Source: Syncephalis plumigaleata (lineage: Eukaryota; Zoopagomycota; Zoopagomycetes; Zoopagales; Piptocephalidaceae). From it: a stretch of 64,000 nt of DNA. The position numbers and the translations under genes were made by a program. The notes under the pieces were generated by a model, which was not told the DNA's origin, made no database searches, and saw only the letters and a list, made by a program, of their open reading frames with translations. Shown here piece by piece: positions 1 through 64,000 of the stretch (position 1 is its first letter; each line of letters opens with the position of its first letter). The stretch spans positions 434,001 through 498,000 of the forward strand of contig JAIXMF010000008.1 in assembly GCA_025201365.1 (NCBI GenBank). Reading direction: 5' to 3'.

Positions 1-125
1 GTAATAAGGATAATGTATGTTTATTATAATGCACACATTATCTTATGATGGAATCTGTCATAGTGTAATTGAGATGAGGGACGTGCTACTCATTAATAGT
101 AGTAGTAGCATTGTCATCATCTTAT

Positions 126-1499
126 TTACGCTTTAAGAACAGATTCCTTGGTGTTAGCGGCGTTGACACCACCGCCAGCTGATGCTTGTGCGTCGACTTC
201 AACTAAGCGGGCACGTTTACCGTCACCTTCACCCAATAGCATTGGATCTTTCTCGATGACTAGCGAGCGTAGCCATCGATTCTCTTGTTCAAGTTCACGA
301 AGACGATCTTCAAGCACTTGAACACGTTCCGTCATGCAATGCGCGGTCTTCTCGAGTTGTTGCTCGCGTTGCTTCTTCTTCAATCGGAATCTGGCCGATG
401 CTGCCGTATTACGACGTCGCTTATCCTCATCGGGTGATATGATAGATTTTGACATCACTGGACTGGATGCCGGTGGTGATGGCGACAATGAGATTCGCTT
501 AGCTGGAAGTGCCGGTCGAATAGGCGATGGCGAGCGACGCTTGGCTGGTACCGCGGTTGGTCTCGTCGATACTGTTTGAGGTCGTTCCGCATCAGTCGTT
601 GGAGCTACCGGAGATCCCACCGATGGGATTGGCAATGATGGCGTAGCATTCACCGTGAGTGGCATATTGACGACAGGCAACTGCTGAACCGGAGTAGGAG
701 TAGGAGTATTATTGCTACTCGTTGCTGCCAATTGTGCGTTTAGAAGAGTAGTTGGCTGCATGGCCGACGTAAAGGTGGATGGCACCGCTAATGCACCCAA
801 TAAACCGGCATTGAATGCTTGTAGCGATGCCATAAAGTTAAATGGTACATTTTGCGGGAATGCTGATGTAAGCAATGCTTGAGCTGCTCGTTCTTGCTGC
901 TGCTGCTGTTGTTGTTGTTGTTGTTGTTGCTGTTGCTGTTGCTGCAATAATAATGCAGTCAATGCAGTTGGATCGACACCTTTGCATTAATGATAAGGTA
1001 ACAACAACAGCAGATTAGTATAACATGGTTCATCATCGGTTTGTTTATCGTTCAACTATACTTTACCTTGCGTCTGAAGACCAAGGACATTCCTGAGAAG
1101 ATTCGTATGATTGACATTTGAGGCTGCAGCATCAGGCATAGCGACCGACACGGGTGCTTGCTCTACTGGAGCTTGGCTCGTCTTCTTCGTTTCATGACTA
1201 GCTGCTGCTGCCGATTCTTGACGAAGACGCTCTTGAAGTTGCTGTTGCGGTCTCGCTGACGAGAGCTCCTTACCAGCAATCTCCGAGGTGGTCGATGGCT
1301 TACGGGAGGATGCCTTCGAGGATAGACCATCCGTGCCAAACTCGACCGATTGCCACCAGTCAAGTTCCCGCTGTAGGGACGCCTCCTCCTCAACGGAACC
1401 AGTGCCTGTATCTGTTGTCACAGGTGGTTCCGTGGTGGTATAGGGAGGGATAGTGTTAAGATTAGCCAAGAGATCATAGGATTGTTGATAGTTCGACAT
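126..1499 (-). CDS. bZIP transcription factor, CYS-3/MetR/Zip1-like
   Basis: Two exons: 1499-1067 and 979-126, with an 87-base intron (980-1066) that has a GTAAAG donor and an AAG acceptor. The phases fit (exon 1 ends in CAA G, exon 2 opens GT GTC). The start is the ATG at 1499 (MSNYQQSY); an ATG 27 bases upstream in the same frame is less likely. The protein is about 430 residues. The N-terminal half is Ser/Thr/Glu-rich, followed by a run of about 20 Gln and a Pro/Ala/Thr-rich middle. The C-terminal bZIP has the basic region RRRNTAASARFRLKKKQREQ and a leucine zipper (LEDRLRELEQENRWLRSL). That basic region is the signature of the fungal CYS-3/MetR/Zip1 group, which controls sulfur assimilation and related stress genes, so a nuclear DNA-binding regulator is a firm call and sulfur control is inferred from the family. 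The polyGln tract is a CAA/CAG microsatellite likely to vary in length. Confidence 0.88.
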
Positions 1500-4400
1500 G
1501 ATGATAAATGCGATAACTATGAGCAATTAGCAATTAGCCGTAAGATAGTAAATAGGATTTACGTATCAATGACGTAAGCGTAGGTTAGAACAAATAGTAT
1601 AAGAGAAAAGAGAGCAGTAGATTTTGTTTGTTATCAGAGACAAATGGTAGACGCCGTTGTTGTTGTTGTTGATATCAGTGATGGAACACTAAACACGATA
1701 TACGTGTAGAACTAGATGGCAAAGGCAAACTGCAAGGAAATGAGCTGTTCAATATCCAAAGTGACAACTAAGCAAGCGTAGGATCAACAAGCTAGAGTAG
1801 GGCAGAGCAGAGCAGAAGCAAGAGTAAACTCAGAGGCAGACGAATCAAGGCAAGTTGTTAAAAAAGGAGTAGTACCAGTTGTGGTAAGAGCATACAGGAA
1901 GCGTAGGCTTAGTAAGCGAAAGTGGCAGAAAAGAGTAGAACGAGTAGCGCGTGTGTTAGAACAGATGAAAAAAAGTGTGTAAAAAGCTACGAAAGGTCGG
2001 CATTTCAATCGCGGTTGCCATTATGATAATTGTGATTATGACAAGTGGATACTAAACGGAGAGAATGGGCTGTAACCGGATGCACGTTGATTGGCCGAAT
2101 GGAGGCAATGGGGATAATGCAATGATAAAAGCAGTAGTAATCTCATTAATGGGGGAAATGAAAGGCTTGATATCTTCCGAGTCTATCCGAGAGTAAGCAT
2201 AAGGGAATGAATGAGTAAATAAGCGAGCAAGAGCACAGGCACAGGCAGGCAGAAGAGATAGAGATTGTATATCATTTACGGAAAAAGACATAATACAGGC
2301 ATAGTTGTTCACTATCTAGTCTACTAATAGTAACCAATAATAGTGATAATGATAGCATAGTACTAGTGGCAATGACATGTGATGACAACTTTCACATGAT
2401 ATAAAATAATGTTTATAGGAATATAACACGATAGTCGTATATGGAACAGATGTTGATTTGCGCGATCATTACAGTCTATAGTCCTCTAATTTGTATGATA
2501 CTATACTTGATGAATACACCATTCACTTTATTATACAGTGCTACTAATGCCATGCGATGTAGTATCATTTCAGTATTGCCATGTCTGCTAATTATTACCC
2601 CTTTAAATAATTTGTTATGATGCTTTCTATGAGTACTGTTACTATCAAGCTTATAATAATAATAATAATCAAGTCAAATACCGTTTAGTAGAATAATAGT
2701 AAAAGCTATTACAAGGTTATCCAGTGTAATAGAACATTAATCATGATCGAGGTTAAGGGGTGAGAGTATGAGGAAGATAGAAAAAGTTGTTTAGTGCGTG
2801 TCAAGGTCATAATACATGTATATGATCAAGTAGTCGGTGTATTAGTAGTTACGTTGACCTTACTAATAGCTACAAGTTAGAAAGTGCTATTGTTATTGTT
2901 ATTAATAATAAACAAATTGATTTATTTATTAGCTGCTGGTTGGTCGATAAGTGAATGACATCGTCAATGAATCAAATGAACATTGCTGAATCTAGCGGTG
3001 TTTAGACCGGCAGTTTTGTCCGCTTGTCCATCATTATTGGGGTACACGATGAAGTTGTTTTGTTAATGGCGGGTTATCGGCTTCTCTGCTTCTCGTGTGC
3101 TTTGCATCATGCACAGTCTAACTTTATGCTTCATCCTATACACACTCACATGCATCGCCTATTGGCTCTCCTGATCTATTGTGGTCGTGCATAAACATAC
3201 ATACACACACATCCACACCCCTGGGCGGATGTACCCTGAGCCAGTTCGCCATTACCACCATAACAACCCATCGTTTGTTAGCGGGTTAACCTATGCACGC
3301 ACATACACATACATATACATACATACACACTGGGACAGATGCATTAAGCAGGCTAAATTGTATGGATGTATATATACACACGATATACGTGTATGTGTGT
3401 GTCAACTCCTTTTTTCACGTTATGGCTTGGGCTCATTGGTACAAGCTCCTTTTCCTCTACTCAGACAAGCGTAGTAAGCAAAATACACAAAAAATAGAGA
3501 ATGAGAGAGAGAACAAGTAAGAATAATAATGAGTACCTCACCATTCAATGAATATGTGCATGAATAAAGACGATTAAACATGTAATTATGATCTAGTTAT
3601 TTTTTAATGATGATGATAATGATGATGATAAATATCATCATTGCACATCTTTCTATGACGCGATAAATGTCATTACCATTGCCATTACTGTTACTGTCAC
3701 TATTATGGCTGTGATTGTTGCCGCTGCTACTATTATTGTAACGGCGATGATACCGTCACCATCCCCACCATCTGTAGAGCATAATCTATCATAACAATAA
3801 CAATCGCAACATATTAAACCCTTGGTAGCCCTTAACCCGGTCGCAAATGGGATGTGTGTTCATCGTCACCGTTACGGTCATTGATTGTGATTAGGTTGGT
3901 CACCCTCGACACCAGTCTGGCCTCCATCCTATACACATCGTCGTCTATTTGGATATTATTGGGTTCGTCGCCAAGGCAGATGCCCCGCCCATGCCCTCAA
4001 ACAGCCGCAGTGCTATGGCTAAATGGTAGGCAATACGACGAAGCCGTGGGTGGTTAAGGAAGGTAAAATATGTACTTGTATAGCTACTGCTACTACTACT
4101 ACTACTGCTACTACTACATCTAATATACAATAAGGATAGTTGTTGTTACAGTACGTGCTATATTGTTTCGTTCTTTATTACTCGTTTTACATCTAATTTC
4201 GCTTTTTAATTGTCGGCGGTTGCCATTATCCATTCATTAAAACGTAATTTTAATTAATTGAATAGTGTATTCGCTATTCATTTCTCTTTTTCGCTCTTTC
4301 GCTCTTTCGCTCTCTCTCTCTCTTTCACTCGCTGTGCATGTGTGTGTATGTCAGTGTATGTATGAGCGTATAATTCTATGCTGTATACTTCCACCCTGGA

Positions 4401-6597
4401 TCGTCTCACCCTGACAATTTATCACATAGGCAGCACAGACATTTTTTGTCCTATCCCTTTTTCCAAATAGATACGTTAAAAGAGTAGTATATCTATGAGC
4501 ACTCACTAAGCGGTTTACATGCTCTGCTCTTTGCTTGTTAACAACGCGCTTCTTCTTCTTCTTCTTCACTCCTTCAACCTGACACCTCGTTATCAATTGA
4601 CACTTCTTTTTTAGTATACTCGATACTATATTTAGTATTGGACCGCATAGTCAACCACTCGTTGTCCATTAATCTTCCTATTTGTTCCAGATATTCCATA
4701 GTGTATGGATTAGCAATATCGCTATTAACTCTATTATCGTAATCACTATTCTAGTCTAGTCTAATCTAGTTTAATTACTACTATTACTTTTACTACTTTT
4801 ACTACTTTTACTACTATTACAATCTCAATAGCTAATCAATCAATCAATCAATCAGTCAGTCAGTCAAGTCTATTGTACCCGTTGTCAAATAGATCCTCCG
4901 CTCTCCTTGTTACTCACTAGTTTGACAGCATAGACCACGTATCTACTCTATTTACGTACGTGCACGTACGCGCAGTTTGCTCACCCGTTGTATCACATTT
5001 ATGTTACCTGGCTAAACCAGATCATTTCCGCTAATTATTCTATTCAACTTGGCTTGTACTCTCCCACTCGCTTGTTCGTTTGTTCGTTCACTTACTCGCT
5101 TCTCTGACCACTCAATTCTACAAACCCCATTGCTCCAACTATCCACACTACTGTCATACCAAAGTGTCTTGTCTCCGTGTCATTGCGCCTTGGCCATCAT
5201 TCTATCATCTGTGAAATAAGCACTTGTTCTTCTTATCGCGAGATACAATCACCCTGTAGCTTGCTCTTGCCCCCTTCCTTTCTCCAATATAGCCGCGGCT
5301 AAATTAGCTCATCAGAGTGGCTATTCCAAGCCTGTTTCGGCCCTTATTTCGCGCACGTATGCACGCACGTATACACACACACATATATATACACGCACGC
5401 ACGCACGCACGCACTATTCATAGTTACATCCATCGCTAAACGATTATCGTAGCAAGTTCAGTCTTATTCCTGTTGGGACAGGTATATCTATTCTGGTAAG
5501 TCTTACTCGCTCACACACACGTACACACAGACACGCACGCATGCACGCACACACATTCTTTCTCTCTATGGATCAGCTCGTACAGGTGATGGTGCCACCA
5601 TCATTGCACAAGTAATGCCAAAAACAAAAACAAAAACAAGAGAGACTACAGCTTGCATCGTAATTACCATCATTATCATCATTATTTCTCCTAGAGAGTA
5701 AAACAAAGCAGTCTCATTTGGTTATAGTTATGCCAATGATATCAGGCTACCACCACGCCTAATAACCCACTTGCTCCGCGATAAGCGGTGGTTTAGAAAT
5801 GATATCTCTCCTCGTCATACCTTCATCATATTTACCTTTTTGAGTTGGTTTCGTCATAACTTCTGAGCACGGACAATATGCCTGTTGATCCTCGTAAAAT
5901 TGAATTTAAAATCGCCGCATTTGTTGCATGTCCAAGACTTTACTCCACATACATACCATCTATCTATACTCGCTGGATTAATGGGCATTCTAGTTTCATA
6001 TGGTTTTGATTTGATCGGTTGTCTAGTTACTTTACTGCTTTCTTCTTAGTCTCCTCTTTCTCTCTCTCTCTAGTTATTCTTGGTTCATTTGCTTGTTTCA
6101 ACGGCACTACGCGCGTTATTCCAATTACATCTTTTTATTAACTGCCAATCATCATTATCATCGTTATCATCATTAGCAAGTAACAAGTGTCAAGCATCTA
6201 TCCGACGAGGTACATTTTGGAATCCAAGCGCACACTCGCAAGTCCATTATCATTTGTCTCAACTGTCATTATCTCCTATCTCTCTCCCTCTCCCTCTCCT
6301 TCTCTGTGTGAGAGTGAGAGCTTGTACGAGTGAGTGCATTTATTTGCTTGTGTCTTTGTACGTGTGAGCGCTTGTACGTATACTAATCTAGCTACCTACC
6401 TACTTCTTGTTTACACAAATAGGTACGAACGTGTATGTTCGTGATTATCATCTAAGAAGCTACCGGTACCTATTTCATTAAGCCGTCGTTTTTTGTATTT
6501 TCCCTGCTTCTCTTCCTTCTACCTCAACCTCATTCTTTCATTCTTTATCTTTCTCATTCATTCCACACTTATTTCTAGCACGATTCTCTTTTCTATT
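1500..6597. other. long gene-free stretch, microsatellite-rich
   Basis: No coding region that I can support on either strand. The sequence holds many short repeats: TTATTA and GATGAT runs, CACGCACG tracts around 5390-5415 and 5530-5550, pyrimidine runs (TCTCTC near 4310), and AATC/CAGT tetranucleotide runs near 4835-4865. It lies upstream of both flanking genes (bZIP on minus, Zn2Cys6 on plus), so their promoters must lie in it. A more GC-rich patch near 3830-4060 is noted among the findings. Confidence 0.6.
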
Positions 6598-9264
6598 ATG
6601 AGCAATATGGCCATCGCCCGTCGTAAGCGAATGCAAGTCAAGTGCGCATGCGGTAAGTGGTATAAAACTGGTTAATTAGTTTACTATTTGGAGTTGTGCA
6701 CCATTGTCATGGCTGAGTTTATCCAGTCGGCTACAATTGTCATTATTTATGATGTCATAGTCAAGGACATGTTATGGTTCACCAAAATGATCTGGGACTT
6801 TCCATCTTGGATTGAGGAGATAGATGGATAGTCATAGAGATAGATAGAATGAAAGATAGAAAGATAGAAGCATGTGGATAAACAATAATGATGACAACGA
6901 TACTAATATATTGGCCTCTTCCTTCCTTCCTCTTCCTCTCTTGCTCTCTTCCTGTTGATGCATATGTCTATGTACATGTTCCTTTGCAATAGAACCATGC
7001 CATAGAGCCTGTAAGAAATGTGATGATGCCAGACCATGTACCCGCTGTGTACGCTATGGCTACGAGGCATCATGTGTGGACCATACCAGAAAAGCGCGTC
7101 AACCTGGTGTCAAACGGGGACCCTATCGTCGAACACCCGAACTAGGGAGTCACAATGGAAAGGATAACGGTCGCAATGGTAATGGTGCCAACAATCACGG
7201 TTCTACGAGACATGCAGAACGCAGTCGACATAACAACGATCAAGCTGCAAACAGTCGTGGTAGTGGTAGTAGTGGTAACACTCAACAGGTGCATCACCGA
7301 ACGTTGAACAAACACTACGAACCACGACAACAGCAACAGCAACAGCGTAACCGCATCAATAACAAGAATAGCCGCAACAACAGCAGCAGTAGCAACAGCA
7401 GCAGCAGCAGTAGTGCTTCCATGTATTCCATTAATGAACCTATTAATGAACATCAACATTATCGTCATCACTACCAACAATATCCATATCAGCAGCATCA
7501 TCAGCATCATCCATCGTCGCCTGTCTATCCACAACACACCCAGTTGCCATTGATGATAAACGAGCTTGAAACTGCTGCTGTTTCTTCTTCAGATGAAGAC
7601 ATTGACCTTGTGTCATCAAGTGGTGCATCCTCGTTGTCTTACTCACCATCGCTTCACCATCTCCTCTACTGAATGACCATCCATATTCACCATCGCCTCT
7701 TTATCAGCAACAGCAACAGCAACAGCAACATGAGCAACATTATCAGTATACCACTAATAATGGTTATATTTCTTTACGTAGATCAGGTAAATAATCATTT
7801 TATTGATTGTGTACTACTTTATTTAACTATAGTCAACCATTGAACTAACAATGATTAATATTATTTGATTTAAACCAATGATAAATTCCCCTATTTTTGT
7901 TATCTAGATACTCTACTAAACACACCACCACTCACCATGATGGATTACGTGTCGACAACACCACCCTTGTACTTGGCTCCTTCCTCTACCAAGTCATGTC
8001 CTACCATCTCGGCTCACATCACCTCTGCTCGTGTTGCCCCGCATCCTTCCATCCTATCATCGTCATCATCATTATCGCCGTTATCAGCATCCTCATCATC
8101 ATCCGCATCCGCATCCGCATCCGCATCCGGTTCGTTCGGCTCATCTTTAACAAGTCAAGCACCCTACACGCTTAATACATTGGCCGCCATTGCAACACGT
8201 CTAACTCATGATAATGGTGGTACGAACGGCAATATATCTTACCCGAGCCGAACGGTACCGCCTTCCATCATTACCCCCGAGAGCAGCAATAGTAGCAGTA
8301 GTAGCAGTAACAATAGTAGCACTACTAGTGACTGCCCTAGTTCATGGTCATCCTATAACACATGTACAGATACACCAATGGTAGCATCCGCCATGAACAC
8401 GGGCGACATGAGTTATACCTTCCATGGTGTTCATCCATTGACACCAGAGGGTTCACCTCCATCAGGACTATTCCGTTCACTTCCTTCCTCTCCATCAATG
8501 TAAGTGAAATGGCTATTATAGTGAAATAGTAAGACTCCTTTACTAACTACATGTGTTTTCTCTTTTTCTCTCCCTTTCTCTTTCTTTCTCTCTCTTTTGT
8601 CTATAGTGGTACAAGTGATTCTCATGATCCTACCACCGATAAGCTTCCTTCTATCAATCGGCTTAACCTGCCCCGTACGGATCAAGCGTTTTTGGCCGAC
8701 CAATTTGGTACGACCAATGGCGGTGTCCACAATGGTAGTGCCCCCATTCCATCGCCGCGTCTTGTCCTCACCGAGGAACATCACATTCATCGTTCACATG
8801 TTCATCCTTCTCGGCGATATGCTGCTACTTCTGCTCATACATCTCCAATGCGGCTTGGTAGTGCCACGTACTACAATCCATTATTGACCTCTTCACATCG
8901 AGCAGGTGGTGGTGGTGGTGGTGGTTTGACATCCGCTTCTATTCATGACAGAAAAGTCAACTCGTCATCATCATCATCATCATCATCATTGTTGCCACCA
9001 TTACTGTCGTCCTCTTCAACATCCTCGTCCTCGTCCTCGTCATCATCATCATCATCCTTTAGCAAAAACCAAATGCGATCATTTGATATTCTTGCCTCAG
9101 TGTGTACGAATATTCTGGAACAGCAACAACAACAGCAACAGAAGCAACCACCATCCATTGTCACTAATAATACTATCCTATCATCATCCGATGCTAGTAG
9201 ATTCGTGATCGACACAACCTGTCATCCAATGAACTACACTGTTACCATGCCTATTGGCGTGTAA
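6598..9264 (+). CDS. Zn2Cys6 binuclear cluster transcription factor
   Basis: Four exons: 6598-6652, 6993-7786, 7908-8499 and 8607-9264, all joined by GT..AG introns in matching phase. The zinc cluster is only visible after the first splice: C-A-C-E-P-C, six residues, C, DDARP, C-TR-C, eight residues, C. This gives C-x2-C-x6-C-x5-C-x2-C-x8-C, followed by the basic tail KRGPYRR. This is the fungal Zn2Cys6 DNA-binding domain of the subgroup with an ACKKCDD..RPC core and a KRGPY tail. The rest (about 650 residues) is low-complexity Asn, Ser, His and Gln with no other domain seen, which suits an activation region. In exon 2 the frame is lost by one base near 7660: upstream reads SYSPSLHHLLY then stop, while the next frame reads PLLNDHPYSPSPLYQQQ and joins exon 3 in phase. 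I read one gene with a base missing. The target genes are unknown. Confidence 0.82.
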
Positions 9265-9917
9265 TAGTTCTATTAGAGTATAGTTACAAACTATATTGAG
9301 GCCATACAATAATTGTATTTGAAGAAGAGAATAGTATATGATATTATTGTCATTACTATTGCCTATATTCGCCTTGCATGTATGTATACATCCACGTACA
9401 TGTAAATGTGTTTGCTTGTTTATTCACACAGTTAACTGTGATGATTACTTTGTTATTACTTTTTTCTTTTCTTTCACTTTCTTTTCTATTTTTTGCTTCT
9501 ACATGTCAGCCATCTATTTGTCATATATATACATATAACTATCTATCCTATATCTTTCTATATATCTACTCAATTATCATTATCATCATTATCATATGAT
9601 CAATGAGACTGACCTTCTTTACTATGCTTTGCTTTCTTATCTTTCTTCTTATTTTTCTTTTTCCCTCTTTCCTTGCATGTTGTTCATTTCCAAGTATGCT
9701 ATGTGTCATTTGTTGCAACAATGCCAATAATAGTAATGTTAAAAATCACCCTATCATGTTTTTGTAGTGTATATACATATATGTATAGTGTAATAGAAAT
9801 ACCATCATAGCTATGATTTATTAATAGATTCGTGGAATAATAGAAAGATCGATGGGTTCAATAGATACTCGTGCTAACACATGGTTGTTGGTGACACGAA
9901 TGGACCAAAAAACAATA
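9265..9917. other. 3' flank, no gene seen
   Basis: AT-rich sequence with TATATA and CATTATCATC runs between the Zn2Cys6 gene and the left end of the Fanzor element. Nothing coding is supported. Confidence 0.6.
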
Positions 9918-9950
9918 CAGTGTTTTTCCATCCAATTTGCGCATTTATCT
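9918..9950 (+). repeat. left terminal inverted repeat of the Fanzor element
   Basis: The core TTTTTCCATCCAATTTGCGC is shared with the inverted right end. The outer bases differ slightly (CAGTG versus CAGGC). The next ~250 bases match the left part of the derivative at 31862-32431. Confidence 0.9.
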
Positions 9951-10169
9951 TTTCACTTTTGCAGTTTATTAATAAAGAGATTAACACAATTGTTATCATC
10001 ATTATCATCATAAAAATGCCAATTGATATAGCACGATAATAATAACAATTCAGTATTCAGTAATGGATCATATATTGATAGCGATAACTATCATCATCAA
10101 TTCTATAAGGTAGATGATACAAGTGTACAAGTATAGTTGGATATTGCCATGTCATGTACTTACAAGTAG

Positions 10170-11480
10170 TGATAAACTAATATAATAGATAAACTATGAT
10201 GATAATGCTTACGGTTAAGTGCATATGAGTAGCAACAAGTGAACAAAGAGAATACACGATAAATAATGTAATAAACAAGCAGTGACTAGTAGAGTGACTG
10301 ACTTGTCACGAAGGAGCAAGGAATGAGCAGGGAACGGTGCATGAACACGTATGCCAGTTTATTTGAAGAAGCAGTGTATGCTTGTATGTGGTAGATAGAG
10401 TATGGAGATGGCAGTAAACAAATAAAATACAAATAAAGCATGACGTATGGTGGCATACAAACAGATGACGGAAAAGAGTGGCAAAAGTAAAAGGTACATA
10501 TTACAACGAGAGCAGTAAACGCTTAAACATTGATAAATAAGCAGGATAGTGATAGAAAACAAAGGACTAGAACGAACAATAAACAAGGCTTATTGGTATA
10601 GTAATAATAACGACAAGTGAGCATGTAGATAGGTTAGAGCAAGAGAAAGAGATAAATAAAAGTCATAGAGATAGTATGGCAGAATAGCTGCTATTGGGAA
10701 TGTGTATGTCAAAGTGGAAGAGAAAGTAAGTGGAATGCGAATGACACGAAGAAGACGCGTATTACTGAGAAAGTAAATAGGTAAATAACTAGCATATAGT
10801 TGAGAGGAAGTGGACGTGTGTGTTGTTAAAGAGAGAGAAAAGGAAAATAAAAGAAAAGAAACAACTAGAATGCAGTTGACACAAAGAAGTGTGTTACTGA
10901 ATGACAAGGGAAGTGAGGTTAGTACGAAGAAGACAGCATTAGTAAAGAGAGAGAAAGAAAGATGTTTTTATTGACTAATAAAGAAAATTAAGAGTTTATA
11001 CATCAGTCGATAATGAGGAATGGAAATATATTATCATTGGTAACGAAGTAAAGGAGGAAGAAATAATGTAGGTAACGAAGTAAAGGGAAAGGGGAAAGAG
11101 AAGCAACAATGAAATGGATACTTGGAGTGGATTGGTAAACCATTAACCAAGTGTTAACAAATAGATAAGGAGTGATTGCTAATGGAAGCATTAGTAGAAG
11201 CAAATGAATATATTAACATCCATTACAAAATTCTGCTCATTTATTAATAACGAATATATTTAATAAAGTGTTAACATGATTACTAGTACTTATTAATGCT
11301 TACCGATTGCTAAATTATCATCGGCGTTATACCATTGCTACAATGACACTAGATGATACGAGTCTTACTATGTTGCGCTGTAAATGATACTACTTACCAT
11401 AATAGATTCACCCTTCCTGTATGTGTCTGCACGAGCGTTTCACCCCTACGTCATCAGATCCGCGCAGTTAGTACTACCAA
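10170..11480. other. non-coding left interior of the Fanzor element
   Basis: About 1.3 kb, purine-rich on the plus strand (repeated AGAGAAAG and GAAGTAA stretches), with no reading frame resembling a transposase or any known protein. The short derivatives lack it: the break in the 31862-32431 copy falls close to 10165. It may hold regulatory sequence or be acquired filler. Confidence 0.55.
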
Positions 11481-11491
11481 CATGCCACGTA

Positions 11492-11498
11492 TATAAAG
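11492..11498 (+). promoter_or_regulatory. TATA box of the Fanzor gene
   Basis: TATAAAG lies about 110 bases upstream of the ATG at 11604 in the otherwise non-coding left interior. The distance is ordinary for a fungal core promoter. Confidence 0.5.
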
Positions 11499-11603
11499 AA
11501 GCATCTATACTACAATAAAATAAAAGATTAATTGTCCCTTCATATTGTAACTGTGCTCGTTTTAACATACTGCTATTCCATTGAATACTATTCCATTTCA
11601 TCC

Positions 11604-13988
11604 ATGGCGTCACAGCCAGGCACTCATGGCTCGTCTACTTCTGCCGACAGTGAACGAGTTCTGGCTGTGAAGTCTTCGCTTTCCGGCATTGGTTGGAAGA
11701 AGCATCACGATGTTTGCGCGATTTTGTAAATATCGTACATACTACGACCTTCCATGCCTATTCGCTCCTAAAGTACATTTTTCTTGAACAGCAGCATAAT
11801 CGGCACTTTGACATGGAGAGGTATATCCGTGTAGACTTTTTCAAAGAAGTATGGCTCTCCTTAATCAAGCCCAAAAAAGCACACGAGCCTCAAGAGAAAA
11901 CAGGTCGATATCGCGCGTTCCTCGACGACCATGTTAGAACTTACCTTGTCCATACTGGCTATAAAAAGCCAGAGTTGGCCTATGCTCAGCAATCAGCTAC
12001 TTACGAGGCAAGGAAGATGTACGTCGCTTACACCAACAACGTCCGATTGCGCTTTGGTGATCATCTTCGACGCGCTATTAACGAGCATTTCAAGGTTAAG
12101 AAGAAGTTAAAGGATATGAGGGATGGATTGCCCAAGGATGTAACCGCTGATGTGATTCGCAAGAAAACCAATAAAATCACTGAGCCAGCAAAAAAGTTCA
12201 AGCTAGCGATGGTACAGCGAGACGGGCCTAAAAGGTTGGCTGGTGAGGGTCGCATGTTTGCTGGAGCATACAACAAATTCAAAGGTGTTTTAAATGCTTA
12301 CGGTAAAGATTACAAATTTGGTACAAACGGCATTTACTACGACTGTAAACAACACCCGGTGAAGCACTTTAAGGCGTTCCTTGAACTTGCGCGTCTGTTT
12401 AAGAAGCTCGAGTTAAAGCCTTTCAACTGCTTTCCCTTGCGCCGATCCTTCTCGCCGTGCTACGTCCATATCGACACAGTTATTCTTTGCCACAACATAT
12501 TAGGACGCAGTTATGATGATAAGAAGACTGAGCAGCAGAAGGAATTGGAGAAGAAGTGGACTGATGAAGAGAGGAAGGAAGCCCTTAAGAAGAAAAAGAA
12601 GAAACATTGGGGAGAAATCGTGGAGCTCAATCGAAGGGTATTCAGAGATCAAAAGGATGGTGAGCTCGAGTTTTCTGGCTCGATTGAGACCGATGGCGTT
12701 GGTGTCACGGTCCTCAAAAAGGGCATCGAGAAGGTCACCGAGGAAGGGGGAGCGAAATCAGCAAAGGATCCCTTCCCGTATATCAGTAAATTAAAAGCTG
12801 ATGATCACAAGGCAATCGACGGCAAATGCGTGGCGGTGGACCCGGGAAGAAGGAACTTACTGTTTTGTGTACACGAAAACTCGACGGTGGAAAATAAGCG
12901 CAAATATCGGTACACGAAACTACATCAAGACAAGATGCGAAAGATGAAGAAATACCGCAAGATTCGCGATGACTGCAAGGAGGGGAATTTGGCGGTGCAG
13001 CAGGCCGAGGTGGCTCTTTCGGAAACCAAGAGCAACACTATATCTCTACAGGAATATAAGGAATATCTGGGACGCCGATCACAGCACTCGGAGGTCCTTA
13101 CTAGCTTCTACAGAGATACTCTCACCCTCCCCTCCGACCATTCTGCCCAACATCCTCTCTTCAGGAAGCTGAAATTGTCAGCCTACATCAGCAAGCAGCA
13201 AAGTGATCAAAAGCTGATTGATGACTTAAGGGAGAAGTTCGATGGGGATGCAGCATTTGTGATGGGGAACTGGTCAGCTCCTCACACCAAATACCACGAG
13301 CCCATACGTGGTATTGGCTTTAGAAGGCTTTTAAAACGACATGGGTTTAAAGTCTTTCTAATCGACGAGCACAAGACCAGCAAGTGCTGCCCAGCCTGCA
13401 ACAATCCCACCCTCGAGAAATTCAAGAAGGTCCCAAATCCTCGACTCAAGAAACGCAAAGACAGCCATAGAATTATCTGTCATGGTCTTTTAAGGTAAGT
13501 ACAATCTATTACACTTTGCTATTTATCATAACATATTAATTAATTATTTTATTAGATGCACACATCAAACTTGTAATAAAGCCATGAAAGATATAAAGGC
13601 TAAGAAGGAGCAAGAGGATATGATGGACGTGGATGACGAGGAGGAGCAAGAGGATAGGATGGACGTAGATGACGAGGAGGAGCAAGAGGATCTGATGGAA
13701 GTGGATGACGAGGAGGAGCAAGAGGATAGGATGGACGTGGATGACAAGAAGCGCAAGAAGTATAAGGAGGATCCGGAATTTAACAGATACGATCATCGTT
13801 TATGGAATCGGGATATGGCTGCATGTCTGAACTTCATTCAGATTATTCGCAGTGTTCGTGAGGACAAGGGTGTTCCAACACAATTCCAACGACGTGCCGT
13901 TCCTCCTCCTGATTCTGGTACATCCGCAAAAAATTCACTAAATGAGGGACAAGATCAAGAGGGATCCAAACAACAAATAACAAATTAA
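11604..13988 (+). CDS. Fanzor RNA-guided nuclease (TnpB-like)
   Basis: Two exons, 11604-13494 and 13556-13988, with a 61-base GTAAGT..TTAG intron. Known family role: Fanzors are eukaryotic TnpB relatives that cut DNA with a guide RNA. RuvC-I is CVAVDPGRRN (Asp at 12839-12841). The usual RuvC-II Glu position reads FVMGNWSAP, without Glu, and a Glu stands instead in LIDEHKTSKCCPAC (13367-13369), the alternative position described for Fanzors. The zinc ribbon is CCPAC plus, across the splice, CTHQTC. RuvC-III is LWNRDMAACLNF (Asp at 13812-13814). Between ribbon and RuvC-III lies an acidic repeat of about four DVDDEEEQED-like units, absent from the derivatives. The ATG at 11604 gives MASQPGTHG, but the frame slips by one base near 11720, before RDFVNIVHTTTFHAYSLL; without that slip the protein would be about 770 residues. 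Confidence 0.85.
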
Positions 13989-14130
13989 CCAGGTTGTATC
14001 GTCAACCGCCACACTGTCGCCCAAACGACAATGGCACCCAAAATACGGAGTAGTAATACTTGTAAGTGTTAAATATTATTTATTCGTAAAAACAAAAGGC
14101 TAACTGCGCAAATTGGATGGAAAAAGCCTG
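13989..14130 (+). ncRNA. candidate guide-RNA scaffold at the Fanzor 3' end
   Basis: The non-coding stretch from the stop codon to the right inverted repeat is conserved in the derivatives (inverted at 25406-25520 and 31862-31970). Shared blocks include CAGGTTGTATCGTCAA, CTTGTAAGTGTTA, TTATTTATTC and AGGCTAACTGCGCAAATT. In TnpB and Fanzor systems the guide RNA spans the right end of the element and takes its guide from the flank. Conservation is seen; transcription and guide function are inferred. Confidence 0.45.
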
Positions 14131-14365
14131 TACATTGATGGTCCATGACATGTGGATATTATTTTATCTATATTTTTATATACTATTCTAACAAAGAATA
14201 ATAATAATAGTAACATTTATCATTCTTTTTCTTAACCTACGGTACACTAGCCTATTCAGTTCTCTCCATATCTCTCTCCATATCTCTATTTAGTTAGTTA
14301 GTTAGATAGTTAGTTATAGGTGTGCGTAATATTACAATTACCACCGAACAATCTAGCTCATTGTC

Positions 14366-16585
14366 ATGACACTCGCTAAATATTTTAATATTACTCCATT
14401 TAATGTGGTGGCAAGTTTAACCACTGGAGCACTATTACTCCTGTTATACGCCACTACTACCGACTATTATACGCAGTCGTCGTCCGAGACTGGTTATATC
14501 ATAACCAATGGAAAAGTAGGCAAACTTGACCTTCATGGTAATTCGGTAAGAAGTTAGGGTTACACGTCATATGGCTATTGACTAACTAACCAACTATCTA
14601 ACTAACTAAAACCTATTCATCTTTTTTTACTTTTTATTTCCTTTACTAGACTGGTACTAGTGATGGAGAGAGACACCGAGTAGGCAAACTACCCTATGAA
14701 CCTAATGAAACACCATTGGATGGCAGTTACGCCGGTCATTTACCAGTAGGCAATTGTACCGCCAATCCTCATGATAATCTAAAAGATTGTGGAGAACTGT
14801 AAGTATCAGCATGTGTTGTCGCTAAATATGTGTATGATATACATTGATGGAACGAATAATAATCATGTACTATTCTAGCTTCTATTGGTATTTCCCTGCC
14901 GAGGATAAGAATCAGACGGATGCACCATTACTCATGTACGTACACACACATATATATATATATGTAATGACACTTGTCATTGATGCACAAGTAATAACTA
15001 ATATTTACCTCTTATATTGATCATTCAGTTGGCTTCAGGGTGGACCCGGTTCATCATCGATGATTGGCATATTTTACGAGGTAATACTTGTCAATGTCAT
15101 CTACCATCTTAGTTATTAATATTAATAGTTGATTCATCTCATTAACTAGAATGGGCCATTTATTCCATCCGAGAATAGTAACATTATTCGTCGTAAACTA
15201 CCATGGACCAAGTCATACGACATGCTATTTATTGATCAACCTGTAGGCACTGGATTTAGTTATGCAGTACCGGGTATCCCGATGACAAGGAATCCGCTAA
15301 TAATACACTGCGATTCACTAAGGATAACACGAAGCTACCTGCTAATGACGCGTCTAGTACACGTCCGCTCAACTTTGAACGATGTCATCATGGTGGTTAC
15401 GTAACGAATCAACAACAAGTAACACGTCACTTTATCTATTTCCTAGAACGATTCTACGACATGCATCCTCATCTACGTAAGCGTCAATTATATATTACGG
15501 GCGAATCCTATGCTGGCAAGTTTATTCCATCCATGGCTCATGGCATTCTTCGTCATAATCAACAAGTAAATACGCGTAAGTAGATGGTTATATGATCACG
15601 ATCGAGTAGTTCCTGATCAACTCAATGTATGAATATAGCACGTAAAATTAATTTATCCGGTCTTGCCATTGGTATAGTATTGTTTTTATACAGTTAGCAA
15701 TGATGTATCAATACTAATTAGTTTCTGTCATATTATTATTCTTTAGGCAATGGACTTACCGTGCCTAGTATTCAAGTGAAATACAATGCACAACTAGCGG
15801 CTAATCTCGGTAAGTGAATGATTCCTAAGATGATGATGATGATGGTCAATCATGATTAACATTGGTATAGGATTGATATCGCTTTCTCAAATGGCCACCA
15901 TGCAAAAACTATGCGATACATCATCTGAACTGGCAGCACAAGGCAACTATTTAGAGGCATTGCAGCCACGACTTCAAATGTTTGATCTATTCAACGAATA
16001 CACGAGTAATGTCAACTACTATGATATCCGTGAAAAGGACATACCTAAAGAACGTGCCCGTATGACCAAGCTACTACAAAAACTTCAAGTCATGCAAGCG
16101 CTCAATGCGAACGGACATAAATTCCATAGTGATAAAGCAGCCAAGGATTGTCTCGCTGATGATATTATGCGATCGGTGATTGATCTATTCCCTGAATTGC
16201 TTAACCATTATCCCATCCTTTTATTCCAAGGACAATTTGATTTCCGTGATGGCCCCATAAGCAGTGAGGCATGGATTCGTGAAATTAAATGGCCAGAACA
16301 AAAGGCGTTCAACGAAGCACCACGCAAGGTAAACTAGTTTGCTCATACTACTATTACTACTGCTAACAACAACGTTTATTATTATTGGTATACATTTGTT
16401 TGTAATAATAGGCCTGGCGTATAAGCGATAAACCTGGTGGTCTAGCTGGCTACGTAACCGAGCGTGCCAATCTCACTCATGCCGTCGTACTTAATGCAGG
16501 ACATTTCTCGCCAGCCAACCAACCCGAAGCCATTCTTCATATGCTTCATCGTTGGATGACCAAGCAAAGTATCGCTGCTGCCTAA
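14366..16585 (+). CDS. serine carboxypeptidase, S10 family (CPVL-like)
   Basis: About nine exons. The first are 14366-14545, 14650-14798, 14879-14935, 15029-15080 and 15150 onward; the last opens near 16413. The protein is about 560 residues and starts with a hydrophobic anchor or signal (VVASLTTGALLLLLYA). Family motifs in order: LLIWLQGGPGSSS (oxyanion region), DMLFIDQPVGTGFSY, YITGESYAGKFIP with the catalytic Ser, FQGQFDFRDGP with the catalytic Asp, and VLNAGHFSP with the catalytic His. All three catalytic residues are present. The enzyme removes C-terminal residues from peptides in the vacuole or secretory route. Near 15273 the frame slips by one base: FSYAVPG continues as YPDDKESANNTLRFTKDN only in the next frame. 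The rest is intact, so I treat this as one gene with a base missing rather than a dead gene. The Fanzor element ends 235 bases upstream, inside the likely promoter. Confidence 0.88.
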
Positions 16586-16989
16586 TAAATAAATAGATAG
16601 ATAGATAGATAGATAGATGCTATACTAATATCATTCATTCATTCATCTATTAATGAGTTAACAATGTATTATGCCAAGTACTTTTATTATTATCATATTA
16701 TTAATATGGTGTAGAAAAGTGTAAAAGAAATCACATTCTACTAATTATTATTATTTCTATAGTGATCTTCACTGTATTTTACGCGCCATCTTCACTCTCA
16801 CTCACTCGCTCCTTCCTTCTCCCGTTCCTTCCCTTTCTCTTTTACTTTTTCTTCGTCATTTGTGGTGTGGACACTATTGTCCAGTTTGATTATATTCTTA
16901 CGTTGCTGCTGTATCCGTGATCTTGTTCACTGTTACCCTTCGTAGTATTATATCTTTATTATTATAGTAGTAGTAGGACTATTACCACA
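16586..16989. other. intergenic, no gene seen
   Basis: Begins with a GATA tetranucleotide microsatellite (about 16592-16618), then AT-rich and pyrimidine-rich sequence that includes the presumed promoter of the ATP synthase subunit gene. Confidence 0.6.
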
Positions 16990-17520
16990 ATGGCAACACC
17001 GCTAGTTCGTGTAAGTAATACGCGTGGTGCATTTATATATATGTAGCCACTTCAAATTATCAATGTTATTGTCACTTTCTTCATGATCCTTAAACTGATT
17101 ACATGCTAACTATGCCATGCTATGTCGTGTCTATTAGACTGCACGTTGGGCTGCTCTTGGTGGCGGTCTTGCTTATGGCTTCGTCCATCGTCGTACTTTG
17201 TCGAAACAAGTGGCGGAAGAGCGTGAAAAAGCCGAATACGCTCGTAAGGAACACTTGATTGTCGAGGCCAAGAAGGAATACGCTAAGCGTTACGCTCCAC
17301 CAGCCAGTGATGGTAAGTTGTTAAGCGTGATAATGCAAGAGGATTGCTACTACTACTACTATTGCTGTTGCTGCTGCTGCTATTATCTATTATCATAATC
17401 GATTGTTAACATTGTATTACTTTCTCTTTATTACATCTTTCTCTAGTGATTACTGATCCAAGTAATCCCGCCTTTGATTTGGAGAAGGTGATTCTTCAAT
17501 TGGAGAACAATAACGCCTAA
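16990..17520 (+). CDS. ATP21/TIM11: mitochondrial ATP synthase subunit e
   Basis: Three exons: 16990-17010, 17138-17312 and 17447-17520, all in phase. The product is about 90 residues: MATPLVR, then ARWAALGGGLAYGFVHRRTLSKQ, then a charged helix (EEREKAEYARKEHLIVEAKKEYAKRYA) and a short tail. The single N-terminal membrane helix carries small-residue GxxxG-type packing (GGGLAYG) followed by a basic stretch and a coiled coil, the layout of F1Fo-ATP synthase subunit e. That subunit dimerises ATP synthase in the inner mitochondrial membrane and shapes cristae. The identity rests on length, helix pattern and the GxxxG helix and is good but not certain. Confidence 0.8.
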
Positions 17521-18320
17521 CTGTTATTACTTTACTACTTACCTTATCAATAACATATGGCGTGTTAACCATCATCATCATCATCATCATCATCATTACC
17601 ATCATTCGTATGTTTAATGATATCTACTCGGTTGACATTGCATTGTTGCATTGTCGTTATCATTACTTATTAAATTCATCCATTGTCATCTGGAAACAAT
17701 GCTATCACACTATGTATATACACTCGAATACGTCGTAAACATATAGAAAGGCACTCATCATTAGGTGATATATATATAGATATATGTATAATCTTTAAGA
17801 TTTAACTTTTATATAACGGTAATAATCATTGTTATTGATAGTGGTAATGGTAATAGAAGTGATAATAGTATAAAAAGGTCAGAGATATACCATACAAGTG
17901 TATTACCATTAGGTAGTTGAACAGTCATTATAGAGACTACACGACGAGTTGAATATCTGTAGAGTAGAGGAAAAAGAACAGAAAGAAACAATATGTGATA
18001 TAGAATCATGACTGTCGCTTATTTTGCACCACTAATGATGATAGAACATGATGACAATACTGCTAGATGCACACATATGTACATACCAAAGCAATATCTA
18101 CACATTCTATCCTTGAGTCATATTAGCATGAGCAATGATGCCGATAATTACTCAAATAGTGGTACGCGACCATTTAAAGGTAAAGAGTGGTGGTAAGGAT
18201 GATGAGAGGTAACGACTAGAATGACGAATAATAAATGAATATACTGTGGTATAAAAAAACTAATATATAAATGAATATCAAATTCAAACTTACGCGATAA
18301 GTCATGAATAGGGGAAAGAT

Positions 18321-18351
<31 letters not shown>

Positions 18352-19169
18352 AAATGTGTGTATATATATAAGCTAATACACCGTAATCGACACGAGTTTA
18401 AGGAAAAAGCTTACGTATCGTCAATGTAAGAAAAAGGGGGACAGTGTAACGTATATAATAGAGAAAAGATAAGCGAACAATAGTAGCAATAGAGTAACCG
18501 TTATTACTACTATTATCATCGTATCAATGTCAACTCGGAAGAAAGGATAGAAGCAAAAAAAGAGACATACTTTCAGCCGTAAAAACAGAAAAGATAAACG
18601 AAACAAATAACAATAATGGTAAAGGAAATAGTATAAAAATAGTAGTAGTTGTTGTAATGGTAAGTGTGTAGATAGATAGTAGGTAGGTAGATAAGTATAT
18701 ATGATGTAAATGAGTAGACACATCAAAAGCAAGAAATGAATATGCGATGCACATGCTAGTTGAACATTAACATCTTGTAGGTGGTGTGCGTTATCTTGTT
18801 ATATTAAACGTTGCTATTTAGACACTGTTTACCGTTGGTTGTTTCGGATTACGACTTTTTCGTCGAAATAACTTTGTTACTGACGCTACCTAAATGTATA
18901 ATAATAATAATAATCATTATAGCTTGTATATTAGTATGATTGATTATCATTACATTATTTGTTAAAGAAAGAAAGAGAGAAAGAAAGAAAGATAGATTCA
19001 GAATAAAGTGTCATTATCAATGGTCATTATACGAATACACACAATCCCCTCCCCTCCCTTCTCATATGCCCATATTGGCAAGTGCACCACAGCCGGTACG
19101 CTTACCTAACACACAGTCGAAAGATAGATAGAGATGAAATACCTGCAACTAAACAAAATGCTACGCAAA
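17521..19169. other. intergenic, no gene seen
   Basis: Between the 3' ends of the ATP synthase subunit e and kinesin genes. It holds a CAT trinucleotide run (17570-17597), TATATG dinucleotide-like tracts (18320-18372) and GAAA runs (18965-18992). The short frames present are low-complexity and have no recognisable domain. Confidence 0.6.
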
Positions 19170-22100
19170 TTACAAAGTGCGTACCTTAATCGTCGAGCTC
19201 AATGGAGCATCCGAGCCCAGAAACGATCGTCTATTCTTTAGCTTGGGTGAATAGGATTTATCGTCAGAATCGACGATGATCGTGTCAGGATCAATCGCGT
19301 CAAGGGGCGATAATAGTGATGCATCTAGAATACTTGTATCCGCATGATCGGACGCTAATGTCATCGAGTTTTGTTGATCTATTATATATATATATGTGTA
19401 TGTAAATAATGATGACAATTACATGAGAGCTATGTTATTACTTACCAGAGAAGCTTTTATCATGACTCATTTCCATTGTGTCATTGAAGAAGACCGGGTC
19501 GTCATGAGCATGATTTCCGGGAGATGGCGAGCGTTCCGCTTCATCATCAGCCACGGCACTCTTACGACCTCGTCGTCGAATGGCCTTGCTCAGTCGACGT
19601 AGTGCTTGTGGTGTGTGTACACGCGCTGTACCATTGCCGCGTAACGCGCTAACCACCTTCTTTAGACCGGATTTACGCTTGGGATTGGTGGTGGTGGTGG
19701 TGGTGCCCAATGTCGAGCGACCATCCTCCTCGGGTGGGACGACCGACAAATGCGACACATCCTGTGAGTTGGGATCGATATCATCGGATGTCACGTCGAA
19801 ATCGGGAATCTTGGGTCGACGATGGAAGAGCGTTCGGAAGAATGTCTCGGTGTTGACCGAGAATCGTTGACTACGCGTGGAGCCACGAGTGGACATGTTG
19901 AGCGTGCCATTCATGCTCTTGTCGGCATTGCTATTGGTGTTGTTGCCATTACCGCTTGTGTTGGCCATGTCTTGCGTCATCTTGTGTAGAACACGACGCA
20001 TTTGCACATTCTTGTCGAGTAGTTCTTGACGTTCCAATCGATGTTGAAGCGATGACGCCTCATACTCGTCGATACGCGACTCGTAGTGGTCCCGTTCAAG
20101 GTCGGCAGCACGTACAGCTCGACGTAGCTCGAGTACCAATTCCTCTTGCGTCATTGTGATCTCCTCGGGCGGTGTCGTGTAGTCGATACGTAATAGTTCA
20201 TTGCGAATATCCTTGATACGTTGTCGATCACGATGTAGTCGGTCGCGTAGGATATCCACCTCGGTGAGCGCTACTTCACGTTCACGCTTGACGTCACGAG
20301 TCTCACGGCAAGCTCGTTCCAATTCCATGAGAAGTTCACGCAGACGTTTAAGCTCGTCGCTACGTAAACGCTCGACTTCTTTGCGTTCAGTCTCAACGGT
20401 ACGAAGACGATTGCGTTCCAATACAAGGGTGCGCTCCAATGTGACAACCTAATGTCGATGATATTCAATTATAGTACACTAGTTAGCAACATAATGGTGA
20501 TATTCATTGTATTCATCGTAACTTACCTCTTTACGTGCTGATTCTGCTTCAGCAGCCAATACTTGTGCGCGTGCTTCCGCTGTACTGGCCAATGCTTCGC
20601 ACGTGTCTTTTCGGCCAGTAGTTCACGCTGTACCGTTTCCAACTGAATAAATCAAAAGAATTAGTAATGCTACTACTGTTGTTATTATTGTTATAATTAT
20701 TTGCTAATTTACCTTGTAGTAAGTGTACGGCATGATTCTGATTCCACGCGTAATTGATCGCGCATTCGTTCCAGTTCGGCTAGTAATTCGCGTACCCGAT
20801 TATTGGCTACCGTTTCCTTCTCGGCAAATTGATCGACACGACGACGTTCCGAGTGCAGTTCATTCTGGGCCATCTCTAGCTCTTCTAATAGTTGGCGAAC
20901 ACGAGATGCCTCGGCTGCCTCGCCACGACGACCTTCCTCGGCCAGTAGACGTTCGCGACCTAGCTCTTGTTGCAATTGCTCGAGTGCTTAACTACAGAGT
21001 CTGAACGCTCACGCTCCTGTCGGGTTTCCTCGCGAGCTGCTTCCATCTCGCCAAGGAGGGCTTGCATGCGCTGAGAATCACTAGCGAGTTTACTGTTGTT
21101 CTCGTCGATTTCACCGCGTTGACGATCTAGACCCGCTTGTAAGAGAGCGAGCTGTCGTGTGATGGCGTCGGCACGTTCACGTTCGGCGGTCGTCTCCATT
21201 GCGACGCCTTCAACTCTTCCTGTAAACCTTCCGTGCGTCGTTGTTCCGCTCCCCATTTCTCGCTAGATTCCCGTTCGGCTGCCTGGCTACGTTCCAGGTC
21301 GGCTTGTAGCTTGGTCATTTGCTCGTGGAGTGCGTCGGTTTGTTCGAGTGCCGTTCGACGAGCAATATCGGCCTGATCACGTTCATGGGCCAATTCCTCG
21401 CGTAACGACACGATGAGACTGTCGGCTGTCTCGCGACGTTGAACCATTTCGGCCAGGGCTACATTGGCCGATTCAAGCTCGGATTGCAACGAGGCTAGAC
21501 GAGCGTCACGTTCGGCTAACAAAGCAAGTTTCTCGTCAAGTTCCCGTCGTAGTCGATCGGCTTCCTCGCGACAAGTATGATGAATATCCTCGTCGGTCTG
21601 ATCGCCCTGACTAACCATGGTGGCTTGTGTCATTTCATGGCCTCTTCCTTTAGCGCAAGCTATTATATTCGTCGTCGTCGTTGTTATTATTAGTATACAT
21701 GACACTGTCTCGTAATTGATGATAAGCAACTTACTTCGCGGCGTAGACGTTCGGCAAATGCATTCTCCATTTGACGAGCTCGAGCTTCCATCTCGGCTGT
21801 CATTTCCTCGCGGATTTCCGCTTCACGTCGCGATAGGCGTGCTTCAGCTTCCATCCATTTTTGACGCAATTCGGTGATTTGCGCCAAGAGTGACTCGATG
21901 TATTCGTCTTGCTCCTCGAGGTCGTCCTCCATACTACCCGGATAGAAATCAAAGTCATCGTCGTCAAAGTCATTGCCACGACTGGCAGGTCGACGACGAC
22001 GATAATGGTTCTCGAGTTTATTTATGTTAACCTCGCGTGCCGCCGCAGCAAATCGAACAACGTGGCTCGTCTCGTGATAATTCGTATCGAATGGATTGAG

Positions 22101-23566
22101 ATTGACGATCATGGCCGCACGACCTTCGCCGAAGAAGAAACCCTGGAATAGCTCGGTAAGCTTGCTGTGTCGATACGGCACCACAACCGGTTTCGTAGGA
22201 TTGGCTGATTGTGGCGTAATGCCTCTAGACACTGGCCCAACACCATAAGCGACTGATTGATATTGCCGGCCTCCTTGAGTCGTTGTCCCGTGTTCTGAGT
22301 GCGTTTATTACGTTCTTGTCCGGCCAAGTCGACAATCGACATACGACACATGGCCACTTCGTCTAGACGCTCCAGTAGCGTTTCTCCGTGACATCAATGG
22401 GTATCTTTAGTAGTTTCACCGTAAAGATGCTATGACTTCGACTGCTAGTCTGGTTGAGTAATGTCGAGAATACCGTACGATTACGTTGACCCAACTCCAG
22501 TATTGCGTAGGCCTCCTCGATCGAGCGTACATGCACTTCGCGTAGACCGTGCATATACTTTGCACCAGTAGCGGGACAATGCGTGATGATGAGATTTTTA
22601 CGCTTAGCATTGGGTGCCTCCGTCGTGTTCAATAGATCGTAGGCTTTTTCGGTGTAAATCTCCGCGAATGAAACCCAGACGGAGTAGCGGTAACGTTCAT
22701 CAACCGGCATTTTCTCCGGTTCAAGTACTTTTGGCGTCACTACATCGGCGGCCAAACCTCGACGGTGAGTGGAGGCTCCTTACGATTGGCGCGTTTTGGT
22801 CGATTAGCGGAGGCGGCACGAATAACGGATTCCGCGCTATCTGGCGTTAAATCGTCGCATAGTTCTACTTCGCAGAAGCGTACAGGGCGCATCTTCAAGT
22901 CGGTCATACGATCTTCAATCGTGGAGAAAAGCGTGTTTAACGAGCGTGGCAGCATACCGGGATTCGTGCGATCACCTTGAACGGTAAACGTTTTACCAGA
23001 GTTTGTTACACCATAAGCGAGGACAAGAGCATCGCGACCACGTTTCAACAGATCTTGCACTAAGGGCATTGTCGTATTACGAAAGATGTGCATCTGTTCC
23101 GCGTTGTAGGGGAATACTCGGGCAAAGCTAAACTGTTCGGGCACACGATTACGCGCTTTAAGATCATCCTCGGGCGGGATAAGAAGTACTTCGCCTTATT
23201 CATCATACGTAGGAAATTAGGATACGGCTGACGTTCATCGATTTCCACGTCATCGGAGGGAGGTCTAATACGTAAGAACGTTTGAATAGCGTCGGATTCC
23301 CGTGGTTGCATTAGCATATCACCGCCGCTACGTCGTACGCCAAGGGAGGTACCGGGACGTGACGTGGTCGAGAATCGAGATTGTGGTCGACTACGACCGT
23401 AGCCTGGCGTGGGCGTGAACATCTGACGGCGTGGCACACGCGATGGGGGACGCGTCGACCCGCCAGGGGCCGTGTTATTGTCTCCCGACACGGCCTGAGC
23501 GGTATCATTGATGCCTGCGGCAGAACGAGCTCGCGCGGGTGGTTGCGTACGTTCAGCGGATGACAT
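19170..23566 (-). CDS. kinesin motor protein, kinesin-6 (KIF20/Klp9)-like
   Basis: Starts at the ATG at 23566 (MSSAERTQPP). After a ~100-residue Arg/Pro/Ser-rich head comes a motor domain: IQTFLRIRPP, FSFARVFPYNAEQ, P-loop AYGVTNSGKTFTVQG, switch I NQTSSRSHSIF, switch II IVDLAGQERNK and VPYRHSKLTELFQGFF. The TNSGKT P-loop and the QERNKRTQNTG insertion point to kinesin-6, the midzone motors of cytokinesis and anaphase B. A ~600-residue coiled coil and a Ser/Arg-rich tail follow. Introns lie near 21734-21662, 20713-20663, 20528-20451 and 19448-19392. The frame slips by one base at about eight places (near 23195, 22755, 22372, 22205, 21630, 21200, 20990 and 20605), always in the same direction, while motifs and splice sites stay intact. 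Sequencing deletions are more likely than decay, but a young pseudogene is not excluded. Confidence 0.82.
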
Positions 23567-25405
23567 ATTACTGTTATTATTATTACTGCTACTGCTGCTG
23601 CTGTCGTAGTCCTTATTGCTGTTGCTATTGCTGTTACTGTTCTCGTGGTACTCCGAGTAAATAAATGCGACCCGTACTATGGCTTACGTTGTCGTGTAGG
23701 CCTCGTCGTTCCAAGATAAAAAGAAACTAAATGGATACAAAATAAAGGAGAGTCGGACTGTGTAAGCTTTGGCCGCTTTTTTGTTAATAATTGTGGCACA
23801 AACAAGAGAAGTGATTACACGGCAGATGAACGTTGCGTTTATCACGGAGTAGTATATAGAAGAGGGTCTATATGCTAATATAAATCACCACTGATGTATT
23901 ACTAAACACTAGAAGATAGGGAAAAAAACAGTAGACAATCACAATCGTTTAACGGAATCAATGGCTGAGAAAAGATGAAAGCGCGCCACTACAAAAAGAT
24001 GTTGGTGCTTATTGTCGTACAGATGTGGATGGGTGTGGGTGTGTATAGGATTATAGAAATTAGTAAAGGAGTCAACGAATATGCAGTAAAGAATGGCGGT
24101 AGTAATTAAAAAAAAGGGAGAAGATAGAAAGAGAGAAGGGGGCGAGTGGTTACATTCAACGCACAACGCACACATACACATACATACGCCACACACCACA
24201 CACACCGCACACGTACACACACGCAATATTAACGAACAGACGAACTACACCCTACTAACTGGAATGCACCAAGTATCACGCCTTGGCTCCTCTCTTTCTC
24301 TCTAATGTGATATTGAGGATGATGTGTGAAGATAATAGAAATACATCCACACGTAATGTGCATACGACTACTACTATTATAGTAGATATACTTTTGAATA
24401 AGTAGAAGGAAAGCAAAACGATATCTCAACTAGTAGTACATTTGTTCGTTTCTCTTTCTACATGATATTATGTTCTATGTAATAGTCGTAAGAATGAATA
24501 TAAGGATTGCATATATATATGTGTGTATATGTATACGTATATGGCAGGATGCATATCATCTCCGAATAATCAAGACATAACTCCTTTTTTTCTTTTCGTT
24601 AATGCGCTCGCTTCTTGCCACGTAATCCACTCTCCTAGTTTGTTATGCCAATGCTACTTACCGGTCACAGAATACGTGTATGCGTGTATGGTATCTATTG
24701 TCCGAACTATTACTAAATATGCTCTCTAAAGAAACTGAAATGGGATGAAAATAGTTTATGCATAGGCCGTGTCGAGACAACAACCAATGCAATTAACTAA
24801 AAGTGTATAGACGCTAAATACGTCAATGGAATAAGTGTAAGAGCACTACAACTACTAATACTACTACTAGTAGTAGCAATAATAGGAAAGAAGAGGAGAG
24901 AAATGAAGAAATCAAATAGAATGAGGTGTGCGTGAGGTGTGCGTCTCTGTTTGTCTGTCTATTCTATAGAATAAACATTCATGGGACTGGCTTTTTTTAG
25001 ATGGATACACTCAGTCTATTATAGATTAGTATACTGATAACAACAACAATAATAATAATAGTAGTAATTAGTAAGTTATTAATCCATTCACTGATACATG
25101 AACGGATAAACAAGACGAATTCAACATCGTATAAAAAGTATGCACACCATGCATATCATCTATACTATACAAATGAACATCAGTATACGGATAAACAATA
25201 GACAGCCTGTATTTCATGTGATTCTATGGTCCACATGGTCAGACTTGTCGATTTCCGTAGAAATGCTCGTATTTAGATAAATGGTATCCACATGCAAACG
25301 TGAAACGAGAAAAGGGAGATGCACGCACGTTTTCTTGCGTAAAATTACACTCACATGGTTACATTAACTCGCCTATTTCTTGTAGGGGATTTATTCAATG
25401 AACTA
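23567..25405. other. intergenic, no gene seen
   Basis: Upstream of the kinesin gene. Contains CTG/CTA trinucleotide runs (23580-23640), a CACACA tract (24170-24225) and AT-rich DNA up to the left end of the shorter Fanzor derivative. No coding region supported. Confidence 0.6.
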
Positions 25406-26388
25406 CAGGCTTTTTCCATCCAATTTGCGCAGTTAGCCTTTTGTCTTTATGAATAAATAATAGTAATGATAACACTTACAATTACCCTGTATTTTGGGGT
25501 GTAGGATAGCGATAACTATCACGGATAAATTGTTATTTGTTGTTTGGTTCCTTGTTGTCCTTGTCCTCCTTGATCTTGAATGATTGGAAGCAATGACACT
25601 TGGATGAAATTGTGTTGGAACATCGGTTCCACTACGAAGGCAGTTGGTGATTTGAATGAAATCCAGACGAGCAACCATAACCCCGATTCCACAAACGATA
25701 CTCGTATCCTTTAACTTGCATGTCCTCTTAATCATTGTTTCGATGTGTGCATCTAATAGAATAATGAATTAGTATACTGTAATAAATATCAAAGTGTAAT
25801 GAGGTATACTTACCGTAAGGGATCATGACAAGTAGTAGGACACTTTCTCATTGATAGTGTGGGAGCTATGGTTGCTCGATTTGCTCAAGCACAATGTGTA
25901 GGCGATATACAATAAGGTAGTGTGAGTAGAGTGTAATAGGGACGATTGAACTGGAAGGTGAAGATAAGTTTATTCAGTTTGTACAAAATAGGACCCATAT
26001 TTATAGTGGATAATGCATATAAGAATCAATATTGAAACTATGGTGAGTGTTGAAGGGACATGGCTGTAATACCAACATAGATACCAATCTCATGATGCAG
26101 GAGTGATAGGGGAGTATGTAACAACTAAAAATAACGGTTAAAAATAACTGTTACAATCTCATAACAACGTTACGTCTATTATTGTAATCATTATTATAAT
26201 TGTAACATTGTTATGGATTACGTTTTAGATTTCCCTTAATCCCATTTCACAACTATTATATTTATTTTATCGTGCTGTATCAATTGGCATTTCTATGGTG
26301 ATAATGGTGTTAACAATTGTGTTAATCTATTTATTAATAAACTGCAAACGTTAAAGGGTAAATGCGCAAATTGGATGGAAAAACTCTG
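25406..26388 (-). mobile_element. Fanzor-family derivative, 983 bases, inverted
   Basis: TA-flanked, with the same 20-base core inverted repeats as the full element. Read on the minus strand, the first ~120 bases match the full copy's left end, a middle segment is unrelated, and the last ~450 bases match the nuclease 3' end including its intron and the non-coding tail. The nuclease part is too diverged to be a recent deletion of the full copy here, so it descends from a relative. It lies only 45 bases past the taxilin stop codon. Confidence 0.85.
25520..25910 (-). pseudogene. Fanzor nuclease C-terminal remnant
   Basis: Minus strand: KCPTTCHDPLR, then a GTAAGT..TTAG intron at the same place as in the full copy, then CTHRNND and YEYRLWNRG, followed by FHSNHQ-like sequence and a PTQF motif. 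The reading frame has stops, and the RuvC-III Asp is lost (WNRG in place of WNRD). The acidic repeat of the full copy is absent. Splice sites and ribbon cysteines remain recognisable. Non-functional as a nuclease. Confidence 0.75.
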
Positions 26389-26432
26389 TATTTTATTTTG
26401 TTAGGCATTCGTCAATGTAGTGGTAGTAATTG

Positions 26433-28477
26433 TTATTTAGCTGCACCGCGTGGACGTGATTGTCCACCAGTTGCTGCTTTATCGGTGGATGATTTATTAG
26501 CATTGGATGTTTTTGTTGTAGTATTATTATTAGTAGATGCTGTTGTTGATGATAATGCTTCTTCATCTGGTTCACCATCTGGTTCAGTGGATGCACATGA
26601 GAAACAATCATCATGATCACGCTCTAGATATTCCACTCGTCTTTTAAGAGTATTACGCTCCATCTATATTGTATTGCAGATATATATATGTGTGTGTACA
26701 TGTCAATTAATATACAAGTTATTATACGTTCATATCATATTAAGATTACCTGTAATGCTCGACATAGATCTTCAAGCTTTTGTCTCTTCTTCTCGCTTGT
26801 ACTCAAGAGTTTCTGTGCTCGATTACACTAATAATGACATTGTAAGTTAGCTATCATGGTTATTTAAGAGTATCTCGGTACTAGTCAATGTGATTAAACA
26901 TGACAACACACACACACACTCACCTCCTCTGCCATTTCAATAATGTTACGATTCATGGTATCTGTTTTAACACGAAGCGTATTATTCTCCTTCTCTAATC
27001 GTTTCGTTTTCTTTGTCATCTAATAGAATAGAATAGAAATGTTAGATGATATATATATATCCATGTAATACTATACAGTATACTAACCTGTTCCATCTCA
27101 CGGCGGAATGTACTAAATAGCTCATTGCTTTTATTAAGGGTTTCCTCCACCTGTCGAAACTTCTCTACGTAAACACCCAATTGTTTGCGTAATTCTGTCT
27201 CTGTCTTAACAAATGTCTCAACCTGATTACGCAATGATGATGCCTATCAATGACAACAATAAGTTAAATGTATTTAACAAGATAATAAGGTCCACCTACT
27301 CGAACGCTTTCTTGTTCTGCCACCTGACGTTGTTGCGCTATTTTCGCTTCATACAATTGCAGTTCAATATCTTTACTACGCATGACACGTTCAAAATGTA
27401 TTTCTCGTAAATCGTACTGTCTCATAAAATTACGAAGTTTCTCTCGTAATCTACACAAATTACGTATAAATGTATTCATTAGTACTCCATAATCTAAACT
27501 ATTTATGCTTTATCCTATGTCGTGCTTACTTTTTCGCTTCATCCGATTGTCCCTGATGATCATGGTATAGCTCTTCATCTGGTTTCGTTTTAATATCCCA
27601 TAAAGCGCTATGAAACTTTAGATTTAATTCTTCTCGTTCCTGTTGTTCCTTAAGTACCAGTAGATTACTCTCCTCCTAATGCATATTATTATTATTATTC
27701 AATCATCATAATCCATGCGTGCATGCTTCATAAACTTACCTTAATCCTACGGTTCTCTCGCTGTAATTCACGACATAAATTCTCCAATTTACTCTTGACC
27801 GATATAGCCCGTGTCATATCGTTACGCGCTATATAATCATACTATCGTGTAAGTATCCCATTGTTATATGTCGATATATCAATAATATATATATATATAT
27901 ATATTACCTGCATCCTTCTCCCTAATAATAATATCTTCGCGTTTTTTTAATTTTGTATGTTCCTTCTCCAGTCGTTTCATGTCCTGGAACAATTCCATAT
28001 ACTTTCGATGTAGAATGCCGAGCTTTTCCGATTGATCTCCCTGAGCTCGAATCAATTGGGTCATTTCCCGATTCGCTTTCTTAATTGAATTAACTATTAC
28101 GTAGTAAACGAACGACAGTGTAAGTCAACTGTAGCATCATTACCCATAACAACCACTTACTTATATCGCGTTCATCTGCGTCTACCAATAGTGTTGTAGT
28201 GGCAGTTTCCAACTCTTCAATACGATTCTGAATCATGGTGGTTAATTCCTCAGAATCAATAGGTTCTCCTGTAGTCTCATTGGGAGTATGGGAGAGCGTC
28301 TACTCGACGATATCATAGGTCTGCTTAGTCATCGTGGTATGAATGATATAGCCAGTATTCCATGCTATTACGATGGTTCGTCATGAGCATAGGATCGTAC
28401 TAGTTACTTACTAGGGATTCGGCCGCGTTCATTATAGATGCACCTTGTGTCAACTCCTGTTCTCGACTACCAAGCAT
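26433..28477 (-). CDS. taxilin family coiled-coil protein
   Basis: Starts at the ATG at 28477 (MLGSREQELTQGASIMNAAESL). About nine short exons follow, with introns of roughly 60-120 bases. Conserved taxilin stretches appear in order: SKLENLCRELQRENRRIK, LREKLRNFMRQYDLREIHFERVMRSKDIELQLYEAKIAQQ, LRNQVETFVKTETELRKQLGVYVEKFRQVEETLNKSNELFSTFRREMEQMTKKTKRLEKEN and KLEDLCRALQ. Almost the whole protein is predicted coiled coil, with a Ser/Asn/Thr-rich tail. Taxilins bind syntaxins and act in vesicle traffic and microtubule-linked processes; fungal roles are little known. The call comes from the two LCR(E/A)LQ motifs and the TKSNE..F..EM block typical of the family. The 3' end is close to an inserted Fanzor derivative. 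Confidence 0.85.
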
Positions 28478-29202
28478 GACAAGACACCGAGTGGAATCGT
28501 GTGATCAGATCCGCGCGTAGTCGCCCAATAACAAGTTATCCGAATAATGTGATAAAGCGAGATTAACTACTGTCATCCACTAAGTGAGGTATCGTATATG
28601 CTTTTTTATCTATTTCTTAGCGTACATATATTATATAGCACTTGAATAGATGGATTAAGAGAGGAGAGTGAGGATAAGCAAGACAAGTAGTTAATCAGTA
28701 GTAGTAGTAGTAGTAGTAGTAGTTGTAGTAGCAGTAGTAAAGAAAGGATAAGAAAAAGGGGAAGATCACTGTAGGAATGGGCAAAAACAAGGCTTTGAAA
28801 GAAAAAAAGACCGCCTTCTCTTAAATCCACATCAAATAGATTATAATAATAATAACAGCAACAACAATGACGATAATGATATAGGAACTACGTAAACGAA
28901 ACAAATGCATCTACTACATTAATCTATTTTCATAACATGTTTGCATTCTTCAATGGCATGTCTTAATTCCGTAGTCAACCTGATCAATGTTGTCATCCTA
29001 GATTGATACACGTTACTGATCATTACATTAATACAGCATCGATCAAATAGATGTTCAGGTAGTACAAATATAATTACATAGACATGCATCCTATGATTAT
29101 TATTATTACGAGTATGATTATGCTTATCCAATAGTATTATAATAGTTTACTAATGTAAATACAATAGTATGTATATACATGCATGGCTAATAATCGTTTA
29201 GT
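28478..29202. other. intergenic with one possible orphan exon
   Basis: Includes a (GTA)n trinucleotide tract (28697-28725). On the minus strand, an acceptor-like CTAG near 29002 is followed by the frame MTTLIRLTTELRHAIEECKHVMKID ending near 28922. This looks coding in composition, but I find no upstream partner, so it is not called as a gene. Confidence 0.4.
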
Positions 29203-30028
29203 TTAGGATAGTTTCGGTAGTGGTGGTACAGGTGGTATAGCACGCTTACTACTTTTACGTTTACTAGTGGTGTTCACTTCGTCTTCGTCTTCATCCTCTT
29301 CATCTTCTTCACCTTCTTCATCGTCCATAAGTTCACGGGCACGACGCATAGCATCACGCATGTTATAGTGTTGATTACGTTTCTGTTCGAATGCTTTATG
29401 TTCCCGTACTAGTCGCATATACAATCGATTAGTCTAATAAACGAGCACTCTACCCCATCATATCCATCATACCTTGTTCTTCAGTTAATGAGTCGAGATC
29501 CGCATCTGATTGCCAGTCGTCTTCGGATTCCTCCATGGCTACCGTTTCATTCTTGGCTGGTTCACTTAATGCCAAGGGTGGCATATCTGACATCGCAATG
29601 ATAATCGTCAATATTAGTATATTACTCGGTGTATTAGCCACAACATTAAATCATTACCTTCTAAATTATGCTTTGGCTCTTCTTCTTGTAGTTCTACATC
29701 GGTATCTGGATTATAATAGATATAAGGTGTTTTCGGCTCATCTATCTTCATTTTGGCTTGTCCGCGCATAGCTTCAGTTATCAAAAGACTTTCCTCATCC
29801 CATTTCAAACTAGTAGGCAGTAGCACTGTTAGTAATCTATAAATTAGACGTGATATTCACCGCTACTTACCGTGATGACTGATTAGCGGTTTCATTAGCA
29901 TCAAACTGAATACTTGGCTTTTTTAAAATACCTCGGTTTGGTGGTGGGCGTAGCGCTGACGATTCAAGCCTAGCGCCCGTCTGTTGTGGTTCTTCCTCCC
30001 TGATGGAATCAGTAGGGTTAGTGGACAT
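29203..30028 (-). CDS. GLC8: protein phosphatase inhibitor 2 (IPP-2/Glc8-like)
   Basis: Starts at the ATG at 30028 (MSTNPTDSIREEEPQQ). Family motifs in order: GILKKPSIQFD (the N-terminal PP1-binding segment), LKWDEESLLITEAMRGQAKMKIDEPKTPY (the SILK/KSQKW-equivalent core with the MKIDEPKTPY phosphorylation site) and FEQKRNQHYNMRDAMRRARELM (the C-terminal helix that covers the PP1 active site), then an acidic tail. This is the order and spacing of inhibitor-2, a nuclear and cytosolic regulator of type 1 phosphatase. Exon joins near 29870/29838 and 29658/29596 are in phase. The third join (near 29466/29432) needs a very short intron or a missing base and is uncertain. Confidence 0.87.
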
Positions 30029-30893
30029 GATGGTAAGATGATATGATAAGAAAAATAAAAGCGAGTTGAAGTAAAGTTGCAACCACAATTTACCTCACAT
30101 CATGATATGACGTGATGCTGATTGCTGCGTCTTTTTTCTAACCATTAAACCACCATTCAACAAACAAACAAACAAACAAACAAACTAACAAACTAACAAG
30201 CAATCGTATACTAATAGTAAACATCCTATATAATGAATTCCATTGAAGTAGATACTAATCAGTATTATCATTACCAAACGATATACATTGCTCAAACTGT
30301 CCTGTAGCACGCACAAGAAGAGAACGTGCTTATACTTGGTAAATTGGTCATGTTAACACGAGTGAACAACCGGAATCATTGAGTGTTTCGAAACAACACT
30401 TGCACTATGTGTGCATTCTACATCCCTTCCCTTCCTCTCTTCCTTCCTCTTTAGTAGCTTCTATCGTATGTCAACTCTAACGAGTAATAGGCAATTATTG
30501 AATGATTGCTATAAAAAAACAACAGCAACAACAACGACAGATATCTCAACCATCAAAACCATGCGGGTTATCTTTTGTACAATTGCTATAAAGCAGAAGC
30601 ATGCCTTTTGTTCCTACTGGCTTTGTTCGATTCAACGAGTAGGTTTCTTTTTTATTTTTACGTATTGTCTACACTTACGCTTACCATGTATGACACTATT
30701 ATAATTTAAACTAAATACAACAAATTATTACCGCGCTATCATCATACTACCATTATATTGTCATTATCAGTACCTTCATCTACATCCTCACCTTCTTCTC
30801 CTCTTCTTCCTTCTATTTCTTCGTTATTGCCACTACCCTACTATCCTTATCCCTCTATTCTTAGATTTACGCTTTTTATGCTCTAATATCAAT
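30029..30893. other. divergent intergenic region, no gene seen
   Basis: Lies between the starts of the phosphatase inhibitor (minus) and the membrane protein (plus), so it should contain both promoters. Contains AAAC repeats (30160-30195) and pyrimidine-rich runs near the plus-strand start. Confidence 0.6.
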
Positions 30894-31716
30894 ATGCACG
30901 GCTCATTCTACGCATTATCTAAAAGAGAGCAACGCCAGTTGATTCATGGCAATCATATGGTTATCGTTTATGCCACAATAATGACATGGCTTTTCCTCGG
31001 CAATACACTAGTGGCCGCAAATCGTTGGCGCGGAAAAAACGCCAGTTTCATTTATACACTTTATCTACTACAGTCACTCTTTGGCCTAGGCCTTGCCATA
31101 ACGACCTATTATACGCCACTCACCAATTGTCACGCCATCATCTACGCTTGTGTACTGCAGTTCTACCTGTCCGATCTATGCGCCATGCTTATTATCCTAT
31201 ACAAGGCTTACCTTGTCTCGAGTCGACAGCTATGGCTGTTGTTCGTCACATTCGCCCTAGAGCTGACTACTATCGTCACCATTGTATGGTCGATGCATAT
31301 TAATCCAGTGACTAGAATTGGTGGCATTTGTCAGCAGCAACTCTTCAACACGGCACCATTCGCCATTCGTGGTCTATTGAGCATTGTTAAAAACGCTCTA
31401 CTTTGCAGTTGCCTATTCATCCCAACTGGTAAACAGAAAAAGTCACTTAAACGATCACCGCTATCTCGACTGGTTATTCGAGACGGTGTCATCTATCTAG
31501 TAATCATGGCATGGATAACCATTGTTTGCTCCACCTTCTCTGCTATCTACAATTCAGATGAACATAACGTCACGGGCATGGTATTTGTATTAGAGGGTAA
31601 GTAATGCTATTCTGCTAATCGACATGTTACTAATGAATAGGAAAATAGTGTTGGCGCATTCTTTCCTGTTACGTATCCAGTTTACACCACGTCATATTAA
31701 TTCATTGGATCTTTAA
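30894..31716 (+). CDS. seven-pass membrane protein of unknown function
   Basis: Exon 1 is 30894-31596 and a small exon 2 is 31649-31716. The join GAG G / TG TTG is in phase and turns ...MVFVLE into ...VLEVLAHSFLLRIQF. The product is about 256 residues. Seven hydrophobic helices can be counted: around IVYATIMTWLFLGNTLVAA, YLLQSLFGLGLAITTYY, AIIYACVLQFYLSDLCAMLIILY, LWLLFVTFALELTTIVTIVW, LLSIVKNALLCSCLF, GVIYLVIMAWITIVCSTFSAIY and the segment completed by exon 2. The layout resembles a receptor-like seven-helix protein, but I recognise no signature motif and give no function. A Fanzor derivative starts 145 bases after the stop. Confidence 0.72.
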
Positions 31717-31861
31717 TTCAACTGCTTAATGATTGTCTTTCATCCAATAAACGACTAATGCAACTGTTTAATGCTGACTCTTTTCGTTATCTATAATTAT
31801 GCTTATATTCATTCATAATGATCATATATGTTTGTGTATATGTATATACTATTGGATAATA

Positions 31862-32431
31862 CAGGCTTTCTCCTTCTAATTTGCGCAGTTAGCCTTCTGT
31901 TTTTATGAATAAATAATATTTAACACTTACAAGGACTCCTGTATTTTAGACGATTGACGATACAACCTGGTTAATTTGTTATTTGATGTTTGGATCCCTC
32001 TTGATCTTGTCCCTCTTGATCTTGATCTTCATTTAGTGAATGCTTTGCGGATGTACCATGATCAGGAGGAGGAACGGCACTTCGTTGGAATTGTGTTGGA
32101 ATACGCCCTTTAGCACGAAGACCGTGAATAATCTGAATGAAGTTCAGACATGCAGCCATATCCCGATTCCATACATGATAATCAATAGTTACTTGTAAGT
32201 ACATGACATGGCAATATCCAACTATACTAGTACACTTGTATCATCTACCTTATAGAATTGATGATGATAGTAATCGCTATCAATAAATGATTCATTACTA
32301 ATACTGAATTGTTATTATTATTACGCTATATCAATTGGCATTTCTATGGTGATAATGATGCTAACAATTGTGTTAATCTATTTATTAATAAGGTTAAAGG
32401 ATAAATGCGCAAATTGGATGGAAAAACACTG
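31862..32431 (-). mobile_element. Fanzor-family internal-deletion derivative, 570 bases, inverted
   Basis: TA-flanked with the family inverted repeats. On the minus strand, its first ~250 bases match 9918-10167 of the full element at high identity, and its last ~330 bases match the nuclease 3' end (from YDHRLWNRD) plus the non-coding tail. Everything between is missing, with the junction near 32185. This is a classic non-autonomous derivative made by one internal deletion. It ends 28 bases from the MED8 stop codon. Confidence 0.88.
31971..32190 (-). pseudogene. Fanzor C-terminal fragment with intact RuvC-III
   Basis: Encodes HVWNRDMAACLNFIQII followed by PTQFQRSAVPPPDHGTSAK, closely matching the full copy's last 70 residues, including the RuvC-III Asp. 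The rest of the nuclease is absent. A duplicated DQEGQ unit shows local repeat expansion. Confidence 0.8.
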
Positions 32432-32459
32432 TACAATAAATAGCGACATTGCATGGCGA

Positions 32460-33248
32460 TTAGCGTACCGTACGTAATGATCCAGATGACATCCACGCAA
32501 GTAGTTTCTCTAGTTTGCCAGCTGCTGTTGTAGTATTCGTTTCACCATTAGTTGTCGCTGTTATCGCACCATTACCACCTGTGCTAGTAGATACGGTCTC
32601 TCCTTCAATAGGATCGAGTCGCATACGTAAATCGACATTCGATCGTGCTTGCTCCACATGTTCTGCCGCATGGCGACGTAGTTGCTCCAAATTATGCATA
32701 CGCGCCTATCAATCATCGTAAATATCCTCGAGTAGTCTAGTTGTGCATTCCAGTACTTACCGCTACATCTGCACCATCCGCACTCATTGCTAGACGGGCT
32801 GCCATCTCTTCACGCTCCATGGCCGGTAACAGCTTGGTTCGCAATAGTACCGGTAGTGATCCCGCTTCCGCTTCATTAACCGGCGGTTCACATGGATGCA
32901 ACGCCAATCCACTTAGTAGGGCATGATAGCGCAAGGTTTCCGCTCGCAAGTGAGTATGCTTCGCCACTAACACGTTGAACTTTCCCAGTAGATCTGGCCT
33001 GAATCAACCAAGTATGTGAGTGCACGTCTCGAAAGCATAACGGGCACAACTTACCAGGAAATAGGAACAGGATTGTCAGGATGAACAGCTTGCATAAAAA
33101 AGTAGTAGGATTCACGTAGTTGAAGCAGTCGATCTCTAACCGCTTGTAGTGCTTCAATCGTGTTGCGATCCAACTCTGGATGTGGAATAACCGGTGCTGG
33201 TGGTGCTGGTGGCAATGCCGACTGACCTGGTTGGACGGGTGTATTCAT
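32460..33248 (-). CDS. MED8: Mediator complex subunit 8
   Basis: Three exons on the minus strand, starting at the ATG at 33248 (MNTPVQPGQSALPPAPP). The joins TG/G (near 33053 and 33000) and GCG/GCG (near 32760 and 32711) are in phase. Conserved features: LEALQAVRDRLLQLRESYYFF helix, then the NPVPISWPDLLGKFNVLVAKHTHL block, then a helix ending in RHAAEHVEQARSNVDLR and a C-terminal short helix. The W-P-x-L-L-x-K-F-N-V-L core is the MED8 head-module signature. MED8 bridges MED18/MED20 to the Mediator head and contacts RNA polymerase II. About 220 residues, close to the fungal and animal size. Confidence 0.87.
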
Positions 33249-33695
33249 TCTGTTAAGCAACAACAACAACAACAACAACAAAGGAATGTATAACGAGAAA
33301 AGAAACGTCGATTGACGATAATAATAATGGTAAATTCTGACAATTGACAGATCATGCGGTTACACGACATGACAGACTTTCAGCATTCATCTAATTGGTA
33401 CTAATCTGCTATGTGTACAACCTACAAGTATCAGATTGCCCATTCAGCTATATCAATATTTACTCCTAATTGGCATGATGCTGTTGGAATAGTCTTGCGC
33501 TATCATGCGGATAGCAAATCTACTGGTCGATATCCACATGGATTGCATGGTAAACGTGCAGTCTGCTGAATATTCCATCATTCCGAGTACAATGCATGTG
33601 CAGAGGAGAGTATCGTATGGAGATGGTCTGATTGGTCTATGAGCATCTTGCTATGTTCACTTGGAAATATCCGCCATCATCATCATCATCTCGGT
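33249..33695. other. divergent promoter region
   Basis: Upstream of both MED8 (minus) and the micro-exon gene (plus). AT-rich, no coding region. It ends at a TATA box for the plus-strand gene. Confidence 0.55.
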
Positions 33696-33702
33696 TATAA
33701 AT
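33696..33702 (+). promoter_or_regulatory. TATA box of the micro-exon gene
   Basis: TATAAAT stands about 145 bases before the ATG at 33843. It is followed by a pyrimidine-rich leader with a repeated CTCTATTCTA unit, a style typical of strongly expressed fungal genes. Confidence 0.55.
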
Positions 33703-33842
33703 CAAGCACTTTTTGGCACACTCGACTTGTCATCTTCATACTCGCTCTTCTACTCTATTCTACTCTATTCTACTCTATTCTCTATTTTTTACTTTTGTTC
33801 TAGTCTGTTTATCTGTCTATATCTCTCTAGGCCAACATCAAC

Positions 33843-35323
33843 ATGAAGTACTCTGCTATTATCGCTATTGCCGTCGCCGTTGTCGCTCTCACCAGTCTGG
33901 TCGCCGTTGAAGCTAGTCCCGTCCTGGAACGTCGTGGTATGTCTGGCCGTGACCCTATCAATTGATGTACTAATCGTAGCCTATTGTTTCATTGCCTACC
34001 GATGATTACCGATAGCTCGTAAGTTCATGTATATTAAATGGTTGTTTTGACGTGTTAATCACGTTGCAACGTTTATTCTGCATATTAATTTGTTAGCTCA
34101 ATGGGGTAAGCTAGTTTATTGACCATGACAAGTGCTATGCTAATAGTAATATAAATTAAAATCATGTGTGATTACCATTTCAAGGACCTGTAAGTTATCA
34201 TTCTGACTATGATGTACGAATACTAACTACGACATGGTTCGCCATTCTTGTATGCTTGTGGATAACAGCCTGTAAGCTAGTATCCTAATTGTAATGCACA
34301 ATGTATTAATAATTATGATATGATACATGATCCACGTATGTTTGTATACTAGCCTGTAAGTTATCATTCTGATTGTAATGAATGGCGTACTAACTTTGCT
34401 ATGACACATGATCCACATACATTTTGTATGACAGCCTGTAAGTCGACATTCCAATTATAATTATGCTGTACTAATTACGATTTGGCACACGATCCACGTA
34501 TGCTTGTGCATAACAGATAGTAAGTAATCAGAATGATTGTAATGAATGATATGCTAATCGCGCTATGGCATACGACCCATTTATGTTTGCGTATGATAGA
34601 TGGTAAGTTAATATTTCTGGCTGCAAGGAACCGGGCACTGATCGCAATATGGCACACAATCTATACATTATTGTATGATAGTCGGTAAGTTATCATTCTG
34701 ACTACAATGAATGAATACTAACTAAGATGTTTCTGTATGTTTCTGTATGTTTCTGTATGCTAGATGGTAAGTCATTATTTTGATTGTAATGAATGACCCA
34801 TTAATTATTATAATACGGTACATGATTCATTTCCTTGCCTGCACCAGCCCGTAAGTTACCATTCTAATCGTAATAAGCGAGGTACTAATTACGATATAAC
34901 ACGCGATTCACATACGCTCCTGTATGCTAGGCCGTAAGTTGCCATTTTGACCCTAATGAATGAATGACATACTAACTGCGATCTAACACATGGTCCACGT
35001 ATGTTCCCGTATAATAGAAAGTAAGTAATCATTCTGACTAAATGTATGACGTGCTAATTCCAATACAATGCCCATTAATTGAATGATAGGAATAAGCAGT
35101 AAGTAATAACCCACCATGATTATACCCCCTACTAATCCATTATGATTACAGAACAAGTCAAGGACATCATCAAGTAGATATTATAGGTATTCAAGTCAAA
35201 AATGTATTGGTGCAAGACCCTCATTTAGTGTCCATGCCATTCAAGTCATTATTCCTTGGTACAACAACAACAAGTATATCTACAAGTCCCTTCCGTCTAT
35301 TAATCCATGGTCCTATTACATAA
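33843..35323 (+). CDS. secreted peptide gene built from codon-sized micro-exons
   Basis: Exon 1 (33843-33936) encodes a signal peptide and a dibasic site: MKYSAIIAIAVAVVALTSL, then VAVEASPVLERR. Then come introns of about 80 bases separated by tiny exons: 34016-34018, 34097-34105, 34185-34189, 34269-34271, 34353-34355, 34435-34437, 34517-34519, 34600-34602, 34682-34684, 34764-34766, 34848-34850, 34931-34933, 35018-35020, probably 35097-35098, and a last exon from 35152. Eleven exons are exactly three bases. Joined, they read APQWGPPPPIMSMPAK directly after the Arg-Arg. Each intron has a GTAAG donor (the first is GTATGT), a CTAAC/CTAAT branch-like site and a TAG/CAG/AAG acceptor. The last exon is open in two frames, so the C-terminus is unsure. 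Polyadenylation signal AATAAA is near 35341. I know no family for it; a processed secreted peptide or pheromone-like product is an inference. Confidence 0.6.
33937..35151 (+). repeat. tandem array of ~80-base introns
   Basis: About 15 units repeat with an 81-88 base period. Each holds GTAAGTTATCATTCTGA-like 5' sequence, GTAATGAATG, a TACTAA branch-like motif, a GGCACATGATCCACGTATG-like block and TTTGTATGATAG. Introns 4-12 are 79-81 bases. Units have diverged to perhaps 60-80 percent identity by eye, so the array is not brand new, yet splice signals are kept in every unit. Confidence 0.8.
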
Positions 35324-35339
35324 ATATTAATCATTGATT

Positions 35340-35845
35340 GAATAAATATGTAATGCTCTAGGGCATTCTTTTATTCCATTTTACATTTATCAATTATACT
35401 ATTATTATGATCATGTAGCGAGTAAATATATACTCGAAAGAGAAATTTAATCCATATTGCCATTAGATCCGAGATTGTCACCATTAGAGGTCAATTGTTA
35501 TGGTTTGTTCAATAAACAAACAAAAAAAAAGCGAGTAGACCACGTGTTATTACGGCTATAACTGTTACTTATCAATGTTGATAACACATGCTAACCATTT
35601 AGCCGCTTCATTGTATCGTCATAATTTGCATGAACAATCTATAAATAGCTAGGATAAGCTATCGGAGTATAGCTTTATCCAAAATGCTAGGGCATTCAAT
35701 TATAGATTGTAAAATGAGCTGTAAACATTAATACATAAAAATAAAAATAAAAATATACATTTTTTCTTATCCTATTAACGTAACTGCTAGTACTACCTAT
35801 CCAACTTATAACGACATCATCATCATCATCATCAACATCATCATT
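35340..35845. other. intergenic, no gene seen
   Basis: AT-rich. Contains a short repeated phrase CTAGGGCATTC (near 35358 and 35689) of unknown meaning, and a CAT run just before the next start codon. Confidence 0.55.
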
Positions 35846-37327
35846 ATGTGGCACCATTCAATTGTAATCGTGTTGTGTTCACTTGTTGTGCACAACTTAT
35901 CGGTTACCGCTAATGATTATCAACTTCTTACTAGCACTCCCGATGCTCCTGTTTACGTGTCACGAATTACCGGTAAATCGTTTAGTATGACACCCTATTA
36001 CGAACACACAGGCATAAAGGCATTCCACGAAAAGTACCACTGGTACGGTCAAGGTGTAACTATCGCCATTATTGGTGGTGATGTCAATCTTCAGCAGCGT
36101 GTGTTTACCGATGCAGCATCGTCCAATGAACCATGCATGATAGATAAAGAGGACTATACAAAACAACATCAGAAGAGTAGTGTCGTGTCCTATCAGATCG
36201 ATCATCGACATGGCACTGAAATGGCCGCGATTATCAGGGCAAGAACCAAGACATTTAAAGGTGTTGCACCGGAGGCTAGACTAAATATTTACAAGGTATT
36301 CGCATCTCATGCACCTACCTCGACTTCAATAGTGCTTGAAGCATTTCAAGCGGCCATACGCGATAAAGCGGATGTTGTAGTATTGCCAGAAATTGGTATA
36401 ACTGATTCATCCGATATACCGCTATTGAAAAGAGAAATCATTAGTGTGGCCAATCAAGGAGTGATTATACTAGTGGCTGCTAGTAATCACAACTATCCCG
36501 TGGATCCAACTACTTCTGCTTATTTCCCCTATAATGGATTACCAGTTATTTCAGTGGGTGGTGCCAAATTATCCTATCGTATGTCGCACTGGTTTACCAT
36601 GCTTAATGTTCCATTGATTCGTTTTACGTTTACATCGCCTTGCAGTGATATGAAGACTAAACTTGACGAGGTAAACATGATCTCACTCGCTGAATTACGA
36701 ACACGGAATCGAGCATCTATGAACGAGTTAGTCAGGAACAAGATTGTTCTCGTCATGGATCAGCAAATGGGCGATGATGAATTGCTTAGCATGATTCAGA
36801 GGATGGATATCGCAGGTATTGTCACTGATATACGGGATCATCAGCAACTATCATGCGGCAGGCCTTTATTTATTATTAGTAAATCAGATGGTCAACTCAT
36901 CAGTGGCATGTATAGGAAGAATCCACGACAAATGCTCGTGTTCGCCGGTGAACATGGTAATATTAATGAAAATAGTCCCGCTCTCGTTGATTCCATGGAT
37001 CCTACATCGCCTTACGGTAAACCATCTGTTAAGCCTGACATTCTAGCGCCTAGTCAAGATCTATTCACCGTAACGAATACCGCCTTCAATCATGGCTACA
37101 TCCAGTATAGTGGTATCGATGCTGCCGTCTCGTATGCGGCAGGTGCTGTTGCCTTATTTATTCAAGCCAAGGAACGAACGAATATTAATGTGTTCACCGT
37201 AAAGCGTGCACTTCAAAATACCGCTTCTGACGTGTATTATTCATTGACTCGTAAAGGTCTTCAACCGGTTAAATACCCATATGCCGGTCTACTAAATGTA
37301 GAACAAGCACACTTTATGACTAGATAA
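35846..37327 (+). CDS. secreted subtilisin-fold protein, probably catalytically dead
   Basis: Single exon, 493 residues. A signal peptide (about 1-22, MWHHSIVIVLCSLVVHNLSV) is followed by a subtilase (S8) fold with an inserted PA-like domain (roughly 265-350). The His motif DHRHGTEMAA is present (His122) and the oxyanion Asn is in AASNHN (Asn214). The catalytic Asp motif, normally VIDTG, reads AIIGGDVN (Gly77 in place of Asp). The Ser motif, normally GTSMAAP, reads GIDAAVS (Asp425 in place of Ser). The frame is fully open, so selection has kept the protein while two of three catalytic residues are gone. It is an extracellular pseudoprotease by sequence. Possible roles are binding of peptides or inhibitors, which is inference only. 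Confidence 0.85.
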   Translation: MWHHSIVIVLCSLVVHNLSVTANDYQLLTSTPDAPVYVSRITGKSFSMTPYYEHTGIKAFHEKYHWYGQGVTIAIIGGDVNLQQRVFTDAASSNEPCMIDKEDYTKQHQKSSVVSYQIDHRHGTEMAAIIRARTKTFKGVAPEARLNIYKVFASHAPTSTSIVLEAFQAAIRDKADVVVLPEIGITDSSDIPLLKREIISVANQGVIILVAASNHNYPVDPTTSAYFPYNGLPVISVGGAKLSYRMSHWFTMLNVPLIRFTFTSPCSDMKTKLDEVNMISLAELRTRNRASMNELVRNKIVLVMDQQMGDDELLSMIQRMDIAGIVTDIRDHQQLSCGRPLFIISKSDGQLISGMYRKNPRQMLVFAGEHGNINENSPALVDSMDPTSPYGKPSVKPDILAPSQDLFTVTNTAFNHGYIQYSGIDAAVSYAAGAVALFIQAKERTNINVFTVKRALQNTASDVYYSLTRKGLQPVKYPYAGLLNVEQAHFMTR

Positions 37328-37466
37328 GGATAGAATCTCATTTAACAATAACAGCAACAATAATAAAGAATCGTTATAATGACTACGCTTGCTTGTCATT
37401 TTCGTAGCCATACACAACTATAGTGAATGGTTTTTCTTTCCATTTTATTCAATAACAATGAGAGTG

Positions 37467-40400
37467 CTAGTCCAATGTTATGTTAAATAGTCGAACTGAA
37501 TGATCCTGACCGCAACTCGCCAATTGTAGTATCGTATCGTTTGAACGACGCCATAACAACTCTTGAACAGTTGATGCGTGTGACAAACTATTAATGTATA
37601 CACGCGATGGTTAATAAGATGAACTACATATTACGTCTAATCATCCACGTTTTTGCTTACCTTGATGTCACCCGACCAATCTCTTGCCATTCCTGTATGT
37701 TGCCAGTAGATTGATAGAATAGAATAGAACCATCTTCAAGACCTACAGCTAGTAAATAGCTAGTATATATCATGGTTGATTAGTCAATATTGCTTCATAC
37801 ACACTTACAAATTACCTATGACTAGTTGTTCCAGTTGGTATTGGAGCAAAATCTATGGATGTCACGCTGTGTTCGCATTGCAATGTAGCCACCGCTTGAC
37901 ATACGACATTTGCGGAATCATTGCTCTTTGTTAGTTGCCAAATCTTTATCTGTAATAAAATGATGATGATGTCAACATGTATAAGTATATATATATATAT
38001 ATATATGTAATTAGTATAGTTACCGTTTTATCACGCGAGGCTGTAGCAAAATAGCGGCCATCCTGCGACCAAGTAGCATCCCATATAATACGGCTGTGTG
38101 CTTTTACTCCTTTGGTTTCCAGTTGGTATGGTGCTATAATACACGTACACGTACATGTTACGAAACACGTAATAATGATGATCTTCAATGATGTTTACTT
38201 ACCTTGATCGTTATCCGTACGCGAGAATAGAGTCCATGATCGATCACGCGAAACCGTAAGTAAGAAGCGATCATCAGGCGAGAATCGAATCTTTGTAATA
38301 GTAAGTGAGTGCGAGGCCAGTTTACCGGGTAATTCCTTCCATGTCTTGGTGTCGAATAGTCGAACTACTGCATGTTCAGGACCAGTAGCCTATACCAATG
38401 AATAGATTAATGATCATTCAAGAAAGGCTTAGTAGTAGTAGTAGTAGTAGTACAAGTATACTTACACGACATGCGGTAGCAAGGAAACGACCATCGTGTG
38501 ATGCAGCAATAGCGATAATCTCAAATACATGTCCGTATCTACATCATATAAGTATGTAACTACTCATCAATGCTTATCATTCATTATAAACGAGACTCAA
38601 TCACTTACAGCTTCTCGGTTTCTGGCCATAATGTTAATTGTTGTAATTGTTCGTCTAGCGGTGGACGTTCAGGCAATTCATCCGACGATCCAGGCACACG
38701 AGACAACGCGTAACTCTGACCTCGGAATGCACCCTGATCGGTAAGTTCGTCCATTTCATCCTGTCCCTCTTCATCTACTACATTATCATCGTGTGATTCC
38801 ACTGCTTTGTTAGACAAGCCTAGTGGTGGTAGATTAGCCGCAGCTGGTCGACTCCCCTATACCATCTATTAGTGTTCTAATTATTGTATACCGTATTTCC
38901 TACGTACCGCATCTGATAATAACTCGGATTGTTCCGTAAGAGCGGCTAAAGAACGAACAAATGATGCGGGTGCATCGAATACACGTACGACCTAGTTTGT
39001 CCATTTTGTTAGCATGCACCTATTATCGCTTTTGCACTAATGGAACATGCTTACTTTCTCGTCGGCACCACTGGCAAACTGATAATCGCCCGTAAACGTA
39101 GCGCATTGTAAATCGTATCCATGCACTTGTGGTCGTGCCATTTCATACCAGCCTAGTTGCGTGTCATTCTTAATCCATGGTCCAAATAATCGTGTCGTTT
39201 GATCGAGACTAATCATTACAATTAGATGTTAGCATAAGCGGGCATTCCTTCTTTAACAATAGTAAAACAATAAAATAAACCTACTAACCTAGTACTAAGT
39301 ATATATTGACCCTTAGGATGCCATACCAATCCTTGTACTGATTTGAAATGACCACCCACACACACTTGTGGATTCCATTGTTCTATTCTATCTGCATATA
39401 TATGTGTCATTACCTACGCTGACTGTATTACTAGTTCATCTTTATACCTTGTTCAGTAGTAACACGCGACCATAAATGAAATGCGCCATGATAATCGTGT
39501 GCCAATATACTACTGCCATCGACATTAAATAGAGCACCATAGTATCCAAGTGAAGTGCCACCAATATCACCTACACGCGACTTGATAGGATGTTAATCAT
39601 TTACATTGTAGACAACGAATAGTATTTCCTATCATCATCAATGACGATTAGGCTAGATTACCTGAGGTAACCAAACACCGGTGGCTTCATCGGGTGCCCA
39701 TAATATGGCAGATTTATCGGCAGATGCAGATAATAGACGCATAGGCTGTACTAGTTTGCCCTCTATCACAGTAGTTGAACATGAACATTAGGCATGACAA
39801 TGACATAGAATGATCTAACAATGAATAATAACAATAATAATAATTACCTGAATTCAAGATGCGTGGATGCCAATGAACACTATACACCCAGTCATCGTGT
39901 CCTTGTAGGACAGCCTCTAACATTACCGAGAATCGTAACGGTTTACTATAATCATGAAATAAAATATAAGCTAATACTATCACGCGACGTATTATTACTG
40001 CAACTATATGCTTACCTATCAGTCTCTGATGAGTTGGCCAGTTCAAATAGAAATGCTTCCGTGCTAAGCTGTGCACCATCTCCTTCCCTAAACCGATGTT
40101 ATTAACATAGTAGTATGGATTAAAGCAAAAATATAACACATACATGGTGGTATTTCGTAATGTATCCAGTAGAGAATCCATAGCATCACTCTCCTGATCT
40201 TTATCCATAATCTTTGATGATGATGATGATGATGATGATTCGGCCATTAGTGAGGCAAGTCGCCATAAACGAATATATCGATCTTGCGAAGCACTGGCCA
40301 ATAGTAATTCTGGTATGTCCGTGCTATCGACACAAACAAACTGTAGATCGCGTATCCAATCAGAGTGACCTTGCAATTGTAATTTACGTACAAACTATAA

Positions 40401-41299
40401 TCTATGATTAGTGCAAATTCTATAAATGTAGTATTCTACTATTATGCTTATTATTACCTCATCATTTTGTAGTGTATAAAGTGAAATACGGAAATCAGTA
40501 CCTGCAGATACTAGAATGGGTGCTGTAATATCATGGTTAATATAAGCAATTTGCGATTTATATCTCTTCTATTCAACGCTTACTTTGTGTACCAGGTAGC
40601 TGTGCTAATGCTAATGCTGTGGCATATCGAGCACCAACATGAATGGTCTGCAATGGTTGTCCCACTATTGACGGCACATTAGTTGTTGCGTAACTACGTG
40701 CGTAGCATGTCACTTACCTCCTCTATGATCGATAGTTGAAATACCAATTGTACCATCTGACGCAGCTGATGCTAAAATATGCGCACGCTCTACACCATAA
40801 CTCGATGGCAGGATAGCGATGGTAGTAACGGAGGCGGTATGCTTATCGAGTATACTAGTACACTTCCACTATAGTCATCGATAAGTATACATATCCATAT
40901 ATATCTACTGTCATAATTACCTCAGCATCGGATGTTATGTCGACACGCTGCCAAATGCGAATAGTGTTGTCTGCTGCTGCTGATACAATACTCTCCACGC
41001 GTTTATTATCTACTTGCTATTAGTATTTGTGTATGCTGCACACATGCTATGTAGCACGTACCGTCAAGAATGAAGGACACTGCGTTGACCCGTTCTTTAT
41101 GACCATGTAATGTGGCAAATACACCTCGACCACAAGGATTAATAGTTGCATTGCTCTTTTGCTCAGTAGAAGGCAAAGAGAATAACGCAATGGACTGATC
41201 CGCGCCATACGCGACAAGTCCTGTAGGTGCCCAGGCCATAACACCGCATAGCGGATTGCAGCCAACGGCAATCAGTGAATTGTTGACATGAATGGTCAT
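37467..41299 (-). CDS. ELP2: Elongator complex protein 2 (WD40 repeats)
   Basis: About a dozen exons on the minus strand from the ATG at 41299 ([16 protein letters not shown]) to a stop at 37467. Two seven-bladed WD40 propellers are visible as repeats such as [112 protein letters not shown] and [13 protein letters not shown]. The start pattern and the [11 protein letters not shown] and [11 protein letters not shown] blocks identify ELP2. It is the scaffold of the Elp123 subcomplex, which modifies wobble uridines of tRNA. Exon joins I checked are in phase and I saw no frame loss, in contrast to the kinesin. A CAT-run encodes a Ser run near 40215. Confidence 0.9.
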
Positions 41300-42264
41300 G
41301 ATAAAGAAGCGAATGGAACGAAATTGACAAAACGGTCGCGGTGATACACTGAATGTTAATCGTCATATTTTATTTTATTTTTATTTGTAACAAAACGACT
41401 CTGCATTACGATGACACCGTTATAATAGCAACCAATAAAGCATACATGTAGAATAGATAGATACATTATCATTAGTATACAGTATAATTAAATGACCTTT
41501 ATAGATCCAAGTATACTCTAATGAATAGAACAGTAAGGATGTATAGCGTCAATTGATAAAAGAGATTATATCATCAATCATGTGAATTCCATTGTCCCAC
41601 AATACCGATTTTGTGTAGAGTTTCCTCCACCTATTGTGCACCAAAGACAGCCATAGTTGCTTCTTTACAACGCAATATTTACATGTTTGCAATAAAGCGC
41701 TGATGTTGATGGATCATTCGGGTTGCGACTCGAACGACCAATGAAGCACCTCAGTCGTCAAGCTAACAGAGAACGAGATCACACACCATTACGATGGTGT
41801 ATGAGAGGTATCGGTTGGGTGCGGTCCGACTGGAGTGTGACCTTCGTGTCTACACGATGAGTCGAGAGCGCAATAACGGGTACCACAGTTATATTAGTAA
41901 AATAAAGAAAAAACATAGTAAGTTAATATGATAATGTGTATTGCTATGATTGTTACTCGCCATATAAACATTGCTAGTTACCAACATTTATTTACATATA
42001 TTATAATGCTTTGCCATTCACGAATAGAACTAGGTAAAGATGTAAATTCATTATGACGCGTTTTATTTATTCTTAGTTTAATCATAAGTAGTGAAGTTTA
42101 GGTGTAAGTGCAAAAAGAAGACGTGAATAAATGACATGAGATGGAGTATTAGGCGAAGTAATAATGGAATGAGTGATGCGAATATTAATGGTGAAGTCGT
42201 TCGATGAATATAATGAATATGTAGATCGTGTAATTTTAGTATTTGCCCAGTATTGACTCCCAGA
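41300..42264. other. intergenic, one unexplained GC-richer patch
   Basis: Contains the ELP2 promoter and the 3' flank of the YKPK-repeat gene. The part around 41600-41890 is less AT-rich than its surroundings and looks structured or formerly coding, but no frame, tRNA or known small RNA fits. Confidence 0.45.
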
Positions 42265-42831
42265 TTAATAATCATTATCAGATTTGTAATCATTCTTGGG
42301 TTTGTATTCGTTCTTGGGCTTATACTCGTCCTTGGGCTTGTATTCGTTCTTTGGCTTATACTCGTCCTTGGGCTTGTATTCGTCCTTGGGCTTATACTCG
42401 TCTTTTGGCTTATACTCGTCCTTGGGCTTGTATTCATTCTTGGGCTTGTATTCGTTCTTGGGCTTGTATTCGTTATTTGGCTTATACTCGTTCTTTGGCT
42501 TGTATTCATTCTTGGGCTTATACTCGTCCTTGGGCTTGTATTCATTCTTTGGCTTGTATTCGTTCTTGGGCTTATAGTCATTCTTGGGCTTGTATTCGTT
42601 CTTTTTGCTGCTATACGGATCCTTGGTTTCTACTACTGAGTAGATGTCCTCAGGTGGAACGTAAGCGTCATCGCTGGTTGATGGTAAATTGTTGTTATAG
42701 TCGTGTTGGAAGCGTCGGAGGATTCGAGCTAAATGATCGTGCTGATCATCGGCGGAAATTCCTGGAGCGGAAATGGCAACAAGTGCGCCAGCGCACAAAG
42801 CCATACCAAAAACAGAGTTGAAGCGTACCAT
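42265..42831 (-). CDS. secreted YKPKNE/D-repeat protein
   Basis: Single exon, 188 residues, from the ATG at 42831. The signal peptide is MVRFNSVFGMALCAGALVAI with a likely cut after SAPGISA. A short unique segment (DDQHDHLARILRRFQHDYNNN...) is followed by about 19 tandem six-residue units, (N/D)-E/D-Y-K-P-K, to the end of the protein. The 18-base DNA unit varies at synonymous and N/D positions. The repeats are highly charged, Tyr- and Lys-rich and probably disordered. This layout suits a cell-wall, extracellular-matrix or adhesive protein. No family match is claimed. Confidence 0.8.
   Translation of the reverse strand: MVRFNSVFGMALCAGALVAISAPGISADDQHDHLARILRRFQHDYNNNLPSTSDDAYVPPEDIYSVVETKDPYSSKKNEYKPKNDYKPKNEYKPKNEYKPKDEYKPKNEYKPKNEYKPNNEYKPKNEYKPKNEYKPKDEYKPKDEYKPKDEYKPKDEYKPKNEYKPKDEYKPKNEYKPKNDYKSDNDY
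42277..42613 (-). repeat. 18-base coding minisatellite (YKPKNE/D)
   Basis: About 19 tandem units of 18 bases with TCGTCCTTGGGCTTATAC-like sequence on the plus strand. Phase is kept throughout, and unit number is likely to differ between strains. Confidence 0.9.
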
Positions 42832-42996
42832 GATTGTAAATGCGTGATGTCAATGATGATCTGGGCGGTTGAAATGCTGTAGATGTTCGAGATGTGTGTG
42901 TGTAAGTGTATGTGTGTAAGCGTGTAAGCGTGTAAGCGATGAGGATGTGTTGTTGTTGTGTATGTAGATCGGTAGTAGAGCATCGTTATTCATGCT

Positions 42997-43005
42997 CTAT
43001 TTATA
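42997..43005 (-). promoter_or_regulatory. TATA box of the YKPK-repeat gene
   Basis: TATAAATAG on the minus strand, about 165 bases upstream of the ATG, in an otherwise CA/GT-rich leader. Confidence 0.5.
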
Positions 43006-43590
43006 CTATTTTTTACTTGATCGTTTCTATTCATAGATTATCGTATCTGATGCGTAGTAATAGCAGTAGCACTAGGATGCCTGTACATACGTTAAGCATT
43101 GTATGACTACGTCACAAATGGTTCTCCACAAGGAGTAATGTTGTTGTGATTATCTTCATCTCTCCCGAAACTATTTTTATCGATGCTTGCTATTGCTCAT
43201 AATACACATACAACTGATTATCAGGATCAAACAGGGAATTGATACACGGTTACAAGATACTACGCGTTAAGCAGTGCTATGGATTAATGTTACAAAAAAA
43301 CGCGTAATTAATTGGTTCCAATCCTTTTTGTTTTAGGAGCAAAACTGGTTTCACCTGTTTGTCATACATACAAGACGAAACGTCAGTTGACGTGTCATTT
43401 TGCAAACAGGAATGATACAATTAGCGCTGAACTAGAGTATGGCCATTCAAACCGTACACCAATGTGCATTATAACAAATTGACATAGTAAACTAAGAAAT
43501 ATAACAAAGGTTATTTACATTTCATACACGTAATGAATATCGCAACAACTAAATATAATAGACAATTTATTGTAGGATTAATAAATACGA
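43006..43590. other. intergenic, no gene seen
   Basis: AT-rich promoter and 3' flanking DNA between two minus-strand genes. No coding region supported. Confidence 0.55.
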
Positions 43591-44688
43591 CTATGATTTC
43601 CACCAACTGCCCAGTGCATTTCGTATTAAATCACCTAGGCTATCTTCATTTACACTAGTCGTACTAGCAATGCCTGCAATTGAACGTGGATTAGTCGGTG
43701 CCTCTTCTGCTGCAATGATACGCTTTACCACTGATGCTACTGTCCATTCGGATCCTTCATTTGACGTTGGATTGCTATGAATGAAACGTCGAGCAAATCC
43801 ATACTTCCACAGACAAGTGGGTGAAACATTGTGTGCGCTCAACTCTCGTTCCACCAGTTGTCGTCGCGAAGGATGCGGTGATACCTGCGAAACAATCGAT
43901 TCAGGCGTACTATCGATATCGCCCGCCAGCCATGCCAAGTAGATTTGATCCTCGCTATTATAATCGGATTGATTTGCCGCATCGAGTGCTCGTTTAAACT
44001 CCATAACACGGTCAGGATACATTGGTCCGGGTAGTGTTGGACTTTTACTTTTACCCGAGAGAATATACGGTAATGACACGCGTAGCCATACCAATTCATA
44101 TCGACCATTATGACTAGTAGGCACATCGGTTATGTTGGCTACTGATCGCCATCGAGCAAGCACGCGCTCATCTCCGACGTAACCTTTGCGACACCGATAC
44201 TCCGTCTCAGCAAACGGATGGTATCGCTCGTGAAATAGTTTCTGCGCTGTAACATCCGAACCGAATAAACTGTCGTCAGCACGATCAGTGAGTACAATAG
44301 GCACTTGCCACGGTTGAAACTGCAAATAATACGAGTCACCGGCTTGTAACTGTGGAAGGCTCGTTTGTTTCTGTACCGTTGAAGCGGATGCTGCAGTTGG
44401 TTTGCATCGAAACTCAATGGACTTGTGCACGGGGTCAAACACAGTTGCGTACAATGGTATTGGAGTGCGAACACCACGAACACGCAACTCGAGTTTCAGC
44501 ATGTTTTGCTGCTCATGATGAATTTGCAAGTAGAGCGCAATTGGTACCATACTATGTAGTGTACGACAAACTAGCGACAAACGGCTTACTTCGCTGAATT
44601 CCATATGAACCAACAGTCGTAGCAGAACGTCTGGCGGTAGTGTAAGCAGACGACTTGTTTGTAAAGGACCACTTGAACTAATACGCAT
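43591..44688 (-). CDS. F-box protein
   Basis: Single exon, about 365 residues when begun at the ATG at 44688 (MRISSSGPLQTSRL). A longer in-frame start at 44757 exists but adds an atypical leader. The F-box lies near the N-terminus: LLTLPPDVLLRLLVHMEFSEVSRLSLVCRTLHSMV, with the conserved LPPD, hydrophobic spacing and SLVCR. F-box proteins bring substrates to SCF ubiquitin ligases through Skp1. The rest shows no WD40 or leucine-rich repeats. It contains segments such as SYYLQFQPWQVPIVL and GRYELVWLRVSLPYIL that I do not recognise, so the substrate is unknown. Confidence 0.8.
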   Translation of the reverse strand: MRISSSGPLQTSRLLTLPPDVLLRLLVHMEFSEVSRLSLVCRTLHSMVPIALYLQIHHEQQNMLKLELRVRGVRTPIPLYATVFDPVHKSIEFRCKPTAASASTVQKQTSLPQLQAGDSYYLQFQPWQVPIVLTDRADDSLFGSDVTAQKLFHERYHPFAETEYRCRKGYVGDERVLARWRSVANITDVPTSHNGRYELVWLRVSLPYILSGKSKSPTLPGPMYPDRVMEFKRALDAANQSDYNSEDQIYLAWLAGDIDSTPESIVSQVSPHPSRRQLVERELSAHNVSPTCLWKYGFARRFIHSNPTSNEGSEWTVASVVKRIIAAEEAPTNPRSIAGIASTTSVNEDSLGDLIRNALGSWWKS

Positions 44689-44913
44689 GGTGAATGAATA
44701 GTGGAAACAAGGGGAATGAAAGTTGCAAAGGCTGACATAGACCATGGAAGTAGACACATAGCAATTTATAATAGTAATTTAATAACGATAATAGACATGT
44801 GTCCAAATCAGTTGGTAAAAGTACACAAACTGATGACAGACTACTTTAACAGATTATAATAATAACTACGATCGACTACTACGATTACTACAACCGATGG
44901 AATAGTGTCGTCA

Positions 44914-46514
44914 TTAGCGACGTGGCTTTTTCGTCTTTAACGTTCCATTCTCGTGAATGTGATCTGTACTTCTTTCGTCAGTCGATTCCAACTTGGTGGT
45001 GCTATTCGATTCTGTCTCATCGCCAAATAACTCATCCGTTGTCTAATAGTAAACATTAATAATTATTCATATACAAATGAATTATACCAACTCACTTCAT
45101 GTTTTCGCTTTGTAGGTGACCAGCCCGAATCTTCTTCTTCTTCGTCGTCATCATTATCAGAGTTCTATATATACATTTAGTATTAGCGTATCTAATAAAT
45201 ATCTAATGAGCTAATATATATATAATAATTACCAAAGGTGATTGTAGTAAATAAGCTAAACCGGGTCCCTCATCATCTTCATCATCTTCCTCTTCCTCCT
45301 CTTCTTCATCTTCATCTTCTTCATCCTCTTCATCATCTTCTTCATTATCCTCCTCTAATGATAATTCCTCATCTTCTTCCTGCATTAATGATTGATTTGT
45401 ACTAGTGACTTGACTAGATTCTTCATCGGATTCTTTCTCATTATCTGATAATGTATTAATCATGCTAATTTGACTATCCTCATTTTCATTGTCACTGTTA
45501 GTTGCATAGTCGCCATCCTCTTCGTCATCCTCTTCGTCGTCATCAAGCAACACTCCTGCCGCTCTTTGTTTGGCAATAAGTCTATGTAATGCTTCCTGAT
45601 CTACTTCAATTTCCTCGCCATCGCTGTTTACATAAACGCCATCCTGTATACGCGACAAAACTGCTTCTATACTAACGCGTGAATTTTGCCCTTCTTCTTC
45701 GTCTTCTTCTCCGTCTTCGTCCGTATCTTCCCCAGTATCTCCTTCATATGATTCTGATTCAAAATCTTCATCTTCCTCTTCATCATCTTCCTCAGAGTCC
45801 ACTTCCTGACCATTGCTAACCAGTATTATTATAAGCATACTTGTCCTAATTGTAATAAACACGTATCCATTGCTAGCTCACCAATCTTGTCCATCTAGAC
45901 TTTGTAATGTAGGTAACATTTCAAATATTTTCGCGCGATAATTTGGCAATTTCGTTATTTCACAATCAAGTAGGCATAAATGTCGTAATTTAGTCATGTA
46001 TCGCTAATAATAATAATAGTAATGATATTAGTATTAATGCCTATGTAGCTAACAATAGCTATCACATGCATAATAACAATGATAACAAAACTTACTAATG
46101 GTGTTAATGTCAAGAAATCGCTAATACGATTATTGCTCAAATCAAGATAGTTCAATAGTGGCACCTTATCAACAAGCGCCTCTAATCCATCGACAATTCG
46201 ATTGTCTGCCAATGCAAGCTATCGCGAACATGGTTAGCCTTAATATTAATAGCTTTTGCAAGTTTACTTACGCGTCGTAATTCAGGTAAGGAGGGGAAAT
46301 TCTTCAAACTAGTACAGTGAACTCCCGTCAGCGACAAGCTAAGTAGACCGCTAAAACGCGGCAATGGAGAATACGCGTCAGTGGTGTCGGACGACGACGA
46401 GCAAGGTTCGTAGCACAGTAGCTCGATAGAAGGAATACGCTGATTATCGAGGAATAACTGACGGACATTTTGCGGTTTCCGATATCGCATCAACTGACGT
46501 AACGTAGGATCCAT
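44914..46514 (-). CDS. ANP32-like acidic leucine-rich nuclear phosphoprotein
   Basis: Several exons from the ATG at 46514 (MDPTLRQLMRYRKPQNVRQLFLDNQRI) to TKKPRR and a stop at 44914. The N-terminal half has leucine-rich repeats (FSGLLSLSLTGVHCTSLKNFPSLPELRRL, ADNRIVDGLEALVDKVPLLNYLDLSNNRISDF) and the cap motif ending LPTLQSLDGQDW. The C-terminal half is a long Asp/Glu tract with Ser, then a basic tail resembling a nuclear signal (KTKKPRR). This is the ANP32 layout: LRR, cap, acidic tail. ANP32 proteins bind histones, inhibit phosphatase 2A and act in transcription and mRNA export. The acidic tract is encoded by a GAA/GAT-rich repeat likely to vary in length. Confidence 0.85.
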
Positions 46515-46721
46515 AATGAATTATGCGTCGTGAATCTACTGACACTAGCGACCCTCGATCTGACAAGAGAAGAATGAAACCGTAAACTGTCGTAAACACA
46601 AGTGAACGAGTGAGCGAATGCGCGAGTGAATAAGTGAGTGAACACAATTAGTATGGTGAGTTGCAAATACAATCATTAGGAATGAAAAAACAAATACATC
46701 ACGTGATTTATGTAAAATTTG

Positions 46722-48062
46722 TTAAATGTTTTCTGAGTAAACAAGAAAGTTTGCGTCTTTCTGATAGTTCATCGCTAAGCGTCTACCTAGAAGAGTAGGC
46801 TGAGAGAACGCGATCTGATCGTAATCTAGTGTACAGGCATAAACAAATGTTCTTCTATACTTGATATCGTTAATCATCAATGTGACCATGAATCTTTGTT
46901 GCTCATTTACCGTGCAGCATCAAGTAGACGAGTGGCCACACCTTGTCGTCGCATAGTCTTATCCACCCATATACGACTAATACCGCATAGGCAAGTCACT
47001 GGTGTATTACTTTGATATTATTAGTCAAGAAGAAGCTTACAAGTATGTAGTAATCATACAATCTACCTTTTGTATATAAGCGAGTCATCCAAATTATTAT
47101 TATCATTATTATTATCAGTATCTACGCTTATTACACGAAAAGCCGTATTGATGGATTCCGCTACTAGACAGCCAACTACTTTACGTGTAGCCGCTAGGTA
47201 CAAATAGATCTATACGATGAGGGTGATGATAGCGTGTTAGTCAATAGTTCGATTAGACATGAACACCTACTTTATAACGATGATGTCGATCTGTATCCAT
47301 TGATAGATTGGCTGCACCTAGTGCATCATTAACTTTATTCAGAATATATTCAACCTAGATAGATAGATTGAATTAGCAAGTATACTTTTCTATTCTACTT
47401 GATAACATACCTTAATTCTATCTGATTTACAAAGTCGATCAGGTAAGGTGATTATACGTTCATTCAGACGTGCTTCATCTACGAAATGTTGTACAGTAGT
47501 AAACGAATTGACGCTCTACTCCATCATATTAGATTAGTTGTAGTATATTCGGATAGTTATAACAATGGCTATACCTTTACAGAAAATATCACATCCTCCT
47601 GTAATAATCGCTTATTATCCTCCATTTCAATCATATAATCGGTATTAGCGAGTAATTCCATCGATATTGCATGATCATATTGCCGTTTCTGTGTTGCTGT
47701 TCGTATTCGTTTATTAGGAATGCGTTCATTCTTTTCCTTTGCTGTTCCACTAGAACTAGCAGTATTCCATTCCAGGTTAGACTTATTGTAGTTAGCATGA
47801 ACCTTAACGTCTTCCTTTGACACGAGTGAAGTCGTGCCTTCCACTAGACATTGAGGTGTCGCTGTTGATTCAGTGGAATGTTGGCTCGTTCCACTACTTG
47901 GTAATTCAAAGTGGTCTGCTGTTCGTTTCTTCCCGTAGGTACGTGTTATTCTACGAGAGCTACGAGAGAACACAACACAACATAAACATGTATTGCTCTT
48001 CTAACAAAAGCTCGACCTTACCTGTTAATACTACAAGGAAGGGCCGCGTCATATTTTGTCAT
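46722..48062 (-). CDS. ECO1: cohesin acetyltransferase, ECO1/ESCO family
   Basis: About seven exons. Exon 1 begins at the ATG at 48062 (MTKYDAALPCSIN) and joins SSRRITRTYGKKR. The last join (CG/A near 46908 and 46853) continues RLLDAAR into RTFVYACTLDYDQIAFSQPTLLGRRLAMNY. The GNAT domain shows the ESCO hallmarks CGISRIWVDKTMRRQGVATRLLDAAR and IAFSQPT...GRRLA. The enzyme acetylates Smc3 to lock cohesin on DNA in S phase. The zinc finger before it (QCLVEGTTSLVSKEDVKVHANYN) keeps the spacing of the usual C-x2-C...H-x3-H finger, but Glu and Asn stand in for the second Cys and second His. It is probably unable to bind zinc. Confidence 0.87.
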
Positions 48063-48624
48063 TGGGAAACAATTAGTAAGCAAATACGATAAATATCCAA
48101 CACAAAGGGAAATAAACTAGTAGCAAACAGTTTGCTATTACTCGTTTAACTTGGCTTCTTTGTTTTTTTTAGACAATAACGTCATATGTATTCCAAAATA
48201 GAAGCAGTAGTTCCGACCTCATCCGGATCTTACCATTCTTCTCTTAGTTGGCATCCTCTTAACGCGTGGATAAATCGCCGCTTGTGGATTCACCGGGCAT
48301 TCTAGGTGCCACGGTAGAATTCGGGACATGCATCATATGAAGTAATGCTCCGGTTTCATCCGTGAGAGAAGTATCTACGCGTGTGTGCATGCATGTGTGT
48401 GCGCGTATGACTCAATCTTGGTGTCCCTTACGGAACATCCGAACTTCTCCGATGCGCACCGATGAATAAACAAATAAAAATGAACAGTCGCTAAGGTGAA
48501 TCAACACTAGTACTTTATTCGTAAGCTTTACTCTTCCTTGATATCTCACTTTTACTTGTTTGTTTGTTTGTTCGTTGTTTGACCAGTTTCAGCCGCATTC
48601 TATTGCGCTCTACTCTATCACATC
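48063..48624. other. divergent promoter region
   Basis: Upstream of ECO1 (minus) and alternative oxidase (plus). AT-rich with a GTTT run near 48560. No coding region. Confidence 0.55.
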
Positions 48625-49945
48625 ATGGCCTCTCGTATGGTAAGACGAATAGTCCTCTCGTCAATTAATAGCAATATCGTACATTGATTATTCATTAACG
48701 AATGACTGCCTTTTCCCCTTTATAGATGGTCCGTCCATTAGGATTTGCTGCTAGTCATAGCAGACATATACCGATTGGCATGGCTAGTGCCACCATGAAT
48801 ATACGCTGTTTGTCGAGCATACCGCATAGTTTTCCTGCCTCTAAACCACCACTCGTACGAGACGAGTTCCTAAAGCCACTTAATACGGAACAATTGGAGA
48901 GCATAGACATTGGATTGACTCAACATCGAGTGCCCGTCTCGATTAGTGACTGGATTGCCCTTAAAACAGTAAAGACGTTGCGTGTATTTGCCGACGCTTT
49001 CTTCCGTAAGCGTTATCTTCATCGAGCGGTTATGGTAAGTTGATAGCGTATACGCTCTACCATTAAATGTCCACTAACGTTCTGTGCTTTATTTATTATA
49101 GCTCGAGACAGTTGCTGCTGTACCAGGCATGGTAGCCGGTATGCATAGGCATCTTACTAGTTTACGCCGTATGAAACACGACGGTGGTTGGATCGGTCAT
49201 CTGTTGGCGGAAGCCGAGAATGAACGGTACGTTATTAGTTTGTTGCTATCTTTCACGCGTCTTTAGCTAATCATCATTATCACTTTGTCTATTGCATTAT
49301 AGTATGCATCTTCTTACTTGGATGAAGGTAGCCCAGCCAACTGTATTAGATCGTGGTCTAGTGGTCGCAACTCAGGTAATTACTATTCGCAATCACGATG
49401 ACTGGAGTGTCATTGACAATAATACATACGCTAACCGATGATCGTATATTAATGTATAGGGTGCCTTCTTCGCCACTTACTTCACCTTTTACTTGTTTGC
49501 ACCCAAGACAGCTCATCGGTAAGGTTTACTCGTTAGATTATAGTATAGCATATCATTTGTGACTAACATTATATTGATGATTAGTATTGTGGGCTATCTC
49601 GAGGAACAAGCCATCATCTCATATACTCAAATGCTTAATGAGATCGATAGCGGTAAGATTCCCAATGGACCGGCACCGCAAATCGCCATTGATTACTGGA
49701 ATCTACCCAAGAATGCCACTATTCGTGATGTCACGCTAGCCATTCGAGCCGATGAAGCCATGCATCGCGATGCCAATCATGAATTTGCCGATCGTTTATT
49801 GTCGGGCAAGGAGAATGTACGCGAGAAAGCGGAAGGTGTATCTAACGTTGTGAAGGAAATAAGCGCAACCTTCCCTGCCACGACAATGATTAGCGATAAT
49901 AGCAATGCTACAGGCAACACATCATCTAATGGCGGCACTGCTTAA
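48625..49945 (+). CDS. AOX1: mitochondrial alternative oxidase
   Basis: Six exons (48625-48639, 48726-49034, then exons opening near 49102, 49303, 49460 and 49586), joined by GTAAGT/GTAATT..AG introns. An N-terminal basic presequence ([20 protein letters not shown]) suggests mitochondrial import. The di-iron motifs are present in order: [30 protein letters not shown] (E..ExxH), [12 protein letters not shown] (LEEQA in place of the usual LEEEA) and [15 protein letters not shown] (ExxH). The enzyme passes electrons from ubiquinol to oxygen without proton pumping and is cyanide-insensitive. The Ser/Asn/Thr-rich C-terminal tail is unremarkable. Confidence 0.92.
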
Positions 49946-50967
49946 ATCATTTATATCTTCTAGAATAGCTGTAGCGTGTTAGTATATTTGTTAATAGAAT
50001 TAGTCGTTCAAGTTGTCGATTCACCAGTTAAATTACAATGAAACTGGTGATTATTTCTCATATTTACATTGGTATAATAAATTATAGTTTTATCTAAACA
50101 TTATGGAGTGATATTTTGTATATAAAAAGGTCTAGGCCATTCAATGTAGTACTTTATTCATGTTTACTAGCAATGATCATCGCTAAACATAGCTCTTGAA
50201 CTGTCTTGATTCCTTACACAACACTGCTTGTTGATGAGTAATACGATATACAACATTACACTCGTGTAGTGTCATGATTTAGTTGACTTGAAGCAACTGG
50301 CCTATTTGTTAAGCTTAGCCCTTATTGACTTAATACGTGAGATCACCATTTAATTTTACTGGCCTTTATTCATTTCGATGTTACACTAAATGAACTTGAA
50401 TGATAACGGATTGGCGATGAATACAGTACAATGCAACCAGTATTAGTAGTTATAGATATGTATGTGGATGTGCGTATTGATGATGTACGGTATATATATA
50501 TATATAAAGTAATGGACAAGCGAATAAACAAACAGATCCATGGATAGGCAAATAATCAGGCAAGCCAAGACCGTGCGTCCTCGGCATCACAACACTCATG
50601 CTTACCCGTTCACTCGGACAAGTAAGTAGACGAATAATCAGCCAGCCATTTGCCTTGCCCGCATACGCACGCACAAACACATGCATGCAGGCTGTCTCTC
50701 GCTCTGTGCCTACCGCCTTGTGAAGTATCTTTTCATTATTAAGTAACTTTGAACTTGTCCCTTTTTTACACTTGCGATAGTATTTGTTATTCTTATTATT
50801 ACTACTACTCTATTATTACTTTATTATTATTACCGTTATCTTATTCGTCTAGTATAACTTGTAGTGCTGCAGTCACTGTCGTTGCCGTTATTTGTTTATT
50901 CATTACGGCTGGGACCGTGGAAAAAAGGGCACACTTTACTTGTTCTCTTTCTATCTATCTTTCTCTA
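49946..50967. other. intergenic and 5' leader, no gene seen
   Basis: AT-rich with a TATATA run (50490-50505). The frame that runs into the methyltransferase from 50749 is a hydrophobic low-complexity stretch that I take as untranslated leader. Confidence 0.5.
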
Positions 50968-52693
50968 ATGGGACAAACTATGTCAACGCGGAGTCCAGCG
51001 TTGGATTCCGCGTCCTCTGCCGCCACTTTAACCACTGCCACTACCACAAGTGGTAAGAAAGTGGTAATGCGTCCACGTATTCGACATCGTAGAAGTTTAG
51101 CCACAACCAATAGTGCGGATGAGAAACGACGAGTACGAGCTACCCTTAGCCTTGACGAGGAGGAGAATTACTACGAATATCCCATGGACAACGATAGGAT
51201 AGGTACGAGAATGTCACGTGATGCTACATGGAGTTCCAGTCGCAGTCATCCTACATTGGGTCAGAATCCGATCGATACGATCACCGAGGAGACGGCGCTA
51301 ATGACGGATATACAATCGTCGTCATCGTCACTGCCACCGACAACGCCTACTTCCTCTACATTGAAACAGGGTCCATTTAGTAAGTTGGCTCTTCGTGTGA
51401 TACCACGACGTCGCGGTAAAAGTATATCACGATGTTGCGGGGAACATACTAGTTCAACTCATCCTATTACCACAACGACAACAACGACGACGACGACAAG
51501 TAAATCAGGTGATAGCAATGAAGCCGTTTATTTACATCGATTAAGACGAGCTAGATCGATGAAGATTTGTAAAAACACACCTAGTACGCCGACTTCACCT
51601 GCCGTATTTTGCGATGATCCGAGTAGTGATATGTTTCACGGATTTCTACGCTCGATACCGATCTCATTATTAGACTTGGAATCGGTAGAACGGTAAGATA
51701 CATTACAGTTACATTGTTAACGTAATCCACTATTTACATATTAGATATCAATTGCTATTATAGAGCGGATTTAATGCATGAGATGGTGCGCTACGTACAA
51801 CGACGTAACTATATCGCACCGATTGATCAACCAAAGAAAATACTGGATGTAGGCTGTGGTACTGGTCGTTGGGTTAAGGTAGTTCAACAACTTTATTAGA
51901 TATATTAATATGCTAAACCTCATTTATTGTCATTAGGAAATGGCGAGGGATTTCCCTAAATCACGCGTTGTAGGTTGTGAAATGTTACCGGTGTTTAGCA
52001 GGCAGGACATGCCTAAAAACGCACGATTTGAACTGGGTAACGTACTACAAGGTAGGTTATACGACAATTCATGAATGAACATCCAGTTAATAAACAAGTA
52101 AATGGGCGCATAAACTAGGATTACCCTTTCTGACGGGTTCATTCGACTATGTACATATGCGATTCTTCGCACTTGACGTGCCCACCGGCTGTTGGACCAT
52201 CGTTATGGCTGAATTGTATCGCGTGTGTAAACCGGGTGGTATCATCGAGTTATGCGAGACTGATGGTATTGTAAGACAGCCGGCACCCACCTCTCATGTC
52301 ATCAACGGGTGGATGACCTCGATGGCCGCTGACAATCAAGTGGAGTTGAGTTGCATTAGCGCACTCGATGAACTACTACACGATGTGGGTCTCGTCGATG
52401 TAATGCGTCGCGAGTTGAATTACCCGTTGGGTGAATGGGCCGGTGCTGTAGGCACCATTCAGTATCGTGTCTATCGCAGTGTACTTGACTCGTGTCGCGT
52501 GCAACTACTGGCCAATGCTCGACTATCCAATGACACGATGGATGAAATGCTGCAAGAGCAAATGGACACACTAGAACAGTATCAATCGCATGTGGTCCAT
52601 TATGTGTACACGGCTAGACGTCCACTGGACGACACACTAATGGAACAATCGGGCAGTCATGGTAATAAGGGCATAAATACCATTAAATGGTAG
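50968..52693 (+). CDS. SAM-dependent methyltransferase with myristoylation-type N-terminus
   Basis: Four exons: 50968 to about 51692, about 51764-51878, about 51937-52051, and about 52119-52693. Starting at the ATG at 50968 gives MGQTMSTRS, a Gly2 with Ser/Thr at position 5-6 that fits N-myristoylation. The first ~240 residues are Ser/Thr/Arg-rich and disordered. The class I Rossmann methyltransferase domain follows: KKILDVGCGTGRWVKEMA (motif I), RVVGCEM (acidic motif II region), GSFDYVHMRF (motif III) and RVCKPGGIIELCE (motif IV-V). The domain resembles the Methyltransf_25 / LaeA-like fungal methyltransferases. The substrate is unknown; membrane anchoring is inferred from the N-terminus. Confidence 0.82.
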
Positions 52694-52903
52694 TCAACAA
52701 CAATCCATATAACACCAAATTGTATCATAGTTACAATTGCATAACATACAAACTAACAAACATACAAACAAACATACACGTCAATTATTGTATAACAGTA
52801 TTTTTATTTCACTTGCGTTTAATTTTAATAAATGATTCATATATGTGTATCTCACTAACATGTTTATTGATTAATTCATTCGTTCATTCATTCATTCGTT
52901 CAT

Positions 52904-56481
<3,578 letters not shown>

Positions 56482-57069
56482 CTTGTCACTGACGAATACA
56501 ACTAGGTTTCTATGCCTCTTTAGTTAGAACGAGAGAGAAAAGAGAGAGAGAACGAGAGATAAAAGAAATAAACGCTTAGCTTATCAATATAAAGACAAGA
56601 GTGAAAATCAAATAAACAATAGAGTGTTTAGTATATGGATAGAAAGAAAGAAAGAGAAGAACAAGCAAGCAGAAGAACAAGCAGAACAAGAAGTGATGCA
56701 TGCTTGAATAAAAATGAAATGTTTCATAGCATGACAGACAAACAGTCACCGAGAATAGACGCATTTTCGAAGTGCATCATCATCATCATCATCACCCCCA
56801 ATTGTAACCAATTTGAGAATAGTATGATGATGATAATGATGTCGTCCATTATCGGAGATTACCTAGCATGGCAAAGGTGTAATACCATCCATCATGCACG
56901 TATACACGATGATTGTATATGATATGCATAATGCGCCATAATGATTCATATGAAACTTGTAAAAAAATGAATAAGGAGGTTTTAAAATGATTTTCATTAT
57001 ACAATTTATTATTTAGCAGGATATGAATACAGCATACACAAATGGATACACGCAATAAAAGCGAACACA
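56482..57069. other. intergenic, no gene seen
   Basis: Promoter of NMA111 and 3' flank of the CtIP-like gene. Contains GAGA and ATCATC runs. No coding region. Confidence 0.55.
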
Positions 57070-58895
57070 CTAGGATGATTGAACGAATGTTTGATTCTTG
57101 GCTCGCATCGCTTCAATCTCTTCAGTATTCGGGAATTCCGGGTCCCAATAGTCGATAGGACTGGTGGCACGTCGTCGTGATGGTGGATGTCGATCCCGAT
57201 GGCGTGATATTTGCTGAAGACGAGCCTGATTGGCCATTTGCTGCTCATCTTCTTTGTCTTTGTCTTCTATTTGTCGTGATTGTTGTTGTTGATTATGCTT
57301 ACATTCATGTCCACTCGTATGACCTTTACGCTTATTAAAGGGTGAACCAAGTTCATCAAATGGCATGATAGGACCGGCTGCCTTGTGAAACTATACATCA
57401 TTCATACATCATATTAATAAATAGATACAAATAGATATCAATTATACGTAAGAGATTGTCACTGATTGTACACTTACCTTGTCACAATTAACACATGTGG
57501 TGGCAGTCATACTTTTACGTTCCTCCTTGTTACGTACAACTTCTTTATAAGCATAACCAGGGGTGGTAGTATTTTGTAATTCACGCTGTTTCTTCTCGGC
57601 AGCATCAATCAATTTAGTGGCACTATACAATCATAAATAAATAAATGAATAAAATGATTACAATGTATTATATGGATACTGATTACTTACTTGACAAATC
57701 CTTCTATATTGTCGGATGTTGATCGTTTAGCTGTGTTACTCGTTGATGCATCTGTTACACGATGTTGATGCGGTACCACCATGCGACTATTCTTCGGTTG
57801 CAGTGTTGGCATGCCTTGTGGTCCACGAGGAATAGCAGGACGACGTGGTGATCGTTTTGGCGAGTTCTTTACTCGTAATGCTGGTTTACCACTTCAGACA
57901 CGCCATCAATAATGAGAATCACCGGGTCTGCTTTACGCTTAGTGGCACTTGTTAAATCGATATTTTTGTCGTCTGTTACGGATTCAAGATCAATAGTACG
58001 TGCTCGTTTAATATTACTACTACCACTATTGTTGTTATTGTTGTTGTTGTTATCGGATTCATTCATGGTTGTAGTATCTATCGTGTGATGCTCATGCTCG
58101 TCATGAAGTACTACTAATCTACTAGGTGTAATGGTAGATTCTTTCGTTTACGCGATATGGTTGATGTCGTCTTCGGTGTAGTCATCATGTAATCGACTAT
58201 TCTATTGGATCTAGTGGGTGTCACCAATGCCGAAGAGATAGATGGTGATGATACTGATACTACATCATTGGATGTATTTAATGGTTCATTATTCAATAAA
58301 GTACTTGTCATTGGTTGTTTCATTGTATCATTATTAATTACTGGATTATCCAGTAGATCCATTAACATATCTAAAGAGGACGAGTTCTCAAATGATGCAT
58401 CAAATGATATGTCATCATCATCATCATCATTATTATTGTTGTTGTTGTTAACATTGTCATTCATCTCTTTGGATAGTTGCGATATTTCCTCTACTGATGG
58501 ACATGGTGGATGAGATGATGCCAATTGCTCTTCCAATGAGTGTGGCTCGGTACGCTTCAATGACTGGTGCTCCTTTTGCAACGCCATAAACCATTGACGC
58601 CACCTTTCCCATTCTTCATTCTTGCATTTGTATCGCTTACGAATCTCGTCTCGTTCATGTTCCACTCGTTTCATCCTCCTCTTCTGCTTCTCTAGTGTCT
58701 CATGAGCACGTCTCAATGCATTCTGATAGTTGTACTCCACCAGACGAATGGTTTGTGCATCCTCCTTGGATAGTCGTTTTAATATTTGTTCAAATCTAAT
58801 CAACACATTAATATAAATATTCATATAGATATATAGTAGATTGCTTACCGCTCATGATTGGACACCGGACTAATAACACTGGGTGATTCATGCTT
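57070..58895 (-). CDS. CtIP/Sae2/Ctp1-like DNA-end resection factor, 5' end missing
   Basis: At least four exons on the minus strand. The upstream segment reads HHKHESPSVISPVSNHE and joins RFEQILKRLSKEDAQ across a 55-base intron (CG/A, in phase). A coiled coil (QTIRLVEYNYQNALRRAHETLEKQKRRMKRVEHERDEIRKRY) and an Asn/Asp/Ser-rich middle follow. The C-terminal Sae2/CtIP domain is clear: YAYKEVVRNKEERKSMTATTCVNCDKFHKAAGP, RQQISRHRDRHPP-type RHR motif (SRHRDRHPPSRRR) and DYWDPEFPNTEE. CtIP activates Mre11 to open double-strand breaks for recombination. The frame slips by one base near 58140 and 57875. No in-frame start codon precedes the first segment before the LTR begins at 58903, so the retrotransposon probably split or cut off the 5' end. 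Confidence 0.8.
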
Positions 58896-58902
58896 GTGAT
58901 GA

Positions 58903-59172
58903 TGTCTACCGTTTTCGGTAGAATCATGTCATGATTAACAGCCCCTCCAAGTATAAATAGGTCCAACTAGAACCTATCTATCATTATCGAAAAAAAAAAA
59001 GCTATCTTTTATCCCCTCTCTCAATAAAAAGCGTTTATATCTTTCGTAAATCCTCTCGTTTATTTGATATTGCAAGTATAGAATCGTAGCGTAAAGGTAT
59101 ATTTACTGGAACCTACGATTACGGGTCTTTGATATTAACCCAATTACACGCTGTTCTCACTAGAACGCCACA
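58903..59172 (+). repeat. 5' LTR of the Ty3/gypsy element
   Basis: Begins TGT and ends ACA, with TATAAATA near 58952 and AATAAA near 59022 at the spacing of an LTR promoter and polyadenylation signal. About 270 bases. The boundary is inferred from these marks, because no second LTR is present to compare. Confidence 0.65.
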
Positions 59173-59382
59173 ATTGGTGGAGAACCCGGGCGGTATCAAT
59201 CGTAAAGATACTGCCAACTATACTTACAATAACAAATATACACCTCGTCTCTCCCCTCGCTCTCGCTCTCTTCGTTTTTACGCCTATAATATCACGAGTC
59301 ATATATTATCTTACCTTATTTCTTTTATATATTTCCTTTACGTCCCTTAACGACCTTACCACAGCTTCTGGTACACAACTGC

Positions 59383-60522
59383 ATGTCCCGCGAGTTGCGA
59401 GCTCTAGCCAACGATCCACACAACGCACATATCATGGCTACATTGCAGCAACCTGGCCAAGACAACCAGCCAGACGCAGGACCTGCCCCTCGTCGAGATG
59501 CCGCGCCCAACCGTGTCGAAGGTACCCCTGTTCCAGCACACGAGGACCTTGCAAACCCTTTCGGCGAGTACACGCCAAATGCTCGCCGAGTTTGTGAACT
59601 CGTGAACGGTGTAGCAACCCGATTAGATGAACTACAAGTTAACGAGCAGAATCAAGTGCAAGAGTTTCTCAACGCACACCAACGACGCCACGATTTAGCT
59701 CACCTATTTCGGAATGCTGCGCCCACGCATCAAGTCAACTTCCCGCCAGTACTCCCTCCCATCAAGATTGAAGAGTACGATAGGAAGAAGGAGGACTTCT
59801 ACACGTGGCTTACTCGTTTTGAACTTATCGTCGCCAAATACGAGCTGCTCAACGACGAGAGTATTCACCAGCTCATGATTGCCATGAGTCGCTCATACCC
59901 TCAATGGGCCCGCACCACGAGTTTGGCGCTGGATCAACGTCCGATGACGTACGGTGACGTGCTAAATAGCTTAAAACGACATGTACTCGGTGGCGACCCC
60001 ATCGATAAGGCGATGTTGCAATTCCGCCAGACACGTTACCGATCGCCGGAAACGTTACGAAGCTACGCCAATCGTATCACCGAAGCTGCCCTCAACGCCA
60101 ATCAAGGACCGGAAGAACAATGGACGCAATTCCGATGTGGCCTTCCGGAAGATTTACGCTCGCACTTGACGTTACACCGCATCACTAATTGGGAACAGAT
60201 GATGGACTTTGTGGATGATCTCGATGTATTAACCAAGCAACGCAAGTCACATACTGTCGCCGCCCTCGATATACCCAATCCTGATCCGGTTGTAGCTCAC
60301 GCCGCTCCTCGCCCACAACAGAATGCTCATCGTAGACCTAACACCAACCGTCCTCGTCCAGTCACTCGTAGCTGCTTCCTTTGTGAGGGTACGGATCATT
60401 TCAAGAATGATTGCCCTTACGCTGACGCTATCCAGGAAGCGATTCGACAAAAACGCAATGCACCTGCAGAACGGAATGTCGAGGCTGACGTCAATACTGG
60501 CGTGCAGCAGACGGAAAACTAG
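59383..60522 (+). CDS. gag: Gag protein of the Ty3/gypsy element
   Basis: 379 residues. A retrotransposon gag domain is visible in the middle, and near the C-terminus there is one CCHC zinc knuckle, CFLCEGTDHFKNDC (C-x2-C-x4-H-x4-C), after a His/Pro/Arg-rich linker. The protein would form the particle and bind element RNA. Fossil or young copy of a mobile element, not a host gene. Confidence 0.88.
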   Translation: MSRELRALANDPHNAHIMATLQQPGQDNQPDAGPAPRRDAAPNRVEGTPVPAHEDLANPFGEYTPNARRVCELVNGVATRLDELQVNEQNQVQEFLNAHQRRHDLAHLFRNAAPTHQVNFPPVLPPIKIEEYDRKKEDFYTWLTRFELIVAKYELLNDESIHQLMIAMSRSYPQWARTTSLALDQRPMTYGDVLNSLKRHVLGGDPIDKAMLQFRQTRYRSPETLRSYANRITEAALNANQGPEEQWTQFRCGLPEDLRSHLTLHRITNWEQMMDFVDDLDVLTKQRKSHTVAALDIPNPDPVVAHAAPRPQQNAHRRPNTNRPRPVTRSCFLCEGTDHFKNDCPYADAIQEAIRQKRNAPAERNVEADVNTGVQQTEN

Positions 60523-60527
60523 AACGG

Positions 60528-62888
60528 GTGTGTGCCATTGAGGCCGCGCACGCCCAAAATGCTGATAAGTCCTCGGTAACCTTCGCTACAAGCAAAACCT
60601 CCAGCCAAGGTATTATGCTCGTAACCGGTACCATCGGTGGAACCGCATCAGATATGTTAGTAGATACTGGCGCGCAATGTACAGTGGTGACTCAAGATCT
60701 CTGTCGACAAATCGGTCGAAAGTTACCCCCACACACTGCGTCCCAAGTAAGGTTAGCTGACGGCAAGTCCGTTCAAACTCGTGGTCGCATTTTAATTCCT
60801 ATTAATGTGGCAGGAGTTAGCGCTACTATTAATGCTATCATCTTAGACATGGCTCCTTACCCTGTTTTGTTAGGTATGGACTGGCTGAGTCATCCTTCGA
60901 TTCGTGCCAATGTGAATTGTTATGATGGTATCATTAGTATAGCAGATCAACATGTGGAAACATCGGTTATGACAGATATGTCTGGTGTACTAGCTATGCG
61001 CGTACAGTTTATCGCTGCTGATGACCCTTGGTCGTCTATACCTGTGAACGCGATAGTTCATGACACGTCCATTAATCATGTTGATGACAGAGTCGTTGAA
61101 TCCCACTTCCCTACTACTGCAGTAGAGAAAGCCCGTTGTGAAGAGAAAATGAATCATTTATTACATCAGTATCATCGTGTTTTTGCTATTAATCCTAAAC
61201 GTCCCGGCATCGTCACCAAGACGAAACATCGTATTGACACCGGCGACTGTTTACCTATCAACTCTCCGCCTTATCGTTCATCTTTCAAGCAGCGCGACAA
61301 GATCTCTCAAGAAGTGCAAGAAATGTTGAAGAACAATATCATCGAACCATCTCATAGTCCCTGGGCATCACCGATCGTACTCGTTGGTAAGAAGGACGGA
61401 GGTGATCGATTCTGTGTCGATTATCGACGTCTGAACGCTATCACGAAGAAGGACGTTTATCCTCTTCCTCGAATCGACGACGCGTTGGATGCTTTAGCTG
61501 GCGCTACCTGGTTTAGCACGCTAGATCTGGCCGCTGGTTATTGGCAGATCCCAATGTCTGATGCTGACAAGGAGAAGACGGCGTTCATCACGAGCGATGG
61601 TCTTTATCAATTCCGCGTTATGCCCTTCGGTCTATGTAATGCACCAGCAACATTTCAGCGCATGATGGATGAGGTTCTCGCAGGCTTGAAGTGGCGTACC
61701 TGTTTGGTATATCTTGACGACATCATTGTTTTCGGCCGCACTTTCGACGATATGCTAATCCGCCTTGAAGAAGTGTTCCTACGACTGATCAACGCTGGAT
61801 TACGCTTGAAACGTTCTAAATGTCATTTCGCGCAACAAGAAATTGCATACTTAGGACACATCGTCGGAGCTCGTGGTCTCTTACCTGATACAAGTAAAGT
61901 TGACGCCGTACGCAAGTTCCCTCAACCTGTCGATATTCGTGGTATCAAGAGCTTCCTCGGCCTAGCATCCTATTATCGTCGTTTCATCCCCAACTTCGCC
62001 ACCATCGCTGAACCATTACGTCGACTAACCAAGAAAGGAGTACCATTTGAGTGGACACTCGAGCAACAATCTTCTTTCGAGCGGTTACGACAGACCCTTT
62101 CCAGCGATGCTGTCCTCGCATTTCCGAAGTTTGACCGTCCATTCCGTGTTGAAACCGACGCGTCCTCTGTAGGATTGGGTGCCGTGCTTGCTCAGCAACA
62201 CAACGATGAATGGCGACCAGTAGCTTATGCTAGTCGAGCTCTTTCTAAAGCGGAAAGTAACTATTCAGCCACTGAATGTGAATGTTTAGCTATAATCTGG
62301 GCTTTGGAAAAGTTCCGTCCTTACATTTATGGTTGTCCGTTCACCGTCGTCACAGATCATTCTGCTTTACGATGGTTAATGAGTCGTCCCGTTTTAACTG
62401 GAAGGTTAGGACGATGGACCCTCAAGTTACAGGAATGTCAGCCCACCATCGAATACCGTAAAGGCACATCTAATGCCAACGCGGATGCTCTTTCTCGTGA
62501 TCCGTTGCCCTGGAGCCACTTCGTTAGCGAATGTACGACGAATCCCGACACACCAGATGAAGAAGTAGACAGCAACGAACAGCGCGACTACCCGATACCA
62601 CTTATCGAATCTCCAGCAATCGCCGCCGCCGTAGACGAAGATCCATCCGTGAACGAAGAGAGTTTGGCCAACTCGATTCCGACATTACCTACACCCGACG
62701 AATGGCGCGATGCTCAGCGTGACGACGTTGAGTTCGAAGGTGTTTACGCCTTCCTATCCGACAACAAGCCGTTCTTCGAGGAGGTTGGTTCCGAAATGCT
62801 ACGCAAGATTCGACGCCGCGCTGAATCATACCGTATACAAGATGGCAAGTTACTACGCATTAAAAAAGGTCAACGACTTGTAGAAGTA
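60528..62888 (+). CDS. pol: Pol protein of the Ty3/gypsy element, partial
   Basis: Aspartic protease (LVDTGAQCTVV), reverse transcriptase (FCVDYRRLNAIT, FSTLDLAAGYWQIP, LVYLDDIIVFG) and RNase H of the gypsy type (RVETDASSVGLGAVL, TDHSALRWL). The start of the integrase-side linker is reached before the inserted element begins. Gag and pol lie in different frames, as is common in this family. Confidence 0.9.
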
Positions 62889-64000
62889 CAGTGGGGGAAA
62901 AAATTGTTCACGTGTTATATACTTTTTTACTTTCCCAATCACTACACAATTAATAAACAACATATCACTTTGTACTTTTACATGTTAATAAAGCTATTAA
63001 TTCTCTTTCTAATGATATAAAATATGTGCATACTTTATTATAGATTTCTTGAGATATTAGTGTTGAAAGTCACGTGGTGCACGTGAACAATTTTTTCCAT
63101 TACTAATAAAATTAACATTTCTTACCAATAATCAATTTTTATTCAATTTAAATGTAATAAAATGTTTATATATGAGTAAATACGAGCTGTCGTGCATCGT
63201 ACGAGCAATAAATAATTATAAATCAAGTTGATGTGGTTGAGCAATATGGCTATAATTGCTCATTTTAATGTATAGTAAAAATGTTACTACAGTATGCTTT
63301 ATTCACTTCCAAATGTTGTGCAAATGCTTATTAAAGCGCTTTTAAGCAATGGTAGCCTCCCTAGAACCACTGCGGGCAAGTTAGCTATGGTTAAAGATAT
63401 GATTACATTGAACAATCACGCATGCAGCTGCTGGAATAGCGTTCATGTTACTACAATTTCGCTTATTACTCAGTGTACATTCGACCGATCCTACTTAAAT
63501 TGCAGGTTATGATAAAGCACGTCTTCACGCAGATAATGATATAAAATAATGCTATGTCGATGGGAAAAGCGTCTAGTTATCATCCTACAAAGATGATGTC
63601 ACATTAATGTCACTGAATAGCGTAAATTTTAATTTTAATTTTTTGTAATAAATTTATTAATTAATGCCAAAAATAATAGTAAAAAATAGCGCAGAGCACG
63701 TCTTCACGCAGATAATAAACAATAACAATAGCAGTTAATAAAGTGTTAAAGAATTTATTAAAAGATTTAATAAGAATTAATTTACGCTATTCAGTGACAT
63801 TAATGTGACATCATCTTTGTAGGATGATAACTAGACGCTTTTCCCATCGACATAGCATTATTTTATATCATTATCTGCGTGAAGACGTGCTTTATCATAA
63901 CCTGCAATTTAAGTAGGATCGGTCGAATGTACACTGAGTAATAAGCGAAATTGTAGTAACATGAACGCTATTCCAGCAGCTGCATGCGTGATTGTTCAAT
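62889..64000 (+). mobile_element. TA-inserted element with nested inverted repeats, runs off the window
   Basis: Starts CAGTGGGGGAAAAAATTG directly after a TA inside the retrotransposon pol, as Tc1/mariner-like elements do. A 19-base perfect inverted repeat joins 62896-62914 and 63080-63098. A much larger inverted repeat lies at 63407-64000. No transposase is recognised; a 72-codon frame at 63294-63512 has no family resemblance. The right end is outside the window, so the total size is unknown. Confidence 0.55.
63407..64000. repeat. perfect 222-base inverted repeat with 150-base spacer
   Basis: The arm 63407-63628 is the exact reverse complement of 63779-64000, and the right arm may continue past the window end. 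The spacer is AT-rich and holds a third, direct copy of AGCACGTCTTCACGCAGATAA (63517 and 63696). Matching was checked base by base by eye with no mismatch found. Confidence 0.93.

Follow-up and report, generated by a model that had tools for sequence, protein, structure and literature searches.

One-codon exons in tandem: a predicted family of micro-exon peptide genes in the fungus Syncephalis plumigaleata

Can a coding sequence be divided almost codon by codon? This question is raised by a locus in Syncephalis plumigaleata, a zoopagalean fungus with a genome of 32.6 Mb, whose genus is described as mycoparasitic in PMC10386755. The locus lies in a stretch of 64,000 nucleotides, the whole of which is called the window here. 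The initial annotation described the middle of the gene as about 15 tandem introns separated by micro-exons, eleven of them exactly three bases long. The locus was parsed by dynamic programming using splice-site matrices that had been trained in a preliminary, rule-based pass over the same set of loci, with reading frame and stop codons invisible to the model. The parse placed a gene with 15 introns and 11 three-base exons on the + strand, from 33843 to ~35350, with the following predicted features.

33843..33936, + strand: exon 1, 94 nt, leader MKYSAIIAIAVAVVALTSLVAVEASPVLERR and the first base of the next codon (phase 1)
33937..34015, + strand: intron 1, GTATGT...TACTAAT...GATAG, phase 1; its join is found in the plain DNA of three intronless paralogs
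34016..34018, + strand: exon 2, 3 nt, CTC
34097..34105, + strand: exon 3, 9 nt, CTCAATGGG; following exons 1 and 2, the peptide goes on with Ala-Pro-Gln-Trp-Gly
34185..34189, + strand: exon 4, 5 nt, GACCT, changing phase 1 to phase 0
34269..34271, + strand: one-codon exon, CCT (Pro)
34353..34355, + strand: one-codon exon, CCT (Pro)
34435..34437, + strand: one-codon exon, CCT (Pro)
34517..34519, + strand: one-codon exon, ATA (Ile)
34600..34602, + strand: one-codon exon, ATG (Met)
34682..34684, + strand: one-codon exon, TCG (Ser)
34764..34766, + strand: one-codon exon, ATG (Met)
34848..34850, + strand: one-codon exon, CCC (Pro)
34931..34933, + strand: one-codon exon, GCC (Ala)
35018..35020, + strand: one-codon exon, AAA (Lys)
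35090..35098, + strand: last short exon, GAATAAGCA, comprising Glu, the stop TAA (35093-35095) and GCA
35099..35151, + strand: last (15th) intron, 53 nt, in the 3' untranslated region, acceptor TTACAG
35152..~35350, + strand: last exon, 3' untranslated region, similar across the family

Past exon 1, the predicted exon lengths are 3, 9 and 5 nt, then ten exons of 3 nt and one of 9 nt, and introns 1-14 measure 79, 78, 79, 79, 81, 79, 79, 80, 79, 79, 81, 80, 84 and 69 nt. Introns 1-3 are in phase 1, the 5-base exon is the switch, and the introns after it are in phase 0. Both the intron number and the eleven three-base exons of the initial annotation were recovered by the parse, and the introns of the wider family are mostly 76-84 nt. 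The three-base exons far exceed the shuffled-sequence expectation, as the pattern AG-N3-GTAAG occurs 11 times in 33937-35098, whereas 2000 dinucleotide shuffles average 0.028 occurrences and never exceed 2; beyond the array it occurs six times on the + strand in the rest of the window and six times on the entire - strand. The observation of tandem one-codon exons, as features predicted from the DNA, is thus confirmed.

One detail was revised. A 2-base exon had been proposed before the last intron, and this piece is best read as the 9-base GAATAAGCA with TAA inside, because one intronless paralog (L064) has GAATAAGCA and another (L063) has CATTAAGCA directly before the last-exon sequence. The dynamic-programming parse placed the acceptor of the last intron at a later AG, at 35186, and the intronless paralogs favor 35151. 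The last exon is translated in three annotated models (P0126, P0130 and P0131), a coding reading that was rejected because the three intronless paralogs stop before it. The 3' end of the gene (window 35090-35380) is 83-94% alike in the 39 other matches listed, among the best 40 of 242 candidates.

A search of the genome with the DNA of the window gene returned at least 125 matching pieces (best 40 of 260 candidates scored), and the leader protein gave at least 144 matches (best 150 of 167 candidates scored). The signature of intron 1, allowing up to three mismatches, was found at 57+46 = 103 places genome-wide, with none for the reversed control. Judged from these matches, the window gene is one of about 100 places that share the intron-1 signature and belongs to a dispersed family, some copies of which, on small contigs, are probably alleles. 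A strict pattern for the intron-codon unit gave 523+516 = 1039 matches genome-wide, a count that is slightly too high as at least one place was entered twice with different gaps, and again none for the reversed control. In 30 fetched loci this pattern starts at 255 places where the parse gives 553 three-base exons; the genome may therefore hold around 2000 three-base exons, a rough figure that combines two counts made slightly differently.

Altogether 35 loci were parsed, of which 30 are distinct and 26 of these are complete genes. The stop, AG, cysteine, phase and complete-gene (frame) counts given below are for the distinct set, which leaves out four near-duplicates (L004, L031, L051 and L053) and one locus with an insertion (L050). 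The 30 distinct loci hold 518 copies of AG-N3-GTAAG on the + strand, against a single copy on the opposite strand. Complete genes (n=26) are predicted to carry from 4 to 47 three-base exons; the largest, L049, has 47 of them in a gene with 50 introns and an 81-residue precursor. Units are homologous to one another, 43-75-base stretches of different units being 61-88% alike. In the excluded locus L050 (C193:1-7000), an insert of about 2.2 kb lies within the codon-exon array when compared with its near-copy L054 on C68, and the parsed regions measure 5164 and 2990 bases, respectively. No RNA family reached the gathering threshold in 33000-36000, and the literature searched, with subscription journals largely outside its scope, contained no account of this family or of extended series of one-codon exons.

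Four other features of the window were recorded. A 601-codon open frame at 11693-13498 (+) resembles a TnpB/Fanzor-type nuclease, with a zinc-finger-like CPAC..., and scored 17.1 bits against the Pfam Cas12f1-like_TNB family, under the cut-off of 26.3. Two adjacent open frames at 59383-63020 (+) resemble, by eye, the gag and pol of a Ty3/gypsy-type retrotransposon. At 42265-42831 (-), a signal-like leader is followed by many tandem 18-base units coding EYKPKN/EYKPKD. Finally, an unbroken subtilase gene (PF00082, E 5e-19) follows the micro-exon gene after ~0.5 kb, at 35846-37327 (+); proteases of this type include some that act on Arg-Arg precursors.

The reading of the arrays as spliced coding sequence was examined through properties that the parser could not see. 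Among the 553 three-base exons of the 30 distinct loci there is a single stop codon (in L058), where positional base frequencies would predict 14.7 and the background 35.4. The frame at the last short exon is kept in 24 of the 26 distinct complete genes and the stop lies inside that exon in 23, counts that depend on a manual reading of one L057 donor as GC and would otherwise be 23 and 22. The irregular loci are L007, which is out of frame and has no phase-switch exon; L058, with its inner TAA; L055, where the stop is reached only via an alternative acceptor, the upstream one of two AGs; L036 and L052, which have no clear acceptor at one exon; and L034, incomplete and outside the frame count, where, in the parse, a 9-base exon holds a stop. 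In 28 of 30 loci frame 0 is reached through an exon of 2, 5 or 14 nt among the first six, and L056 reaches it at exon 8, so that 29 of 30 carry such a switch. Synonymous codon choice tracks base composition (r 0.60) more closely than it tracks the codon choice of four other open reading frames of the window (r 0.40).

The intron signals point the same way as the initial annotation, which had listed a GTAAG-type donor, a branch-like site and an AG acceptor. These are seen throughout the family, where donors are mostly GTAAGT (GTAAG in most of the 544 training introns), branch sites mostly TACTAAY and acceptors AG, and AG is strongly excluded ahead of the acceptor. From 13 bases past the branch point to the acceptor, only 3 AGs occur in 553 introns as against 586 expected by shuffling, and 550 introns lack one as against 160 expected. 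When the first 12 bases after the branch point are counted too, the figures are 116 AGs versus 906 expected and 440 of 553 AG-free introns versus 80 expected. Because related repeats could share the absence of AG through descent, an expectation from column frequencies was also computed for 298 introns of one length; this gave 0 AGs versus 29.1, with the control GA at 399 versus 409. Weaker donors (GTAGGT, GTGAGT, GTAAAT and GCAAGT) also occur in the arrays. The last belongs to GC-AG introns in the arrays of L008 and L057, where TGG precedes GCAAGT, two occurrences in all; GC donors are a rare but known type.

Plain DNA of the same genome bears on the joins at both ends of the array. The annotated protein P0129 is encoded full-length without introns at four genome places, two identical and two at 82-84%, while P0140 is intronless at four places (97-100%) and P0135 at one; one DNA copy of each of P0129, P0140 and P0135 was read as L062-L064. 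In these copies the leader runs directly into GCYCCTC, a sequence formed in array genes only once introns 1 and 2 have been removed, and CGTCGTGCYCCTC stands uninterrupted at the start, as the joins at introns 1 and 2 into exon 3 predict. At the other end, nothing separates TAAGCA from AGCAAGAC or AACCAAGAC, with which the last exon of array genes begins. The stop in L063 and L064 is the TAA of TAAGCA, and the frame of L062 ends two codons earlier. As read from DNA, the paralogs support the stop and the predicted joins at the first, second and last introns; the inner one-codon exons are not directly addressed by them. At two places an apparently intronless member (a 126-codon open frame) lies ~1 kb from an array member on the opposite strand, namely C362:569861-569968 (-) beside L012 and C179:64755-64862 (-) beside L048.

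For the inner exons, three public annotations were compared with the parse. The NCBI model P0122, which corresponds to L055, contains 38 of the 41 parsed codon exons in order, and P0123, which corresponds to L049, contains 40 of 45 in order. P0121, at L042, shows a run of six codon exons and then reads into an intron; some of the 14 matches counted among its 32 are single letters that agree by chance. Of the eight codon exons omitted by the L055 and L049 models, six lie at weak donors (GTAGGT, GTAAAT and GTGAGT), which would suit a computer prediction no less than transcripts, and the NCBI models may therefore be predictions. They lend support from an independent hand, though not proof of transcription.

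Relatives outside this genome are short proteins from jgi/ena sources, taken for metagenomes, 30 of which match the leader, three only at E >0.001. By eye, 12 of the 30 run from the leader into intron-1-like sequence (RRGTSGHGHIN type), and 10 of the 30 continue with Ala-Pro, Asp-Pro or Val-Pro past the basic site or its counterpart. From these matches, array and intronless forms both seem to be present in other species.

The conceptual product of the window gene is MKYSAIIAIAVAVVALTSLVAVEASPVLERR-APQWGPPPPIMSMPAKE, of 48 residues, and the 23 complete genes in which the stop is reached predict precursors of 44 to 81 residues. The leader, common to the family, is signal-peptide-like and hydrophobic, ending ...VEA-SPVLERR by eye; the Arg-Arg, judged by eye to be a protease site, is invariant in 12 aligned precursors and missing from L037. 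The predicted mature peptide is hypervariable, with a C-Xn-CC-Xn-C pattern in 9 of 30 loci. Cysteine is the first codon exon in 13 loci, compared with a permutation mean of 2.3, and none of 20000 permutations reached 13. Adjacent CC pairs show a mild excess, 10 versus 5.6 by permutation (664/20000). Protease-processed secreted peptide precursors carry a dibasic site after the leader, as does the array-gene leader with its terminal RR, a putative cleavage site. Conotoxin-type precursors combine a conserved leader, a dibasic site and a hypervariable mature peptide with a cysteine pattern, a likeness of precursor layout offered as an analogy only. None of five peptides scored above the cut-off in Pfam; their sub-threshold matches were to conotoxin, Orai-1, a spider-toxin family and Wzz. 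One of the five matched conotoxin PF02950 at 17.7 bits, under the cut-off of 25.1, so that no homology is shown, and another matched the spider-toxin family at 11.4 bits, under the cut-off of 27. Solved structures gave five matches (E 0.005 to 0.7) over 8 to 18 profile positions, to designed proteins by name.

How the units change was followed in closely related pairs, which are not mutually independent. For 78 pairs with 1-5 differences per 76 flank bases, from 28 loci (without L033, L058, L050 and the near-duplicates L004, L031, L051 and L053), the three codon positions differ at 0.19, 0.27 and 0.18, compared with a mean of 0.039 and a maximum of 0.128 in the flanks. With 6-9 flank differences, flank position +32 (0.355) exceeds the codon values of 0.275, 0.297 and 0.174 and +31 (0.283) equals the codon, and with 10-14 differences the codon once more varies most. 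The idea in the initial annotation that the array could be a new way of varying a peptide agrees with this faster change of the codon in closely related units. In a wider set of all pairs from 32 loci (without L033, L058 and L050), differing codons at 1-5 flank differences are non-synonymous in 40 of 44 pairs; this ratio is weak evidence because random differing codon pairs are synonymous in only 3%, and it is the rate that matters. Pooled over 15 hand-picked gene pairs, difference rates are 0.161 for codon exons, 0.089 for introns and 0.037 for exon 1, and 0.045, 0.026 and 0.012 for branch sites, acceptors and donors. Six of 12 close pairs have no change in 327 codon-exon bases, compared with ~9 expected at intron rates, and the other six have 46 changes in 306 compared with ~23. 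The constraint hinted at here concerns only some of the genes, the six/six split having been made after the counts were known.

Arrays also differ by whole units. In four of five aligned pairs of close paralogs there is one large gap, of 161, 162, 164 or 174 bases, holding exactly two donors and two acceptors, that is two whole units; two of these four pairs share L039 and possibly reflect one event, and the fifth pair has no gap of 30 bases or more. Of 378 units (19 loci, one per close group), 69 have their nearest unit in their own gene, compared with 25 expected at random; when close copies are kept, the figure is 30 of 584 or 51 of 510. Growth of the array by duplication of an intron-plus-codon unit, as initially proposed, is therefore borne out insofar as whole units come and go between paralogs, but duplication within a gene, though visible, is not the main pattern.

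These results were weighed against readings in which the inner units are not exons. Exon 1 could join the last exon directly across one long intron, leaving the inner units as mere repeats, and an open frame does continue by eye, exon 1 (G) followed by AACAAGTC... giving GAA CAA GTC AAG GAC ATC ATC AAG TAG. However, this would leave the scarcity of stops, the placement of cysteine, the exclusion of AG and the kept frame to chance, and in the three intronless paralogs the letters of exon 2, those that begin exon 3 and TAAGCA separate the leader from the last-exon sequence; we regard a single long intron as very improbable. Marginally less credible still are decaying or non-coding arrays, in which spliceable introns multiply as selfish elements and the three bases are filler. 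The units are indeed homologous and numerous, the entropy at the codon positions is 1.99, 1.95 and 1.80 bits (flank maximum 1.9), and pooled change in the codon exons of the 15 hand-picked pairs is at or above that of the introns (0.161 versus 0.089). Against filler stand the one stop among 553 three-base exons, the cysteine placement and the six of 12 close pairs free of codon-exon change, although the other six are above the intron rate and the split is post hoc. We conclude from the DNA that the window gene is very probably a working member of a large micro-exon family, in which the intron-codon unit would serve as a frame-safe module for varying a peptide.

Two further readings accept the exons. 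Single codon exons might often be skipped, so that one gene would yield a mixture of in-frame peptides. Every one-codon exon is frame-neutral, donors vary in strength (GTAAGT versus GTAGGT, GTGAGT, GTAAAT and GCAAGT), and the exons skipped by the L055 and L049 models are mostly weak-donor exons (6 of 8). However, cysteine codons adjoin weak donors in some loci, where skipping would unpair them, and the AG exclusion with mostly strong donors suggests efficient splicing; such combinatorial splicing appears unlikely, if well worth bearing in mind. Somewhat more plausible, while still the less favored account, is that the intronless paralogs arose from array genes as processed copies and are not their ancestors, as they carry exact spliced joins at both ends. 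Some of the sequence upstream of the ATG is also similar and no clear poly-A tract was seen by eye, for which DNA duplication with intron gain fits better. This question concerns the history of the genes and not the reality of the exons.

For the array genes as working micro-exon genes, we propose the following mechanism. Exon 1 would encode a secretion leader with a terminal Arg-Arg, and the mature peptide would be assembled from tiny exons, mostly of one codon, between homologous introns of about 80 bases; cleavage at Arg-Arg would then free the hypervariable peptide. Splicing would proceed by intron definition, with the strong donor and the branch site inside the intron, and with these contacts inside the intron the three exon bases could be any codon. 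A 3-base exon would be too small to be bound on both sides at once, which suggests stepwise intron removal and maybe frequent skipping. Because the later introns are in phase 0 and the exons are single codons, gain, loss, change or conversion of a unit would keep the frame. Such small secreted peptides may act where the fungus meets its host fungus, under pressure to vary. Complete splicing, secretion, cleavage and a role in the interaction with the host are inferred from sequence. The broadest form of the proposal, for which we would claim slightly less than an even chance, is an architecture in which residue and exon coincide, most residues of the mature peptide having an exon of their own: a secreted peptide that could be rewritten one residue at a time, with the frame kept, by recombination, unit gain or loss, point change and perhaps exon skipping, as a eukaryotic, intron-built generator of diversity against fungal hosts.

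The family was also compared with known systems. Introner elements are introns that multiply and are inserted in many unrelated genes; here too there are many homologous introns in one genome, but they are arrayed in tandem within one gene family, a codon separating each from the next, the units examined being those within arrays. The predicted gene layout is more extreme than any other known to us, and if transcripts bear it out we would know of no coding gene more finely divided. Schistosome MEG genes encode variable secreted parasite proteins from many small exons, mostly multiples of three, given as 3-81 bp in the abstract and as 6-81 bp, mostly 15 bp, in the main text of the source, between introns of 100 to almost 5000 bp (PMC10526429). 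The multiple-of-three internal exons are shared, with 4-47 three-base exons per complete gene here; the runs of exactly 3 nt, the ~80-nt homologous introns, the occurrence in a fungus and the leader differ. Aphid bicycle genes are a large family of putative effectors with many single-phase micro-exons, over 100 in one gene encoding ~2000 residues, and have internal exons nearly all in phase 2 and CYC motifs in many proteins (PMC9168663). They resemble the present family as a large effector-like micro-exon family, whereas here there is one codon per exon in phase 0, an Arg-Arg leader and C-Xn-CC-Xn-C in part, and CYC motifs were absent by eye from the parsed family peptides. The schistosome MEG and aphid bicycle genes are alike in outline, with numerous micro-exons in secreted or effector-like products that change fast, but exon size, intron size, phase and motifs set the present family apart from them. 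Plant micro-exons of 1-15 nt, including the 1-nt exons of APC11 and VPS55 and the GTRAGT donors of VPS55, show that exons this small can be spliced, but as far as the source describes them they are single and conserved, or two adjacent in one rice example, in ordinary genes (PMC8831610).

The public models of three loci omit part of the codon exons, and similar families may therefore hide elsewhere. The intronless paralogs, together with the apparent family members outside this genome, make the origin of the introns testable. If transcripts confirm the arrays, they would provide a test of the spliceosome on exons whose size does not allow the splice sites on either side to be occupied simultaneously, and of whether selection for evolvability favors intron-dense layouts.
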